Shown here: positions 1 to 64,000 of the stretch, piece after piece
Layout of the letters: the number at the start of each line of letters is the position of its first letter
Position numbering within the stretch: position 1 is the first letter of the stretch
Assembly (NCBI GenBank): GCA_024279425.1
Contig: JAJRRO010000116.1
Coordinates: 62,001-126,000, forward strand
Origin: Bacteroidota bacterium
GTDB taxonomy: Bacteria; Bacteroidota; Bacteroidia; Flavobacteriales; Flavobacteriaceae
Direction of reading: 5' to 3'
DNA length: 64,000 nucleotides
Program-made: the position numbers and the translations under genes
Notes under the pieces: model-generated
The model's input: the letters and a program-made list of their open reading frames with translations, nothing else
The model's database searches: none
What the model was told of the DNA's origin: nothing

Positions 1-1248
1 TAAGCCTTTATATTGTTTGGCATCGCGAGCTTCTTGTATAACTAATTCACTCAATGTTTTCCATTGCCGTATTAAACTTTCATGTGATATATCTACTAGT
101 TTGTCATCAAATTCACCAACATCTTCGATAACCAAAAATGAACGCCCCCCTTCATTGAACCTACCAATTATTTCAAGTAGTTTTTCCTTGGAAGTACCTG
201 TTAATTCAACGAGCCTCTTAAGCCTTACTTGTCTTCTGATTTTACGATTACTGCCATCCATAGTTGTCAACGCCCTAAATAATGTACTTGCAACTTCCTT
301 ATCTTTCTTCGACAATTTATCTAGGGCTTTTTGAGCGTGATTAGACAATGCCTTTTCTAACCCCCCAATGCCCTCGTAATCTTTAAAATCTATTTCACCT
401 TTATTCTTACTATCATTTTCATCATGCTCCCACATACACATTAGAGTATGCTGCAGAATGGGCAATTCATCTTGTGAATCTCTAAGATTATTTAACAGCT
501 TGGATGTAAGAGATGCATTGAATTTTTTTCCAGTCAATTTTGACGGACCTTCGATAACCTTTTTAAGTTGTTGACGATTTAATCGAGGTACAAGATATTG
601 ACTTTTATTCATGGCTTCAGGTAAACCATAGTATTCTGAGCAATCACCTATAAAATCTGATCTCATGGTAAAAACTATATAAAAAGGAAGCATTGTTTGT
701 TCTGCAAGTTCAAGTAAGACATTCACAAAATGGATGGCTTCATTTTTACTATCAGTGATAGTTTTGCCTGAATTTTCAGGTTTTTTCTTGGTAAAGGCAA
801 ATAATTCCTCAAACTGATCTACCAATAAAAAGAAGTTGATATTGTTCTTTTTCCAAAAAGGAATAAAATACTCCAAAATTGCATCTACCCCCTCATCTTC
901 AATTTTATGTATAAAAGATGTAATCTCATTCTTATCTGCAGGTTTTCCATCATTCTTAAGTAAAGCTTCAGCAAGATTATACATGGGCGACTCCCCTGGT
1001 TTCATAATTGAAACTTCCCACTTGTTACTATCTTCAACAAGGAATCCTCCATTTAATGCAGGTATGAGGCCTGCGCGCAATAATGATGATTTACCACATC
1101 CTGAGCTTCCTACTATTGCCACAAAATTATTGGCGTGTAATCTTTGTAACAACTCCAAGGTTTGAGTATCCCTACCAAAAAAGTATAAGCTTTCAACAGA
1201 GTGGTATGGTCTTAAGCCTACATAAGGGTTTTTTGAACTGTCAAACAT
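1..1248 (-). CDS. STAND NTPase (nSTAND1-type), N-terminal part, runs off left edge
   Basis: The reading frame opens at 1248 and is still open at base 1, giving 416 residues of a longer protein. Residues 7-25 carry the NPYVGLRPY...FFGRD opening typical of the nSTAND1 family. A Walker A motif GSSGCGKSS lies at 47-55, and a Walker B-like LLVDQFEELF at 141-150. The ATG is one base after the TIR stop codon, so the two genes are probably translationally coupled. STAND proteins are ATP-dependent sensor switches that usually end in WD40, TPR or similar repeats; that C-terminus lies outside the window. Together with the TIR and SLATT genes upstream I infer that it is the sensor of an immune or programmed-death module. 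The NTPase call is strong and the role is inference. Confidence 0.88.
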   Translation of the reverse strand, partial: MFDSSKNPYVGLRPYHSVESLYFFGRDTQTLELLQRLHANNFVAIVGSSGCGKSSLLRAGLIPALNGGFLVEDSNKWEVSIMKPGESPMYNLAEALLKNDGKPADKNEITSFIHKIEDEGVDAILEYFIPFWKKNNINFFLLVDQFEELFAFTKKKPENSGKTITDSKNEAIHFVNVLLELAEQTMLPFYIVFTMRSDFIGDCSEYYGLPEAMNKSQYLVPRLNRQQLKKVIEGPSKLTGKKFNASLTSKLLNNLRDSQDELPILQHTLMCMWEHDENDSKNKGEIDFKDYEGIGGLEKALSNHAQKALDKLSKKDKEVASTLFRALTTMDGSNRKIRRQVRLKRLVELTGTSKEKLLEIIGRFNEGGRSFLVIEDVGEFDDKLVDISHESLIRQWKTLSELVIQEARDAKQYKGL

Positions 1249-1249
1249 A

Positions 1250-2794
1250 TTATTCCCCTTTTAGGCTGTTAATAAACTTATCAAGTAGCAGACTATTCAA
1301 TTCTTCATTATTAATGACATTTATTGGTACGCCATTAACATTTGCATTTTCCTTGATTCCCAAGTCACCATCAGCTCCTTTTTGGGGGGGTGTCCTATAT
1401 ACATAAATATTTTCTACAGGACTTTCGTCGAAAAGCAGCTTATTGGTGGCCGCAGTTATACGTGATTCTATCCATTCTTTTGATGATTTACCATAAAGGA
1501 AAACCAGTTTTTTTACTTCATTCATTCTGCTCTGTAGGATTTTCCTGTTCTTGGTAGGGTCTTGTCCTAATGGGGCGTAATGGGTAATAAAATTATATTT
1601 GTCAAAAGTTTGTTGTAATTCCATTGCATATTGCTTGTCTTCCACATTGTAATCCAACAAAATGTCCAATTCTTCGTGTGAATCTACTTCATTGGTTTTT
1701 TTCAAAGCTTCTTTTTTGGCAATTAATACCTCAACAAAATCTAAAATCTCTTTGGTAAGCGTCCCCTTATTGCCGATAATGAATTCATATTCCTTATCAT
1801 TAATTGACCCTTGTTCCAACCCATTAATAAAATCTTTGTATTCCTTTGGTTCAATTTCTTCAAAATTATTTTGTGAAGACATCCATATTAATTGAGGTAC
1901 CGGGGAATCGAATGCAATTTCAATTTGTTTTTTTCGATACCAATTTTCAGAATCGCCACTTATTTCAGGACCAGTATATTGATCAAGAAGATGAATGGCC
2001 AAATTTGCATGTGAAAGTATTTCTTGCGTAGCTTGTTCATGTACTATTGACTCTTTGGCCTCCGAGCTATTAAGTATAACCTTATAACCTTTCTTCTGTA
2101 AACTGCTCATGATCATCTTACGTGTGGAGGAAAGTGAATCTGGCGCATCACCAAAATAAACCGTAAAAACATCCTCATTTTCAGTATCTACATATATTGT
2201 TTCTTCTTTTTCCTTAGTTATATTCTTAAAATCATCAAGCAGCTTACAAATACTGATTCTTAAACTCGTCATTTCCTTAATAAATGGAGTGCTATCAAAT
2301 CTTAAGGGGTTAGAGGAGCGCCAATCTTCACCCTCTTCAATTTCTTCGTGGAATCTAAATCCTTCTCGTCCTTCTAGTTCCTCGGGCCAATCCTTAAATG
2401 GCATACCAAATAGATTAACGTTGACTATTCGGGATTTATGCCCCATCTTAAGACCTTCTTTTTCTTTTTTTGCCTTGGTATAAAAAATTTCTAACTCTTT
2501 TGCACAATAGTCCGATTGTTGATAGTTCGGAGAATTAATACACAGCATTATGGCAGAATTTTTTACTCCTTCCTCGATTTTGGAATCAAAAAATTCATTC
2601 TTGTCCAACGTACGTTTATCCCACCAGATATTAATCTTTTTTTCTCCTACACGTTTTAGATCATGTTTTAAGCTCTTACGGAACATCTTCACCCAACCTT
2701 CGGAATGCAGCACTGTCATAGGGGTATTATCATCGTGTGCATAACTAATGAAAATATCATAGTCAAAATTAGTTACTGATTCCATTTTTCTCAT
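1250..2794 (-). CDS. TIR-domain protein with two further Rossmann-like regions
   Basis: The protein has 514 residues. Residues 9-150 form a TIR domain: DYDIFISYAH is the first strand, INIWWDKRTL follows, and SDYCAKELE at 94-102 places Glu100 where the NADase catalytic glutamate sits in enzymatic TIR domains. A second alpha/beta region (about 210-350, starting DVFTVYFGDAP and containing ANLAIHLLDQY) and a third (about 375-510, starting ELDILLDYNVEDKQY) both look like Rossmannoid TIR/DUF4062-like folds; these assignments are by eye. There is no signal peptide or membrane segment. The gene lies 128 nt after the SLATT gene and 1 nt before the STAND gene on the same strand. I infer an effector or signal-producing enzyme controlled by the STAND partner. 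An alternative start is Met4. Confidence 0.85.
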   Translation of the reverse strand: MRKMESVTNFDYDIFISYAHDDNTPMTVLHSEGWVKMFRKSLKHDLKRVGEKKINIWWDKRTLDKNEFFDSKIEEGVKNSAIMLCINSPNYQQSDYCAKELEIFYTKAKKEKEGLKMGHKSRIVNVNLFGMPFKDWPEELEGREGFRFHEEIEEGEDWRSSNPLRFDSTPFIKEMTSLRISICKLLDDFKNITKEKEETIYVDTENEDVFTVYFGDAPDSLSSTRKMIMSSLQKKGYKVILNSSEAKESIVHEQATQEILSHANLAIHLLDQYTGPEISGDSENWYRKKQIEIAFDSPVPQLIWMSSQNNFEEIEPKEYKDFINGLEQGSINDKEYEFIIGNKGTLTKEILDFVEVLIAKKEALKKTNEVDSHEELDILLDYNVEDKQYAMELQQTFDKYNFITHYAPLGQDPTKNRKILQSRMNEVKKLVFLYGKSSKEWIESRITAATNKLLFDESPVENIYVYRTPPQKGADGDLGIKENANVNGVPINVINNEELNSLLLDKFINSLKGE

Positions 2795-2922
2795 TGTATT
2801 TAATGAATTGAAAAGATACTAAAAAAAATACTGCAAAATTAATTAAGGACAACTGTTAAAATTCTTGACAAGTCTGTATTTCATTGTAAGTAGCAGAAAT
2901 TGATGCATCTTATACATTTACA

Positions 2923-3432
2923 TTATACAATGGATGTATCATCTATTGTATCAACTGGATCACCATCTTTTCTATTCATGATTTCATTCCAAGATGAATT
3001 TTCGCTGTTCATGATTCTTTCAACATTATGAACGAAATTTTTAAATGTAGTTCCATTTTTATCGTAGGGACTAACCGCAGTTTTATACAATATTTTTTCC
3101 CTTCGTAATGATTCGGCAGTAATTCGATAAGTAGTCCATTTTTCATGGAACTTTAATAAAGTTGAAAGTCCAGTCAACGTGGCGGTCATAACCCCCAATA
3201 AAGCGGTAACATATCGCGGCCATTCAGCATCCTCGATATCAACGCCCGAGGTAAAAGGAATCAAAGCAGCAAAAAAAATAATCAAACCATTGCTCCAAAT
3301 GTGATAACCCTTATTAATCGTACTTTTTGTACTATACCAATCAATTTGGTCATCAACTCTCTCACTTAGATATTGCTCTTCAGTCATTTTTCGTATAGTT
3401 TGGTTTGTTCTATTATCTGAGATAGAACACAT
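2923..3432 (-). CDS. SLATT/DUF4231-family two-TM protein
   Basis: This 169-residue protein carries two predicted membrane helices, around residues 45-62 (NGLIIFFAALIPF) and 72-92 (YVTALLGVMTATLTGLSTLL). A charged helix follows (KFHEKWTTYRITAESLRREK), which is typical of SLATT/DUF4231 proteins. SLATT domains were predicted from comparative genomics as membrane pore-forming effectors in nucleotide-dependent conflict systems. Met16 (MTEEQYLSERVDDQIDWY) is an equally good start, because family members usually begin near that sequence. It is the first gene of the SLATT-TIR-STAND operon and no ribosome binding site is visible. Confidence 0.8.
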   Translation of the reverse strand: MCSISDNRTNQTIRKMTEEQYLSERVDDQIDWYSTKSTINKGYHIWSNGLIIFFAALIPFTSGVDIEDAEWPRYVTALLGVMTATLTGLSTLLKFHEKWTTYRITAESLRREKILYKTAVSPYDKNGTTFKNFVHNVERIMNSENSSWNEIMNRKDGDPVDTIDDTSIV

Positions 3433-3590
3433 AATAATAGAATTATCAAGATAGCTGAAATATTTTAAACTTGAAATATGCGAGTACCTCGTAAAACGAA
3501 TACGTAATTTAAATCAATATTCCCAATAGAATAATTTTTTAAAATTTACTTAAGCATTTATGTGTGAAAGAATATTATGTGGTTTTTAAT

Positions 3591-3630
3591 GTAAAAGAGG
3601 GCATACTCAAATAAGTATGCCCTCTTTTAC
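3591..3630. terminator. Perfect 17-bp inverted repeat hairpin
   Basis: Bases 3591-3607 and 3614-3630 are exact reverse complements around a 6-nt loop. The stem ends in A4/T4 runs, so it can act on both strands. It separates the microprotein pair from the SLATT gene, both on the minus strand, which implies that the immune operon has its own promoter between 3433 and 3590. Confidence 0.75.
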
Positions 3631-3669
3631 AACACCTCTACAAGGTTTGAAATTTCAATTAAGCTTGTG

Positions 3670-3783
3670 CTAGCGATTATAGCTTCTATATTCTGCCCAG
3701 CGTACCCTTTTACAATCTTTGAAATTTGAAAAATAGGAATACCTTCTGGCTTCTGTCGGTGTTTTGCTTATGTTTGCTTTCAT
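3670..3783 (-). CDS. 37-residue basic microprotein, copy A
   Basis: The frame begins MKANISKTPTEARRYSYF and ends KRVRWAEYRSYNR. It has the same length as the next upstream frame (3827-3940) and aligns with it over the whole length, with a shared C-terminal KRVRWAEYR..NR. Over the shared KRVRWAEY octamer four of the eight codons differ, all synonymously (AGG/AGA, GTA/GTT, CGC/CGT, GAA/GAG), which is the pattern expected of a translated, selected sequence. There is no signal peptide or TM helix, and it is strongly basic with Trp, Tyr and Arg clustered at the end. I do not recognise the family. An RNA- or ribosome-binding role would fit the charge but is speculation. Confidence 0.65.
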   Translation of the reverse strand: MKANISKTPTEARRYSYFSNFKDCKRVRWAEYRSYNR

Positions 3784-3826
3784 GATTTCTTGTTTTAATA
3801 TTTTAATTGGGAATTGAGTCTCGTAA

Positions 3827-3940
3827 TTAGCGATTAAAGTTCCTATACTCTGCCCAACGAACTCTTTTAGAGTTTTTTAAAGCGGAAAAAAACGAGTTTA
3901 CTCTTGTTTCTGTAGCTGTTCTTCTGATTGATGCTCTCAT
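3827..3940 (-). CDS. 37-residue basic microprotein, copy B
   Basis: The frame begins MRASIRRTATETRVNSFF and ends KRVRWAEYRNFNR. It is a tandem paralogue of the 3670-3783 gene, 43 nt upstream in the same orientation. I chose the ATG at 3940 over the in-frame ATG at 4012 because it gives exactly the length of copy A and aligns from the first residue. The conserved positions are Arg/Lys2, the T.T(E)xR segment, the FF/YF pair and the C-terminal KRVRWAEYR. Function unknown. Confidence 0.65.
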   Translation of the reverse strand: MRASIRRTATETRVNSFFSALKNSKRVRWAEYRNFNR

Positions 3941-4213
3941 GATATATTTTTTAAAGATTAAATGTTTTGTTTTCAATTTTTTGAATGTACCATCTGTCCG
4001 TTCTCCAACCATCTTCTATTTTATAATAAATTCTTGGCCGTAATTGATGTGGATGTAAAGTTTTCATTTTGTTATATTTTGATTGACTTACACTTAATAG
4101 ACGAGAAGGCTTTCGTTTTGTTACGGCACTATGTATACAAGGGTACTATTTTATGACGTATTTAACATAATCAAAGTCGGATAAGGGAATGGTCTATTTG
4201 TATATTGTTGAAT

Positions 4214-4333
4214 ATGAATACTTTAAATAAAATTACTTTGAAGTATAAATTTACTGTTAAATGCAAAAAGTTTAATGTGTTAGAGGAAATCAGTTTGATA
4301 TTGAAAAGAAAAAGAGGGCGTGTTTCGAATTAA
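4214..4333 (+). CDS. Possible small basic protein (39 aa)
   Basis: A short frame starting MNTLNKITLKYKF and ending KRKRGRVSN. The Lys/Arg-rich composition and a clean ATG are its only support. There is no paralogue in the window and no recognised motif, so it may be a chance frame in AT-rich DNA. Confidence 0.2.
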   Translation: MNTLNKITLKYKFTVKCKKFNVLEEISLILKRKRGRVSN

Positions 4334-4369
4334 AAGTTCAGGATACTCCATAAAAAAATTTCTCTCAAC

Positions 4370-4492
4370 TTAGGTCAAAGTATTATTAAAAGCATGGCTC
4401 CAATCGACTTCCTCATAAATTGAAACGTAATAAGTGGAGCATACTGTAATGAATTTTCTCGCTGAAGTTGTGGCATTGGCATCTATTTTCAT
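4370..4492 (-). CDS. Possible divergent third microprotein (40 aa)
   Basis: The frame starts MKIDANATTSARKF and ends EEVDWSHAFNNTLT on the same strand as the microprotein pair about 430 nt away. TSARKF at 9-14 parallels TEARRY in copy A, and EEVDW parallels KRVRW, but the spacing differs by three residues and the terminal basic motif is lost. It may be a diverged or decaying family member; chance similarity cannot be excluded. Confidence 0.3.
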   Translation of the reverse strand: MKIDANATTSARKFITVCSTYYVSIYEEVDWSHAFNNTLT

Positions 4493-4683
4493 AAAACGAA
4501 ATATGATAAATTCAAAATTTCTTCGAGTTAATTTGTATATCCTGCATCCAAAGTAGCCCAAAAGCGTAATGAAAATGTTATATTTGAGGCGCTTTAAGAA
4601 AACATGTGCCTAAACAGGATATTTGTACAATTAATAGGAGTCTGTTTTTCTTAAAATTAACATCAAAAACCTAGAAGTGAAAT

Positions 4684-5139
4684 ATGGCAAAATCGCAGCA
4701 AACTTTTAATAAAAGTGAAAAAGAAAAGAAGCGTAGAAAAAAACGTGAGGAAAAGCAAAAGAAAAAAGAGGCTCGTAAAGCTGCGGCCAAGGAAAGTGGC
4801 GGTGGTATTCAATTTGCCTATGTTGATTATAATGGTAATCTGACCGATACTCCACCAGATCCTTCTCAAAAAATAGAAATAGAGGCTGAGGATATTATTT
4901 TGGGAATTCCAAAAAAAGAGAAAGGCGAGGTAGAAGAATTTGACCCTGTACGAAATGGAAAAGTGTCCTTTTATGATTCCTCTAAAGGTTTTGGTTTTAT
5001 TATTGATTCTGTAGACCAGGAAAAGTACTTCACCCATGTTAGTGGCTTGATTGATGAAATCATGGAAAATGATAAAGTTTCCTTTGAACTTGAAAAGGGG
5101 ATGAGAGGCATGAATGCTGTTCGGGTAAAGAAGATATAG
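4684..5139 (+). CDS. Cold-shock domain protein with Lys-rich N-terminal extension
   Basis: The 151-residue protein has two parts. Residues 1-40 are extremely Lys/Arg/Glu-rich (a KKRRKKREEKQKKKEA-type run), probably a charged RNA-binding tail. Residues 85-151 form a cold-shock OB fold: NGKVSFYDSSKGFGFI contains the RNP1-like KGFGFI, and KYFTHVSGL is the RNP2-like strand. Cold-shock proteins bind single-stranded RNA or DNA and melt structure. This extended type is frequent in Flavobacteriia. It is monocistronic, followed by an intrinsic terminator at 5185-5209. Confidence 0.92.
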   Translation: MAKSQQTFNKSEKEKKRRKKREEKQKKKEARKAAAKESGGGIQFAYVDYNGNLTDTPPDPSQKIEIEAEDIILGIPKKEKGEVEEFDPVRNGKVSFYDSSKGFGFIIDSVDQEKYFTHVSGLIDEIMENDKVSFELEKGMRGMNAVRVKKI

Positions 5140-5184
5140 CATATTTGGGAGATAACGATAATTAATTGAATTCAACATATAGAG

Positions 5185-5209
5185 ACCGCAACTAGTTTGC
5201 GGTTTTTTT
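5185..5209 (+). terminator. Intrinsic terminator of the cold-shock gene
   Basis: A 7-bp perfect stem (5185-5191 with 5197-5203, ACCGCAA/TTGCGGT) with a 5-nt loop runs directly into a T7 tract, 45 nt after the stop codon. Confidence 0.85.
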
Positions 5210-5386
5210 ATGCCGTTTTTTTCCACTTGGAGTAGTATACCGGATAAATATTAGGTTGGCTTCGGACAATGAATACCGTTTCTCGTCCTTACTCCCCCCC
5301 GTTTTTCCCATTAAAGTTGCTTCATTTCAAGTACAAGAGATACAAAGGTCGTATCTGACTAATATCAGCCTAATTCAATTAAGAAA

Positions 5387-5500
5387 ATGAAAAAAGCAAA
5401 TGCATTGGATTTGCCAGTTATTGTAGCACAAATTGGGGAACCTATATTGCTGCACAACAAAGATGTTGAAATCTATGATTGGTGGGGAGCGTTTAATTAA
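5387..5500 (+). CDS. Possible 37-aa peptide gene
   Basis: The frame starts MKKANALDLPVIVAQ and ends YDWWGAFN, with an AATTAAGAAA leader before the ATG. The composition is protein-like and there is no signal peptide. It could be a short independent gene or the remnant of a larger one. No homologue is recognised, and its position between a terminator and the DUF4382 gene gives no functional hint. Confidence 0.35.
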   Translation: MKKANALDLPVIVAQIGEPILLHNKDVEIYDWWGAFN

Positions 5501-5615
5501 AATTCTAGTTCTTATCTAAATATCGGGTAGGGTATTGACCATATTGCGTTGTTATTCATTGATATAGCCCTTTAAAAGGCATTAAACCTACATATTAACG
5601 ATAAAAGTAAACAAC

Positions 5616-6488
5616 ATGAAAATCAAAAGTTTTGCAATTGCCTTGTGTGCTACCCTAGTGGTATTTATTAGTTGTACTGATGGTGACGATAGTCTTAGCA
5701 ATATGGGAAGACTCATCGTGCAAATAACAGATGCTCCTTTTCCGCATGATCTAGTCGCCGAAGCAAACGTAACCATTTTTAAAATTGATGCTCGCCAAAA
5801 AGAACATGAAATGGAAATGGATTCCGAGACAGATGAAGAAGAGAATTCCCCATTTATAATCCTGATGGAGGAAGAAGTTCAAATAAATCTATTGGAGCTT
5901 ACCAATGGCCTAACTGAGAGGCTTGTGAATACCGATGTTCCGGTTGGCACATACGATTTAATAAGAATTTATGTTAAGGGAGTGAATATTGTTTTGACAG
6001 ATGGTACTACCTTCGACCTGAATGTTCCCAGTGGAGAACAGACCGGAATCAAAATTTTCATTAAACCCGGTCTTGTTGTTGAGGGTGGATTAACTGCTGA
6101 TTTACTACTCGATTTTGACGTTGGCAAATCTTTTGTTCCTAAGGGGAATAGAAATGATTTTACAGGAATTACTGGTTTTAATTTCAAACCCGTTATCAAA
6201 GCTTGTAACAAATCGACCGCAGGAACTTTGACAGGCGTTGTTGCCACGATTCAAGAAGAAGTTGCAGTTGGATTGGAAGGTGCGCAGATTGCCGTATTTG
6301 CGGCGGACACTTTGAACACAACAACTTTTACGGATGAAGCTGGTGCTTATATGGTTTTAGGACTTGATGCAGGTTCATATGATGTTGAAGTTGAACTTGA
6401 GGGTTATGAAATGCAAACTGCCGAGGGTATTGAAATAACAGCGGCGAATAAAACCATTCAAGATTTTGAATTGACGCCCATCCCTTAA
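5616..6488 (+). CDS. DUF4382 lipoprotein with C-terminal carboxypeptidase-regulatory-like domain
   Basis: Residues 1-20 are a lipoprotein signal ending FISC, with Cys20 acylated. Residues 30-200 match the DUF4382 pattern: GRLIVQITDAPFP, the NLLELTNG segment, VPVGTYDLIRIYVKG and a final FKPVIKA. Residues 205-290 form an Ig-like CarboxypepD_reg domain (GTLTGVV...GAYMVLGLDAGSYDVEVELEGY). An acidic insert at 70-85 is probably a flexible loop. DUF4382 proteins are surface or periplasmic lipoproteins of unknown function in Bacteroidota. The gene is monocistronic and ends in the hairpin at 6513-6539. Confidence 0.88.
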   Translation: MKIKSFAIALCATLVVFISCTDGDDSLSNMGRLIVQITDAPFPHDLVAEANVTIFKIDARQKEHEMEMDSETDEEENSPFIILMEEEVQINLLELTNGLTERLVNTDVPVGTYDLIRIYVKGVNIVLTDGTTFDLNVPSGEQTGIKIFIKPGLVVEGGLTADLLLDFDVGKSFVPKGNRNDFTGITGFNFKPVIKACNKSTAGTLTGVVATIQEEVAVGLEGAQIAVFAADTLNTTTFTDEAGAYMVLGLDAGSYDVEVELEGYEMQTAEGIEITAANKTIQDFELTPIP

Positions 6489-6512
6489 TAAAATAGTAAT
6501 AAATATTTAAAG

Positions 6513-6539
6513 GTGAGATAGCGATATTTCACTTTTTTT
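6513..6539 (+). terminator. Intrinsic terminator after DUF4382 gene
   Basis: An 8-bp stem (6513-6520 with 6525-6532, one G-U pair) and a GCGA loop are followed by T7, 25 nt after the stop codon. Confidence 0.75.
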
Positions 6540-6609
6540 AATTTCTAAAGGCATATTTAAAAAAGGATATCCGTAATATTGAAGCGTCAAAAGAATCCGA
6601 TGCAATAAC

Positions 6610-7533
6610 ATGGGTAAATCTTCAAATCCTGTTCTTATAATACTTGCTTATTTCTCCATTTATGTTATTTGGGGGTCTACTTATCTTTTGAATAAAATTG
6701 CGGTTGCAGAGTTGCCGCCATTTATGTTGGCCGGTATTAGGTTCGGCTTTGCAGGGATTTTAATATTTGGTATTGCCAAACTATCAGGTCATAGCATAGT
6801 CATAAGCTGGCGACAACTTAAAAATACAACGATTGCAGGCTTTTTGTTTTTAACTTTTGGAAATGGGGTAGTGGTATGGGCCCTAAAATGGGTAGACAGC
6901 GGCTTTGCAGCGCTGGAGATTTCAGCTCTGCCTTTGGTTGTTCTCTTACTGATGCGTTTTTTGCAAGGCAAGAAAATACAAAAGATGTCCATTGTTGGAG
7001 TTGTTTTAGGTTTTATCGGTATCTATTTATTGGTAAGTCAAAAGCAGATAATTAATCAAGAGAATTCCGTATTGGGCATGTTGATGATATTTGCCTGTAT
7101 GCTAAGCTGGGGGTATGGCAGTCTGTTTGTAGGCAAAGCGGATTTGCCCAGAAATTATTTGGTCAACACGGGCTATCAAATGTTTACTGGAGGTGTGATG
7201 TTGATTATTAGCAGCCTGTTATTGGGAGAAAAATGGATTTCCCCAATACATTGGAGCAGTGCAGTACAATATTCAATGCTATTATTGATTGTTTTCGGCA
7301 GTATTGTGGCATTTACGTCGTTCAATTATTTGTTGCGGGTTGTTTCTCCAGAGAAGGTAGCAACATCGACTTATGTCAATCCAATTATCGCACTTGGTTT
7401 AGGCTGGTATTTTTTAAATGAGCAAGTTACGTCTCAGTCCATAGTTGCTGCTGTAATTCTTTTAACGGGGGTATTTTTTATCAATACAAAGAAAAAAATT
7501 GTGGTCTTTTCGAGGTTCTTTAGGCAAGGTTAA
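6610..7533 (+). CDS. EamA/DMT-family inner-membrane transporter
   Basis: A 307-residue hydrophobic protein with ten predicted membrane helices in two EamA repeats (about 10-145 and 155-295). The N-terminal motif SIYVIWGSTYLLNKIAV is diagnostic of the family. These proteins export metabolites or amino acids; the substrate cannot be read from the sequence. A truncated pseudogene with a nearly identical N-terminus lies at 24262 (KIAVAELPP is shared exactly). The gene stands alone between the DUF4382 and DUF1080 genes. Confidence 0.9.
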   Translation: MGKSSNPVLIILAYFSIYVIWGSTYLLNKIAVAELPPFMLAGIRFGFAGILIFGIAKLSGHSIVISWRQLKNTTIAGFLFLTFGNGVVVWALKWVDSGFAALEISALPLVVLLLMRFLQGKKIQKMSIVGVVLGFIGIYLLVSQKQIINQENSVLGMLMIFACMLSWGYGSLFVGKADLPRNYLVNTGYQMFTGGVMLIISSLLLGEKWISPIHWSSAVQYSMLLLIVFGSIVAFTSFNYLLRVVSPEKVATSTYVNPIIALGLGWYFLNEQVTSQSIVAAVILLTGVFFINTKKKIVVFSRFFRQG

Positions 7534-7739
7534 TCGGCACCTTTTTTTCCAAAGACCAAAAACCCCTTGATGATTATGCTAGCAGCTAGTTTTGATGGGT
7601 ATATGAAAATCTATCCTATGATATGAAAAGGAATAAATCAAGCTTTCGAAGCTCAAAATAATATGATATTTATGGTCATAATTCAAAATTTAGGAATAAA
7701 GTGACTACTTTTAGAATACCAATCCAAACTTTTCAAGCT

Positions 7740-8426
7740 ATGAAAAACCTAACACTACTATTTTTAGTTCTTACGATGATGGCTAGCTGTACGTCACAAT
7801 CATCAAAAAGCCTATTCAACGGCACAAACCTTGACGGTTGGCATGTTGATGTACCCGAGATGGATAGTATACCAACTGCTATAAACCCATTTATTATAAG
7901 AAATGGAATGCTCGTTAGCCTTGGTACACCTCAAGGCCATTTGATCACAGATGCGATATACCAGGATTTTAGATTGGACGTAGAATACCGCTTCGCGGGT
8001 AAACCTGGGAATTGCGGGGTTTTGGTCTATGCATCTACTCCAAGGTCTTTGTATAAGATGTTCCCAAAATCAATTGAGGTACAGATGATGCATCAGAACG
8101 CGGGTGATTTTTGGTGTATCGTTCAGGATATAACCACGGATAATATGTTGGAACGTAGGGGGGTTAAGGAAGAATGGGGCATAACCGAGGGTAAAAAACG
8201 CAGAATCAAAAACCTTACCGATGATTCTGAAAACCCTGTGGGGGAATGGAATAAAATGACTATTGAATGTTTAAAAAATGAGGTAAAGGTATGGGTAAAC
8301 GGTGATATGGTCAATCACGGCTACAATGCTACAGCCAGTAGCGGGCAAATAGCCTTGCAGGCGGAAGGCTCTGAAGTTGAATTTAGAAAGGTAGATCTTA
8401 CGCCCATTACTACGTTGACCCCTTAA
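7740..8426 (+). CDS. DUF1080 (3-keto-disaccharide hydrolase-type) lipoprotein
   Basis: I start at 7740 rather than the in-frame codon at 7701 because 7740 gives a clean lipoprotein signal MKNLTLLFLVLTMMASC with Cys17. The mature part (228 aa in all) has the DUF1080 hallmarks: SLFNGTNLDGWH, then FRLDVEYRFAGKPGNCGVLVYAS, VQMMHQNAGDFW, and the closing GQIALQAEGSEVEFRKVDL. The fold is a concanavalin-like beta-sandwich. The family is linked to hydrolysis of 3-keto-glucosides and other sugars in the Bacteroidota periplasm. The substrate is unknown, and there is no neighbouring SusCD pair. Confidence 0.88.
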   Translation: MKNLTLLFLVLTMMASCTSQSSKSLFNGTNLDGWHVDVPEMDSIPTAINPFIIRNGMLVSLGTPQGHLITDAIYQDFRLDVEYRFAGKPGNCGVLVYASTPRSLYKMFPKSIEVQMMHQNAGDFWCIVQDITTDNMLERRGVKEEWGITEGKKRRIKNLTDDSENPVGEWNKMTIECLKNEVKVWVNGDMVNHGYNATASSGQIALQAEGSEVEFRKVDLTPITTLTP

Positions 8427-8546
8427 AGTTTTCTGATAATTGAACAGATAATTTGGAATATTTGGGTCCCGACCAATCTTATGCGCTAGCGATGATACGA
8501 AAGGGAGAATCCTTATACTTGAAAATAAGATTCTTAAACACCACCC

Positions 8547-9166
8547 ATGTCCTACATTGTAATTCGCCCTTCGTTGCCAGAAGGTGCGGTTTTGGCCGTC
8601 CCGCTTATTTATAGTTTGGGCCCTGCGGCTTTCGACTATGTCTTTAAGACCAATAAATTCTCTGCTCAGGATTTCTTAAACTATGCCTTTGTAAGGTCTA
8701 TAGGGGTTTTCAGCTTTCAAAATCATCATTTCGTTCTCTTGGATGATAAGGTGGTAGGAGCAGGTGCCGTGTTCACTGGAGACCAAACTTTGGGTTTTAC
8801 CTACTTTGATGCAACGAAGATTATCGGCTTTTATGAGTGGCGAGCTCTGGATATTATCAAAAGGGGACTTGCTATGGAAGGATTGATAAAACCTCCTAAA
8901 AAACGCGAAGTATTACTTGAACATTTGAGAATACATGAATCGGCAAAAAGAACCGGTCTGGGTCCAAAGATGATAGGAGAACTTATGAAAAGCCCTAAAA
9001 TAAAGAACCAAAATCGTTTTGTTCTTGATGTTTCTTCAGAAAACCCGAGGCCCAACAACTTTATGAACGACTGGGCTTCACGGTGACCAAAACCTGTGTC
9101 TCAAAGCTTATAGATCGTTTCGGGTATGTGGTGGATCAGTATAGAATGGAAAGGAAAATAGGCTAG
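8547..9166 (+). pseudogene. GNAT-family acetyltransferase, frameshifted
   Basis: The first frame (8547-9086) reads as a GNAT domain: VVGAGAVFTGDQTLGFTYFDA, then HLRIHESAKRTGLGPKMIGELM, the acetyl-CoA loop, and FVLDVSSENP. At about 9047 the frame breaks. In the next frame the expected GNAT end AQQLYERLGFTVTKTC follows immediately and runs to the TAG at 9164-9166, closing with YRMERKIG. Restoring one G after AACCCG (CCG to CCGG) would rejoin the two parts into about 206 residues. It is either a recent loss by a 1-nt deletion or a sequence error. The substrate is unknown. Confidence 0.82.
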
Positions 9167-9539
9167 TCAATGCTTATGTGGCAAAACTTATTTTTTTCTG
9201 TGACAATTAGGAAATTGAGGATACTAACTTAGTAAAACATATACGATGAAAATAAAGTCAAGCATTGACAATATCAGAAAAAGACTTTGCCATTTCTACC
9301 AATGCGAGCAAAGGGCGTTTAGAAAGCTTTTGGGGTTAGAATAGTAATAGGCTATATGGATAAATCATGAATTGGTCTTACTTCGCCAGGCATCATACTT
9401 TCAAGTTGAAATTCACCACTACTAACAGTACCGTTGGTAATATAGCTATTTGCTTAAAAATCGGCACCCGAAATAAACTATTCACGATTAAAGGGGTCTA
9501 AAAAGGAAAGCATGCGGGTAGTTCCCTGTTCAATTTCAA
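9167..9539. other. Gene-poor stretch
   Basis: It holds only the weak 32-aa frame at 9246-9344. I see no hairpin with a T-tract and no convincing promoter pair ahead of the sigma-factor gene. Confidence 0.4.
9246..9344 (+). CDS. Possible 32-aa basic peptide
   Basis: The frame starts MKIKSSIDNIRKRL and ends FRKLLGLE. It has an amphipathic, basic composition and two cysteines, but no homologue or paralogue that I can name. A chance frame is possible. Confidence 0.22.
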   Translation: MKIKSSIDNIRKRLCHFYQCEQRAFRKLLGLE

Positions 9540-10112
9540 TTGCAGTTGATAAACGAAGACGATTTAATAAAAAAATTAAAGAGCAACAAGCATAGAGATA
9601 AGGCATTCAATAAATTATTGGATCTCTATCAAGAGCGCTTATATTGGCATATCAGAAAATTGGTTCTCACCCATGAAAATGCCAATGATGTGTTGCAAAA
9701 TACTTTTTTAAGAATCCACAAAAGCTTGCCTAAATTTAAGCAACAAAGCTCCTTGCACACCTGGATGTATCGTATAGCATACAACGAATCACTTCGGTTT
9801 TTGGAACAGAATAAAAAGAAAAATCATACCTCCCTAGAAGATGTCAACAATAGATACTTGGATAATCTAGTAGCGGATGTTTTTTTTGATGGTAAGGATA
9901 TCCAAATCAAATTGCAGGACATTCTCTCTAAACTACCAGACAAACAGCGGCAAATATTTCAAATGAAATATTATGACAATTTAAAGTTCCATGAAATGGC
10001 CCATATTTTGGGAATAAAGGAGGGTACACTAAAATCTTCTTACTATGCGACAGCTAGACATATAGAAAAAAACATGTTATTCATTGAACTTTTAACAAAA
10101 ACAGGGGTCTAA
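9540..10112 (+). CDS. ECF RNA polymerase sigma factor
   Basis: A 190-residue sigma-70 family protein of the ECF type. Region 2 (about 22-90) includes HENANDVLQNTFLRIHKSLP and SLHTWMYRIAYNESLRFLE. Region 4 (about 125-180) includes LSKLPDKQRQIFQMKYYDNL and the HTH GIKEGTLKSSYYATARH. The frame has a stop at 9519 and no ATG before MQLINEDD, so translation probably starts at the TTG at 9540 (or 9546). The next gene begins 9 nt after the stop and encodes an anti-sigma-like membrane protein, so this is a classic sigma/anti-sigma pair. The two genes after that are the likely regulon. Confidence 0.93.
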   Translation: MQLINEDDLIKKLKSNKHRDKAFNKLLDLYQERLYWHIRKLVLTHENANDVLQNTFLRIHKSLPKFKQQSSLHTWMYRIAYNESLRFLEQNKKKNHTSLEDVNNRYLDNLVADVFFDGKDIQIKLQDILSKLPDKQRQIFQMKYYDNLKFHEMAHILGIKEGTLKSSYYATARHIEKNMLFIELLTKTGV

Positions 10113-10121
10113 TCATACAGT

Positions 10122-10574
10122 ATGAAACCAGGAAACAATCATAGTCATTTAGAAGGTCAAGTCGGTTCTCTAGATTTGTTGGATCAAGAGATGCATAAAA
10201 AGCATGCAGATGAATTAGGTCTGAACGTTCCCGAGGATTATTTCTCTCAATCTAAAAATGAACTATTAACAAAAATTACAGCTCCCAAAAAGTGGATATT
10301 AGTGCCCTTTACTAGAAATAAAGTCATATGGCTTGCTGCCGCATCCCTTGCTTTTATCCTGGTGCTAAACCTGTATACATCTAATGTGAATTCAGGTATT
10401 GACGTGATACCGGCCGTGGTATCGGATACCATCGAACAATTGAAAGGCAGCGGTTTGGTTTATGAATTTTTGGAATCTGAAGAAAAAGATATTTTGATTT
10501 CCTCCCTTTTTATAGAAGACACTGAACTTGATGAATTTATAGCTGACTATATGATTGAGGGCGTATTGGAATAA
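10122..10574 (+). CDS. Putative membrane anti-sigma-like protein
   Basis: A 150-residue protein with one predicted TM helix at about 66-86 (VIWLAAASLAFILVLNLY). It has a 65-residue cytoplasmic N-terminus containing NVPEDYFSQSKNELLTKI, a segment common in flavobacterial proteins encoded next to ECF sigma factors, and an acidic periplasmic C-terminus. It lacks the zinc HxxxCxxC motif of ZAS anti-sigma factors. Its role as the ECF regulator is inferred from position (9 nt after the sigma gene) and topology. Confidence 0.75.
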   Translation: MKPGNNHSHLEGQVGSLDLLDQEMHKKHADELGLNVPEDYFSQSKNELLTKITAPKKWILVPFTRNKVIWLAAASLAFILVLNLYTSNVNSGIDVIPAVVSDTIEQLKGSGLVYEFLESEEKDILISSLFIEDTELDEFIADYMIEGVLE

Positions 10575-10698
10575 GGGTTTCCACACTAAATAATACGTTG
10601 ATTTCAAAAAAAAAATTAAAATATAAAACTATTTTAAAAAGTTAAGGTCTAAAAAAAAGAACGTTCCATTGATTAAATTAATTATTAAAAACAACAAG

Positions 10699-11148
10699 AT
10701 GAAACATACAAAAAAAATCGCTTTTATAGTATTTGGATTATTAGTTAGTATGCTGAGTTTAACTGCTCAAGAGAAACCCGAAACTGAAGTTTTGACCGAG
10801 GAACAGCGTCAACTTATGCAGGAGCAACGAGAATTGATCAAGGCTAATAGGGAAGCTTTTAAGGCCACGCTTTCAGAAGAGCAATTGGCCATTTTAGAAA
10901 ACGAAGAACTCACCAGACCTGAAAGACATAATGCATTGGCATTGACCTTTACAGAAGCCCAACAGGCAATTTTGACAGAAAACAGGGAGAATGTACGAAC
11001 GGTTAGAGAGGAATTTAGGGCCTCTATGACTGAAGAACAACGCCAACAAATGCGAGCTAGACGCATGCATAGGATCCAAGACGGAAACGAGTTGCGAGAA
11101 ACGGTCAGAGAACGTAGAAGACAACGAAGGATAAATATAGGCAATTAA
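10699..11148 (+). CDS. Periplasmic Arg/Glu-rich helical protein (CpxP/Spy-like in composition)
   Basis: Start chosen at 10699, where MKHTKKIAFIVFGLLVSM...LTAQ is a clean Sec signal; the frame extends upstream to 10669. The mature protein (about 125 aa) is entirely helical and built on repeated L(T/S)EEQ(R/L) and M/LTEEQRQ units, which resemble the LTxxQ motif of CpxP/Spy chaperones. The C-terminus is very Arg-rich (RERRRQRR). It follows the anti-sigma-like gene by 124 nt and ends in a strong terminator. A stress-induced periplasmic chaperone or metal sensor is a reasonable but unproven reading. Confidence 0.7.
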   Translation: MKHTKKIAFIVFGLLVSMLSLTAQEKPETEVLTEEQRQLMQEQRELIKANREAFKATLSEEQLAILENEELTRPERHNALALTFTEAQQAILTENRENVRTVREEFRASMTEEQRQQMRARRMHRIQDGNELRETVRERRRQRRINIGN

Positions 11149-11171
11149 AATTCAAAGATGTGCTAACGGGT

Positions 11172-11206
11172 ATAAGTGGTCGATAAATTCGATCACTTAT
11201 ATTTTT
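11172..11206 (+). terminator. Intrinsic terminator
   Basis: A 12-bp stem (11172-11183 with 11189-11200, one G-U pair) and a 5-nt loop are followed by a T-rich tract. It lies only 16 nt before the next ATG, so it could attenuate the downstream barrel gene. Confidence 0.75.
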
Positions 11207-11216
11207 TATTTTATAT

Positions 11217-12089
11217 ATGAGAAAAATATTTATTGCAATTAGTTGTCTACTGGGATCGATATTTACCGCCGCTCAGGAACCAAATAGTAAAGAAGAAGAG
11301 GTAAACGAAATCATTGATGAGCTTTTTAATGAAGGGGAAGTCTTGGATGAACTTATAGCTTCACTCTCTAATTTCCAACTGTTGTATTTTTCCGTTGATT
11401 ACAACAGTGACACCTACTTTTCTGGACGCGATATTGAAATTAATCAATATAATATACGACCTCAAATCTCTTATATGCATTCTAAAGGATTCTTTACCAG
11501 CGTATCAGGGGTCTATTATAGTGAATTTGAGCCTAAATGGGATTTTACAACGGTAACCCTTGGCTTTGGGAAAAGTATTGGAAAAAATAAGACACTCAGG
11601 TATTATACTGCCTATTCCAGATATTTTTATTCAGGTGATGTGGCAAATCTTTACACTAACACACTGAATATGGGGCTAGGTATACGAAACAAAAAAAGAA
11701 CCTTGGGCACTCAATTTTCATTAGGTTATTTATTTGGCCAAGATCAGTCTTATCAAGTGGCTTCTCGAACATACTTGGCTCTTAATTTATACAAAAGAAA
11801 AAAAACCAGATTACAACTGCGCCCCGAATTAAATGTAATTGCAGGGAAACAAACCATTGAGCTTGCCCAAACTTATGTGCAGCAAGGGGAAGTAGTGACG
11901 GGCTATTTAGAAAATGACATTTTTGATTTAATCAACACCCAGATCAACCTGCCACTTCAATTCAGAAGCAAATCGTTTGATCTAGAGCTAGGCTATAACT
12001 TAAATTTCCCTTCTCCCATAGGGGATGAAGATGACTTAAAAACGACTGGGTTTTTTAATTTATCTATGGCCTATATGATTGATCTGTAA
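11217..12089 (+). CDS. Outer-membrane beta-barrel-like protein
   Basis: A 290-residue exported protein with signal MRKIFIAISCLLGSIFTAAQ. A short acidic helix (KEEEVNEIIDELFNEGEVLDEL) is followed by about ten alternating amphipathic strands ending in an aromatic-rich ...FFNLSMAYMIDL, consistent with a small beta-barrel. No named family was recognised. It is the fourth gene after the ECF sigma factor and a plausible member of its regulon. The stop codon lies 2 nt from the convergent pseudouridine synthase stop. Confidence 0.7.
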   Translation: MRKIFIAISCLLGSIFTAAQEPNSKEEEVNEIIDELFNEGEVLDELIASLSNFQLLYFSVDYNSDTYFSGRDIEINQYNIRPQISYMHSKGFFTSVSGVYYSEFEPKWDFTTVTLGFGKSIGKNKTLRYYTAYSRYFYSGDVANLYTNTLNMGLGIRNKKRTLGTQFSLGYLFGQDQSYQVASRTYLALNLYKRKKTRLQLRPELNVIAGKQTIELAQTYVQQGEVVTGYLENDIFDLINTQINLPLQFRSKSFDLELGYNLNFPSPIGDEDDLKTTGFFNLSMAYMIDL

Positions 12090-12091
12090 CT

Positions 12092-12679
12092 CTAAAACAC
12101 CAAGTCGGCCAATGGGTACACTGAACCCGGGACCAAATCGTCAAGGTAAACATTTCCAATACGAACACGCACTAGTCGCAAGGTTGGAAATCCCACTGCA
12201 GCGGTCATTTTTCGTACTTGTCTAAACCTACCTTCGGTCAAGGTAATAGTAATCCATGAATTAGGACGATGACGTCCAATGCGCAGTGATGGATCTGGAG
12301 GAGAAAGGGAAGGAATAATCTCCAAGCGCTCGGCTTTACAGCTCTTAGTGCTATATTTTTTCCCGGCCAAACCAATTTCTACACCATCCCTTATTCGTTT
12401 GATTGCATCTTTAGTGATAACGCCATCCAATTGGGCATAATATTCCTTTTCGATCCCCATTCGGTTAATTTTATCAGACAATTTGCCATCGGTGGTCAAT
12501 AATAACAATCCTTCGGACTTTTCATCCAAGCGCCCAATGGGCATTGTTCCCTTAGGAAAATCGTAGAGTTCACTTAAAAAACGCTTTGAATTGATTTGCC
12601 GTACTTCATTGGAACTTAGTTGACTGAGCATTCCAAATGGCTTGTAAATCTTAAAGCGATGATGTGGGTTTTCTGGCAT
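12092..12679 (-). CDS. rluE: RluE/RsuA-type pseudouridine synthase
   Basis: A 195-residue RsuA-family enzyme that isomerises a uridine in rRNA to pseudouridine. It starts directly in the catalytic fold (RFKIYKPFGMLSQ) with no S4 RNA-binding domain, as in RluE. GRLDEKSEGLLLLTTDG at 49-65 contains catalytic Asp52, and the C-terminal EGRFRQVRKM is the family signature. By analogy with E. coli RluE the target would be in 23S rRNA, but the exact site cannot be read from sequence. It is convergent with the barrel gene. Confidence 0.88.
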   Translation of the reverse strand: MPENPHHRFKIYKPFGMLSQLSSNEVRQINSKRFLSELYDFPKGTMPIGRLDEKSEGLLLLTTDGKLSDKINRMGIEKEYYAQLDGVITKDAIKRIRDGVEIGLAGKKYSTKSCKAERLEIIPSLSPPDPSLRIGRHRPNSWITITLTEGRFRQVRKMTAAVGFPTLRLVRVRIGNVYLDDLVPGSVYPLADLVF

Positions 12680-12826
12680 GGATTTGCAAAGGTAACAAAC
12701 CTTCTAGAAGTGGCTTTATGTGTTATGATAACCACTATCAAAAGATAGATTTTGACTTTGGTTTATCTTTGAAAATATAGAAATCCATTGCTTGAAGTCG
12801 TACATTCATGCCTTTAAATAAACCAC

Positions 12827-13870
12827 ATGAAATTAGCGTTTAAAACCATACATCTTAAAAAGAGATTTCCATTGCGCATTAGCCGTGGTATTGTTACTGG
12901 ATCTGACAATCTTTTTGTTTCTGTGACCAAAAATGGAATCACTGGTTGGGGAGAAATGGCTCCCTCATCCACTATGGAAGATGAATCATCAAAAGAAGGA
13001 GAACGATTGCTTACTCAATTTTGCCAAACGGATCTGGAAGAATTGTCAATCTCTGAAATTTATGAAAAAGGCAGGGCATTTGGTTTACCCACCTGCGTTT
13101 TAGCCGCATTGGATGTGGCATTGTGGGATCAATTGGCTAAAACTGCCAAACTTCCATTGTATCAATTATTTGGGATTCCGCTACCGAAGATCGCCACTTC
13201 AGTAACCATCGGGATTAATCCGCCTGAAGTGGTCAAAGATAGGATGCCAATACTATTGCAAGGTACTGGAATACGGTTTCTAAAGGTAAAACTGGGGTCA
13301 AAAGAGGGTATTGAAGCCGATAAGGCTATGTTCGCGCAAGTGGTTGAAAGCACGGCCGACTATAAAGTTGGACTGCGTGTTGATGCCAACGGAGGTTGGG
13401 ATGTCAATGAAGCCATTCATATGATGAAATGGTTGGCCAATTTGGGCGTTGATTATGTAGAACAACCTTTGGTACATGGCAGGGAAGAAGATTTATCGGC
13501 TATTTTCAAGAATAGACCGTTACCCATATTTGTTGATGAATCCTGTTGCTTTTCCACCGATATTCCCCATTGGGCAAGTGCTGTTGATGGGGTGAACTTA
13601 AAACTGATGAAATGTGGTGGACTCACTGAAGCTTTTCGTATAATAGCCACGGCCCGGGCTTTTGGTCTAAAGACGATGATCGGTTGTATGGGGTAATCTT
13701 CCCTGGCCATTTCGGCCGCCGCTTCTTTGACAGGACTATTGGATCATATAGATTTGGATTCACAACTAAATTTAGATCCAGATCCTTTTTCAGGAGCACA
13801 ATTGATAAACGGAATAATAACCCCCAACAATATACCTGGACACGGGGCCATACTAAAGGAGAATATGTAG
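12827..13870 (+). pseudogene. dgcA: Dipeptide epimerase / N-acetyl-D-Glu racemase (DgcA-like), in-frame stop
   Basis: An enolase-superfamily gene of 348 codons interrupted by TAA at codon 290 (13694-13696). The frame stays open afterwards to TAG at 13868. All catalytic residues lie before the stop: KxK Lys153/Lys155, Asp186 (RVDANGG), Glu212 (VEQP), Asp237 (VDES) and Lys259. The lost 58 residues include the last barrel strands and the DLD motif (309-311) that binds the substrate ammonium in this family. The expected sequence at the lesion is GCMGE, so a GAA-to-TAA change explains it. DUF1611/dgcN starts 4 nt after the original end. With dgcN it would convert N-acetyl-D-glutamate to the L form; alternatively it was an L-Ala-D/L-Glu epimerase. 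Confidence 0.85.
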
Positions 13871-13873
13871 TTT

Positions 13874-14911
13874 ATGATACAAAAAGACAAAAAGCTGGCT
13901 ATCTACATGCAAGGCAACCTGGATTCTATGTACGCTAAAATGGGATATGGGGTCATGCGTTATTCCAACAACCCAATCGTATGTGTAATTGATTCCGATT
14001 TTGCTGGCAAAATGGTCAATGAGGCGATTCCCCAACCTTTTAAAATACCCATAGTCACTTCCGTAGAAGAGGCCTATAACAATGGGGCAGAAGTCTTGGT
14101 GCTAGGTTTGGCCCCTTCAGGAGGCAAGCTCCCGAATAGTTGGAGCTCGGCCATCGAAAAGGCCCTGAAATTGGGAATGTCTTTAGTGAATGGGTTGCAT
14201 GATCAGCTTCATGGACGCTTTGGGCATCTCTTGGATCCCAAAAAGACAGAACATCTTATTTGGGACGTACGTAAACCAGAAACTGCCTATCCTATTGGTA
14301 GGGCCCGCGCTGGAAAATTAGACAATAAACGGGTGCTGATGGTAGGTACCGATATGGCCGTTGGAAAAATGACAGCAGGTCTGGAGATTTATAAATGGAT
14401 AAAAGATCAAGGGATTAGTACCGATTTTTTGGCCACTGGTCAAATAGGGATAACGATTATGGGAAAAGGAGTCCCGTTAGACGCTATTAAAGTTGATCAG
14501 GCCTCTGGTGCAATTGAGCATTTGGTTCTCGAGGCCAAAGAAAAGGACATTGTCTTTATAGAAGGGCAAGGTTCATTGTTGCATCCGGGAAGTACGGCAA
14601 CCTTACCACTGATGCGGGGTAGTTGCCCCACCCATTTGATTTTATGCCATCGTGCCGAAATGAAGACACTTAGAGATACTAATGAGGTGACAATTCCACC
14701 CTTACCGGAAGTAATACGATTAAATGAGACAGTTGCCAATGCAGCTGGTGCTTTGTCATCTACCCGGACTATTGGCATTGCCCTGAACACAACGCAGCTT
14801 TCTGAAATCGAAGCTAAGGAAATGATTGTTCTATTAGAAAAGGAAACAGGATTGCCTGTGACCGATGTGGTACGCTTTGGTGCGGAAAAATTGGGGAAGT
14901 GTTTATTGTAA
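13874..14911 (+). CDS. dgcN: DUF1611 protein, DgcN-like D-glutamate N-acetyltransferase
   Basis: A 345-residue DUF1611 protein with an N-terminal Rossmann-like region (1-140) and a C-terminal P-loop domain with GTDMAVGKMT at 158-167, plus conserved FIEGQGSLLHPG and LILCHRAEM. DUF1611 members paired with an enolase-superfamily epimerase have been described as DgcN, which acetylates D-glutamate for a DgcN-DgcA catabolic route in marine bacteria. Here the pairing and the 4-nt spacing are exactly that arrangement, but the dgcA partner carries a stop codon. The family call is strong; the enzymatic role is by analogy. Confidence 0.82.
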   Translation: MIQKDKKLAIYMQGNLDSMYAKMGYGVMRYSNNPIVCVIDSDFAGKMVNEAIPQPFKIPIVTSVEEAYNNGAEVLVLGLAPSGGKLPNSWSSAIEKALKLGMSLVNGLHDQLHGRFGHLLDPKKTEHLIWDVRKPETAYPIGRARAGKLDNKRVLMVGTDMAVGKMTAGLEIYKWIKDQGISTDFLATGQIGITIMGKGVPLDAIKVDQASGAIEHLVLEAKEKDIVFIEGQGSLLHPGSTATLPLMRGSCPTHLILCHRAEMKTLRDTNEVTIPPLPEVIRLNETVANAAGALSSTRTIGIALNTTQLSEIEAKEMIVLLEKETGLPVTDVVRFGAEKLGKCLL

Positions 14912-15031
14912 AAATGCCAATCGTTTTAAAAGACGTAAACGATGCATACCCTAGGCATTTCGAAACGAATTTTGATACCTAGCTTTATTTTGCAAATAAA
15001 ACGTCGGAATTGAAGGAACATAGCTATTTTC

Positions 15032-17560
15032 GTGCTTTTATTTTATATTAATAATCCCAAAACATTGAGATCAACCGTTCTTTTAACCACAAAAAATATT
15101 CAATTTTTCATAATTCTTTTTTTGCTTTCCTCTGGTGCGTCTGCCCAGCTTTCCGGAAGAATTGTTGACGGAATGGACCAATCTCCATTGGAATATGCTA
15201 CGGCTGCCCTTTACAAACAACAGGACAGTACCTTAGTGACAGGAATAATTACGGATGAAGAGGGTGTCTTTACCATTAAAAATACCCAAGGGGGCCTCTA
15301 TTATGTAGAGGCTTCGTTTATGGGATATCAAACCGCAGTTAAAAGTAATATTGAAATAAGAAGACGTAACGAAAAAAAAGATTTGGGAGCTATTTCTTTA
15401 TCTATAGGTGGCCTGCAATTGGATGAAGTAGTCTTGAAAGCTGAAAGAGGCAGAGTCATCAACAAAATAGACCGACAGGTATTTGATGCCAAGACATTTC
15501 AAAATGCCCAGGGAGGCACTGCAACTGATGTACTTCGAAACTTGCCCTCGGTAAGTATTGACGGGCAAGGGGAAATAAGTGTCAGAGGAAGCAAGGGGTT
15601 TTCAGTGTTGCTCAATGGCCGACCCATACAAGGAAATGCCAGTACATTGATTGGTCAATTGCCAGCCAATGCCATAGAACGTGTGGAGTTTATTACAGCT
15701 CCTTCCGCAAAATATGACCCTGAAGGTAAAGCAGGAATCATAAATATTTTGACCAAAAAAGGCGCGGCCGATGGTAGCTTTGCCCAAGTCAACGTTCGAG
15801 GGGGATTGCCCTCTATAGAAACATATGGTAACCCAGTAAACCATCAACGGTATGGTGCCGATGCAACTTATAATCTGCGAAAGGATAAATGGAATATCTC
15901 TATGGGTGCCAATTACCAGCGAAATGACCTCGGGGGTAGAAGGGAAGGGGATGTGTATATTATTGCCAATGATGTTATGACACGACTCCCATCAACTGGG
16001 GAACGTAGTTTTGATGAAATTAATTATAGTGGCCGTTTTACTGTTGATTTCATACCCGACTCCACCAATACCTTTACTTTAGGATTTTATGCCGGAAAAA
16101 GAAGTAAAGATCGCTTGGCCGACATCGTTTATTATGATAACCATGCTGTTAGCCTTGTAGAAAGTGGTAATCGAATGTATACCTTTCAGTATTTCAACCA
16201 TAATTTGAGAAAACGAAAAGGGAATTTTGCCTTGGGTAGTTTTGATTACGGACATATCTTTGCCAATAAATCCCGTTTATCCTCCTCCTTCTTATATGAA
16301 TATACGCTGTTGGGTGGTCCTACTGTCAACCAGAATGTGGGCTATCCCAATACAAGTATTATGTATCAAGATGAATACAACACCAATGATAATCCATTGC
16401 ATGGTGTACGATTTCAATTAAGTTATGCATGGAGGCCTTTTTCCTTTGGAACGCTGGAGACTGGTTATCAATACCGTAATCTGGAACATACCGGTGATTT
16501 TGTATACGAAAGACGTAATAATACCACTGGTAATTTTGAATTGCTTCCTGAATTCTCCAGTGAAGTCGATTTAAAACGCACCATTCATTCAGGATATGCT
16601 CAAGTATCAGGTATGAAGAAAGCTTGGGAATATAATGCCGGACTAAGGATTGAGGCGATGGACCGGGATTTTGATCTTAGGGACAAGAGTAATATCATAG
16701 ATACAACCTACGTACACAACTTTACTAAGCTGTACCCTTCCGCCTCCGTTCAATATGTATCGCCTAAGGGAGCAAAACTTAAAGCTGCTTATAGCAAACG
16801 GGTTGAGCGAACCACTACTTTTAAAATGAACCCCTTTCCAGAACGAGAACATTCCGAAACCTTGGAACAGGGTGATCCTACCTTGCTACCAGAATTCATC
16901 GATTTGGTTGAGCTAGGGATTTCCAAGGATATTTCAGGTGGGCACTCCTTTTTTGCCACAGCTTATTTTAGAAATGTGGAGAATGTGGTGAACCGTGTAA
17001 ATACCATCTATAATGACACTATTTTGAATAGGATTTACTCTAATGTGGGAAATTCAAAGTCCCTAGGACTGGAGTTGGGAGCTCAAATAAATCCAACGGA
17101 AAATTGGTCTAATTTTATTGGCGCCAATATTTATTCCTATTCTATCGATGGTTCTTTTGACAATAGACCCGTGCAAACCGATGCCACTATATATTCCATC
17201 AATGCCAATTCAACCGTCCGGTTCTGGAAGACCGCTTCGGCCCAATTTACCTTTAATTATCTTTCCGCGAGGAATACCGCCCAAGGGGAAGATTCACGAT
17301 TTTATTCGCCCAATCTTACGTTGCGTAAAACCTTTTTGGATGACAGGCTTGTTACCACTTTACAATGGCAGAACATTGATATGGGCTTGTTGGATACCAA
17401 TGAGCAGCTCATAACCACTTATAGACCGAACGAGTTTTATACGACCACAAATTATGTATATGAGGTAGATATGGTACTACTCAATCTTTCATACACCTTT
17501 AAAAATGGTAAAAACCGTTCCAAGTTTATCGATAGCGAATTTGGAAAAAGAGAGTTTTAA
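15032..17560 (+). CDS. TonB-receptor-like outer membrane beta-barrel protein
   Basis: An 842-residue protein of the outer membrane beta-barrel family related to TonB-dependent receptors. A signal peptide ends at ...LSSGASAQ. An Ig-like carboxypeptidase-regulatory domain (about 40-125, GRIVDGMDQSPLEYA) is followed by a plug (about 145-245, ATDVLRNLPSVSIDGQGEISVRGSKG, IERVEFITAPSAKYDPEGKAG) and a long barrel ending at ...SEFGKREF. No ATG precedes the signal; I take the GTG at 15032, with the TTG at 15065 as an alternative. There is no SusD neighbour, so it is not a classical SusCD glycan pair. The ligand is unknown; the dgcN and aminopeptidase neighbours hint at peptide or amino-acid uptake. 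Confidence 0.87.
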   Translation: MLLFYINNPKTLRSTVLLTTKNIQFFIILFLLSSGASAQLSGRIVDGMDQSPLEYATAALYKQQDSTLVTGIITDEEGVFTIKNTQGGLYYVEASFMGYQTAVKSNIEIRRRNEKKDLGAISLSIGGLQLDEVVLKAERGRVINKIDRQVFDAKTFQNAQGGTATDVLRNLPSVSIDGQGEISVRGSKGFSVLLNGRPIQGNASTLIGQLPANAIERVEFITAPSAKYDPEGKAGIINILTKKGAADGSFAQVNVRGGLPSIETYGNPVNHQRYGADATYNLRKDKWNISMGANYQRNDLGGRREGDVYIIANDVMTRLPSTGERSFDEINYSGRFTVDFIPDSTNTFTLGFYAGKRSKDRLADIVYYDNHAVSLVESGNRMYTFQYFNHNLRKRKGNFALGSFDYGHIFANKSRLSSSFLYEYTLLGGPTVNQNVGYPNTSIMYQDEYNTNDNPLHGVRFQLSYAWRPFSFGTLETGYQYRNLEHTGDFVYERRNNTTGNFELLPEFSSEVDLKRTIHSGYAQVSGMKKAWEYNAGLRIEAMDRDFDLRDKSNIIDTTYVHNFTKLYPSASVQYVSPKGAKLKAAYSKRVERTTTFKMNPFPEREHSETLEQGDPTLLPEFIDLVELGISKDISGGHSFFATAYFRNVENVVNRVNTIYNDTILNRIYSNVGNSKSLGLELGAQINPTENWSNFIGANIYSYSIDGSFDNRPVQTDATIYSINANSTVRFWKTASAQFTFNYLSARNTAQGEDSRFYSPNLTLRKTFLDDRLVTTLQWQNIDMGLLDTNEQLITTYRPNEFYTTTNYVYEVDMVLLNLSYTFKNGKNRSKFIDSEFGKREF

Positions 17561-17682
17561 AGAAATAAACGCAGGCTAATAGCGCACGCTATACTTAAAA
17601 GCTATTATTTCATAACTGTTTGGCTATTCTGAGGTATGACTCAATCTTGGGAATCAGAATTCCCATTGGTGGGTTCAGTACG

Positions 17683-18558
17683 TTATTTAAAACCAATTTT
17701 ACTTAGTGCTTTGTGGCTTACTTTTATGGCTTCCAGAGGCTCCATAGTAAAGGTTTTATCTTGTTCGACCATATAATATTTCATACCCGATAATTTTTTG
17801 TGAGTAAGAATCTTGGAAAAATCTATATCTCCGTTTCCAACAGGAGCAAACCTACCTTGATTATCCATATCCTTCACGTGCCATATTTTAAAGCGACCGG
17901 GATATTTCTCAAAATACACAATGGGATTGGCGCCGGCTTTGGTCACCCAGTACAAATCCATTTGAAAATTGACATGTTTGGGATCAGTGTTTTCCAATAA
18001 GAATTCAATAGGTACTATGCCATCCTTATCTTTTTTAAATTCAAAATCATGGTTGTGGTACAATAATTTTAGGCCGGCTTTGGAACATTTTTCACCAAGC
18101 GTGCTCAAAATACGGGCAAGGTTGGCGTTGCCACCTTCCATTCCCATAGATTTTGTCTCTTCAAAAAACTTAAAAAGACCCATGGGAGGTACGGGCACCA
18201 CAAAATATTTGAATCCCACAGCTTTGGCGTCGGCGAACATCGTATCTGCATTATCCAAGGTTACGGCAGCTTGGTGTGTACTAATAGGTTTAAGCCCCAA
18301 TTCTTCAAGTAAATTTTTAAAATCCTTGGGAGACATATTGTAATATTCCCCGTCTATATATCCGGCAGCCTCTATATTTTTATAACCTGCATCGGCCACG
18401 GCCTGTAGAGTGGCCTTGGCATCTTTGTTCATATCATTTCGTACAGTATACAGTGCTAAGCCACCCATTTTTTTTTGTGCTGCGCAATGGAAACTACTTC
18501 CTAAGAAAAGAGTGGCAAATACTAATTTTAATAGTGTTTTACTGAAAGAGTTGGCCAT
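17683..18558 (-). CDS. Exported TIM-barrel sugar phosphate isomerase/epimerase-like protein
   Basis: A 291-residue protein of the xylose-isomerase-like TIM-barrel superfamily with a Sec signal ending ...FHCAAQ. The metal-site motifs are YHNHDFEF (about 173-180), MDLYWVTKAG, WHVKDMD and the C-terminal MVEQD. It is a paralogue of the 23242 gene, sharing LYTVR/LFTIR, YHNH, WHVKDMD and VEQ/LEQ motifs. The superfamily includes sugar isomerases and 3-keto-glycoside enzymes; the substrate is not deducible. It is convergent with the TonB-receptor-like gene and divergent from the aminopeptidase gene. Confidence 0.86.
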   Translation of the reverse strand: MANSFSKTLLKLVFATLFLGSSFHCAAQKKMGGLALYTVRNDMNKDAKATLQAVADAGYKNIEAAGYIDGEYYNMSPKDFKNLLEELGLKPISTHQAAVTLDNADTMFADAKAVGFKYFVVPVPPMGLFKFFEETKSMGMEGGNANLARILSTLGEKCSKAGLKLLYHNHDFEFKKDKDGIVPIEFLLENTDPKHVNFQMDLYWVTKAGANPIVYFEKYPGRFKIWHVKDMDNQGRFAPVGNGDIDFSKILTHKKLSGMKYYMVEQDKTFTMEPLEAIKVSHKALSKIGFK

Positions 18559-18683
18559 GGATTTTTTTAATTTGGATTAACGAATGCTAAAATAGGGAAA
18601 GTTGACAAATAAAAACTATAGATCCAAAATAGTATTACTTTGGTCTAAATAAAAGAAGTGACTTTATTTTTAATAAAATTTTT

Positions 18684-19814
18684 ATGAAAAAAAGAGGCTT
18701 CATTGCAATGATTTTGTTCGTTACAGTGATGAACACCTTTGCCCAGCAGAAACGGTTTAGGGATTATGGTTGGGAAATTGGTGTGCTAAAACCGGGCCGC
18801 TACAATGCTATTACAGATGTTGAGGGTGTGACAGTGGGGCATACTACCTTGAAGATTGGGGATAGTGTTCGAACCGGAGTAACAGCTATTGTACCACACT
18901 CTGGGAATATCTTCCAACAAAAAGTTCCCGCAGCCATTTACATTGGCAATGGTTTTGGGAAATTGGCGGGCTACAGTCAAGTAAAGGAGCTGGGGAATAT
19001 TGAAACGCCCATCATATTGACCAACACCTTAAGTGTCCCAATCGCATCTGATGCCCTTATTACCTATACTTTAGGGTTACCTGGGAATGAACAAATTCGT
19101 TCAGTAAATGCCGTAGTCGGCGAGACAAATGATGGCTATTTGAACGATATTAGAGGGAGACACCTAACCCAGCAACACGTAGTGGAAGCCATAACCAAAG
19201 CACGAACAGGTCTCGTGTCTGAGGGAAATATTGGGGCGGGAACTGGAACCGTTTGTTTTGGATATAAAGGAGGCATCGGGACTTCTTCACGGGTAGTTCC
19301 AAAAGCCTTTGGTGGTTACACAGTGGGGGTGCTTGTACAGACCAATTTTGGTGGGGTATTGGAAATAAACGGAGTACCTATTGCCAAAACATTGGACAAT
19401 TACCCAAAATCCTATAAGTACGATGTGTATGGATCGTGCATGATCATTGTCATGACAGATGCGCCTTTAGATGCCAGGAACTTGGAACGATTGGCCAAAA
19501 GAGCTATAATGGGGCTGGCCAAAACAGGAGGTATTGCCTCCAATGGTAGCGGGGATTACGTAATTGCTGTTTCCACGGCCAAAAAAAATAGGATTCCGTA
19601 TGCGGATACTTCGCTATATCATACAACAGAAACCTTGCGGAATGATGCAATATCCCCATTGTTTTTGGCGACAATTGAGGCTACCGAAGAAGCGATTATC
19701 AATTCTTTATTTGCGGCAAAGACCACAATAGGGAGAGAAGATCATCGTATTGAAGCACTTCCTATTCATCGGGTAATCGAGATTTTGGAAGCGTACCAAG
19801 GTACAAAAAGGTAA
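18684..19814 (+). CDS. P1-family (DmpA-type) aminopeptidase
   Basis: A 376-residue protein with signal peptide (cut near NTFAQ). The DmpA features are ITDVEGVTVGH, TGVTAIVPH, GNIGAGTGTVCFGYKGGIGTSS and the autocleavage site DVYG250-S251CMIIVMTDAPL, where Ser251 would be the N-terminal nucleophile after self-processing. The C-terminal ASNGSGDY is also conserved. DmpA-type enzymes release N-terminal amino acids, including D-residues and beta-peptides, from peptides and amides. The location near dgcA/dgcN suggests a D-amino-acid or peptidoglycan-peptide salvage theme. A membrane adenylate cyclase follows after 12 nt. Confidence 0.9.
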   Translation: MKKRGFIAMILFVTVMNTFAQQKRFRDYGWEIGVLKPGRYNAITDVEGVTVGHTTLKIGDSVRTGVTAIVPHSGNIFQQKVPAAIYIGNGFGKLAGYSQVKELGNIETPIILTNTLSVPIASDALITYTLGLPGNEQIRSVNAVVGETNDGYLNDIRGRHLTQQHVVEAITKARTGLVSEGNIGAGTGTVCFGYKGGIGTSSRVVPKAFGGYTVGVLVQTNFGGVLEINGVPIAKTLDNYPKSYKYDVYGSCMIIVMTDAPLDARNLERLAKRAIMGLAKTGGIASNGSGDYVIAVSTAKKNRIPYADTSLYHTTETLRNDAISPLFLATIEATEEAIINSLFAAKTTIGREDHRIEALPIHRVIEILEAYQGTKR

Positions 19815-19826
19815 GGGCAGTCAATA

Positions 19827-20879
19827 ATGAAATTTAAGACAAAACGAAAACGCGGAATCATTAGGGATTATATAGTAGGATGGACTATTGCCTTTTTGTT
19901 TTTATCAATTGTTAGGGGAGTTGGAACGATTGAGGTGAGTTCGGTACAGTTCGAGTTTTGGGAAACAATTCTGGTATCCATCATTTTCGGTCTTTTTTTT
20001 GGGAGCATTTCGGGATATGCGCAAATACTCATCGAGGAACGCTACTATAGGCGCATATCTATGCAAAGATTGGTAGTGTATAGATTACTTTATGCAATTC
20101 TTTTTCTTTTCTTGATTATACTATTCTCTTATGTTATGGTTACCCAGTTTTTCGGTGAGGTCAAGGGTTTATTGGACTTTGCCTTTGAGCCTGGGAGCAG
20201 TGCCATTTATTTTTATATCATCAGTGCCGATATTTTTATGCTACTGTTACGGCAGGTAAGTCTAATGTTGGGCCAGGATAATCTTTGGAAATTGTTTAAA
20301 GGGAAATTTTATACACCTAGGGAAGAAAATCGCATATTCATGTTTTTGGACTTACAATCCTCAACCCAACATGCTGAAAATTTAGGTCACATAAAGTACA
20401 GTAAAATGATACAGGACTGTTTTAATGACTTAGGGGTGGTTGTTGAGAATGAAGCCGAAATCTACCAATATGTGGGCGATGAAGTCATCCTGACCTGGAG
20501 ATTGAAAGATGGTTTACGAAACCAAAACTGCTTAAATGCCTATTTCAATTTTAAAAATAGACTTATCAAAAAACAAAAGTACTACCACGATAGTTACAAC
20601 TGCCTACCATTTTTTAAGGCCGGACTCAATACTGGGATTGTAACCGTGACCGAAGTAGGCAAATATAAAAAGGAAATAGCTTATCATGGTGATACGATTA
20701 ATACAGCAGCAAGAATACAGGGATTGTGCAATACCTTTAATCAGGAACTTTTGGTGTCGGGAAACCTAAAGAAACAGTTAGATAACTCGAGATTTAGATT
20801 CAAGGAACTTGGGAGTATTTCATTAAAGGGAAAAGAAAATCAAGTATCTATTTATGCTGTATCTAGGGGAGAGAATTAG
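19827..20879 (+). CDS. Membrane-bound class III adenylate cyclase
   Basis: A 350-residue protein. Four predicted TM helices (about 14-31, 45-68, 84-106, 125-148) precede a catalytic domain at 165-345. Metal-binding Asp175 (FMFLDLQSST) and Asp218 (YVGDEV) are present, as are the transition-state pair Asn292 and Arg296 (INTAAR) and the adenine-selecting pair Lys264/Asp289, so ATP should be the substrate and cAMP the product. The small membrane region lacks a recognised sensor. The 12-nt gap to the aminopeptidase gene suggests co-transcription; any functional link is unknown. Confidence 0.9.
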   Translation: MKFKTKRKRGIIRDYIVGWTIAFLFLSIVRGVGTIEVSSVQFEFWETILVSIIFGLFFGSISGYAQILIEERYYRRISMQRLVVYRLLYAILFLFLIILFSYVMVTQFFGEVKGLLDFAFEPGSSAIYFYIISADIFMLLLRQVSLMLGQDNLWKLFKGKFYTPREENRIFMFLDLQSSTQHAENLGHIKYSKMIQDCFNDLGVVVENEAEIYQYVGDEVILTWRLKDGLRNQNCLNAYFNFKNRLIKKQKYYHDSYNCLPFFKAGLNTGIVTVTEVGKYKKEIAYHGDTINTAARIQGLCNTFNQELLVSGNLKKQLDNSRFRFKELGSISLKGKENQVSIYAVSRGEN

Positions 20880-21201
20880 TGGGTTTTTCCAAAATCAAAA
20901 AGATACCCTACGTTTTATTTGAGTCTTTTTGGCTCTAAATTAAATGCTTAATTTAATTTCTCAAGTAAAATTAAGATGAATAATAGTCTTCAATTTTTAT
21001 GTTCTTTATATCCCTTCATTCTTACCAATTTGTTATCTTTTTGTAATCTACTTCAATAGGTAATTGTAAAACCTTAAATAAGGAAATCTCAAAGGATTCA
21101 AATTTTGATTTATATTATTAAACAGTAACTGAAAGATACATACGATATTAGCGAAAGAGAAGATGTAGATACAACAATTAACGCCTAAATAACTGTTTAA
21201 A
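20880..21201. other. AT-rich intergenic stretch
   Basis: No gene, RNA or strong hairpin seen. The 3' part must hold the promoter of the following exported protein. Confidence 0.4.
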
Positions 21202-21648
21202 ATGAAAACAAAATTGAAGAAGCGAATGACCAAAATTTACCTGTTTGCTCTAATAGCATCGTTTATAAGTCTACTTCATGCACAGCAAACTGAAGCAAAA
21301 CCCAATGAGTTATTAAACGCCTTGATCGAAGTTAATGGAGGTTATAAACATATCGCTTCAAAAAAAGATGTGCAATTCACCTACATATATGATAATCAAG
21401 CCAAAGGAAAAGACGTTTCTACAGAACGTCATATTTTTAATGATGAGCATTCTTGGGCCTATTATTTTAACGTAAGTAAGGCGAACAAGGCAGGTTTGGT
21501 CAATCGTTCCTTGGAGGAAGTAGCCCAAAATCAACCAAACGGATATAGGAGCAGGTATCCCTACGACCTAAAATTTGGAGGGGTGTATAAAGGACATAAA
21601 GCGGGCAATATTTCTATGGAAACGGAAAAAGAATTAATAGCCCAATAG
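21202..21648 (+). CDS. Exported hypothetical protein, possibly a truncated hybrid
   Basis: A 148-residue protein with a signal ending ...LLHAQ; the start may be the internal Met9. Residues 35-90 (LLNALIEVNGGYKHIASKKDVQFTYIYD, ERHIFNDEHSWAYY) resemble the first part of longer flavobacterial exported proteins that normally continue for well over 100 further residues. From about residue 95 the style changes to NRSLEEVAQNQPNGYRSRYP, which does not look like the same domain, and the protein stops early. I suspect a deletion fusion of two genes, but I could not identify the donor of the tail. Confidence 0.55.
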   Translation: MKTKLKKRMTKIYLFALIASFISLLHAQQTEAKPNELLNALIEVNGGYKHIASKKDVQFTYIYDNQAKGKDVSTERHIFNDEHSWAYYFNVSKANKAGLVNRSLEEVAQNQPNGYRSRYPYDLKFGGVYKGHKAGNISMETEKELIAQ

Positions 21649-22023
21649 CTCTTAAATACCCAATAAATAAGGTTTAGTTATATTGAATCCAATTTATGGT
21701 GCCAATACCTTGAAATGGCCATAGGACCATTTCATACCAGATGCAATAGAAGGCTTTCTTTGTACCGTCATCGCTCCATATAATTATTTGTTTGTCCTTC
21801 GTTATTCCCGTTTGTTATTTCTAAGTCTTATCGTTCTTTTAAATGAGTGAAGGCATGTTAAAAGGCCATGATTTGTAATGCCATCCGAAAATTTCCAACA
21901 TTATGTCATAACTTGTGTAAAATCAAGACAGTAGTTTTTTAAAATGGAGAATGATTCCCTTTTAAAAAGAAGTATTCATACAGGTCAGTAAAACAAATTG
22001 GTAGGCATGTATAGGAAAAGGTC
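21649..22023. other. Intergenic stretch without visible gene
   Basis: No frame, repeat or hairpin could be supported. It lies between a probably truncated gene and a frameshifted one and may contain decayed coding sequence too diverged to read. Confidence 0.35.
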
Positions 22024-22966
22024 ATGGCACAATACACCTATTTAAATATAACGGACATACAAAATATTCTCATACCCTATGGAGTTAAAAAGGTGCTGTC
22101 CTTTAAGGTGTTAAGTGGGGGATGGGTAAATACCAACTATAAGGTACAAACCCCAACCCAGGATTTTGTGTTGACCATTAGCGAGCAAAAGTCAATTCAA
22201 AAAGCCATATCATTAGCCTCCTTTTTAGTTTATCTTGATCAACATAATTTTACTACTTCTAAAATTGTAAATACACTCAAGGGTGAACTCACCACGGTTT
22301 GGAACCAAAAACCTATTCTATTGAAGGAATTCATAGAAGGAGACATCATCGAAGACTTATCTGAAAACCAATTAACTTATTTAGGTGGGGAATTGGCGAA
22401 ATTACATGGAATTAAACCTCCAGTTTATCTTCCCACAGGGGTAAGTTATGGTATGGAACATTTTGATGAAGTAAAAGTCTACGCTCCCAAGTCCCCTTTT
22501 TATACCTGGCTTAAAAAAGTAAGAACAAGTGTAGAAAATCAAATTACGCCAGATTTACCGAGAGCACTTATACATGGCGACATATTTTTTTAACAATGTA
22601 ATAGTAAGCAAAGATGGGAAGCACGCTACCATCATGGATTTTGAGGATACTTGCCATTACTATCGCGTGTTCGATTTGGGTATGATTCTTATCGGAACGT
22701 GTAGCCATGGAGAGTCCTTATCTCTTTCTAAAGCCGGTCACCTATTAAAAGGATACCAGCAGAAAATTAAACTATTGGAGCTAGAAAAAAATGTATTACA
22801 AGTGTTTACCGCCTATGGAGCCTCGGCAACCGCTTTTTGGAGGCACCAAAATTTTAACTATGTACATATAGATGCTACTCTAAAAGACCATTATTTGGCT
22901 ATGAAAAACTTGGCAGACCATGTAATGGATCTTCCTTCTCGTAGATTTAAAACAATATTGGTTTGA
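22024..22966 (+). pseudogene. Aminoglycoside-phosphotransferase-family kinase, frameshifted at a T7 tract
   Basis: Two overlapping frames make up one 313-residue APH-fold kinase. The first (22024-22593) holds the N-lobe (FKVLSGGWVNTNYKV, LLKEFIEGDII, LGGELAKLHGIKPP) and ends just after the catalytic HGDIFF. The second (to 22966) continues NNVIVSKDGKHATIMDFEDTCHYY, including the metal-binding DFED. The break is a run of seven T at 22585-22591; with six T the Brenner loop HGDxxxxN would be intact. Homologues include homoserine, choline and fructosamine kinases, and the substrate is unknown. It could be a real loss, a phase-variable or slippage-rescued gene, or a sequencing error in a homopolymer. 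Confidence 0.85.
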
Positions 22967-23241
22967 TAAACCAATTAAATAGAAATACCATTTCGGCCAC
23001 TGGCAGGTTTTGGAATTCAAGGGTACAGACTTCTATCCAATTCGAAATTTATGTTTTTTAAGTAGTATAACTTTTTAAACTGTAATGTTAAGTCAATGTC
23101 CCTTATATAACATGGTTGCAATTACCATTAGTAGTGAATCCGATTAAAGAGATGGCTTAGCATTAGTTTATCAACCATGTTGAATTTATTATTTATCTTC
23201 GAAATTGGAGCATCGAAAAATTACTACAATTCCAATTCCAA

Positions 23242-24153
23242 ATGAAGGAAAACAACACCAATGACCGTAGAAGTTTTATAAAACAGTCCGGTTTACTACT
23301 ATCGGCCGCCATGGTTCCACTTTCTGATTTTTCTATGACAAGTAAAAAGAAATATAAGATGGGGCTGCAGCTCTTTACCATTCGAGATGCCATGGAAAGA
23401 GACCCCATTGGGAGTTTAAAAGCAGTAAGGGCCCTGGGATATGGGGATCTCGAGATCTATGGATATAATGGGGAAGAGGATACCTACTATGGCTATAAGA
23501 CAGCCGATTTCAAAAAAATATTGGAGGACCAGGATCTGACTACCTCTAGCGGGCATTACAATCTACCTGCCTTTTATGACCGATCCAAGGAAGATCTTAT
23601 GCGTTATGTGGATCAATGTATTACCGGTGCCCATACCTTGAAACAGGATTATATCACCTGGCCTTGGTTGGATCCCAAATTCAGGACTATTGAAGGGTAT
23701 AAAAAACTTGCTGGAATATTGAATGCCATTGGGGAGCGCGTCACCAAAGGAGGTTTGGGTTTTGCTTATCATAACCACGGTTTTGAATTTGATGACCATA
23801 AGGGTGAAATAGGGTATGATATCATCCTAAAGGAAACCGGCCCTGAATTGGTAAAACTGCAATTGGATTGGTATTGGGTCATGCATTCGTCAAAACTTCG
23901 TCCGGCTGAATGGATTGCCATGGATCCTAAGCGTTATGTGATGTGGCATATTAAGGACATGGACAAAGTGACTCGGGATTATTCCGAATTGGGCAACGGC
24001 TCTATAGACTACAATCAAATTTTGCCAGAAGCCTCTCAGGAAGGGTTGGAATTCTATTATTTGGAACAAGGGGGCAATTTTGCCCAAAATTCCATGCAAA
24101 GTATTACGGACAGTGCTGCGTATTTTAAAAGACATCTGCAAAAATATTTGTGA
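23242..24153 (+). CDS. Exported TIM-barrel sugar phosphate isomerase/epimerase-like protein
   Basis: A 303-residue protein with a twin-arginine-like N-terminus (DRRSFIKQSGLLLSAAM), suggesting Tat export of a folded metalloprotein. The TIM-barrel motifs are GLQLFTIRD, YHNHGFEF, LQLDWYWV, MWHIKDMD and YYLEQGG. It belongs to the same superfamily as the 17683 gene. A decayed copy of its C-terminus lies downstream (about 24385-24520), showing that this family was once duplicated here. Substrate unknown; probably carbohydrate-related. Confidence 0.87.
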   Translation: MKENNTNDRRSFIKQSGLLLSAAMVPLSDFSMTSKKKYKMGLQLFTIRDAMERDPIGSLKAVRALGYGDLEIYGYNGEEDTYYGYKTADFKKILEDQDLTTSSGHYNLPAFYDRSKEDLMRYVDQCITGAHTLKQDYITWPWLDPKFRTIEGYKKLAGILNAIGERVTKGGLGFAYHNHGFEFDDHKGEIGYDIILKETGPELVKLQLDWYWVMHSSKLRPAEWIAMDPKRYVMWHIKDMDKVTRDYSELGNGSIDYNQILPEASQEGLEFYYLEQGGNFAQNSMQSITDSAAYFKRHLQKYL

Positions 24154-24261
24154 TTAAACGGTGTCCTGGGTTGTTAATGGGAACGATGAAGTATTTTTTC
24201 CGTAGGGTCCTTTTCTTTGCTGGAATGAACTAATATTATGGTTTATTTTTGAAGTAAATAC

Positions 24262-24520
24262 GTGAAATCCAGCTCAAACCTCCTTTTTATTATAGAGGCC
24301 TTCTTTGCAATTTATGTGATTTGGGGGTCTACCTATCTGTTAAACAAAATAGCAGTGGCAGAATTACCGCCATTAATCCTAGCCGAAGCTTTCCGTTCCA
24401 GGCTCGAGTACCATTAAATGGAACATAGCGGTAATTATACTTAAAATTCCATTCAAAGTATCATGGACAATACCACTTATGTTAAGGAACATCAGGAAAG
24501 CTGCCTTCATAAAACAGGCC
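24262..24520 (+). pseudogene. Chimeric pseudogene: EamA N-terminus fused to decayed TIM-barrel C-terminus
   Basis: From the GTG at 24262 the frame reads KSSSNLLFII...IYVIWGSTYLLNKIA, matching the intact EamA gene at 6610 through AELPP. At about 24382 the similarity stops and the same frame continues EAFRSRLEYH, stop, MEHSGNYT, stop, NSIQSIMDNTTYVKEHQ. That aligns with EASQEGLEFYYLEQGGNFAQ and NSMQSITDSAAYFKRHLQ at the end of the 23242 gene. The two stops replace Tyr (TAT to TAA) and Gln (CAA to TAA). A deletion therefore joined the start of one gene to the end of another, followed by mutational decay. Confidence 0.8.
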
Positions 24521-24874
24521 ATTGCAGGTGTTACACAACCTCCAACAAATCCACTTTCCTAAAAATTTGGGGGCTGCCCTGTATTCTGATAGTGTTAAAT
24601 GCGCCCCCTTTGTAGGAATTATCCAGAAAGATGGGATTGTTCTTCGTATATTTATGTATTGATAGTAACCTATCGGTACTTCACGCCCCCCGAAGGATTA
24701 ATGAACTTATATTGCTCTTGTTTACAGAGTAAAATGTCTAGCCTGCCCCAAGCAGCTTAATTACATATAGCATACAAAGAAGTAGGGCGCCAACCCGACT
24801 TACTTCAGTGGGAACCATTATAATTGTATCCGTAATAACAAATTACGAAACAATTAGCCCCTATTTAATAAATT
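24521..24874. other. Non-coding or decayed stretch
   Basis: No readable frame or hairpin. It follows the chimeric pseudogene and probably is further decayed sequence. Confidence 0.35.
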
Positions 24875-25372
24875 ATGACACCAGAACCTCAAGAAAGTAC
24901 TAACCCCATTTCCCAAAACAAGAACACCGTTCCCTTTCAATGGAAGCAATTGGTCCGGGAAATACAAGAAATATTTTTTATTGAGGATGAGAGTGCTTCC
25001 GAGATATTTCAAAATTTCAGGGGGTTGTATAAAGGAAAGTATAGACTTTCTGCCAATGAGGTACCAAAGAAAGAAAGGCTTAAAACCAGTCAGTTTACCC
25101 TTCGGCGGTATCGGATTATGCACAAATTGCTCCGGATTCATAATGAATTAAAATTTGCCAAAGAACATCATGCCCTTTTTAAAGAGCTCACCCAAAGGGA
25201 AATTGAGATTTTACAGCTGGTAACCCAGGGCAAGAGCAATCCTCAAATTGCCAAAGCGTTGTTTATTAGCAGAGCTACGGTAGAACAACACCGCAAACAC
25301 ATCAACTGTAAATTAAAGATTGAATCATGGGCACATTTAATACGTTATGGCTATGCCTTTGATTTAATATAG
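24875..25372 (+). CDS. LuxR-type HTH transcriptional regulator
   Basis: A 165-residue protein. Residues 103-160 are a GerE/LuxR DNA-binding domain (LTQREIEILQLVTQGKSNPQIAKALF, then SRATVEQHRKHIN). The first 100 residues are charged and helical, with no receiver or autoinducer domain recognised. It is the gene immediately before the zincin-like protein (231 nt), so control of that gene is plausible. The target is unknown. Confidence 0.87.
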   Translation: MTPEPQESTNPISQNKNTVPFQWKQLVREIQEIFFIEDESASEIFQNFRGLYKGKYRLSANEVPKKERLKTSQFTLRRYRIMHKLLRIHNELKFAKEHHALFKELTQREIEILQLVTQGKSNPQIAKALFISRATVEQHRKHINCKLKIESWAHLIRYGYAFDLI

Positions 25373-25603
25373 TATCCCTCAAGCTTCTTTTGAACATTTT
25401 TCGCCTCATTAATAGATTCCTTGACAATCGGTTCCAAGAACCATTCAAATATGCCCAAGCTTGGGTATTGATATTGACCGACAGGAAGCGTATTTTGGTA
25501 GTTACACCAAATTAATTAAAAATTCTTAGTTCTTCACCGCTATAGATCTTAAACTTCAGGCTTAACATGAAGGGTGGCAATATTTAATAGAAAACTAATT
25601 AAG

Positions 25604-27823
25604 ATGGAAAAACAAAACGGAATTAGTATGATGCTTCCTCCTGAGGAAGAAATCATTTACCAATCAGATCACGAAGAGGAGGTAAGCCAGCAAGCTGCAC
25701 CCTCCAGCTTTGAGGAATTAGAATTACCGGTAAATGATTTATTGGGATATGAGACCACGCAGCGCGTCTCCCAAAATCAGTTATCACAGCAGTTGCTGGA
25801 AACCCAAGAAGGGGCGGTTACCGAAGTACCGACCCCATTTCATATCGGAACGGTTAATCTGAGTATCGAAGGAATTGAGGCCACCCAGGCCACCCAGTTC
25901 TACAAATCATCACGGCACCTGCATGTTCCACATGCCGAGGGAGACAATACGGTACCGCTTATAGAACGAAAACACCTAGCAATCCGGATTTATCCGGACC
26001 TTAAGCGCCCTTGGTGGTTTAACGGGGGCGTGGTAGACGGCGGCATTTGGTTTAAAAGACTCGATATTGCGGATACCTACAAAACCGCTTTTCGGCTCAA
26101 CGAGCCTGTTACCGGACGGCGAGCGACTGCTATAGACCGCGGCAACAGTGCACATACTTTGAACTTCCGGATTTCCGATCTATACACCAGGGGGCGCTTG
26201 TTGGTTTATGCCCGTACCTGGACAGATTCTTTCGGAACCAGAAAGTACAGCCCGTGGTTTGGCAAAATCTTTACCTTTGTAAGAGTCCCCGATGTACGTA
26301 TTCGGGCGCATGGCATTCGTTACCAGCGTGGTAACGTGAGCAAATCGGCACCAACCTTGGCCGATTTTATTTCCACAGGGGTTTATCTACGAAAAACATA
26401 CCCCATGTCGCGGTTTAATTTTGTCTCCTATGATGTGATCAATTTCGGAGGCGACCTAACCAACACCTTGGGTGGAGGTTGCGGCGCTGGTTGGAACGCG
26501 CTATGGAACCAATTGAGGACGTTATATTTCATTACTGGGCAAGACGCCAATCATTACGGCTTAATGCAACCCGGAATTCCGACAGCCTATGGTGGCTGTG
26601 GCGGGGGCAATGTAGGTGCTAGTTTTGTAGGCGGTGGCAGCATCATGGCCCAAGAACTGGGACACGGCTTGGGACGCGCCCATGCTCCCGGTTGCGGGGC
26701 AGGAGGCCCAGACCCCAATTATCCGCACTATAATCACCCGTCTTCTGCTACTATCGGAGAATTTGGAATGGATTATGCCACAGGAGCGGTCTATAACCCG
26801 GCTAATAGTAACGATTTTATGGGATATTGTTCCAATCCGTGGGTGTCTCCCTATACCTACAGGCAACTGATCAATGGAATAAGCAATCAGCCTACTCCGG
26901 CAGCACCTTCGTATGTAGATGCCCATACAGAGCACTTACATCATACAGAGGAACATCTCTATCTCGGTTTCCGAGTTAGTTGTGATGGGATAGTAGAGTT
27001 ACAAAACGGTTTTACCCAAGTGGGCAAAGCAGGCCGATCTATAGGCAAGGAAACGCCTCATTCCATAGAAGTCCAGAATGCCAAAGGAGAAGTCCTATGG
27101 GCAAAACAACTAACCTTGGAAGAAGCGCATCAGGACCATAACGATTCGCACACCAATTATTTCGAAGCCATTCCCATGACCGCGGAGTCTCGTAAAGTCG
27201 TTTTTCGTTGCGGTCATGCCAGTGGGCCAACGGTAATCAATATCCCTAAAGAGGCACCCAACGTTAAGATTAAAGCAATGGATATGCCTAAGGATAAAGC
27301 CCAGTCCGGTAAATTGAAACTGGAATGGACGGCCGAAGCCCAAAACGGGGAAAAACTAAGCACTATGGTATTCTATTCCAATGATGCTAGTGGCCATAAA
27401 TGGCAACCAGTGGCCATAGGTATAGAAGATCAGACCTATGAGGTGAACTTAGATCGGCTTCCCGGCGGGGATAATTTTAAATTGAAGATCCTTGTTTCCA
27501 GTATTCTACGATCAGTGGCTGCGGAAACAGCCCCATTCAAAGTAGAAAAGAAAGAACGCGAAGCCATAATCTCTACGATTCAGGACTACAATCCTACTGA
27601 AGATTACAGCCATATAGAATTGGCCGGCTGCGCCTATTCACCGGATGGTTGTGCCGAGGAAGAAGAACTAAAATGGTTTTCCAACTTGGATGGCTATCTT
27701 GGAACTGGCAGCCATTTGATTGCCAATAACCTAAAAGCGGGGGAACACATTATTTCATTGGTGGCCCCGGATGGTATGGGCGGGGAAACCCGTGCAGAAC
27801 GAAGGGTACGCCTTATACCATAA
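25604..27823 (+). CDS. Large zincin-like protein with altered zinc motif
   Basis: Start taken at the ATG at 25604 (739 aa); the frame extends to a GTG at 25574. No signal peptide is evident. The centre holds MAQELGHGLGRAHAPGC (348-364), which matches the zincin pattern HExxHxxGxxH except that the first ligand is Gln350 (CAA); Glu351, His354 and His360 are kept. A Gly/Cys-rich segment precedes it (GGGCGAGWNALWNQLR). After about residue 450 come beta-rich, probably Ig-like domains up to ERRVRLIP. It uses more GGC/CGG codons than its neighbours, hinting at acquisition. It may be a metalloprotease with unusual ligands or an inactive relative. A terminator follows at 27891. Confidence 0.72.
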   Translation: MEKQNGISMMLPPEEEIIYQSDHEEEVSQQAAPSSFEELELPVNDLLGYETTQRVSQNQLSQQLLETQEGAVTEVPTPFHIGTVNLSIEGIEATQATQFYKSSRHLHVPHAEGDNTVPLIERKHLAIRIYPDLKRPWWFNGGVVDGGIWFKRLDIADTYKTAFRLNEPVTGRRATAIDRGNSAHTLNFRISDLYTRGRLLVYARTWTDSFGTRKYSPWFGKIFTFVRVPDVRIRAHGIRYQRGNVSKSAPTLADFISTGVYLRKTYPMSRFNFVSYDVINFGGDLTNTLGGGCGAGWNALWNQLRTLYFITGQDANHYGLMQPGIPTAYGGCGGGNVGASFVGGGSIMAQELGHGLGRAHAPGCGAGGPDPNYPHYNHPSSATIGEFGMDYATGAVYNPANSNDFMGYCSNPWVSPYTYRQLINGISNQPTPAAPSYVDAHTEHLHHTEEHLYLGFRVSCDGIVELQNGFTQVGKAGRSIGKETPHSIEVQNAKGEVLWAKQLTLEEAHQDHNDSHTNYFEAIPMTAESRKVVFRCGHASGPTVINIPKEAPNVKIKAMDMPKDKAQSGKLKLEWTAEAQNGEKLSTMVFYSNDASGHKWQPVAIGIEDQTYEVNLDRLPGGDNFKLKILVSSILRSVAAETAPFKVEKKEREAIISTIQDYNPTEDYSHIELAGCAYSPDGCAEEEELKWFSNLDGYLGTGSHLIANNLKAGEHIISLVAPDGMGGETRAERRVRLIP

Positions 27824-27890
27824 TATTGATGTTAAGGAACCTAGCCAAAGCAAGCAGTATGTAAAAGTTACTTTTGTTAAGCTGTTCATC

Positions 27891-27938
27891 GAAATTTTCG
27901 TAGCCGGGATATCGACCGTTTACGAAAATTTCTTTTTT
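27891..27938 (+). terminator. Intrinsic terminator after zincin-like gene
   Basis: A 12-bp perfect stem (27891-27902 with 27921-27932) with an 18-nt loop is followed by T6, 68 nt after the stop codon. Confidence 0.75.
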
Positions 27939-28471
27939 ATATATATGGGGTATTTTCTTTGCGAAAATCTCCTTTGGCACTGACCGTGCACGAATAAAAG
28001 GTAATGTAGAAACATTGCAATTTTGGCGATAAAACCTTAATATCCGAGAATTGCATACAGCTGAAATCCCAAAGGATTCTAGGAAATATTCAAGTTATGA
28101 TTCAATAAGATATTTGAAATAATATAGAATTATAGCAATGAGCCGTTGAAAAGTTTTTACTTCTTACAGAACTCATGGTTAAAATCCGTAATTTGTTTTT
28201 ACATATTTGTAATTCTCATAGTGTTTTTTTTACTGTAAAAAGAAATTTAGGTTTTCTAAAAAGTAGTATTTCAGTTTTTGAAGCAAACGGAATGAAAAAG
28301 GAAACATTAAAATGTATCTCATAAGAAGATACATTAATAACCTATATTACAATAGGTTGACTATACACGTATTAATTAAGAACGACTAGCGCATTAGAGC
28401 GGAAAAGGTGAAATTACAGTTAAGGGAAAGTCCAATAAACTCTCCCTTTTAAACCCTGCGAATGTTTAAAA
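27939..28471. other. AT-rich intergenic stretch
   Basis: No gene recognised. A partial inverted match near 28421-28448 could be a weak hairpin, but it lacks a T-tract on either strand. Confidence 0.35.
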
Positions 28472-29654
28472 TTATTTGGGAATTTGTCTTTTAAAAGGCT
28501 GCATTTGTTTGTACGCAAGTGTTCTCCATATCCATTCTAAAGGACCGAATCTGAAGTACTTTAACCAAATGGGGCTAACGATCAATTGAAAGATCCAAAT
28601 GAAAATAACCACATAATATAACTCGTAACGCTGTAATTTTCCAAACATGGAGAAGCCTACCCCGGTAAATATAATGGCACAAATGACGGAGTGCATAATG
28701 TAATTGGTAAGCGCCATACGGCCTACTGCAGCCAGTGCATCCTTTAAAATCAGCATGGTTTCATAATAATTTACAGAAAGTCCTATGGCATAGCCTACCA
28801 CCATCATAATCAAGTAAGATTTATAGCTCAGCTCAGCAGTGATGACCCTCAGTTTATATAAAGCAATGCCCAATAGCATCATCGCCAATATGTCCCAAGG
28901 GTTGTAATCATAATTAAATGTGCTTTGCATTAAACAATTTACCGGAGCAAGAAATAATACAAGAACAAAATACCCCTTATGCATGTTTTCGGTGTTTTCC
29001 TGTACTTCCTTTTCAGGAGTTTTCATTTCAGCAACCATTTCTTCCCAGGCTTCTTTGCCTTTCTTTATATCTTCGGGAATATCTGCTTCATCCGCATAGG
29101 TCTGGGCCATGGTATATTGCTCCAAATGCTTCATATTCTTGGAGTAACCATAAGACGATAAGGCCACCCCAATAAGGGTAAGGACACCAGCTGCAACAAT
29201 CAATTTTTTAGGAGAGGTAGTTCTAAATGGAAATAAAAACAGACCATAGAGGCCATAGGCAAACAAGATATCTCCAAACCACAAAATGATATACCCATGA
29301 ATCACACCAAAAATGAGCAACCATATGGTTCTTCTATAGTAAATATACGCGACTTCAATACCGCCCCTTTATGTATCATTCTTGAGGTCATGAGTACCAT
29401 CCCTACCCCAAAGAGCATAGAAAACATAGCCCTCATAGTGCCTTCAAAAAACATATTGTTCATCACCCACACATACAAGTTATAGCCTTCATCGCCGCCC
29501 TGTATCGTAGGGTCTCCATAGGCCCAAAAGGCCAGGCCAAAACCCGCTATATTCATTAATAAAATCCCCAGAAGGGCACACCTCTTAATATATCAAGGGA
29601 TTTAATGCGTTCTGCACCTGTAACAGGGCCCAGTTGACTGGTTGGCTGGTTCAT
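28472..29654 (-). pseudogene. DUF418 membrane protein, two frameshifts
   Basis: The gene reads from MNQPTSQLGPVTGAERIKSL at 29654. The first break is near 29576: LDILRGV should continue ALLGILLMNIAGF, and one missing G in GTG(G)CCC explains it. The second break is near 29348, where LKSR should continue YIYYRRTIWLLIFG, with one base missing. With both bases restored the frame is 394 codons. The remaining parts show the DUF418 features: FSMLFGVGMVLM, LIFGVIHGYIILWFGDIL, the large loop, and a C-terminal GPLEWIWRTLAY. DUF418 proteins are multi-TM inner-membrane proteins of uncertain function. It is non-functional as written. Confidence 0.85.
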
Positions 29655-29983
29655 CTTAATTGGTATTGTTGGTTCGTAAAAAGCTGCGCTTCAACATCTA
29701 ATTAAAAGGTTCAAATTATGCTTAGCTCCGTTAAGATAATCAATTTTATCCTCTTTTTATCCATTGGGCCTATACCACATGCAATAGTATGAAAGACCAA
29801 ATTTTCTATAGATATCCAATTATGCGCCAAAAGACATATACTGTTAGTCCACAATGGATTGTGGATTCAAAACATTCCCTGAACGCATTAAAAGGAATAA
29901 GAGGGGGCCAATCCATGAATGAGGTGCAATAAGTCGTATGTATAACCCTTCCCAGTTTCTTTTGAGTCAAAAAAACATTTTCC
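29655..29983. other. Intergenic stretch between minus-strand genes
   Basis: No readable frame, repeat or strong hairpin was found here. Confidence 0.4.
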
Positions 29984-32203
29984 TCAAAAAATAAAAGTAT
30001 GAATGTACTTTACCAATACAGATTGGGTGTCCACCCCAGGTAGCATGGGCTGTAGATTGGGCCTATAGGTATTTAGTCCGGTATTAAACACCACCCAAAG
30101 GTCCTGGCCTTCTCTGAAATTATAACGAAAACGTACATTGGCAGAAAAAAGGTCCGCAGCACTATTGAATTGAACCAGGGCATTGGTTGAAACCTTACGA
30201 TTCAAGGCTGTACCGATACTTAATCTGGTTATATGGGAATTAAATACTTCATCCCTGTTATCAAATTTTGCTTGGTTGTATGAATAAGTCAAACTTAATT
30301 GAAAGTGCTTTGACAGGTACCAGGAAGGAGACAGCGTGGCACTATTTAACCATCCGTCATAAAAAGGCCCGGTTTCCATGACCACACTGGTCCTTACGGT
30401 ATTGTCAACAGACATCTTATAAGTGCCAATAACACGATAAAAGTGGTAGGCACCTATTGGAATCTTCACTTCTTCGGAAAGTACAAATTCCTCCAACAAA
30501 TTTTCATAAACCCGCTTCACCATAATGCCGCCGCTGTCGAGGTTTCTCATTGAGAAGGACCATTCCGATCCAATTTCCGAAGACAATACCTCATGTTCCG
30601 TGTTGCTGAAATAGGCGTTGGCCAGTAGTTCCATTTTATGCCATATAAAGGCTCCTTTTTCCTTTAGCCAGGTTTGTGATAAGGCAGCAGCACCCAATTT
30701 AAAGTCGTTTCGGTCAACAAACCCCAGGCCGGGATTATAATTTGGCCCAGACAGGATAGCCCCCAGAGTATAACCAAAACCGGCACGTCTTCTCCGATTC
30801 AATTCCAATGCCAACCGGCCGCTTTCTAAATTTTGGGCAGCATGGTCCTTAGCCCGACTGTCAAAAGTTTGAGCCCATTGTACCGTAAGATAGTCATCGC
30901 CAAAGATTCTAACGAGCCCGTCTATTCCATAGGCCGTATTATGGTTTCCATCTGCATCTATTTTACTGGTAAACATGCCCCCCACAAAACTGTTTTGGTT
31001 AAAAACCCTTTTTCGTATCCTCAGGACCCCAAAATTCTCTGAGGGTAACATATCCAGGCTTTTGGTTTGCATGTCCATGATTCCTACATCCCAGGTTTTC
31101 ATTCGGCCAATCAAACGAATACCTCCATAAATGGGTACTTGTTGCCCATCGTTTGTCAATCCAATTCTACGGCTGAAGAACAAACGGCTCAGCCCACCCG
31201 TCCTAAAGTCAAATATAGAGGCCCTTTCCTGAAAAAATTGTCGTTTCTCAGGGAAAAACAAAGAAAACCGCGTAAGATTCACCAGCTGATTATCGGCTTC
31301 GGCCTGAGCGAAATCGGTATTTATACTAAAATCGGCCGTAAGATTGTTGGTAATGGAAAACTTTATATCTGCCCCAATTTCTTTATCAAATTCGTTTCGA
31401 CTGGTGTAGGCCGTTGCTGCCTCATTGAGTTTATTGGATTTTTCATGTCCGCTCAAAATATAGGGCGTTACATACAGGGTTTTGCCCGGTTTGATGCCAG
31501 TAAGTACTATTTTTTGGGCTAAGGAAGGCTTTAAAAATGCCCAATCCGTTTTAGGAGGAACGGCAGGATAAACCAATCGCTCTTGTTTTCTGGCAATCTT
31601 ACGTTGAGCGATCAGCCCCATAATCACCTTGCCGTCAAGTTCCTGAAAACGGAGACTGCTAAAGGGAATTCTTATTTCTGTAAACCAACCCTCTTCCGTT
31701 ACCGTACTCTCGGCATCCCAATAGGTATTGAAATCCCTGTTTAACCAACTTCCTGCAGAAATGGTTCCTCCTGTGGCGTCGTTGGCGATATCCAAATCAT
31801 TCCGTATTCCGGTCGGGGTAGTGGCAAAGACATAGGCCGTTTCATTATCATTGTAGGTATCCAATAAAATTTCAAGATGATCAGAACCCACAATCCGGTC
31901 CCGATAAAGGGAAGTTGACCTGATACCCTCCGGATCATGGTCATAGGCTCTCATGGAGACATAAAAGTATTTACTATCATACGCAAATCTGATTTCCGTT
32001 TTTTCGGTGGGTAGCGCACCGGCATTTGGCTCATACTGAACCATAGGAACAGGGCTGATCGAATTCCAAACAGGATCGTCTACTCGGCCATCAAAGGTAA
32101 TCCCATCAATTCTCGGTATCACAAAGAGACTATCGGATTGGGCATAACTAGTTGGAATAACGCTGAGTGCAATAAGCCAAAATAATGGATTTTTAAGTGC
32201 CAT
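29984..32203 (-). CDS. DUF5916 protein with CBM9-like N-terminus (outer membrane)
   Basis: A 739-residue protein with signal MALKNPLFWLIALSVIPTSYAQ. Residues 30-240 form a CBM9/DOMON-like beta-sandwich (IDGITFDGRVDDPVWNSI, SDHLEILLDTYND, GWFTEIRIPFSSLRF). Residues 245-739 match DUF5916, a barrel-like region (FSINTDFAQAEADNQLVNLTRFSLFFPEKRQFF) ending in an aromatic-terminated strand. The family is common in Bacteroidota, is probably located in the outer membrane and is not biochemically defined. It is the first gene of a minus-strand group but well separated from both neighbours. Confidence 0.88.
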   Translation of the reverse strand: MALKNPLFWLIALSVIPTSYAQSDSLFVIPRIDGITFDGRVDDPVWNSISPVPMVQYEPNAGALPTEKTEIRFAYDSKYFYVSMRAYDHDPEGIRSTSLYRDRIVGSDHLEILLDTYNDNETAYVFATTPTGIRNDLDIANDATGGTISAGSWLNRDFNTYWDAESTVTEEGWFTEIRIPFSSLRFQELDGKVIMGLIAQRKIARKQERLVYPAVPPKTDWAFLKPSLAQKIVLTGIKPGKTLYVTPYILSGHEKSNKLNEAATAYTSRNEFDKEIGADIKFSITNNLTADFSINTDFAQAEADNQLVNLTRFSLFFPEKRQFFQERASIFDFRTGGLSRLFFSRRIGLTNDGQQVPIYGGIRLIGRMKTWDVGIMDMQTKSLDMLPSENFGVLRIRKRVFNQNSFVGGMFTSKIDADGNHNTAYGIDGLVRIFGDDYLTVQWAQTFDSRAKDHAAQNLESGRLALELNRRRRAGFGYTLGAILSGPNYNPGLGFVDRNDFKLGAAALSQTWLKEKGAFIWHKMELLANAYFSNTEHEVLSSEIGSEWSFSMRNLDSGGIMVKRVYENLLEEFVLSEEVKIPIGAYHFYRVIGTYKMSVDNTVRTSVVMETGPFYDGWLNSATLSPSWYLSKHFQLSLTYSYNQAKFDNRDEVFNSHITRLSIGTALNRKVSTNALVQFNSAADLFSANVRFRYNFREGQDLWVVFNTGLNTYRPNLQPMLPGVDTQSVLVKYIHTFIF

Positions 32204-32337
32204 TTCCCTCTAATTTAGTCAAAAAGAGGCGTAATGACAAAAGGAGGATGGCAGCGCCAACAGCATAGAATAAAACTAAACTGAACATTTGCGAGGTTCA
32301 TGAATACCTTAAAAAACTAGTATTGAATAAATGCCAT

Positions 32338-32751
32338 TTATTGTAACAGTTTGCTTTTTTGCGATAGAAATACTTCGATAAGGGCGAATTTTTCTTCAGA
32401 GATAGCGCTGTTTTTTTTTGCTCGTCTGGCCAGGCCTTCCAGATTTTTCTCGGTGAGCTTGTCGTGCCATTGTTCTCTCCGATCTAAGTCAAAAATAGCA
32501 ACTGCCCTTGGTTTATGGGATGCCAGGGTACTTTGATGGCAGCGGCCACAAGCTTGAATCAGGGCGACGCGTGTACCTTCAGAAGCTTCTGAAAATGCCG
32601 AAAGTGTCTCCGGGGTAGGTTTAGGTTTTTCTATGACGGGCAAACTAGATGGTTCTACGGTGGGCTTGTTATGCCGTTCAATGCATGTAAACATCAAGGA
32701 CACCAAACCTGCGAGGCTCACAGAAAACACTATTTTTTTGACCCATAACAT
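32338..32751 (-). CDS. Monoheme cytochrome c-like lipoprotein
   Basis: A 137-residue protein. A hydrophobic N-terminus ends in MFTC (Cys23), probably a lipoprotein signal, followed by a Pro-rich linker. CGRCH at about 68-72 is the single heme c attachment motif. There is no methionine after the CxxCH, so the usual distal Met ligand is missing; the WHD histidine about 20 residues later is a candidate, or the heme may be five-coordinate. Partner unknown. Confidence 0.75.
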   Translation of the reverse strand: MLWVKKIVFSVSLAGLVSLMFTCIERHNKPTVEPSSLPVIEKPKPTPETLSAFSEASEGTRVALIQACGRCHQSTLASHKPRAVAIFDLDRREQWHDKLTEKNLEGLARRAKKNSAISEEKFALIEVFLSQKSKLLQ

Positions 32752-32851
32752 AATTCATTCTTCCACCATAAGGTACAATGTATTTCTTTAACTTACCAGA
32801 AATAAATGCAATAGGAGGGGAGCATTCGCGCTGGAAAAGGTATGCCCCGGC

Positions 32852-33226
32852 TCACTTTTTAGACCGTACATTTACCCAAATTGAACAGGCTAAAGCAAGC
32901 AAAGCCAGACCTAATGTCACCGTATTTACCAGCCAAGCATCGGGCAACCAGCCAGTGATTTTTTGAACCAGGAAGGCAATGTAACTTGAGGGCATGCCCC
33001 GCTCTCCCAGACTCTGAAGGACTTGGTAATGCCAATCGGTCAAAAAACAATACCCCCAGCCTTTCCAGAAGCCCAAAAGTACCCAGGAACCAAAGGTGGC
33101 CAACAAAGAAATCAGGTTGAGTTTCCGTGTCCTGGCATGAAGCCATCCAAACAAATTGAAAAGTATTAGTATGGTATGGAAGGTATAAAAAAAGCAATTG
33201 GCAAGATGTAGTCCGAGGTCTGTCAT
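32852..33226 (-). CDS. DUF2784-type four-TM membrane protein
   Basis: A 124-residue protein with four predicted helices. The motifs FHTILILFNLFGWLHARTRKLN and WKGWGYCFLTDWHYQVL match DUF2784, small inner-membrane proteins of unknown function. A second overlapping frame at 32859 lacks these motifs and is a shadow. Confidence 0.78.
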   Translation of the reverse strand: MTDLGLHLANCFFYTFHTILILFNLFGWLHARTRKLNLISLLATFGSWVLLGFWKGWGYCFLTDWHYQVLQSLGERGMPSSYIAFLVQKITGWLPDAWLVNTVTLGLALLALACSIWVNVRSKK

Positions 33227-33304
33227 GCTAAAAACTTTAGTTCTTGTGGAAAGATAGCAGATTTTGAGCTCTTAAAGCAGCTATAATCTATCGCGCCGAC
33301 ATTT

Positions 33305-33326
33305 TATCCCGATAGCTATCGGGATA
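33305..33326. repeat. 22-bp perfect palindrome (REP-like)
   Basis: TATCCCGATAG is followed directly by its reverse complement. A shorter relative with core CCCGAT...ATCGGG occurs at 41099-41116 after the helicase pair. These look like a dispersed intergenic palindrome family and possibly act as transcript 3'-end structures. Confidence 0.6.
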
Positions 33327-33370
33327 GAAGTATAGAATACCTTTAAAAAAAGAGCGAATAGGCCGGTGCA

Positions 33371-33424
33371 CCACCTTTCTTGATTATTACTTCATCCACT
33401 GGTTAAACCAATACTACAAAATGT
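33371..33424. repeat. Dispersed repeat, copy 1
   Basis: 54 bp that match 42282-42335 at 48 of 54 positions, in the same orientation. This copy is not flanked by the inverted arms that surround the other one. The origin is unknown. Confidence 0.6.
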
Positions 33425-33744
33425 ACGATACTTGGGTTAGGGATATATTAAATCCGGCAATTAAAACAAAGCTGAAGTCTTCTCAAAGTTATTGCGGTTT
33501 ATATATGGTATACCACAAAAGAGATGACATATACATGTAAGATGTAGTCGTTTAAGAAATTCAGATTACTGCTTTGGGGAGCTATATGATTCCTTTCGAC
33601 TATTGTCCTGGATTTAAAATACTTTGATTAAATTTGAGTAAACCACTTTGAAGTGGATAATAAGTACGATTCGACGTACTTTCCAAAGACTGCCCAAGAT
33701 AAAAATGCCAAGCTTTAACTTTTGAATGCTTAATGCAGAAAATT

Positions 33745-36183
33745 ATGAAATACTTCCAATTACTACTTATTTTCGCAACCCTGCCGATATTGGCCCAACA
33801 TGAGCACCATCAGGTAAGTACAGGAGCCATTCCAATAATTGCCCAGGTAGAACCTCAACCTTTTATGGCCAATGCTGCTCGGATAGATGAGGCCATGACC
33901 TTTGTGGGCAATCCTTTCCCAATAGATGTCTCCAAAGAAATCAAGGTTTTGCAGCGTAAAGCATATGATGCCAAGATGGTTCAAAGAATCCAGGAATTGC
34001 TGGATCCCTATTGTTTGGCTTTTGTACAGATAAACCCGGAGAGTAGGGTAAAAGTACAGCAAGGGGCGGCAACTCCATTATTAATGCAAGAAGGCTGGAC
34101 TTCCTATTTGATAAAAGTACATAACGAAGCTCATATTACGGCAGAGCTGGTGCCAGAAAGCCCAAACGCAAAACCAGTACTACATAGGTCCACAAGTGCA
34201 CATCGCATGAAGCCTGAAAATGCACTTTCCCTAGGAGAGATCGATAATCAATTTATTGAAATGGCGATGTATCAAGGTAGGCCATTGCGCAAGAATTTGT
34301 CGGGATTGGGGGTAGAATATTTTATTCTGCAAATGTATACACGAGACAAGGGAAAACGTGAAGTTAAGTTAGGTTTTAATGTGGGACAGGGAACCCAGGA
34401 TATTGGTTTTAGGAATACGGTTCCTATTTTATTTGATGTGCTACCGGCCGTAAAAGTCGTTTTCAATATAAAAGATGATGATGGCTCCCCAACAATGGCC
34501 TCATTTGTAATTACCGACGGTCTGGAGCGATTCGGTAATGGCGAACAGCATCCTAAAATTGATGATTATCGAATTGGTAGGGCCCGCAGTCAACATTGGC
34601 AGGAAAGATTGAAAGACGGGATTGAATATCAATTACCTATAGAAAAGCAACTCCGGGGTATTTTCCCCTTACCGTCCAGAAGGTTGGCGTCGAAGGATGA
34701 ATTCCCTGACTTTTTCTTTCAGCCACAGGTTTACCGTTTTGATGGGGAACATGTTATGCTTCCCCCAGGTCTATATTTCGTTCAATATGGAAGAGGCCCC
34801 GAATACAGAACTAAGTACAGCGTATTGGAAGTCCCTGATGGGGTTGAGCAAATGAACACGGAATTTCAACTCGAGCGATGGATTCAAATGACCAATCTGG
34901 GTTGGTACAGCGCTGATCATCACATTCATGCCGCCGGTTGCTCACATTATGAAAGTCCAGCAGAGGGAGTCCTTCCAGAACACATGTGGCGACAGGTATT
35001 GGGTGAAGATTTGAATATGGGCAATAACCTTACTTGGGGTCCCAGCTGGTATTTTCAAAAACAATTTTTTACTGGGGAAAATTACAAATTGTCTAATAAA
35101 GAAAACATCATGCGCTATGATGTGGAGGTATCTGGATTTCCATCGTCACATGCTGGCCATATTGTTTTGTTAAACCTGAAAGAAGATGATTATCCGAATA
35201 CCACCCTTGTGGAGGAATGGCCTAGTTGGACCTTACCCGTCTTAAAATGGGCGAAAAATCAGGGTGGGATTACCGGGTATGCCCACTCCGGATGGGGACT
35301 TGAACCCATAGAAGCGACCAAAGAGCTGCCAAATTATATTTTACCAAAAATGGATGGAATCGGTGCCAATGAATTTATCGTTACCGTTACCCATGGTTTA
35401 ATTGATTTTTATTCGGCAGGTGATACGCCTCTTCCAGCCGAATTGAATATGTGGTATCACGTACTCAATTCCGGGTTTAAAACCCGAATTAGTGGTGAAA
35501 CGGATTTCCCCTGTATTTCGGATGAAAAAGTAGGGCGTGCAAGAATATATGCCGAACTGGAGAACGGTCTTGATTTTAATGCATATATGAAGGCTTTGGT
35601 TAAAGGTAGAAGTTATGTTTCGGACGGTTATTCTCATTTAATCGATTTTGAAGTAAACGACCAAAGATTGGGAATAGGGGAGAGCACACTAAAATTAGAG
35701 AGAGGTTCTAAGGTGGATATAAAGGTAAAAGCAGCGGCGTTTCTAGTGGAGGAGCAGGACGAGACCGGTCGGGTAATTGCAGCATTAACCCCCTATCAGT
35801 CGCCCTATTGGCATGTTGAACGCAGCCGACAAGGTACTTCTCGTAATGTAGTGGTCGAAGTGTTAATGAATGGAGAAGTAATCGCTGAGGAAACCATTAC
35901 TGCAGATGGGAATTGGGATGAGCTTACATTTACAGCCTCAGTAGACAAGTCTTGTTGGCTGGCAACCCGTATTAAATACAGTTCCCATACCAATCCTATA
36001 TTTATTGAAGTGGATCATAAACCCATACGGGTCAAAGCCAGTGCAGAATGGTGCCGGGCTTCGATAGAGCAATGCTGGGAGCAAAAAAACAGTCGTTTTA
36101 GACCGGAAGAGTTAAAAGCCGCCAAAAAAGGCTATGACTTTGCTCGGGAAGCGTATGACCAAATTATAATGGAAAGTGAGTAA
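33745..36183 (+). CDS. CehA/McbA-family (PHP-type) metallohydrolase, exported
   Basis: Start chosen at 33745 (812 aa) because MKYFQLLLIFATLPILAQ is a clean signal; the frame begins at 33733. The N-terminal 380 residues are mostly beta and uncharacterised. The metal-binding PHP motif SADHHIH at 389-395 begins the catalytic domain, with YAHSGWG and GETDFP supplying later ligands, then a beta-rich C-terminus. CehA and McbA hydrolyse carbaryl and related esters, but the wider family has other substrates, so only a metal-dependent hydrolase can be claimed. It is monocistronic, and a MITE lies 11 nt after the stop. Confidence 0.84.
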   Translation: MKYFQLLLIFATLPILAQHEHHQVSTGAIPIIAQVEPQPFMANAARIDEAMTFVGNPFPIDVSKEIKVLQRKAYDAKMVQRIQELLDPYCLAFVQINPESRVKVQQGAATPLLMQEGWTSYLIKVHNEAHITAELVPESPNAKPVLHRSTSAHRMKPENALSLGEIDNQFIEMAMYQGRPLRKNLSGLGVEYFILQMYTRDKGKREVKLGFNVGQGTQDIGFRNTVPILFDVLPAVKVVFNIKDDDGSPTMASFVITDGLERFGNGEQHPKIDDYRIGRARSQHWQERLKDGIEYQLPIEKQLRGIFPLPSRRLASKDEFPDFFFQPQVYRFDGEHVMLPPGLYFVQYGRGPEYRTKYSVLEVPDGVEQMNTEFQLERWIQMTNLGWYSADHHIHAAGCSHYESPAEGVLPEHMWRQVLGEDLNMGNNLTWGPSWYFQKQFFTGENYKLSNKENIMRYDVEVSGFPSSHAGHIVLLNLKEDDYPNTTLVEEWPSWTLPVLKWAKNQGGITGYAHSGWGLEPIEATKELPNYILPKMDGIGANEFIVTVTHGLIDFYSAGDTPLPAELNMWYHVLNSGFKTRISGETDFPCISDEKVGRARIYAELENGLDFNAYMKALVKGRSYVSDGYSHLIDFEVNDQRLGIGESTLKLERGSKVDIKVKAAAFLVEEQDETGRVIAALTPYQSPYWHVERSRQGTSRNVVVEVLMNGEVIAEETITADGNWDELTFTASVDKSCWLATRIKYSSHTNPIFIEVDHKPIRVKASAEWCRASIEQCWEQKNSRFRPEELKAAKKGYDFAREAYDQIIMESE

Positions 36184-36194
36184 TAAAAGATCAA

Positions 36195-36354
36195 GAGACT
36201 GTTTTGAATTTTATGATTGAAATTTGTATAGGCCATTTTTGATGCAACATGGGATAAAATAGATGATAATAGCAGTGCTCCTAGAAGAGATTTTAACAAA
36301 ATGGTGCGCAAAAAGAGTCATAGAAAAACAATTGATAGAGTTCAAAACAGTCTC
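36195..36354. mobile_element. MITE copy 1 (160 bp)
   Basis: The ends are GAGACTGTTTTGAA and its inverted counterpart TTCAAAACAGTCTC. The internal arms and a core of about 65 bp are shared with copies at 43981 and 58595. There is no coding capacity, so it would need a transposase elsewhere. The flanking trinucleotides (CAA, TAA) do not match. Confidence 0.85.
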
Positions 36355-36558
36355 TAAGGATTTATTTCAAGATGGGTATTCACATTGAAAAAGGAAATAC
36401 ATGAATACCATATCAGGAATGAATCCTTGATCCCGATGGCCCTGGGTATGAGTGTTGTGCATCCAACAAGAATCGGCACCTGGATACCCTATTAATTTTG
36501 AGTGATACCGCTGGTAACCAAAGCATATCTTTGCTATTCCATGGAAAGGTCGCAAATT

Positions 36559-37272
36559 ATGAACAAGATGGCTTTAACACCCCTAATCGTACTTTTGATG
36601 GGCTGTGGTAGTCTATTGGGTCAAACGGACTACAAGGCTCAAAGGGAACAAATGGTAAAAAAGCAACTGCAAGCCAGGGATATTAATGACTTTGCCACGC
36701 TTTCGGCCATGTTGAACGTACCAAGACATGAATTTGTACTCGAAAATTTGAGAATACGGGCCTATTCGGATGGCCCCTTGCCCATTGGTAATGGCCAAAC
36801 TATTTCACAGCCTTATATCGTGGCCTTTATGACCCAGGCGCTCCATTTAAAATCAGACCACCGTGTACTTGAAATCGGAACTGGATCCGGCTATCAGGCT
36901 GCAGTATTGGCTAAAATCGTGGACTCCGTGTACACCATTGAAATTGTGGAGGACTTGGCCACATCAGCAAAAAAAAGATTGAAAGATCTGGGTTATCCCA
37001 ATGTAATAGTCAAGTTTGGGGACGGTTACCATGGGTTACCATCTAAAGCCCCCTTCGATGCCATTATGGTTACTGCCGGTGCCGATTCGATTCCCCAACC
37101 CCTAGTTGATCAATTGAAGGTCGGCGGAAGAATGATAATCCCCATAGGCCCTCATCATGGAATCCGCCAATTGGTGCTGATCACCAAAAAGAAAAACAAG
37201 GTACTTACCAAGAGCCTCATGCCCGTGCGTTTTGTTCCGTTTACCAGAAATACTAAAATCAAATCGTATTAG
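36559..37272 (+). CDS. pcm: Protein-L-isoaspartate O-methyltransferase, exported lipoprotein form
   Basis: I start at 36559, where MNKMALTPLIVLLMGC is a lipoprotein signal with Cys16; the frame reaches back to 36502. The remainder is a complete Pcm: an AREQMVKKQL-like helix, FVLENLRIRAYSDGPLPIGNGQTIS, the SAM-binding VLEIGTGSGYQAAVL and VGGRMIIPIG. Pcm uses S-adenosylmethionine to repair isoaspartyl residues. Exported flavobacterial Pcm homologues are puzzling, because SAM is cytoplasmic. It is monocistronic. Confidence 0.9.
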   Translation: MNKMALTPLIVLLMGCGSLLGQTDYKAQREQMVKKQLQARDINDFATLSAMLNVPRHEFVLENLRIRAYSDGPLPIGNGQTISQPYIVAFMTQALHLKSDHRVLEIGTGSGYQAAVLAKIVDSVYTIEIVEDLATSAKKRLKDLGYPNVIVKFGDGYHGLPSKAPFDAIMVTAGADSIPQPLVDQLKVGGRMIIPIGPHHGIRQLVLITKKKNKVLTKSLMPVRFVPFTRNTKIKSY

Positions 37273-37867
37273 AGTGTGGTTTCCTGAGCTCTTTTGCCTT
37301 GGAATAAACACTCTTTTTACGAAGCAACGACCACGTTCGACCCAAGCTTTATACCAAGGTTTGATAGGAGAGCAGTATAATGCCAGCCTGCTAATAGACA
37401 GATACTTGAATGGGCCATGTTCGTAAAATTAGTGATGGCAAACCTAGATTTTGCAATACAGTTAATAATTAGGGATAATCTATCCCTATAGATTCTGTGT
37501 TAAATATCAAGGTGTTTTGGTTAATATTGTTTTCTAAAATGGCTATAAGCTAGTTTGTTAAAGGGCATTTTCTTCATTTGTGTTGGATGCCCTTTTTTCT
37601 TGGTAGTGGTCTTGATAGGTCGATTTGTTTTTAAATATTGCGAAGATAATTTTGCTGAGATTTGGTATTCCGTTGCTCCAGTGAAAAATGAAATACATAC
37701 TAATAAAAATGCCTTTTCCTTACTAATAATTACAATTGGCCGTGTTTAAACCGAAGTGGTTGTATCTGTAATTGATTAAGTCAATTTCGAATACAATAAA
37801 AAACACTGTATTTACGACAAGTGGTTCAGAATAAAGATGTAGTTTCGCGCCTTGTAAAAATGAGTCT
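37273..37867. other. Intergenic stretch of about 600 bp
   Basis: No gene supported. Open stretches at 37232-37426 and 37555-37749 lack family features. The first overlaps the end of pcm and reads like a fragment (TKQRPRSTQALYQGLIG), possibly decayed coding sequence. Confidence 0.35.
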
Positions 37868-38317
37868 ATGAAGCGCATAAGTCAATATAAGAAGCTATTC
37901 GGTATAGAAAAAGAGATTGATCTTAAAATACTGAAAACACGTTACCGTAATTTGGTGAAAGAATGGCATCCTGATAAGTTTCACGAAGGCGATTCTAAAC
38001 GTGAAGAGGCAGAGATAAATAGCCGCAATATAATTGATGGGTATCATTTTTTGGTGGGTATAGCTCCTGAAACCATAGCTGCAAACTTAGAAGCCTATAC
38101 CGAAACAATAACAACTTCTGGTATAGCAGATTACGTCCACAAAGGTTTGGTATTAGAAATCACCTTTTTGGATGGAACGATTTACGAGTATTTTGGAGTC
38201 ACAAAGCCCATATATGTAAAGATGGTTAATTCTAATAAATTGAATCGTTTCGCTAAACGCACCATCTACCCTAATTACACCTACAGAAAATCAAAACGCA
38301 CGCTTCAAGAGGCTTAA
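37868..38317 (+). CDS. J-domain protein with C-terminal KTSC domain
   Basis: A 149-residue protein. Residues 5-65 form a J domain with the essential HPD in KEWHPDKFHEG, which stimulates Hsp70 ATPase. Residues 85-145 form a KTSC domain (LEITFLDGTIYEYFGVTKPIY, FAKRTIYPNYTYRK), a small domain also found beside lysyl-tRNA synthetases and RNA-binding proteins. This combination suggests delivery of a particular client or RNA complex to DnaK. It lies 122 nt before a DEAD-box helicase. Confidence 0.88.
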   Translation: MKRISQYKKLFGIEKEIDLKILKTRYRNLVKEWHPDKFHEGDSKREEAEINSRNIIDGYHFLVGIAPETIAANLEAYTETITTSGIADYVHKGLVLEITFLDGTIYEYFGVTKPIYVKMVNSNKLNRFAKRTIYPNYTYRKSKRTLQEA

Positions 38318-38417
38318 GATATAGGTATTATCTGATTACTCATCGAAGTCTTTTTTTTATCGACCTATTAAAAAGAATTAGCGCACCAATTTACATGATT
38401 CTCGGACTTCGTGTAGC

Positions 38418-38425
38418 TATTTTTG
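38418..38425 (+). promoter_or_regulatory. Possible -7 element TATTTTTG
   Basis: It matches the Bacteroidota -7 consensus TAnnTTTG 14 nt before the helicase ATG. No TTTG is seen at the expected -33 distance, so support is weak. Confidence 0.3.
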
Positions 38426-38439
38426 CTTAAATTTATTGT

Positions 38440-39771
38440 ATGTCAAAACATTTTTCTGATTTAGGAATTAACGAACAACTACTACAAAGTTTAGTCGATT
38501 TAAATATTTCTGTTCCCACAGATATTCAAAAGAAAACAATTCCAATACTATTAAATCAAAAAGAGGATGTAGTTGCTTTGGCAAAAACGGGAACAGGCAA
38601 AACCGCAGCATTCGGGTTGCCTTTACTACAATTGATTGATCCAGAAAATACCAAGGTACAGGCAGTAATATTGGCTCCTACGCGAGAATTAGGACAACAA
38701 ATTTATACGAACTTGGTGTCTTTTATTGCTCATAGTCCATCTATTTCTATTGCTTCTGTTTGTGGAGGTATTCCCATTAAACCCCAAATAGGACGCTTAA
38801 AAAAAGCGACACATATTGTAGTGGCAACTCCAGGGCGATTAATTGATTTAGTACAGCGTAAGGCCGTCATCATTCAAAACTTGAAGTATTTAGTCTTAGA
38901 TGAAGCTGATGAGATGGTAAGCGCATTAAAAAAAGACCTGGATATTATTGTTAAGGAAATTCCTAAATCAAGAAGAACGCTATTATTTACGGCAACCATG
39001 CCAGGCGGCGTAAAACAATTGGTACAGAATTATATGTCAAAACATGTGGTGCACCTAGCAGCAGATATGGCAAGGGCGGGGCATCAAGGTATCGATCATA
39101 AATACGTGGTAGTTGAACCCATAGAAAAGCTAGAAGTATTGCTTCACTTTCTAAATTCTAAAGAAGGGGAACGAGGTATTATTTTCTGTAAAACCAAGGC
39201 GGCCGTTAATAAATTAGCGAAGAAATTGGCCATTAACAAGTTCTCATCCGGTGCTATCCATGGGAGTTTAACCCAAGGTATACGCGACAGGATCATGGGG
39301 CAATTTAGAGAAGGTTTTATCGATATTTTAGTAGCTACCGACCTAGCTGCTCGTGGTATTGATGTTAAAGAAATATCCTATGTTGTAAATTATCATTTAC
39401 CAGACACCTATGATGCCTATGTGCATAGAAGTGGTCGCACTGCTAGAGCAGGTGCAAAGGGACTTTCATTAACCATTTTACAAAAAGAAGAAGTTGAAGA
39501 TATTACTCATTTCGAACAAGAATTAGGCATTGTTTTTAATGAATCCATAAAAGCGGACGCGCAAAGCATAGCAGAAAATAATGGTTTATTATGGGCAAAA
39601 AAAATATTTAAGACCAAACCTAATCGTGAGGTGTCTGAAGATTTTAAAGCTAAGGTAAAAACTATATTTCATCATTTGACGAAAGAAGAATTGATAGAAA
39701 AAGTACTTGCCGATTATTTGACACAGAACACTACTGCAAATTCAAAAACAGAGGCTTCTCAAAAGAAGTGA
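38440..39771 (+). CDS. DEAD-box RNA helicase
   Basis: A 443-residue protein with all helicase motifs: Q motif PTDIQKKTIP, motif I AKTGTGKTA, Ia APTRELG, Ib TPGR, II LDEADE, III TAT in place of SAT, V VATDLAARGID and VI HRSGRTARAG. The short C-terminus (about 65 residues, ending NSKTEASQKK) is charged and lacks a known RNA-binding domain. ATP-dependent RNA unwinding is expected. It is the first gene of a two-helicase unit; the second begins 5 nt after the stop. Confidence 0.94.
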   Translation: MSKHFSDLGINEQLLQSLVDLNISVPTDIQKKTIPILLNQKEDVVALAKTGTGKTAAFGLPLLQLIDPENTKVQAVILAPTRELGQQIYTNLVSFIAHSPSISIASVCGGIPIKPQIGRLKKATHIVVATPGRLIDLVQRKAVIIQNLKYLVLDEADEMVSALKKDLDIIVKEIPKSRRTLLFTATMPGGVKQLVQNYMSKHVVHLAADMARAGHQGIDHKYVVVEPIEKLEVLLHFLNSKEGERGIIFCKTKAAVNKLAKKLAINKFSSGAIHGSLTQGIRDRIMGQFREGFIDILVATDLAARGIDVKEISYVVNYHLPDTYDAYVHRSGRTARAGAKGLSLTILQKEEVEDITHFEQELGIVFNESIKADAQSIAENNGLLWAKKIFKTKPNREVSEDFKAKVKTIFHHLTKEELIEKVLADYLTQNTTANSKTEASQKK

Positions 39772-39776
39772 TACCA

Positions 39777-41090
39777 ATGGCCAATAGCATTCGAAAACAA
39801 CAAGATATTTTAGAAAAATTAAAAATATATGCATTGAATCCAATGCAAGAAGAAGCCCTTGCTGTCATTGAAAAAAATACGAATACCGTTCTTCTTTCTC
39901 CTACGGGTACAGGCAAGACCTTGGCTTTTCTATTGCCTATTATTAAAACATTAGATCCAGAATGTACACAAGTACAGGCGTTGATTCTAGTACCATCTAG
40001 AGAATTGGCCATACAAATTGAACAAGTAGTTCGTACTATGGGTTCTGGTTTTAAGGTAAATGCCGTTTATGGCGGAAGACCCATGTCCAAGGATAAAATT
40101 GAAATTAAACATACTCCTGCTATTTTAATAGGAACACCAGGTAGAATATTAGATCATTTTAGGAATGATCGTTTTTCTAAGGCAAGTATTAAAACACTTA
40201 TATTAGATGAGTTTGATAAGTCATTAGAAGATGGTTTTGAGGATGAAATGAAAGGTATTATAAGTCAATTACCTAGTATAAATAAGCGCATTCTAACATC
40301 TGCTACTCAAGGCGTTACTATTCCAGGTTTTGTGCGATTGGATAAGCCGTACATACTAAATTATTCAAAAGAAAGAACAGCATCAAAATTGGCTATTAAA
40401 ACGGTGGTTTCCCCAATTAAGAATAAATTGAGAACCTTGTTGGATTTGGTACAACATATTGGCAATGAACCCGGAATTATTTTCTGCAATTTAAGAGAAA
40501 GTATAGTCCAAGTAAGTGCTTTTTTAGAGCGGAATAAAATTAGTCATGCTTGCTTTTCTGGTGGTATGGAACAAAAAGATAGAGAACGGGCTTTAATTAA
40601 ATTTAGAAACGGAACCTGTCAAGTATTGATTGCCACAGATTTGGCTGCTAGAGGCATAGATATTCCAGAAATGAAATACATCATTCATTATGAATTACCT
40701 CGACATGAAGAAGAATTTATTCATAGAAATGGCAGAACAGCTAGAGTCAATGCAAAAGGAACGGCTTATATATTGAAATGGGAAAACGAACGACTGCCCG
40801 AATTCATTAAAAATGTCAAAGGTGTAAATATTTCGAAAAAAGCACCCTATAAGCCACAATTCTGGGAAACCTTATTTATTTCTGGTGGACGAAAAGATAA
40901 GATTTCCAAAGGTGATATTGCTGGTTTATTTTTTAAACAAGGTGCTATTCATAAAGACCAATTAGGGACTATTGAGCTAAAGCAAGATTGTGCATTTGTT
41001 GCCGTTCCGCTATCGATTGCAAATCAATTGGTAAATAAATTAAACAATACCCGATTAAAAAAGAAAAAGGTTCGTGTAACACTATTATAA
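39777..41090 (+). CDS. DEAD-box helicase (DEFD variant) with DbpA-like RNA-binding C-terminus
   Basis: Start at ATG 39777 (437 aa), 5 nt after the previous stop; a GTG at 39768 overlapping that stop is an alternative. The motifs are SPTGTGKT, VPSRELA, GTPGR, a motif II of LDEFD instead of DEAD, SATQ, ATDLAARGID and HRNGRTAR. The last 70 residues (GRKDKISKGDIAGLFFKQGA, then CAFVAVPLSIANQLVNKLNN) resemble the DbpA RNA-recognition domain, which binds 23S rRNA hairpin 92. A ribosome-assembly role is therefore plausible. Paralogy with the upstream helicase suggests an old duplication. Confidence 0.9.
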   Translation: MANSIRKQQDILEKLKIYALNPMQEEALAVIEKNTNTVLLSPTGTGKTLAFLLPIIKTLDPECTQVQALILVPSRELAIQIEQVVRTMGSGFKVNAVYGGRPMSKDKIEIKHTPAILIGTPGRILDHFRNDRFSKASIKTLILDEFDKSLEDGFEDEMKGIISQLPSINKRILTSATQGVTIPGFVRLDKPYILNYSKERTASKLAIKTVVSPIKNKLRTLLDLVQHIGNEPGIIFCNLRESIVQVSAFLERNKISHACFSGGMEQKDRERALIKFRNGTCQVLIATDLAARGIDIPEMKYIIHYELPRHEEEFIHRNGRTARVNAKGTAYILKWENERLPEFIKNVKGVNISKKAPYKPQFWETLFISGGRKDKISKGDIAGLFFKQGAIHKDQLGTIELKQDCAFVAVPLSIANQLVNKLNNTRLKKKKVRVTLL

Positions 41091-41098
41091 GATGATAC

Positions 41099-41116
41099 TC
41101 CCGATGGTTATCGGGA
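41099..41116. repeat. Short palindrome TCCCGAT...ATCGGGA
   Basis: A 7-bp stem with GGTT loop 9 nt after the helicase stop. It shares its core with the 22-bp palindrome at 33305 and lacks a T-tract. Confidence 0.5.
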
Positions 41117-41429
41117 TTGGAAAATAGGTTCCAAAAAGTTTTTTGTAACGCCGATCTTTTGAGAATATAGACGTGTTCAAGAACGTTTCTTCTGTTTAAA
41201 GATTGAGAGACTGTTTAAAATTTAGGTTCAAATTCCTAAAACATAAAGCAAGCGTAACAGAAATTATACCAAATGGATTTTAAAATGATTGATAATAAAT
41301 TTGAATTATATTTTCTTTAGGTGAGATATAAAATATAAGCATAGCCTTAGTTACGGTTCTATTTTATATTGAAATATAAAGGGAATAGGAACGAATTTAA
41401 TCGATTGTTTTGAATTTTATTTGGTATTA
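41117..41429. other. Intergenic stretch between convergent genes
   Basis: AT-rich with no gene. It contains GAGACTGTTTAAAATT near 41209 and a TGTTTTGAATTTTAT near 41407, each resembling MITE ends, but the arms and core are not recognisable, so at most a heavily decayed copy. Confidence 0.3.
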
Positions 41430-42050
41430 TTACCCCTCGTCCATTGTAACATACCGAGCACGTTCCATAAAATACTCATCTAAGCGCTTTAGTTTTGGAT
41501 GTAGGTTTTCTGAATACACCACATACTGACATTTTTTTATGCTTTGTGCCGTTGTCGTCAAAGCCGTATAAGCACTTTTATGTGCTAAAAAATCGGCATC
41601 GTCTATACTGCATATTTTTAATTCTGAAATGCTTACCCCATTACTTAATAACAGTTTATGAAAGGTTTTTGGTGTGGTAATAAGAATGTCGATTCCCAAA
41701 TAAATTTCTGACTTTTGAACATCTATATGTAATTCTTCATAGCTGGCATAGACCCTTAGTGAACTGTATTTGGTGTATTTTAAAAAGGCATCGTACGATG
41801 CCAAGGCGTTACTTTTGTTTTCAACGATTACCACAGCTCTTGGCGCGTTTCCTACAGCCTCACAATTTAGTTTATGCAAGGTAGTAAGTATTAGGGTCGT
41901 AGTTTTTCCGCTGTCTTTAGGTGCAGTACAGAAGGCATTGGCACCACTTTTTATAACGGGAATACTACCTTTTTGAAAAGGGTTGGGGGTGTCTATAGAC
42001 AAACGTTCTAAAGCTTCAAGCAAATGGGAATGTAATTTTTTAAATGGCAT
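41430..42050 (-). CDS. Degenerate single-RecA-domain DEAD-box-like protein
   Basis: Start chosen at 42050 (206 aa, MPFKKLHSHLLEALERL); the frame reaches 42074. It covers only the first RecA lobe: a Q-like TPNPFQKGSIP, Walker A APKDSGKTT, TTPKTFHKLL in place of TPGR, and SIDDADFL where DEAD is expected. Motif III and the whole second lobe are missing, so unwinding is unlikely. It is convergent with the two full helicases. I infer a regulatory or adaptor role, or a decaying truncation; the intact frame and clean end argue against recent damage. Confidence 0.7.
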   Translation of the reverse strand: MPFKKLHSHLLEALERLSIDTPNPFQKGSIPVIKSGANAFCTAPKDSGKTTTLILTTLHKLNCEAVGNAPRAVVIVENKSNALASYDAFLKYTKYSSLRVYASYEELHIDVQKSEIYLGIDILITTPKTFHKLLLSNGVSISELKICSIDDADFLAHKSAYTALTTTAQSIKKCQYVVYSENLHPKLKRLDEYFMERARYVTMDEG

Positions 42051-42218
42051 ACCTTTTATGTAATGAAATTGCACTGTTAAACCTAAGCGTTTTGATACTA
42101 CAAATATACTGCCCTGGAACGGTAAAGGTAAAGATGGACAAAAAATAGAGCTAAAAACTGCTTAAAAAAAGTTTCCTGACCCTGTTCGTAGTTTTAATAA
42201 AAGCTACAGAGTTAAGGG

Positions 42219-42360
42219 ATATTTTACATAATAGAATTATAGCTATCATTTATTCGACTTTTGTGGTATTTCGCCAGCGCGCCATCTTTCTTGATTATTG
42301 CTTCAGCCACTGGCTAAACCCATAATACAAAATGTTCTATAATTTATATTATGTAAAATA
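42219..42360. mobile_element. MITE-like element with about 23-bp inverted arms
   Basis: The left arm 42219-42242 and right arm 42337-42360 are inverted repeats (22 matched bases with one small interruption, core TATTATGTAAAATA). They enclose the dispersed repeat at 42282-42335. There is no coding capacity. No transposase or second full copy is visible in the window. Confidence 0.5.
42282..42335. repeat. Dispersed repeat, copy 2
   Basis: Matches 33371-33424 at 48 of 54 positions. Here it sits inside the inverted arms of the 42219-42360 element. Confidence 0.6.
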
Positions 42361-42399
42361 GAATAAAACAAACCACAAGTACGCACCAGTATACTCCCC

Positions 42400-43260
42400 T
42401 TAATTGTGCCTCTCCCGTCTCAATAGTAAATTCTTGTACCAGATATTCAACAATATGCTCAAGATAATCAACAGCATACCGGCCAAACTCCATAAGGAAT
42501 ACCGTTCGTCCAAAAACGTGACACCTACGATTACTACAAATATGACTTCTATATATTTTATGGGCGCGATTAGATTGGTTTCCACCATCTGAAGTGCCTT
42601 GGTCATAAACAACTGCCCAAAATAGCCAAAAATACCCAAACTCAGTAACAATACGGTATCTGTGGTACTGGGGGTTTTCCAACTAAAAAGGCATCCGACT
42701 CCACCAACCAAGGCGGCAATGCACATAAAATAATTCACGATGACCACCGGATGTTCCTTGGTACCTAATTTACGGATGATGATAAATACCAACCCCCCAA
42801 ATATGGCTGATAATAGAATCAATAGCAATCCTATGAGTGGAATGCTGTCATCCAAGCCTTTTATGACCAATACGCCCATAAAAGCCATTAAAATAAACAA
42901 CCATTGCAGCGGGTGAATTCGTTCCCTTAATATTACCGTGGCGAAAAGGGTGGCGAAAATTGGAGCAATATAACGTAAAGCCACTGCCGATCCTATAGGG
43001 AGATAGTGTACAGCTATAAAGAACAAAAGCATGGATGCGGCCCCCATTAGGCCCCGAAGCACTAATAATTTTCTATGGGTACCCAAAATAGGAATCCCCC
43101 TTTGTAGCAAAAAGCCAAAGGTAAAGAACAAGGAACCTACCGATCTAAAAAATACTAATTGATAGCCGTTGTACTCAGTCAGGTACTTTAAAAGCCCGTT
43201 CATGCCCGTAAAGGCCAAAGTACTCAATACCATAAACAAAATGGCCCTTTTTGTATGCAT
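42400..43260 (-). CDS. EamA/DMT-family transporter
   Basis: A 286-residue, ten-helix protein with two EamA repeats (TKRAILFMVLSTLAFTGMNGLLKY at the start; LRYIAPIFATLFATVILRERIHPLQW closing repeat one; APIKYIEVIFVVIVGVTFLDERY closing repeat two). It is only distantly related to the 6610 transporter. Probably a metabolite exporter with unknown substrate. Monocistronic. Confidence 0.9.
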   Translation of the reverse strand: MHTKRAILFMVLSTLAFTGMNGLLKYLTEYNGYQLVFFRSVGSLFFTFGFLLQRGIPILGTHRKLLVLRGLMGAASMLLFFIAVHYLPIGSAVALRYIAPIFATLFATVILRERIHPLQWLFILMAFMGVLVIKGLDDSIPLIGLLLILLSAIFGGLVFIIIRKLGTKEHPVVIVNYFMCIAALVGGVGCLFSWKTPSTTDTVLLLSLGIFGYFGQLFMTKALQMVETNLIAPIKYIEVIFVVIVGVTFLDERYSLWSLAGMLLIILSILLNIWYKNLLLRRERHN

Positions 43261-43366
43261 GCCAAATTCTTAGCTAATGAAGGGCAAATATAAGCTAAAC
43301 AGAGGCACGGGAAATAGTGGCAAAATCATTTGGAGTACCTTAACAAAGTAAGCAGCCATATTTTGT

Positions 43367-43374
43367 TATATTTG
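43367..43374 (+). promoter_or_regulatory. Possible -7 element TATATTTG
   Basis: An exact TAnnTTTG match 21 nt before the FKBP ATG. No convincing -33 TTTG lies at the expected distance. Confidence 0.35.
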
Positions 43375-43395
43375 GGGCTAAAAAAAAGCAGCTTT

Positions 43396-43857
43396 ATGAA
43401 AAATATCGTGTACACCTTCGTTCTTATCCTTCTAGTTTCTTGTAATTTGGACAGTAAATCAGACGAAATCAAGGATTATCGGGAAATCAACGAAACTGAA
43501 ATTTTGGCCTATTTGGAAGACAACGATTTGGTGGCCCAAAAAAGTACCTCTGGTCTGTATTATATTATTGAGGAACTCGGTACTGGGGACCAACCTTCCA
43601 CCTCCTCCACTGTTACGGTGGCTTACAAAGGTTATTTCTTAAACGATAGTGTCTTTGATGAAAGTGCTGCCGAGGGTATTTCATTTAACCTACAACAGGT
43701 TATTCCAGGCTGGACAGAGGGTATAACTTATTTCAAGGAAGGGGGGTCTGGGATGTTGTTTGTTCCTTCGCATCTGGGATACGGTGCTCTTGACAATAGA
43801 GGGATTCCAGGTGGTTCGGTACTTATTTTCGAGATTACCTTACATTCTGTGGATTAA
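43396..43857 (+). CDS. FKBP-type peptidyl-prolyl isomerase lipoprotein
   Basis: Start at 43396 (153 aa) because MKNIVYTFVLILLVSC is a lipoprotein signal with Cys16; the longer frame from 43330 lacks one. Residues 55-152 are an FKBP domain: TVTVAYKGYFLNDSVFDES, IPGWTEGI, GSGMLFVPSHLGYG and the closing VLIFEITLHSV. It should catalyse cis-trans prolyl isomerisation on periplasmic or surface proteins. Confidence 0.92.
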   Translation: MKNIVYTFVLILLVSCNLDSKSDEIKDYREINETEILAYLEDNDLVAQKSTSGLYYIIEELGTGDQPSTSSTVTVAYKGYFLNDSVFDESAAEGISFNLQQVIPGWTEGITYFKEGGSGMLFVPSHLGYGALDNRGIPGGSVLIFEITLHSVD

Positions 43858-43980
43858 GCACAGTTTTAACTACCCAATTTTATACAAATCCGGACTTGGG
43901 GTTTTCGGTGTTGCTTATTTTCGTTACGTACCAATAAAATTGGATTACCCCATGAATAAGAATATTTTCTTTTTATTTTA

Positions 43981-44141
43981 GAGACCGTTTTGAATTCTAT
44001 CAATTGTTTTTCTATGACTCTTTTTGATGCAGCATGAGATAAAATAGATGATAATAGCAAGGCTACTTGAAGAGGTTTTAACAAAATGGTGCATCAAAAA
44101 TGGCCTATACAAATTCTAATCATAAAATTCAAAACAGTCTC
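43981..44141. mobile_element. MITE copy 2 (161 bp), core inverted
   Basis: The same termini as copies 1 and 3, but the outer arms are exchanged: its left arm is the reverse complement of the right arm of copy 1 and vice versa, while the core (GATAAAATAGATGATAATAG) keeps the orientation seen in copy 1. The flip points coincide with GATGC/GCATC. It lies 30 nt before the truncated DUF6268 gene. Confidence 0.82.
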
Positions 44142-44171
44142 TATGTTTTGAGCACACCTCTTTTCTCATAA

Positions 44172-44883
44172 AACTATATTGATTTGGGGGAATTATCGTT
44201 TATAACAGCACCTAATGGCACTTATGAAAACAATCTTGGCGACACCTCTATCAATGAATGGAACCTAGATGTAGACTTACCCTTGGTTTTAGACGAAAAG
44301 ACCACTTTGTTATTGGGCCTGTCTGGTAATAGTACGCGCTTGACATTACAGCCCACCAACGTCCCCAATCCTACTGAACTGATTACAATGGGTATTAAAA
44401 TTGGAATCCATAAAAAGTATTTCGATAAATTGAACGCTACATTTATGGCTATTCCAAGGGTCGCATCTGACTTTGCCAATGGTTTTGGTAAAGGCGTACA
44501 ACTAGGGTTCTTGGCCTTATTTAACACAAATAAAACGGCGTAATTAAAATACATTTTTGGTCTTTATACTAGCTTGGAAGAGTTTGGGTAACTCATATGC
44601 AGTTGATAACGTAAGTTATAGGAATGCGTACGTAAACAAAGCGTCAAATGATCTTATGCTGTACTATCAAGTAGGTTTATCGCAAAACCTGTTGTTCAGG
44701 GTCAACATGGGTTATGCTTTTTTTAGGTCTTATAGGGTGTTTGGAGAAGATGATAAGGTAGACGTATCAATTGCCTCAATCTATATTGGGGACGATAGAA
44801 CTATGTTGAACGCCGAAATCGGGGATGGCATTATTTTTAAGACTTCCTTGGTATACAGGTTTCATTTCACCAAAAAAGATTAG
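44172..44883 (+). pseudogene. DUF6268-like outer membrane protein, truncated and disrupted
   Basis: The remains of a beta-barrel-like gene. The first part (NYIDLGELSFITAPNGTYE, LPLVLDEKTTLLLGLSGN, GKGVQLGFLALFN) lacks any signal peptide or N-terminus. A TAA at 44541 interrupts NKTA, after which the same frame still reads LKYIFGLYTSLEEFG, as expected. Then an internal segment is missing, and another frame continues GNSYAVDNVSYRNAYVN to the C-terminal SLVYRFHFTKKD at 44883. The missing N-terminus coincides with MITE copy 2 just upstream. The family call is by resemblance. Confidence 0.7.
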
Positions 44884-44939
44884 GCCTAATAGGCCAGAAT
44901 TCTCTTCCTTGGCAGAATTTTAGTGGATTTCAATAAAAA

Positions 44940-44961
44940 AACCTCCTTTTGAAGGGAGGTT
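44940..44961 (-). terminator. Intrinsic terminator for 44990-45343 gene
   Basis: A 7-bp stem (44940-44946 with 44955-44961) with a run of A before it on the plus strand, which is a T-tract on the minus strand, 28 nt after the minus-strand stop. Confidence 0.75.
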
Positions 44962-44989
44962 CCGTTAAATTTGGTTGGTTAACGGTAGT

Positions 44990-45343
44990 TTAATTTTGAG
45001 CTTGATCTTCTATAAATTCAATATCGGCAACTGCCCTATTGAGTCTATCCGAAAACGGATTTCTAATAAGTTCTCTCAAAAATCGTTGCCTTTTTCTATC
45101 TGATATATCCAGCGTATTCAATATGCCCCTTCTTCGTTTGATTGTCGTAAGCCGTTCTTGTTTTAAGCGTATACGCTCATTTACACTAAGGACCATTGCG
45201 GGCTCGTATTGTGCCATGACGGTATGCTTTTGAACTTTAAAGGTTTCGTTTTCCGAATCAGGCACAATATCCTGGGCAGATACCCCAAAAGAGAACACAA
45301 CATAAAATATGGATCCTAAGGTCCATAGGCGAATTTTTTTCAT
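44990..45343 (-). CDS. Small exported protein of unknown function
   Basis: A 117-residue protein with signal MKKIRLWTLGSIFYVVFSFGVSAQ. The mature part is helical and basic (SVNERIRLKQERLTTIKRRRG, RKRQRFLRELIRNPFSDRL). No family recognised. It has its own terminator at 44940. The size, export and charged helices resemble the 45617 protein, but the sequences do not align well. Confidence 0.7.
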   Translation of the reverse strand: MKKIRLWTLGSIFYVVFSFGVSAQDIVPDSENETFKVQKHTVMAQYEPAMVLSVNERIRLKQERLTTIKRRRGILNTLDISDRKRQRFLRELIRNPFSDRLNRAVADIEFIEDQAQN

Positions 45344-45545
45344 TGTAATATCATATAAAGTCTCGACTATAAATGTACCAAATTCTATCGCCTAACCCTA
45401 GCGCATGGCCTATGCTACAACGAGTATTTCCTTCACTTTATCGGTTAATACACCTCAACTAACACAAAGGCATTCAGTACGTTGCATTTTGGTAAGGGGT
45501 TATGGTGTTTTTAGGTCACATCTAAAACCAAAAATACCGGACCTA

Positions 45546-45596
45546 AAAAAACCGATACATCTAAATCAGGGAAATCCAATTCAATGCATCGGTTTT
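45546..45596 (-). terminator. Intrinsic terminator for 45617-45958 gene
   Basis: A stem of about 13 bp with one mismatch (right arm 45584-45596). On the minus strand it runs into a T-tract, 20 nt after the stop. Confidence 0.65.
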
Positions 45597-45616
45597 AAAT
45601 CAATTTATACGGCCCT

Positions 45617-45958
45617 TTAAGGCTGTAATTTCATTTTGGCCTTTAGGTATTTTTTATATTGCCCTTTAGACAGCATGGCTGCCATATCTTCATTTTCCTG
45701 CATAGTAAGCTGTTTCAACATTACTTTTTTATCCCCGTCGGAAACATTTAGCACCTTGGTCTTCGCCTTTCGCATCATATAACTAGCCACAACTTTCTCA
45801 AATTGTGAAATTTGCTCGGAATCCAACCTTAAATCGGCTTGGTATTTTTTGGTCAATTCCTTGGCCTTGGTTATCACATCACCTTCCTGAAAGATGGTAA
45901 TCGTAGCGCTAGCTTGTTGTAAAAACAGCAAGCTGAAAAATAAAATAAGATGTTTCAT
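45617..45958 (-). CDS. Small exported helical protein
   Basis: A 113-residue protein with signal MKHLILFFSLLFLQQASA. Mature region: ELTKKYQADLRLDSEQISQF and QLTMQENEDMAAMLSKGQYKKYLKAK, a pattern like the DUF4168/Spy-type small periplasmic helical proteins of Bacteroidota in which a helical pair ends in a YxKYL motif. The role may be periplasmic chaperone or stress response; unproven. Confidence 0.72.
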   Translation of the reverse strand: MKHLILFFSLLFLQQASATITIFQEGDVITKAKELTKKYQADLRLDSEQISQFEKVVASYMMRKAKTKVLNVSDGDKKVMLKQLTMQENEDMAAMLSKGQYKKYLKAKMKLQP

Positions 45959-46126
45959 GTTTAGTCGATTTTAAATGATATAGTGTTATACAATGGTTTC
46001 TTTTACAGAACATAAGGTATAAAAAAACGGCGTACTACAACGACCAACGTAACGTTTTTTACACCCGTACAATATGCAAGTCAAAAAAAATAATCCAATA
46101 AAAAAGTTCATTATTACTTTACAAAA

Positions 46127-47107
46127 ATGATGCTTACCTTCGTGCCTTCAAAATTGGATTTGACTATGTGGGTATGGATTTTGTTCATCTTTTTGGTGAT
46201 ACTATTTTTAGCTCTTGACCTGGGGGTGTTCCATAAGGAGGAACATGTAATAAGGAGTAAGGAAGCTGGCATATGGACGGCCATTTGGATTACTGTTGCC
46301 TTAGGTTTCAGCGGTGTGATCTATTGGTTGTTCTCTGCAGGACTTGTCGATAATTCAACTGGCCTGACTCCTAGCAATGCAGTCCTGAAGTACATTACAG
46401 GATATCTTATTGAATTGTCATTAAGTATCGACAATGTTTTTGTCATTGCCGTTATCTTCCAAGCCTTTAAGATTCCGCCCTTGTACCAACACCGGGTCTT
46501 ATTTTGGGGTATACTGGGTGCCATAGTCTTTCGTGGCTTGATGATTTTCTTTGGTGTTGCCCTTATTACCAAATTTGATTGGATCATCTACGTTTTCGGC
46601 ATATTCCTGTTATATACGGCTTTCAAGATGTTGAAAGCCGATGATTCTGACTTTAACCCCAAGACATCTTTTGTCTTTAAGCAGATAAAAAAAATATACC
46701 CGATAACAAGTACCATACAAGGCAATGATTTTTTTGTAAATCGAATAGGAATCACCGCAGCCACTCCTCTTTTTGTGGCGCTGATCATCATCGAACTTAC
46801 CGATGTACTTTTTGCATTGGACAGTATTCCTGCCATACTTGCGATAACCGCTGACCCCTTTATAGTCTTTAGTTCCAATATTCTTGCTATCCTAGGTCTA
46901 CGATCTATGTATTTCCTGATTTCACGAATGCTGGCCAAGTTCCGTTTTATAAATTATAGCTTAGTAATCATTTTGGCATTTGTAGGCCTTAAAATGCTGT
47001 TCTCACACCAAATAGAACTTGCAGAATGGGTGTCGTTGTCGGTGATATTCGCTTCGTTGGTGGGTGGTATTGTGGCTTCCTTGGCCATTCCTGAAAAAAA
47101 GGAATAA
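46127..47107 (+). CDS. TerC/Alx-family membrane protein
   Basis: A 326-residue protein with nine predicted helices. TerC signatures: LFLALDLGVFHKEEHVI, LSIDNVFVIAVIF, LIELTDVLFALDSIPAILA (acidic residues within membrane helices) and LRSMYFLI. TerC/Alx proteins transport Mn2+ or other metals, or support metallation of exported proteins. The length matches Alx. It ends in the bidirectional terminator at 47108. Confidence 0.93.
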   Translation: MMLTFVPSKLDLTMWVWILFIFLVILFLALDLGVFHKEEHVIRSKEAGIWTAIWITVALGFSGVIYWLFSAGLVDNSTGLTPSNAVLKYITGYLIELSLSIDNVFVIAVIFQAFKIPPLYQHRVLFWGILGAIVFRGLMIFFGVALITKFDWIIYVFGIFLLYTAFKMLKADDSDFNPKTSFVFKQIKKIYPITSTIQGNDFFVNRIGITAATPLFVALIIIELTDVLFALDSIPAILAITADPFIVFSSNILAILGLRSMYFLISRMLAKFRFINYSLVIILAFVGLKMLFSHQIELAEWVSLSVIFASLVGGIVASLAIPEKKE

Positions 47108-47137
47108 AAAATCCCGACAAAAAATTGCCGGGATTTT
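47108..47137. terminator. Bidirectional terminator between terC and ompA-like genes
   Basis: A 9-bp perfect stem (47108-47116 with 47129-47137, AAAATCCCG/CGGGATTTT) and a 12-nt loop separate two convergent genes, with A and T runs on the outer sides. Confidence 0.8.
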
Positions 47138-47155
47138 AGATGAAGTAGGTTAAGT

Positions 47156-47851
47156 TTAATTTTTGGTTTTCTGTATTGCCTCTTCCTTTAAGGCTGTGCT
47201 GGCAACAATTGCCAATTCAACACGACGGTTTTTAGATTTGCCCTCTGCTGTGGAATTATCGGCCTTAGGCTGATTCTCCCCATACCATTTCGTGGTGAAT
47301 CTACCAGGGGTAATCCCCTGTGCTATCAAATAATTTGTGACAGATTCAGCACGCTGCTGTGAAAGCGTCATATTATAGGTATCAGATCCCGCACTATCCG
47401 TATGTCCTTCGACCAAAATATTGCTTTTTGGATATTCCTTGAAAATCCCTGCCAATTTATCCAAAGTACTTGCCGATGTTCCTTTTACATTAGATTTGTT
47501 CGTATCAAAATATACCCCAGCATCTTCAGTAAAGGTAACGTTTATGCCCTCTCCTACCCGGGTTACTTCAGCCCCTGGAATTTCCTCTTCAATACGTTCT
47601 GCCTGGCGATCCATGCGATCACCAATATATCCACCAGCAACGCCACCGACCACGGCTCCTATGATTGCCCCGAGCGCCGTATTGTTTCCCTTACCTATGT
47701 TGTTTCCCAGTATTCCACCGATTACAGCTCCACCCGAAGCTCCGATCACGGCACCTTTTTGTTTGTTGTTGGCATTTCTAGTAGCACTACAGCCTGTTAT
47801 CAAAGCCATACATATAAACACATAGATACTTTTTCTAACTATACTCTTCAT
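47156..47851 (-). CDS. OmpA-family lipoprotein with glycine-zipper segment
   Basis: Start at 47851 (231 aa): MKSIVRKSIYVFICMALITGC is a lipoprotein signal with Cys21, and starting there leaves a 4-nt gap to the lipocalin gene instead of an overlap. Residues 30-80 are Gly-zipper repeats (GAVIGASGGAVIGGILGNNI) likely to insert in the membrane. Residues 115-225 are an OmpA C-terminal peptidoglycan-binding domain (ILVEGHTDSAGSDTYN, LSQQRAESVTNYLIAQG, NRRVELAI). It anchors outer membrane to cell wall. Confidence 0.93.
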   Translation of the reverse strand: MKSIVRKSIYVFICMALITGCSATRNANNKQKGAVIGASGGAVIGGILGNNIGKGNNTALGAIIGAVVGGVAGGYIGDRMDRQAERIEEEIPGAEVTRVGEGINVTFTEDAGVYFDTNKSNVKGTSASTLDKLAGIFKEYPKSNILVEGHTDSAGSDTYNMTLSQQRAESVTNYLIAQGITPGRFTTKWYGENQPKADNSTAEGKSKNRRVELAIVASTALKEEAIQKTKN

Positions 47852-47855
47852 TATA

Positions 47856-48338
47856 TTATTTTTTTGTGAAATTATATACGATGGTAACTGTTTCACTATC
47901 GACTTTATTGTTCGATTTCAAGGTCATTGCTCGTTCTGTCAATGCCGTTATATTGAGACGGTACCCCAATCCTCCTGAAATATCCTTATTTTTTTCGTCA
48001 ATAAATTTGAATTGAAGCTGACTGGTATAATTTTCTTCCCTGTCTACAACCGACCAACGAATATAACGGTCCCCAGCCTGGCATAAGGTTGAAGGCGCAA
48101 TCGTATACCTGCCGGTACTGTTGTTATCCCTGAAAAACCAATTACTGCCTTCAAAACAAATATCCTCCGCATCATTGAACAAAGTAGCTTTGAAATTGCC
48201 GGTGTTATTTTCATAGGACACATCATTGAGTATCCAGGTTCCACTTAAAAGGTTTCGTTTTTTATGTACAGCTTTAGAAACTGAACATGAAGTTGCAAGA
48301 ATAGATACTGCCGAAAACAGCAAGAACATTTTTTTCAT
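47856..48338 (-). CDS. Lipocalin-like lipoprotein
   Basis: A 160-residue protein with signal ending LATSC (Cys18). The lipocalin-type opening LLSGTWILNDVSYENN and eight alternating strands ending ETVTIVYNFTKK suggest a small beta-barrel for a hydrophobic ligand. It is the first gene of a pair with the OmpA-like gene 4 nt downstream, a recurrent arrangement in Flavobacteriia. Confidence 0.82.
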   Translation of the reverse strand: MKKMFLLFSAVSILATSCSVSKAVHKKRNLLSGTWILNDVSYENNTGNFKATLFNDAEDICFEGSNWFFRDNNSTGRYTIAPSTLCQAGDRYIRWSVVDREENYTSQLQFKFIDEKNKDISGGLGYRLNITALTERAMTLKSNNKVDSETVTIVYNFTKK

Positions 48339-48560
48339 ATTCCTGATTTATGGTTAGGGAATATATACGCAAGCAAGAAGCAAATGGATGTATGTTTTCG
48401 ATAAGAGGTCAAACAAAATAGTATTCGACATGCCGCGCCCAAAAAAAATAGTTGCGGCTAACACTTCTTTTAGACCCATGCTATATAATCTTTGGGTAAG
48501 GCCTTTATCAATTTCCCTGTTAGTTTTCTGAAAAAAGCGGATAGCCGATCAAGGAAAGTT

Positions 48561-49454
48561 TTATCTCCATTGAATGAGAGATAGTCCTAATCCAAAAGTG
48601 GTCTGCTTATGGTTATAATCGATAAGGCTTTCACCATACCCATGAAACAATTGGACATGAATTTGCAGCAAGTCCCATACTTTTACTGCATAATCCATGG
48701 TGATGCTTCCCCGGCTGCGCTCTCCTCCGCGCATAGAGTGCCTCATTTCCATACTCAGGTTATAGCTTCCTTTAGAGAAGGCCGTTACCAACTCAACCCG
48801 ACCCAAATAGTTTTCTATTCCAGGGTTGTTGTCTTCGATGGCCTCCTCTTGTATACGCCACCAAGGCCGTGCGACTACACTCCATGATGGACTTTCCCAC
48901 CCAAATTGGGCTACTACCCGATTCCAACTCCTTGAAAGCGGATTAGACCTTCCATTGCTTTGATGGTTGATGCCAATACCTGCAAAAATGCCATTCAAGC
49001 CCAAAAATCTATAGGCAGTGGGAATGGTCAGCATTATTTCGGGTTCATAGTTAGTCTCCCGAAAGGGTCTTGAAATATCAGCATTATACAATTGCCATCT
49101 AGAGGATTGGGTATATCCTACCCATAAAGTACCATCTATTTTAGGGCCGAACACGTTTGGTATGGCCCGTGCCTTAAAACTAAGCTGAAATTTAAGCTCT
49201 GTATTCGAAAAAGATAGCGGGTCTTGCACCTCGTTCAAAGGATTGGCACTTGAAGGACGGTTATTGATATCTGAACTGTAATTGGCCAAAAGAAAATATA
49301 CGGGCTTATAGGGGACTATTTTAAAAAGTTTTGTACTGTCGTCCTTTATTTGCCAGCGTTGTGATAGCATACCTCCCATATCGTGGATCAGCGTTTGTGA
49401 AAAGCCCGAAAAGTATGTGAAAACAAGAAGGCAAATAATGGTGATCGGTTTCAT
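48561..49454 (-). CDS. pldA: Outer-membrane phospholipase A
   Basis: A 297-residue OMPLA with signal MKPITIICLLVFTYFSGFSQ. The catalytic triad is complete: His164 and Ser166 in NHQSNGR and Asn178 in RSWNR, with the 2- and 12-residue spacing of E. coli OMPLA. A 12-strand barrel ends QTTFGLGLSLIQWR. It hydrolyses phospholipids that reach the outer leaflet. Confidence 0.92.
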   Translation of the reverse strand: MKPITIICLLVFTYFSGFSQTLIHDMGGMLSQRWQIKDDSTKLFKIVPYKPVYFLLANYSSDINNRPSSANPLNEVQDPLSFSNTELKFQLSFKARAIPNVFGPKIDGTLWVGYTQSSRWQLYNADISRPFRETNYEPEIMLTIPTAYRFLGLNGIFAGIGINHQSNGRSNPLSRSWNRVVAQFGWESPSWSVVARPWWRIQEEAIEDNNPGIENYLGRVELVTAFSKGSYNLSMEMRHSMRGGERSRGSITMDYAVKVWDLLQIHVQLFHGYGESLIDYNHKQTTFGLGLSLIQWR

Positions 49455-49563
49455 AGGCTGTATTTCTTAAATTGAGAACTGTAGTTGATATAGACAGCAT
49501 CCCGCCCTATTTTTATGGGAAATAAAATGGGCCGCGAAAATCACACAACTTGCCTTTCCGACT

Positions 49564-51540
49564 TTAATAGGCCAATAATTCCTTGAGTGCGATTTCGAAA
49601 CGGGATTTCGGCAAATAGATATCCTCTAGGTTTTTTGCAAACGGAATCGGTGTTTCCAGGCTTCCAACGCGTTTTACGGGCGCATCTAAATACTCAAAAC
49701 AATTTTCCATGACCATAGCCGAAATATCGCTGGCAATTCCGCCAAAAAGACTGTCCTCATGCAAGATAACTAGCTTTCCTGTCTTTCTTACTGAAGTATA
49801 TACAGTCTCAATATCGAGTGGTTGCAAGGAACATAAATCAATCAAATCCGCGGCAATGTCTGAATTATTTTCAAGGACTTCCAAAGCCCAATGTACGCCT
49901 ATACCATAAGTAACGATTGAAATGGCATCACCCTCTTTGAGGATGTTGGCCCTACCTATTTCAAGTGTATAATAATCCATCGGGACGTTTTGGTAAATAC
50001 TACGGTATAGGGCTTTATGTTCAAAGAACAGCACTGGGTTGGGGTCATTGATGGCCGCGGCCAGCAATCCTTTTGCATCATAAGGAAAAGCAGGATATAT
50101 TACTTTTAAACCTGGCGTTTTGGTAAACCACGCCTCATTGGTCTGGGAATGGAAAGGACCAGCCGCTACCCCGCCCCCACAAGGCATTCTAATGACCACA
50201 TCGGCATTCTCGGCCCAGCGGTAATAAGATTTGGCCAAATAATTGACGATCGGGTTGAATCCTGTACTGGCAAAATCAGCGAATTGCATTTCCATTACGG
50301 CTTTCATTCCGTTGATAGACAAACCCATTGCAGCCGACACTATGGCCGACTCGCAAATAGGCGTATTACGCACCCGTTCCTTGCCAAAGGTCTCCATAAA
50401 TCCTTCCGTGATTTTAAAGACCCCACCATAGTCGGCTATATCCTGGCCCATGATGACCAAGTTGTCATGCTTTTCCATAGACTGTTTCAGTCCGTCTGAA
50501 ATTGCATCCACGAGTCTGATGTTATTTACAATTTTATTTGGTTTAATATCCTCAAAAACAGCCTTTTCATAATCATTACTTAATTCTTTAATTTCAGTAC
50601 TTGAAACGGCATTTTCGTTAAATGCCACTTTTAGATTTTCATCAATCTCATGAATAATCTCCTTTTTAAATAACACCTCCTGTTCTTCGGTAAGAATGTT
50701 TTCATTGCGCAAATGTTCCACAAAATTTTCCAATGGGTCCTTGGCCGCCCACTGGTCCATTAATTCACGGGGCACATATTTGGTGCCACTGGCTTCTTCG
50801 TGTCCACGCATTCTAAATGTCTTGAACTCTACCAACACGGGCCTAGGCTCCTTTCTGATACTTTTACAGAGTTTGTCTATTTGTGTATACACCTCAAGAA
50901 TGTTATTACCATCAATACTATGCGATTCCATTCCGTAGCCTATTCCTTTATCGGCCAAATGTTCGCATTTGAATTGCTCATTTATGGGCGTCGACAGTCC
51001 GTAACCATTATTTTCGATACAAAAGAGTACAGGAAGGTCCCAAACGGCGGCCACGTTCAAGGCTTCATGAAAATCACCTTCACTGGTCCCGCCTTCACCT
51101 GTGAACACCGTAGTAACCCGCTTTTGCTCTTGAAGAATGTCGGCAAGGGCAATGCCATCGGCCACACCCAATTGCGGCCCGAGATGGGAAATCATCCCCA
51201 CGATCTTATATTCCTGTGTACCAAAATGAAAACTACGATCACGTCCGTTTGTAAATCCGTTGGCCTTACCCTGCCATTGTGAGAACAAGCGGTTTAGCGG
51301 AATACCCCTAGTCGTGAATACCCCTAAATTGCGATGCATGGGTAGAATGTATTCCTCAGTATCCATAGCCATGGCAACGCCCACGGAAATCGCCTCTTGA
51401 CCAATTCCACTAAACCATTTCGAAATCTTTCCCTGACGAAGAAGAATCAACATTTTCTCCTCTATCATCCTAGGTTTCAGCATAGCTTTGTAAAGACTTA
51501 ACTTTAGCTCATTACTTACATTGTACTTGGCGTATTGCAT
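49564..51540 (-). CDS. Fused 2-oxoacid dehydrogenase E1 alpha-beta subunit
   Basis: A 658-residue fusion. Residues 15-320 are E1 alpha with a thiamine-diphosphate motif (GEGGTSEGDFHEALN...ENNGYGLSTP) and a phosphorylation-loop-like YGMESHSIDGNN. Residues 335-658 are E1 beta (MGQDIADYGGVFKITEGF, ICESAIVSAAMGLSINGM, VILHEDSLFGGIASDI). E1 decarboxylates branched-chain 2-oxoacids or pyruvate; fused E1 proteins are usual in Bacteroidota and typically branched-chain type. No E2 or E3 gene is adjacent. Divergent from the oxygenase gene. Confidence 0.92.
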   Translation of the reverse strand: MQYAKYNVSNELKLSLYKAMLKPRMIEEKMLILLRQGKISKWFSGIGQEAISVGVAMAMDTEEYILPMHRNLGVFTTRGIPLNRLFSQWQGKANGFTNGRDRSFHFGTQEYKIVGMISHLGPQLGVADGIALADILQEQKRVTTVFTGEGGTSEGDFHEALNVAAVWDLPVLFCIENNGYGLSTPINEQFKCEHLADKGIGYGMESHSIDGNNILEVYTQIDKLCKSIRKEPRPVLVEFKTFRMRGHEEASGTKYVPRELMDQWAAKDPLENFVEHLRNENILTEEQEVLFKKEIIHEIDENLKVAFNENAVSSTEIKELSNDYEKAVFEDIKPNKIVNNIRLVDAISDGLKQSMEKHDNLVIMGQDIADYGGVFKITEGFMETFGKERVRNTPICESAIVSAAMGLSINGMKAVMEMQFADFASTGFNPIVNYLAKSYYRWAENADVVIRMPCGGGVAAGPFHSQTNEAWFTKTPGLKVIYPAFPYDAKGLLAAAINDPNPVLFFEHKALYRSIYQNVPMDYYTLEIGRANILKEGDAISIVTYGIGVHWALEVLENNSDIAADLIDLCSLQPLDIETVYTSVRKTGKLVILHEDSLFGGIASDISAMVMENCFEYLDAPVKRVGSLETPIPFAKNLEDIYLPKSRFEIALKELLAY

Positions 51541-51640
51541 GTGGTATTTCTAGAAAGGAATTGTTAAAACAGAGTAAATGTAACAAAAAAGGCGGCATAT
51601 ACATCAACGATCTCCTCCCATGAATATCCACAAGAAATTG

Positions 51641-51648
51641 TATTTTTG
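51641..51648 (+). promoter_or_regulatory. Possible -7 element TATTTTTG
   Basis: A TAnnTTTG match 21 nt before the oxygenase ATG, in the divergent intergenic region. No clear -33 element. Confidence 0.3.
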
Positions 51649-51669
51649 AATCAACTTTAATAAACCATC

Positions 51670-52620
51670 ATGAGCGGCGTACCCAGCGTAGATTTACAGG
51701 ATTTTATTTCCAAAGACCCTAAGAGAAAACAAAAATTCATCACGGAAATAGGAAATGCGTTCGAGCAGATTGGTTTTGTGGCACTGGGCGGTCATTTTTT
51801 ATCCGACGGCTTGGTTGATGATCTTTATAGTGAAATCAAAAATTTCTTTAATCTTCCCCAAGAAACCAAAGATACATACGAGATTAAAGGGATTGGAGGT
51901 CAACGGGGCTATACCTCCTTTGGAAAGGAACATGCAAAGGGAAGAAAAGAAGGTGATTTAAAGGAGTTTTGGCATTTCGGCCAATATGTGGTCGATGATT
52001 CAAGGTTGAAAGCTGAATACCCTCATAATGTGGTTGTAACCGAGCTGAACAATTTTAACCCTGTAGGGAAGGAAACCTATAGAATGCTGGAAAAAACAGC
52101 CCAATATGTATTGCGGGCCTTGGCATTGCACTTACACCTTGATGAAAACTATTTTGATAGGTTTATTAAGAACGGTAACTCGATTTTAAGACCCATACAC
52201 TATCCGCCCATTACCCATGAACCCAAAAATGCAGTACGTGCTGCGGCCCATGGTGATATAAACCTGATTACCTTACTCATGGGTGCCCATGGACGTGGCC
52301 TCCAGGTTATGAACCACGGCGGTGAATGGTTGGATGCCATTGCGCAGCCCAATCAATTAATGATAAATGTAGGCGATATGCTATCCAGACTCACCAATAA
52401 TAAATTGAAGTCAACCCTTCATCAAGTTGTGAATCCGCCAAGGGAATTGTGGGGCACATCGCGCTACTCCATTCCATTTTTCATGCATCCCATAAGCGAA
52501 ATGCCCTTGAATTGTTTGGATAACTGTATGGATGAGAACAATCCCAAAGCGTTTGAAGATATCACGGCTGGCGAATTCCTTCATGAGCGGCTGATTGAAT
52601 TGGGGCTGATAAAGGAATAA
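51670..52620 (+). CDS. Isopenicillin-N-synthase-like Fe(II)/2-oxoglutarate oxygenase
   Basis: A 316-residue protein with an N-terminal DIOX_N region (VPSVDLQDF...AFEQIGFVALGGH) and a C-terminal double-stranded beta-helix. Iron ligands are His194 and Asp196 (AAHGDINL) and His251 (TLHQVVNPP). Arg265 and Ser267 (RYS) bind the 2-oxoglutarate carboxylate. Homologues hydroxylate or desaturate small molecules; the substrate here is unknown. Confidence 0.9.
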   Translation: MSGVPSVDLQDFISKDPKRKQKFITEIGNAFEQIGFVALGGHFLSDGLVDDLYSEIKNFFNLPQETKDTYEIKGIGGQRGYTSFGKEHAKGRKEGDLKEFWHFGQYVVDDSRLKAEYPHNVVVTELNNFNPVGKETYRMLEKTAQYVLRALALHLHLDENYFDRFIKNGNSILRPIHYPPITHEPKNAVRAAAHGDINLITLLMGAHGRGLQVMNHGGEWLDAIAQPNQLMINVGDMLSRLTNNKLKSTLHQVVNPPRELWGTSRYSIPFFMHPISEMPLNCLDNCMDENNPKAFEDITAGEFLHERLIELGLIKE

Positions 52621-52681
52621 TCTTAACCTTTACCGCTTGACGTTATGCAAGTGGCACCTTATTAATAAATCAAAATATACT

Positions 52682-54268
52682 ATGAGAATCAAAATCCTCC
52701 TTACCTCCATTATCACCATTCTGCTCGTAACTGCTTGCCATGAAGAAAAGAAAAAAGAGGTGAAACGACCTCCCAATGTTCTTTTCATCTTGGTGGATGA
52801 TTTGGGATATATGGATTTAAGTTATACTGGAAGTGACTATTACGAAACTCCTAATATTGACCGTATTGCAAATGAGGGAATGGTATTTAACCAAGGGTAT
52901 GCCGCAAGTCGTGTATGCAGCCCATCAAGAGCCAGTGTAATGACTGGAAAGTTCACGGGACGTCATGGAATAACCGATTGGATCGGTGCTAAATCGGGAG
53001 AAGCTTGGCGGGAAGCCAAAAGATATGACAAATTGTTGCCCGCGGCATATAATCATGATCTATCTAAAGAAGATATCACCTTGCCCGAAGCTATGAAAGC
53101 AGCTGGGTATAAGACCTTTTTTGCAGGAAAATGGCACCTTGGGGACAAAGGTTCATATCCTGAGGACCACGGATTTGATATAAACAAAGGCGGATGGGAA
53201 AAAGGAAGCCCTATCGGAGGGTATTTTTCCCCTTGGAAAAACCCAAACCTAAAGAACCAACAGAATGGCGAAAATCTGTCCATGCGTTTGGCCAATGAAA
53301 CGGCCACCTTTATAAAACAACACCGGGATTCCAGCTTTTTTGCCTTTCTTTCTTTCTATGCTGTACATGGCCCTATACAAACCACTGAGCAAAAGTGGGA
53401 TAAGTACAGGGACAAAAGCGAAGAAAAAGGTATTTTGGAGAACGGATATATAATGGAGCGCAACCTTCCCATTCGGCAGGTCCAGGATAATCCAATTTAT
53501 GCGGGCTTGGTCGAGAGTATGGACGATGCCGTGGGAGTAGTCCTAAAAACTTTGGAGGAAGAGGGACTGGCCGAGAACACCATGGTTATATTCACCTCGG
53601 ATAATGGTGGCGTTGCCTCAGGCGATTCGTTCTCGACGGCCAACCTACCCCTGCGCGGCGGAAAGGGCTACCAATGGGAAGGCGGCATACGGGAGCCATT
53701 TTTTATAAAAGCACCATGGTTGGTCCAAGGTGGGGCTACTACAGATTTTCCGGTTATCGGAACCGATTTTTATCCCACTATACTTGATGTGGCAAATATT
53801 GGTTTACGTCCCCTACAACATGTAGATGGACTAAGTCTTAAGCCATTGCTCGAAGGAAAAACCATGGCCGAACGACCTCTATTTTGGCACTATCCACATT
53901 ACGGAAATCAAGGGGGAGATCCTTCTTCAATAATTCGTGAAGGCCATTGGAAGTTGATCCATTACTGGGAAAATGGAGCGAAAGAATTGTATGATTTGGA
54001 AAAAGACCCAGGTGAACAGCTGAATGTGACCAGTGAGTATCCTGAGTTGGTCGCGCAATTGGATGAAAAATTACTGTCCTGGCTGGAAGAGGTGAACGCC
54101 AATATGCCCGCAAAGGACGAAGCTTATAATAAGGAACTTGATGAAAGTCGCCACGAACGGATAACCAAGGAACTATGGCCTAGATTGGAGCGTGAACGCA
54201 TGGAATTCCTGTCTAAGGAGTTTCAACCCAATGCCGATTGGTGGGGTAGTAAAACCACGGAAGATTAA
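52682..54268 (+). CDS. S1-family sulfatase, lipoprotein
   Basis: Start at 52682 (528 aa), giving lipoprotein signal MRIKILLTSI...LLVTAC with Cys19; the frame reaches 52637. The sulfatase signature CSPSR at 79-83 makes Cys79 the formylglycine site, with Asp39/Asp40 (LVDDLGY) and the later FTSDNGG as calcium ligands. Exported S1 sulfatases remove sulfate from marine polysaccharides such as carrageenan, ulvan or fucoidan. No glycoside hydrolase or sulfatase-maturase gene is adjacent, so it is an orphan here. Confidence 0.93.
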   Translation: MRIKILLTSIITILLVTACHEEKKKEVKRPPNVLFILVDDLGYMDLSYTGSDYYETPNIDRIANEGMVFNQGYAASRVCSPSRASVMTGKFTGRHGITDWIGAKSGEAWREAKRYDKLLPAAYNHDLSKEDITLPEAMKAAGYKTFFAGKWHLGDKGSYPEDHGFDINKGGWEKGSPIGGYFSPWKNPNLKNQQNGENLSMRLANETATFIKQHRDSSFFAFLSFYAVHGPIQTTEQKWDKYRDKSEEKGILENGYIMERNLPIRQVQDNPIYAGLVESMDDAVGVVLKTLEEEGLAENTMVIFTSDNGGVASGDSFSTANLPLRGGKGYQWEGGIREPFFIKAPWLVQGGATTDFPVIGTDFYPTILDVANIGLRPLQHVDGLSLKPLLEGKTMAERPLFWHYPHYGNQGGDPSSIIREGHWKLIHYWENGAKELYDLEKDPGEQLNVTSEYPELVAQLDEKLLSWLEEVNANMPAKDEAYNKELDESRHERITKELWPRLERERMEFLSKEFQPNADWWGSKTTED

Positions 54269-54307
54269 CCTAGGGTAAAACAATTTATATCAACGAAAAT
54301 TACTGAA

Positions 54308-54634
54308 ATGGACCTTAACGACCAACTCAAAAACCTTTTTCCTGACCATATTCCCTCAGAGGATACCTCAACAGCCCCTAAATCGGACATCTGGCTGCAG
54401 GACGAACCTATTATTTGCAAATATGAAAAGCGCAAAGGAAAGCCCATTACCATTTTAGAGGGATATAACGGTGCAGACTCTGATTTCAAGAAATTGGCCA
54501 AGGAATTGAAAACCAAATTGAGCGTTGGGGGCTCATTCAAGGATGGAAAAATCATCATCCAAGGTGATTATCGGGATAAAATAATGGTCCTGCTCCAAGA
54601 AAAAGGCTTTAAGGTGAAACGGGTTGGGGGCTAG
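54308..54634 (+). CDS. SUI1-type translation initiation factor
   Basis: A 108-residue protein (YciH type). Residues 40-108 match SUI1/eIF1 (EKRKGKPITILEGYNG, DFKKLAKELKTKLSVGGS, GKIIIQGDYRDKI, LLQEKGFKVKRVGG). The first 38 residues are a variable extension. Bacterial SUI1 proteins are thought to help initiation fidelity. It lies 39 nt after the sulfatase. Confidence 0.92.
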   Translation: MDLNDQLKNLFPDHIPSEDTSTAPKSDIWLQDEPIICKYEKRKGKPITILEGYNGADSDFKKLAKELKTKLSVGGSFKDGKIIIQGDYRDKIMVLLQEKGFKVKRVGG

Positions 54635-54768
54635 ATTCACTCGTAACCTAAAGGTTATCAAATAGTTACATATACAAATACTTGGGTAAGTGGGTTTGTG
54701 TTAATTTTTTTTGGTTATTTTCGATTAAATGTTACTTTTAATGGTCAAAACCTAAACAACACCAATAG

Positions 54769-55701
54769 ATGAGTTCCCTATTACATATTACCAATGGTGA
54801 TAGCCTTACCAACAGGCTAGAATCATTGCATTTAAAAGGAGATATTATCACTTGGCGCGAAATGCTCTGTGAGGGTAAGACGTTGACCAATGTTGGTAGT
54901 GAATCTTTCTGGAAAACCCGCTTTGAGTTTCTAAGCAAAAACTACAAGGTCACCAAATCATGGTTTGTTGAGAAGACCTTAAAGGAGTACAGGTCACTCT
55001 GTAATCACAAGCAACAAGACCAAATCGTGCTTTGGTTTGAATATGATCTTTTTTGCCAAATAAACATGTTGGCCGTTATAAGTTGGTTAAAGACCCATCG
55101 TAAATATGCACATATTTCTTTAGTTTGCAGTGGTAATAAGGATGAGACTGATAAGATGTATGGTTTAGGGGAGGTGAATGACGAACAATTGCTCGAACTT
55201 TTTGAAAATAGAATAGAATTGTCCCAAGACGATATAGAATATGCGGATTATGTATGGCAGCTCTATTGCAGTGACAATCCTATTCGATTGGAAAATCTCA
55301 CTGATTTCAGAAATTATCAGTTCGACTACCTATCAGACGCCATCAAATCACATTTAAGACGCTTCCCTACCATTAAAAATGGCCTCAACCATATTGAAAA
55401 CCATATTTTACAGCTCTCTGTGGACAAAAAACCAAAGTCCAAACGTGAATTGGTACGTACCGTGCTATCAAATCAAGGCTTATATGGGTTCGGAGACACC
55501 CAATACGAGCGTATTATTACATCCTTGAAGCCGCTCTACTCTACTTTCAACCCAGTAAGACTAAACAAAAAAGGCAAAGAAATTTTAGACGGACAAACGA
55601 GTTATTATTCGAGCATCCGAGACAATGAGGCTTATTTGGGCGGAGCCTTAAAGTACAGTTACCTTTACAATACCGAATCGGACCGAATACTAAAATTATA
55701 G
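54769..55701 (+). CDS. DUF1835 protein
   Basis: A 310-residue protein. Residues 1-120 match DUF1835 (LLHITNGDSLTNRLESL, DIITWREMLCEG, IVLWFEYDLFCQINML). The rest is helical, with FPTIKNGLNHIENHIL and a C-terminal wHTH-like LVRTVLSNQGLYGFGDTQYE. The function is unknown, although DUF1835 proteins are widespread. It is coupled to the nucleoside phosphorylase gene by a 1-nt gap. Confidence 0.86.
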   Translation: MSSLLHITNGDSLTNRLESLHLKGDIITWREMLCEGKTLTNVGSESFWKTRFEFLSKNYKVTKSWFVEKTLKEYRSLCNHKQQDQIVLWFEYDLFCQINMLAVISWLKTHRKYAHISLVCSGNKDETDKMYGLGEVNDEQLLELFENRIELSQDDIEYADYVWQLYCSDNPIRLENLTDFRNYQFDYLSDAIKSHLRRFPTIKNGLNHIENHILQLSVDKKPKSKRELVRTVLSNQGLYGFGDTQYERIITSLKPLYSTFNPVRLNKKGKEILDGQTSYYSSIRDNEAYLGGALKYSYLYNTESDRILKL

Positions 55702-55702
55702 T

Positions 55703-56572
55703 ATGCAATTGGAGCCGTCCGAGCTTATCCTGAATGCGGACAACAGTATTTATCATCTTAATCTATTACCTGAAGATATTGCCGACACCGTGATTCTGGT
55801 CGGTGATCAAAATCGTGTTGCACAGGTATCCAAGTACTTCGATACCATCCAAGTCAAGAAAGAAAAAAGGGAATTCATTACACATACAGGCCTTTTGAAG
55901 GGTAAACGAATTACCGCGTTGTCCACCGGAATCGGAACAGATAATATAGATATTGTTTTGAACGAGTTGGATGCCTTGGTAAACATTGATTTCAATACGA
56001 GGTCTATCAAAAATACAAACAAGCAATTGGAGCTTGTACGTATTGGAACCTCAGGAGCTATACAAGCGGATATTCCTATTGATTCCTTTGTGCTGAGTGA
56101 GTATGCCTTAGGTTTTGATGGCGTTTTGCACTTCTATAAATCGGAAGGCATTTTGAATCCTGAATTCTCCCGGGCATTTGTGGACCACACTGGTTGGTCC
56201 GACAAAAAACCATGGCCATACCTTGTAAAAAGTGACGATAGTTTGCGTACTAAACTAGCATCAAATCATATACGATTTGGCGTAACTATTACAAATTCAG
56301 GATTTTATGGTCCGCAAGGAAGAAAGTTGCGATTAGCACTTGAAGATGACTCGCTAAACGATAAAATCAGTTCTTTTACATATAATGACATGAAGATTAC
56401 CAACTTGGAAATGGAATCTTCTGCCCTATACGGACTCAGTAAACTCTTAGGACATAAGGCGGTTTCAATGAATTGTATCATTGCCAATAGGTCGACCAAG
56501 GAATTCTCAAAAAATCCAATGCAAAGCATCGATAACCTCATTCAATATTCACTAGATAAATTGACGGGGTAA
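55703..56572 (+). CDS. Nucleoside phosphorylase (uridine phosphorylase family)
   Basis: A 289-residue PNP/UDP-family protein. Motifs: VILVGDQNRVAQVSKYFD (phosphate site), THTGLLKGKRITALSTGIGTD, VRIGTSGAIQ and the base/ribose-binding TNLEMESSALYGLSKLLG. Family enzymes cleave nucleosides with phosphate into base and ribose-1-phosphate; a uridine or purine preference cannot be fixed. It follows the DUF1835 gene by 1 nt and probably shares its transcript. Confidence 0.9.
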   Translation: MQLEPSELILNADNSIYHLNLLPEDIADTVILVGDQNRVAQVSKYFDTIQVKKEKREFITHTGLLKGKRITALSTGIGTDNIDIVLNELDALVNIDFNTRSIKNTNKQLELVRIGTSGAIQADIPIDSFVLSEYALGFDGVLHFYKSEGILNPEFSRAFVDHTGWSDKKPWPYLVKSDDSLRTKLASNHIRFGVTITNSGFYGPQGRKLRLALEDDSLNDKISSFTYNDMKITNLEMESSALYGLSKLLGHKAVSMNCIIANRSTKEFSKNPMQSIDNLIQYSLDKLTG

Positions 56573-56708
56573 TTTACTTTAGTGCAAATAAATTTCAAAG
56601 CACCATATTCCAAAATAGGAACAGTTTGTTTTATGTTTTTAACATAACTTATAATCATGAAGTGAACCTCCCCTAGTTTTGCTAAGAAAATGACCTTATC
56701 CCAAAAAG

Positions 56709-57563
56709 ATGAAAGAAGTAAAAATAATAGGAGTTCCAGAACATTTTAATCTTCCTTGGCATTTAGCCATTGAAGAGGGTGCTTTTGAAGAACGGGGAAT
56801 TGATTTGCAATGGACGGATGTTCCAGAAGGTACTGGTAAAATGTGCCAAATACTTCAGGATGGGGAGGCCGATTTAGCTATTATCCTCACAGAAGGATTG
56901 GTAAAGAGTATTACTGAAGGCAATCCGACTAAAATTGTCCAGGAATATATTGCCTCACCCCTACTTTGGGGAATTCATGTGGGGACCCGTAGCCCGTATG
57001 AGAGCGTGGAAGACCTTAAGGACACCAAAGGAGCTATTAGTAGGCTGGGCAGTGGCAGCCACCTTATGGCCTATGTCAATGCCCAAAACGAGGACTGGGG
57101 CACGCAGGCCTTGCAATTCGAAATCATCAATAATCTTGAGGGTGCTGTTACCGCCTTGATCGAGGCCTCGGCCGATTATTTAATGTGGGAGCACTTTACG
57201 ACCAAGCCTTTGGTGGACCAAGGTGTTTTTCGAAGGTTGGGTGACTGCTCTACCCCATGGCCCTGTTTTGTTATTGCCGCCACCGATAATTTTAGTAAAG
57301 AAAATGCCTCCGTTTTACGGCATATTCTTGAAACTGTTAACCTGTACACTTCAGAATTCAAACACATTCCTAGCATAGACCGTACCTTGGCCAATCGTTA
57401 TGAACAACAGTTGGAGGACATTCAAAAATGGTTGTCATTAACGCAATGGAGTCAATCACAAATAAAACCTCAAGTGATTGATAAAGTGATTGATACACTC
57501 TTTAACCTAAAGTTAATTGACAAGAGGATGAATTATGATAAAATTGTGAAGGAAGTGCTATAA
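56709..57563 (+). CDS. Cytoplasmic Ca3427-like periplasmic-binding-fold protein
   Basis: A 284-residue type 2 periplasmic-binding-protein fold (VPEHFNLPWHLAIEEGAFEERGIDL, QDGEADLAIILTEGLVKSI, GAISRLGSGSHLMAYVNAQ). There is no signal peptide and no permease or ATPase gene nearby, so it is not a classical ABC binding protein. The sequence resembles the Ca3427 family of free-standing, cytoplasmic binding-fold proteins known from fungi and bacteria, whose ligand is uncertain. Monocistronic, convergent with ung across the 57599 hairpin. Confidence 0.78.
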   Translation: MKEVKIIGVPEHFNLPWHLAIEEGAFEERGIDLQWTDVPEGTGKMCQILQDGEADLAIILTEGLVKSITEGNPTKIVQEYIASPLLWGIHVGTRSPYESVEDLKDTKGAISRLGSGSHLMAYVNAQNEDWGTQALQFEIINNLEGAVTALIEASADYLMWEHFTTKPLVDQGVFRRLGDCSTPWPCFVIAATDNFSKENASVLRHILETVNLYTSEFKHIPSIDRTLANRYEQQLEDIQKWLSLTQWSQSQIKPQVIDKVIDTLFNLKLIDKRMNYDKIVKEVL

Positions 57564-57598
57564 AATTCTCCCAGTCAATACCAAATACGTTTAAAAAT

Positions 57599-57673
57599 GG
57601 ATTCCCTCCTTTGCAGGAATGACAAACTTCGTCCAAAAAAAAATTCATGTCATTAGTGCAAAGGAGGGAATCC
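57599..57673. repeat. 25-bp inverted repeat between convergent genes
   Basis: Left arm 57599-57623 and right arm 57649-57673 (GGATTCCCTCCTTTGC and its complement), with 23 of 25 pairs matching and a 25-nt loop. It resembles a widespread REP-like intergenic sequence and probably acts as a bidirectional transcript end. Confidence 0.75.
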
Positions 57674-57720
57674 AATGCAAGCAAATTGATTGTCAATTTT
57701 CGAGTACCTTTGTTAAAAGC

Positions 57721-58386
57721 CTACCATGCAATTGGTTGCTCTCCCCTTTTCGCAAGTATTTCATTGGTCTTGCTAAAATGCTTGTTTCCGAACCAATACC
57801 CTCGATTGGCACTTAAGGGAGAAGGATGTCCTGAAGTCAGGACATAGTGTTTGTTTGTATCGATTAATGCTGCTTTTTTCTTGGCGAATCCACCCCACAG
57901 TAGGAAAACGACCCCTTCTTTTTCCTGTGAAATTGTTCGGATAACAGTATCGGTAAAGGTTTCCCAGCCTTTCCCTTGATGGCTCCCAGCCTGATGTGCC
58001 TGAACGGTCAAGGTAGCATTTAATAAAAGAACCCCTTGGTCTGCCCAAGGTTCCAGATTTCCACTTTTGGGATAAGGTATGCCTAGATTAGACTCGATTT
58101 CCTTAAAAATGTTGATCAATGAAGGTGGGTGCGCAGTGCCATCACTGACCGAAAAACAAAGTCCGTTCGCTTGGTTGGGCCCGTGATAGGGGTCCTGCCC
58201 TATAATAACCACCTTGGTCTTTTCAAAGGGACTATGGTCAAAAGCCGCAAAAATATGCTTCCCGGACGGATAGCAGGTCTGCGCGCTATAGGCCGTTTTT
58301 ACAAAATTCGCTAAACTCTGAAAATAAGGTTGTTCAAATGCTTTGGATAGAGGCTGTTTCCAACTTGGATGTATGTTTACATTCAT
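57721..58386 (-). CDS. ung: Uracil-DNA glycosylase
   Basis: Start at 58386 (221 aa, MNVNIHPSWKQPLSKAF), which matches the family N-terminus; the frame reaches 58425. Family-1 UDG motifs: water-activating GQDPYHGP, LLLNATLTV and the DNA-intercalating HPSPLSANRGYW. It removes uracil from DNA to start base-excision repair. Full length and intact. Confidence 0.96.
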   Translation of the reverse strand: MNVNIHPSWKQPLSKAFEQPYFQSLANFVKTAYSAQTCYPSGKHIFAAFDHSPFEKTKVVIIGQDPYHGPNQANGLCFSVSDGTAHPPSLINIFKEIESNLGIPYPKSGNLEPWADQGVLLLNATLTVQAHQAGSHQGKGWETFTDTVIRTISQEKEGVVFLLWGGFAKKKAALIDTNKHYVLTSGHPSPLSANRGYWFGNKHFSKTNEILAKRGEQPIAW

Positions 58387-58594
58387 TAAAACAATATCAA
58401 TGTTGTCATAGACTATTCTAAGCACAGTCGAAGGGTTCAGGCTAAAATCCGTCTAGAATCCATGTGCTTTTGTAACCTCAAAAGTAAATAAAGAATTTCT
58501 CGAAACCAATTAACATATGGGAATACTCGTGATAATGCCATTGGCTTTCGCTAACGTTTCTTAGTCAGGAATATAATCACTTGTCCAAGTATTA

Positions 58595-58755
58595 GAGACT
58601 GTTTTGAATTTTATGATTGAAATTTTGTATATGCCATTTTTGATGCAACATGAGGTAAAATAGATGATAATAGCAGTGCTACTTGAAGATATTTTAACAA
58701 AATGGTGCGCAAAAAGAGCCTTAGAAAAACAATTGATAGAATTCAAAACAGTCTC
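58595..58755. mobile_element. MITE copy 3 (161 bp)
   Basis: Same arrangement as copy 1. It is flanked on both sides by TTA (58592-58594 and 58756-58758), a 3-bp target duplication of the TNA type typical of the IS427 group of IS5. That group is therefore a candidate source of the mobilising transposase, which is absent here. Confidence 0.85.
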
Positions 58756-58822
58756 TTAAAACGAATTTATATCTTTAAGGTCTTATACACGAGCAAAAGT
58801 TGACCTTAAGACACCTCCAAAT

Positions 58823-59764
58823 ATGAATATAGCAGTTGCCCAATTTGAACCCAAGAACGGAGATAAAGCCTATAACTTATCAATTATTCGAAAACTTACG
58901 GAAAAGGCAAAATTGCAAGGAGCGGACGTTATCAGTTTTCACGAAATGTCGATTACGGCCTATACGTTTACCAAAAACTTAAACCTTGCACGGCTAACGG
59001 CCTTGGCTGAGGAAGTGCCAAGCGGGCATAGTACGCAAGAATTGATAGAAATATCCAAGGAGTTTGATATACCGATATTGGCAGGTCTGGTTGAAAAATC
59101 GGACAGGGATATTTTCAATACATATATATGCGTTACCAAGGATGGAGTGGTTGCCAAGTATCGAAAAATACACCCATTTATCAGCAAATATATGTCGGCA
59201 GGGAATGAGTATTGCGTATTTGATCTGCTGGGCTGGAAATGTGGAATTTTAATTTGCTACGACAACAACGTTATCGAAAATGTTAGGGCGACAAGCCTTT
59301 TGGGCGCGGAATTGATTTTTGCACCCCATGTTACAGGCTGTACACCATCTGCAATGCCAGGGCGCGGTTATGTAGCGGACAAATTCTGGCAGCATCGCGA
59401 AAATGACCCTGTTTCCTTACGAATGGAGTTCGACGGACCGAAAGGAAGGCGTTGGTTAATGCGGTGGCTACCGTCAAGGGCGTATGATAATGGTGTGTAT
59501 TATGCCTTTACCAATCCAATCGGCTATGATGGTGAACACCTCAAAAATGGCAATTCAATGATAATTGACCCCTACGGAGAAGTTTTGTCTGAAATAAGAT
59601 CATTCGAAAATGACATTACAATTTCAAAAATCACCAAGGAAAAAATTCGACGTTCAGGAGGTTGGAGGTATAAAAAGGCCCGAAGGCCAGAACTGTACAG
59701 AGCTATTATTGGCAAAGATCATACATCGGACACAACTCCTGTATGGATGAATGAAAAAACATAA
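58823..59764 (+). CDS. Nitrilase-superfamily amidase
   Basis: A 313-residue carbon-nitrogen hydrolase. The catalytic Glu lies in VISFHEMSITAY, Lys in KYRKIHPFISKY and Cys in GILICYDNNV. The C-terminal extension (RRSGGWRYKKARRPELY) is found in N-carbamoyl amino-acid/putrescine amidase-like members. Substrate undetermined. The neighbouring RidA-like and D-aminoacylase-like genes suggest amide or amino-acid degradation. Confidence 0.9.
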   Translation: MNIAVAQFEPKNGDKAYNLSIIRKLTEKAKLQGADVISFHEMSITAYTFTKNLNLARLTALAEEVPSGHSTQELIEISKEFDIPILAGLVEKSDRDIFNTYICVTKDGVVAKYRKIHPFISKYMSAGNEYCVFDLLGWKCGILICYDNNVIENVRATSLLGAELIFAPHVTGCTPSAMPGRGYVADKFWQHRENDPVSLRMEFDGPKGRRWLMRWLPSRAYDNGVYYAFTNPIGYDGEHLKNGNSMIIDPYGEVLSEIRSFENDITISKITKEKIRRSGGWRYKKARRPELYRAIIGKDHTSDTTPVWMNEKT

Positions 59765-59981
59765 CCTCCTCCCTGTCTACATCTGCCCTAGCACTGCTCT
59801 AGACACAAAATATTTCTTATTGTCCTTCCTGTTACGACTGAACAAAGACAAGAAATATACCTTAGAGGGCATAGACGCTAGAAACATGATCAAGGAAAAA
59901 CTAGAAGGCAACTATACCGGAACTATTGAAATACCATGGCCTCAACAACCTTATATGGCGGTAAAGGCACGAGCACGTTGA
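59751..59981 (+). CDS. Possible small protein overlapping the nitrilase end
   Basis: 76 residues from MKKHNLLPVYICPSTALDT to PQQPYMAVKARAR, starting 14 nt before the nitrilase stop in another frame. An overlap start is common in operons, but no family is recognised and it may be chance or a fragment. Confidence 0.3.
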   Translation: MKKHNLLPVYICPSTALDTKYFLLSFLLRLNKDKKYTLEGIDARNMIKEKLEGNYTGTIEIPWPQQPYMAVKARAR

Positions 59982-60038
59982 GCGTTAAAATTTCTATTGT
60001 AATTCCAGCAAACACAGGAAGCTCTAAAGAATGGACAA

Positions 60039-60806
60039 TTAGAGCGCCACAACCAGTTCCTTTCTAACCCCTCGCATATCCATTTCGTAAACCAGTCCTT
60101 TTATAGGCGGATTGCTATAGTACCAAGTAACTCCTTGTAATGCGGCCCTGCCAGCCGGTTTCAGTACTGAGTCGACCAATAGTGAACGTAGCGGAATCTC
60201 TGTATAGATATTAATGCTCGACACCTCTTCCCAGCTGCCCTTGAGACCAAAGAGACGTTCTTGCATAACCTCCATTACTGCTTTTACTTTCTCTTCATGA
60301 GCATCAACACTAGTTTCATTGGGTCTTAGAATTGCGGAAGGTGATAAATCGGTTTGATCGATTAGATCTCCTGCTCCGGCAACGATAAAAGATGGTGAGA
60401 CAAAACCATCAGCTACAGGAGCAGTATACGAAAAGGCATAAACCGAGGGTTGCTTTAGCTCAATTTCAGAGGGAGCGATATTCGTCCGAGCCACTGGATT
60501 AACATCTCCTAAAAGTAATCCTCGATCTTTCAACATCTGTTGATATTCGTCATTCAATTCCTTAAACCCATCAAAGCTTAAGGGCTCAGGAATTCGCAAC
60601 TCCATAGCACATATTGCTTGTATGGGACGCCCCACAGATGCCAGATACGCTGCTATTAGCTCAAAAACCGCTCCTTGTAATGGTAAAGGTCGCAATAGTT
60701 TAACTCGTATTATTTCGAATCCGGGCATAGCTACCACTCCACACGAATACGGTGCTATCCCACTTAGAAAACGGTAATTGCCACGGGGGTTATCAATCAA
60801 TGTCAT
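60039..60806 (-). CDS. RidA-like (two-domain) protein
   Basis: 255 residues that read as two RidA/YjgF-like halves: an N-terminal half with PLPLQGAVFELIAAYLASVGRPIQAICAMELRIP and a C-terminal half with PSFIVAGAGDLI, EKVKAVMEVMQERLFGLKGSWEEVSSINIYT. RidA proteins deaminate reactive enamine/imine intermediates of amino-acid metabolism. The assignment is by fold-like pattern and is moderate. It is divergent from the amidohydrolase gene. Confidence 0.62.
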   Translation of the reverse strand: MTLIDNPRGNYRFLSGIAPYSCGVVAMPGFEIIRVKLLRPLPLQGAVFELIAAYLASVGRPIQAICAMELRIPEPLSFDGFKELNDEYQQMLKDRGLLLGDVNPVARTNIAPSEIELKQPSVYAFSYTAPVADGFVSPSFIVAGAGDLIDQTDLSPSAILRPNETSVDAHEEKVKAVMEVMQERLFGLKGSWEEVSSINIYTEIPLRSLLVDSVLKPAGRAALQGVTWYYSNPPIKGLVYEMDMRGVRKELVVAL

Positions 60807-60961
60807 AATATCTGGTCAATTTTAGTTGGACTCCAAAGAAAACCAAGAAATAAAGTCTGTCTACTTTAGGTTTAAAGTTCTATTTTTAATCTTTAGGTAA
60901 GATACACCGCTTTTTTTAAGTGAGAAACTTTGTTGCCTACATTGCAAAAACAATACTGATT

Positions 60962-62467
60962 ATGACAAAAACCATATCCCAATTATTGAAGGCGACTTTT
61001 TTGTTATGTGCCCTGAGCCTGGCCTGGCCTCAATTTACAAGGGGACAGTCCAACAATAATTTTGACATTGTGCTACAAGGAGGTCGGGTTATAGATCCTG
61101 AAACAGGACTTGACGACATACGGAATGTTGGCATTCTGAAGGGTCGCATCGTTGAGATTTCTACAAATACTTTGATTGGTGATGAGATCATTGATATATC
61201 TGGTCTAGTCATGGCTCCAGGATTTATTGACCTACATGTGCATGGCAGAAGCAATAAAGAGCAAGAATATCAAGTACATGATGGTGTTACCACCGCATTG
61301 GAATTGGAATGGGGAATAGAATTTCTAAAACAGTGGTATGCGACGAGGAGATCGAAAGCATTAATCAATTATGGTGCAAGTGTATGCTGGCCTTTTGAGC
61401 GATTTAAGGCAATTGAAAAATACAAAGAGGGTGTAAATGCACTATACCAGGGTACGCTTAAAGGGGAATCCAATCTTGAATCACTTTTTGATATTATTGG
61501 CCCCTCCTATACCGAAAATCTATCGCCGAAAGAAATGAACCGAATGCTGGCCAATATTCGAAATTCTCTGGATGAAGGAGGTATTGGAATTGGGGTGCCT
61601 ATTGGGTATTTGCCGAAAACAGATCCTGAAGAAATGTTTCTGGTATATAGCTTGGCTGCTAAATTAAATGTTTTAGTGTATTCGCATGTAAGAGAGCCAA
61701 ATATCCTCTCTATTCAGGAAGTATTGGCCGACGCCATACTTACTGGAGCCCCATTACATATTGTTCATATCAACAGCATGGCACTGGGCCAAATTCAACT
61801 GGCTCTTGACATGGTTAATAGAGCAAATAAAAAAGGCTTTGACATTACCACCGAGCTATATCCTTATACGGCAGGTTCAACACTCATACAAACGGCTATA
61901 TTCAACGAGGGTTGGAAGGAAAAATTAGGTATGGACTATGGAGACTTGCAGTGGGTAGCTACGGGCGAAAGGCTTACCAAGGAAACTTTTAATGCATACC
62001 GTAAAACTGGTGGTGGAGTAATCTTACACATGATGAAACCAGAATGGATCAAAGCAGGAATTGCTACTGAAGGTACTATCATAGCTTCCGATGGAATGCC
62101 CTATGCAAAATTGGCCCACCCCAGAACGGCAGGGACTTTCTCCAGGGTTTTAGGGAAATATGTAAGGGAGGAACAAGTCTTGAATTTGTCAGAAGCCATA
62201 GCGAAGATGACTCTTTTGCCTGCAAAAAGACTGGAAGGGATTGCTCCTATGATGCGGTTTAAAGGAAGAATCCAAGTGGGGGCAGATGCAGACATTACCA
62301 TATTCGACCCCCATAAAATAAAGGACAACGCTACCTTCGAAGAGGGATTAAAATTCTCCGAAGGCATCCAATTTGTCTTGGTCAATGGTAATTTTGTCAT
62401 TAAGGACGGAAATATGCTTAAAAATACTTTTCCTGGACAACCTATATGGGGGAAATACAAAAAATAA
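60962..62467 (+). CDS. Exported D-aminoacylase-like amidohydrolase
   Basis: Start at ATG 60962 (501 aa), giving a signal ending near QFTRGQ; a GTG at 60920 is in frame. The amidohydrolase features are IVLQGGRVIDPETGLDD, metal-binding PGFIDLHVHGR, VYSHVRE, HIVHINS, ASDGMPYAKLAHPRT (catalytic Asp) and the GADADITIFDP end. This is the D-aminoacylase/amidohydrolase-3 branch that removes acyl groups from N-acyl-D-amino acids. It fits the D-amino-acid theme of dgcN and the DmpA-like peptidase, though these are far apart. Confidence 0.85.
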   Translation: MTKTISQLLKATFLLCALSLAWPQFTRGQSNNNFDIVLQGGRVIDPETGLDDIRNVGILKGRIVEISTNTLIGDEIIDISGLVMAPGFIDLHVHGRSNKEQEYQVHDGVTTALELEWGIEFLKQWYATRRSKALINYGASVCWPFERFKAIEKYKEGVNALYQGTLKGESNLESLFDIIGPSYTENLSPKEMNRMLANIRNSLDEGGIGIGVPIGYLPKTDPEEMFLVYSLAAKLNVLVYSHVREPNILSIQEVLADAILTGAPLHIVHINSMALGQIQLALDMVNRANKKGFDITTELYPYTAGSTLIQTAIFNEGWKEKLGMDYGDLQWVATGERLTKETFNAYRKTGGGVILHMMKPEWIKAGIATEGTIIASDGMPYAKLAHPRTAGTFSRVLGKYVREEQVLNLSEAIAKMTLLPAKRLEGIAPMMRFKGRIQVGADADITIFDPHKIKDNATFEEGLKFSEGIQFVLVNGNFVIKDGNMLKNTFPGQPIWGKYKK

Positions 62468-62573
62468 GAGATGGGCATCAAGGCCAGTAGGCCAAGTTAT
62501 TTGGCAATGTCATAGGCTTCAGTTAACTTCCATGGACTAAAACAAGTGTCTGACTTCAACCAAAATTTTACTA

Positions 62574-64000
62574 ATGAGCCATAAATTTCATTCACTTACG
62601 GGAAAATTTAAAATTTTGGGGTTGTTCACTTTCCTGTTCTTTGCCGTTGCCTTATTTTCATTAGTACAGGCCCAGAAAAACCAAGCCACGGGTACGGTCT
62701 ATTTGGATGTCAATGCAAATGGCCTTTACGATGTTGGTGAACATGGGATTGCGAATGTAAAGGTCTCCAATGGCGTGGATGTGGTTAAAACCAATGCCCA
62801 AGGCCAATATAAAATAGTGCTTCTGCCTGAAAGCATCTTGTTTATTTCCAAACCCGCAAACTATCGCGTTCCCCTAAATGAAGTACGGTTACCACAGTTT
62901 TACTACCGCCATTACCCTACTGGCACACCCGATTTGGCGGCATGGAAATGGCCAGTAATTCAACCTACGGGGGCCTTACCAAAAACCATTGATTTTGCAC
63001 TTTTAGAAGGAGCCGTACCGGATACTTTTAAGGCTATGGGGTTTGCCGATCCACAAACCACCACAAACGAGGAGCTTGACATGATGCGCAAGGATATCAT
63101 TGATGCGCTTTTTGGCAATCCGTATGAGGCAAAATTTGGACTTGTGGCTGGAGATGTGGTAAACGACAACCTGGCCCTGTACGAGCGTCACAATAGATTG
63201 ATGTCCCAAATCGGCATTCCCATGTGGAATGTACCTGGCAATCATGACCTTAACCCTGAATCCCCGAACTATACCTACGCCACACAGACTTTCAAAAGTG
63301 TCTTTGGACCGGATTACTATTCCTTCGATTATGGGCAAGTACATTTCTTAGCCCTCAACAATGTAGGTTTTAAGGGCAAGGGCCAAGGCTATGAGGGCCA
63401 TATTGATGCCAACCAAATGCAATGGATCGCCAATGACCTAAAGGATGTTTCTTCGGACAAATTGATTATGATCATTACCCACATTCCTTTGCTTACCTAT
63501 GCCAATAATCGTACATTTCCCAAAGGGATCAACACTCAAAATTTTGATGAGTTGCTAAACGTCCTAAAGCGTTTTGAATATGTCTACGCCATTGCAGGCC
63601 ATGATACCAGCAACAGTTGGAAGGTAGAGATCAACCATACGCATGGCTGGCACGGACGTCCCTTCATTGCACATACCTTGGCTGAAACTCGTGGAGGTGG
63701 GTGGCATACGGGACCTAGGGACGACCGGGGTGTTCGACCGGCCACTATGCAAGACGGCAATCCCAATGGGTATTATATATTTTATTTTGATGGCAACACC
63801 GTAAAACCCCGATTCATTCGCGCAGGAGGTGACCCCAATGATCGTTTGCGAATTACATTGGACCCACAACTGATTCCTCCCAAAGGTCTAGATCAAGCGC
63901 ATGCGTTGGGACTTGATAGCGGCGTACAGGTAGACAACACCTTTGTAGTGGTTAACTTTTTTGATGGCGGGGAGCGTGATCAGGTTACGATTTCCCTTGA
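62574..64000 (+). CDS. Calcineurin-like phosphoesterase, partial at right edge
   Basis: 475 complete codons from ATG 62574 with the frame still open at the end. A signal peptide runs to about SLVQAQ, then a SdrD-B/CarboxypepD-like Ig domain (GTVYLDVNANGLYDVGEHG, 38-100). The metallophosphoesterase domain (about 150-420) has GDVVND, VPGNHDLN, ITHIPL and IAGHDTSN, where family members usually have GHxH. The exported family probably hydrolyses phosphoesters such as phytate or nucleotides. The C-terminal domain lies beyond the window. Confidence 0.86.
   Translation, partial: MSHKFHSLTGKFKILGLFTFLFFAVALFSLVQAQKNQATGTVYLDVNANGLYDVGEHGIANVKVSNGVDVVKTNAQGQYKIVLLPESILFISKPANYRVPLNEVRLPQFYYRHYPTGTPDLAAWKWPVIQPTGALPKTIDFALLEGAVPDTFKAMGFADPQTTTNEELDMMRKDIIDALFGNPYEAKFGLVAGDVVNDNLALYERHNRLMSQIGIPMWNVPGNHDLNPESPNYTYATQTFKSVFGPDYYSFDYGQVHFLALNNVGFKGKGQGYEGHIDANQMQWIANDLKDVSSDKLIMIITHIPLLTYANNRTFPKGINTQNFDELLNVLKRFEYVYAIAGHDTSNSWKVEINHTHGWHGRPFIAHTLAETRGGGWHTGPRDDRGVRPATMQDGNPNGYYIFYFDGNTVKPRFIRAGGDPNDRLRITLDPQLIPPKGLDQAHALGLDSGVQVDNTFVVVNFFDGGERDQVTISL

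Follow-up and report, generated by a model that had tools for sequence, protein, structure and literature searches.

The three genes at the start of the window (the whole stretch of 64,000 nucleotides that was analyzed) have a larger find beside them, a caspase/peptide module just off the window's edge. Judged from sequence comparisons, the locus may be a composite, accessory immune locus of the abortive-infection type in which two linked modules act on the same event, a reading to which we give an even chance. One module is a TIR–nSTAND1 pair, here with a SLATT gene, and the other consists of a caspase/esterase/TPR-S protein, a membrane TPR protein, and a tandem-repeat peptide. Animal and plant cell death immunity is built from TIR, STAND, caspase, and membrane effectors, all of which are found here in one bacterial locus. 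The peptide–caspase module is a bolder claim than the SLATT-TIR-nSTAND1 trio, and its repeat peptide offers a concrete and inexpensive way to ask what the caspases of bacterial conflict systems cut.

An earlier note on this DNA had read the trio as three minus-strand genes with gaps of 128 nt (SLATT to TIR) and 1 nt (TIR to nSTAND1), and this arrangement was confirmed. The genes encode a SLATT_1/DUF4231 protein of 169 amino acids (positions 2923 to 3432), a TIR protein of 514 amino acids (1250 to 2794), and the N-terminal 416 of 754 amino acids of an nSTAND1 NTPase (1 to 1248). The window edge cuts the last gene, which runs past position 1 to position 60984 of the contig (C140) and is complete, at 754 amino acids, in L003:10984-13248. 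Because homologues of the TIR protein begin at its Met4 and those of the SLATT protein at its Met16, the likely starts are 2785 and 3387, the latter giving a SLATT protein of 154 amino acids. In the Pfam searches that the note had proposed, all three proteins scored over the curated cutoffs: nSTAND1 at 309 bits (cutoff, 27.1), TIR_2 at 48.4 (28), DUF4231 at 78.2 (24.7), and SLATT_1 at 48 (26.3). The SLATT protein also scored 113.6 bits with the NCBIfam SLATT_1 model (cutoff, 41) and has two hydrophobic segments; it is thus a two-TM SLATT_1 protein, as claimed. In the NTPase, Walker A (GSSGCGKSS, with K53) and Walker B (FLLVDQFEELF) are intact on reading the motifs, which agrees with the note and, with the Pfam score, places the protein in the nSTAND1 family. 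Its nSTAND1 domain spans residues 8 to 428, one hydrophobic segment lies at about 483 to 501, and the C-terminal part is predicted, from modeling of the homologue in L029, to hold a helical region and a small beta domain. The TIR protein does retain Glu100 at the NADase position, a residue invariant in 40 of 40 aligned homologues; a domain over the cutoff together with the catalytic Glu assigns it to the TIR NADase family by sequence, and NAD+ cleavage is predicted. Its chain extends beyond the TIR domain and contains three alpha/beta domains: the TIR domain with Glu100, a DNPH1/DRHyd-like domain (207 to 358), and a third (about 376 to 512) to which no fold was assigned. Its fold matches were plant TIR-NLRs and SPARTA TIR-APAZ.

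To follow the gene set across genomes, the full TIR protein was searched against 299 genomes of the Flavobacteriaceae (GTDB family); it was present in full in 6, the source genome included, and gave any match in 11. An alignment of these six proteins was then used to scan the GTDB collection, and the loci of the best 80 of 208 relatives were studied. TIR was followed by nSTAND1 on the same strand in 63 of the 80, with a median gap of -4 nt and 60 of the 63 gaps within -60 to +150. The other 17 comprised one fusion, seven contig-edge cases, seven in which the gene caller missed the TIR gene (six of which still gave an nSTAND1 match), and two without nSTAND1 nearby. Among the matches listed, hosts of the pair were Bacteroidota, Desulfobacterota, Acidobacteriota, Cyanobacteria, Nitrospirota, Verrucomicrobiota, and Pseudomonadota, and apparently complete nSTAND1 genes ran from 680 (L026) to 2,167 amino acids (L080), with an interrupted gene (L025) and a 341-amino-acid piece (L033) set aside. 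This size spread would fit a constant switch with varied sensors. By these comparisons, the TIR–nSTAND1 pair, and not the trio, forms the conserved unit. No relative of the TIR protein was found among 50,697 phage records, and plasmids gave two partial matches only.

The note had proposed the trio as a candidate immune system and a neighborhood survey as the check. The comparisons support a conserved gene set of the conflict type and upheld TIR–nSTAND1 co-occurrence, whereas SLATT adjoined just 7 of the 63 named pairs among the best 80 of 208 relatives and is optional, not essential to the pair. The trio does recur in the same order in four Flavobacteriaceae loci (L025, L029, L032, and our own) and in three cyanobacterial loci (L062, L070, and L089, with SLATT 5' of TIR and DUF4231 scores of 97.8 to 108.3 bits against the cutoff of 24.7); in L067 (Paraburkholderia), SLATT lies 3' of the pair. 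In a quickly built tree that covers 68 TIR proteins and does not separate gains from losses, the SLATT label needs five changes, at least four of them on well-supported branches. The trio was therefore probably assembled more than once, which favors a functional link of SLATT with the pair. SLATT matches occurred in 16 of 397 family genomes, and seven exceeded 190 bits. In all seven of the latter, a caspase gene lies within about 10 kb of SLATT, whereas TIR–nSTAND1 adjoins it in just four, so that the tie of SLATT to TIR–nSTAND1 did not hold as it had been put; near relatives track the caspase module. These seven genomes may be one clade and so amount to few independent events, and a small number of such events may also underlie the Flavobacteriaceae trio. 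Among the nine weaker matches, five neighborhoods were viewed; three, judged by eye, have a patatin-like gene next to them together with another conserved gene, and the other two had no assignable neighbor.

The caspase module lies beyond the window edge, out of sight of the earlier note. Convergent with the trio are a gene for a chain with caspase, DUF676, and TPR-S domains (contig C140, 58464 to 60704, plus strand; 73.7, 33.9, and 50.7 bits in Pfam, all over the cutoff), which makes it a TPR-S caspase, and a gene for a membrane TPR protein with three hydrophobic segments (56371 to 58371, plus strand). The repeat open reading frame (ORF) is divergent (56047 to 56262, minus strand). A 74-amino-acid PGDYG-like ORF (60724 to 60948, plus strand) scored 16.8 bits, below the cutoff of 27. 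The two modules are convergent and not co-transcribed. Pfam TPR models scored over the cutoff in the membrane TPR homologue of L029 and did not reach it in our own locus; the middle part of this protein may resemble TolB-like cyclase-associated domains. An alignment of the caspase protein matched 44 of 397 family genomes at an E value of 1e-30 or better, 32 of them at full length. Among 395 phylum genomes it matched 8, one of which is our own, and in six of the 8 the match covered the esterase/TPR-S part only. The 32 caspase loci examined come from 31 of the 32 full-length genomes (G232, on a 3-kb contig, was omitted) and the truncated G367. The membrane TPR gene is intact in 30 of them (5.7 kb away in L151); it is broken into pieces in L167, and the locus L169 stops at the contig edge. 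The caspase has a His-Cys dyad and an Asp two residues before the Cys, and its best-scoring solved relatives are metacaspases. This Asp presumably sets a lysine/arginine preference. In 31 of 31 loci the caspase retains its catalytic residues, but 5 of 32 lack the esterase serine, suggesting that proteolysis would be the constant activity.

In our locus, the repeat ORF encodes a peptide of 71 codons with KSKTGGI repeats. Such peptides, short, hydrophilic, and rich in Lys and Gly, were present in 31 of 31 evaluable loci of the 32 (L169 is cut off and not evaluable); those of L159, L162, L164, and L167 have a single copy of the unit and were recognized by eye. Units are mostly of 7 to 16 residues and approximate [S/A]-K-[P/D/T]-G-x-x-[I/V]-x-P-K, with exceptions, and each examined locus has its own version beside its own protease. 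In 29 loci the peptide gene and the membrane TPR gene point away from each other; in L151 the peptide gene stands beside the caspase gene, and in L167 it is a single motif. Its start codon lies 84 to 130 nt from the annotated membrane TPR start in 28 of the 29 and 264 nt away in L143; in our locus the distance is 84 nt, or 108 nt with the start shared by homologues. Codon differences between neighboring units were synonymous in 423 of 457 cases in the peptide frame (16 arrays). Within the repeat core they were synonymous in 524 of 549 cases in the ORF's own frame, in 23 arrays and with a core definition that leans towards synonymous differences; 6 of the 29 peptides, those without an array of at least 50% match, are left out of this count. 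The mirror frame of the opposite strand equals the peptide frame in a few arrays (L029, L141, and L145) and not overall. As a control, comparable divergent repeat ORFs lay upstream of 21 of 30 genes of the membrane TPR type; among the 298 other genes of these loci, 3 had one. The synonymous bias and this control indicate that the peptide gene is very probably translated and selected.

Inspection by eye suggests that the genes bounding the locus are EF-G-like on one side and cold-shock-like on the other. Two congeners (G032 and G258) gave no match to the TIR, caspase, or SLATT queries; at the matching site, G258 has two small genes and G032 has an unrelated cluster of about 12 kb and two small genes. 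These differing contents mark the gene set as accessory. No known defense island was recognized around the locus by eye, and the flanking genes look ordinary.

Next, we considered what ties the modules together. The caspase module is adjacent to and convergent with the trio in four of four Flavobacteriaceae trio loci. Between L025 and L029 (G303 and G103, of one genus), SLATT is 83% identical, caspase 84%, and membrane TPR 65%, but the TIR proteins are 38% identical; the L025 TIR is 55% identical to ours, and the TIR tree puts those of L025 and L029 into separate well-supported groups. With such divergent TIRs between matching flanks, an in-place swap of the TIR–nSTAND1 cassette appears to have occurred. 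A different TIR gene lies 3' of the caspase gene on the same strand in 21 of 32 loci, with no more than about 310 nt before the start of the first one (three were checked by Pfam and the rest by an HMM built from those three). Counting the four convergent cassettes, a TIR occupies the slot in 25 of 32 loci; none was found there in L141, L142, L143, L149, L159, L161, and L162, and L142 carries a SIR2-TIR gene farther off, some 4.6 kb past the caspase. The C-terminal 85 residues of 20 caspase-locus effectors were made into an HMM, which matched the nSTAND1 C termini of L024, L025, L029, L032, L034, L037, L038, and L051 at an E value of 3e-5 or better and ours at 0.008. In the genomes of L034, L037, L038, and L051, a caspase is encoded elsewhere. 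Against a clean tie, the Pareuzebyella genome (L024) has the domain without a caspase match, and the genomes of L027, L028, and L031 carry the caspase with the domain undetected on their nSTAND1.

These features suggest how the locus might work. The nSTAND1 protein would serve as a switch that is anchored in the membrane and depends on NTP; once activated, it would cluster the TIR protein encoded with it, and the TIR domain, through Glu100, would then cleave NAD+, giving depletion or an ADP-ribose-type signal, and SLATT would act as a membrane effector. NAD+ cleavage by the nSTAND1-controlled TIR, with SLATT at the membrane, would most likely be the killing arm, and the note's model of STAND sensing, TIR action on NAD, and SLATT membrane damage is plausible on the sequences. 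In the other arm, a metacaspase-like protease of the lysine/arginine type, which shares its chain with an esterase and a TPR-S sensor, would work with the membrane TPR protein and would cleave, or be governed by, the Lys/Gly-rich repeat peptide, a likely substrate, decoy, or multivalent ligand. The metacaspase likeness, the Asp before the Cys, and a dedicated lysine-rich peptide together suggest a protease and its substrate or a protease and its decoy. The TIR–nSTAND1 cassette would occupy the slot that ordinary TIR effectors hold in other copies of the caspase module. Against this composite reading count the near absence of TIR relatives from the phage and plasmid records, the ordinary-looking flanks, the lack of both SLATT and this caspase within the fetched flank of most TIR–nSTAND1 pairs among the best 80 of 208 relatives, the seven caspase loci with an empty TIR slot, the loose tie of the C-terminal domain to the caspase, the convergent layout of the modules, and the possibly few origins of the Flavobacteriaceae trio. 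More tentatively, we propose a previously undescribed peptide-gated caspase/TIR immune system, in which the peptide would be a dedicated substrate, decoy, or multivalent scaffold of the metacaspase-esterase-TPR-S protein and its state would decide the release of an interchangeable TIR effector, here the TIR–nSTAND1 cassette with SLATT.

The same observations can be read in other ways. Two independent conflict systems that share an insertion hotspot, neighbors by chance and separate in function, would fit the variable site in the congeners, the caspase loci themselves, of which 21 of 32 have another TIR and 7 of 32 have no TIR in the slot, and the finding that most TIR–nSTAND1 pairs among the best 80 of 208 relatives have neither SLATT nor such a caspase within the fetched flank. 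We nevertheless think this rather unlikely, given the adjacent, convergent caspase module in all four near trio loci, a cassette that differs between matching flanks, a C-terminal domain common to nSTAND1 and caspase-locus effectors, and the proximity of this clade's SLATT to the caspase in 7 of 7 genomes. It is possible, if short of probable, that the TIR, instead of killing by NAD+ depletion, makes a messenger of the ADP-ribose type for which its own DRHyd-like domain, TPR-S, or SLATT would be the reader, and that SLATT kills; since SLATT adjoins just 7 of 63 named pairs among the best 80 of 208, however, the TIR must usually act without it. A developmental or stress-signaling locus (regulated lysis, gliding, or colony behavior) that is not antiviral seems improbable. 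Flanks that by eye resemble ordinary metabolism and information genes would suit it, as would a peptide and membrane TPR protein that could serve cell surface signaling, but the spread is patchy (TIR in 6 of 299 family genomes, our own included, and caspase in 44 of 397), the locus is absent from the two sampled congeners, and exchanged cassettes with variable effectors typify conflict systems.

Comparison with known systems places the linked modules near several of them. In plant TIR-NLRs and SPARTA, an NTPase or Argonaute switch drives TIR assembly. The TIR fold with its catalytic Glu is shared with those proteins, but here TIR and NTPase are on separate chains, with no leucine-rich repeats or Argonaute and an extra DRHyd-like domain. 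Thoeris (ThsB TIR with ThsA) likewise has a TIR domain, and PADLOC gave weak ThsB matches of 21.6 and 17.7 bits; it was set aside, as no ThsA match was found among five locus proteins and the TIR partner is nSTAND1 in 63 of the best 80 of 208 loci. Single-protein STAND defense of the Avs/bNACHT type was also rejected: the effector here is a separate gene, and PADLOC gave short P-loop matches only on the 754-amino-acid protein. Bacterial caspases and metacaspases share the His-Cys dyad and, two positions ahead of the Cys, the Asp, but this one is fused to a DUF676 esterase and TPR-S and has a repeat-peptide gene in every evaluable locus. The EACC1-caspase system does not apply, the NCBIfam caspase_w_EACC1 score being 57.1 bits against a cutoff of 140, and no GAP1/DO-GTPase, MoxR-vWA, VMAP, or EACC1 gene was recognized at the locus (five proteins scanned, the rest by eye). 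A 2021 eLife paper on nSTAND1 systems reportedly has Kaur as its first author. In the portions of that work considered here, nSTAND1 occurs in counter-invader systems with TIR among the fused effectors (eLife 2021 10:e70394, PMC8195603); in those systems the STAND N terminus carries the effector or adaptor as a fusion, whereas here TIR is a separate upstream gene with two extra domains. The sections of Kaur et al. 2020 (eLife 9:e52696, PMC7159879) that bear on this locus describe NTP-dependent conflict systems with TIR, SLATT, and caspase components (GAP1-N1/DO-GTPase, VMAP, iSTAND, and EACC1-caspase) and predict pore formation or membrane damage by SLATT_1 on a signal. Those systems resemble ours in TIR, in two-TM SLATT beside nucleotide-related effectors, in caspase with alpha/beta-hydrolase, in STAND NTPases, and in a membrane link; unlike ours, they include, in those sections, no TIR–nSTAND1 pair of the present kind and no tandem-repeat peptide. 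Mentions of TIR together with SLATT, of a caspase together with an alpha/beta-hydrolase, and of nSTAND1 together with TIR are already in print (PMC7159879, PMC8195603, PMC10907252), and no published description of the trio or the repeat peptide was recognized in the open-license literature.

Additionally, 17 of 32 loci encode a one-TM protein 5' of the caspase. None of the seven SLATT loci does, so SLATT may take its place there. In five of the 17, the linker of this protein has peptide-like repeats (e.g., KDGAGIIPKDGAGIIPK in both peptide and linker in L152), which would fit mimicry of a cleavage site by the peptide.

Outside the window, a 71-codon open reading frame on the minus strand (contig C140:56047-56262, equivalent to L003:6047-6262 in our numbering of the locus) encodes a tandem-repeat peptide built on KSKTGGI and lies divergent from the membrane TPR gene. 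Relatives of this peptide were found at 31 of 31 evaluable loci. In one related locus, L143, the peptide is at a greater distance from the membrane TPR gene (264 nt); the TPR gene itself (L143:6854-9109) is longer, at 751 amino acids, and the N-terminal residues of its product, judged by eye, resemble those that open a class III nucleotide cyclase domain. At five loci (L150, L152, L153, L155, and L157), the gene immediately 5' of the caspase gene encodes a protein with one transmembrane segment, the linker of which contains a repeat identical or similar to that of the divergent peptide encoded at its own locus.

The caspase dyad was retained in all 31 of 31 caspase proteins. In contrast, the catalytic serine of the esterase domain was absent at 5 of 32 loci (L032, L147, L161, L162, and L169).

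The locus occupies a variable site (window positions 1 to about 5100 and L003:3031-5130) with an EF-G-like gene on one side and a cold-shock-like gene on the other. The same site in two sampled congeners has different or scant content. In L142 (genome G289), the slot beside the caspase gene, held by TIR effectors in many loci, holds a different effector set; at about 2.4 to 8 kb in this locus, the caspase gene is followed by patatin-like, peptidoglycan-binding, SLATT (opposite strand), and SIR2-TIR genes.

The nSTAND1 gene of the Eudoraea-labelled metagenome-assembled genome (L025:11547-14080; also L140) is interrupted, consisting of two overlapping open reading frames with some unknown bases, so the gene may be defective here or the assembly may be wrong. 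Our own genome carries an additional TIR gene (L004:2017-3477) on C127, a contig of 3.7 kb, with a transposase-like fragment adjoining it. Its product has a TIR domain and, by eye, one transmembrane segment and an OmpA-like C terminus.
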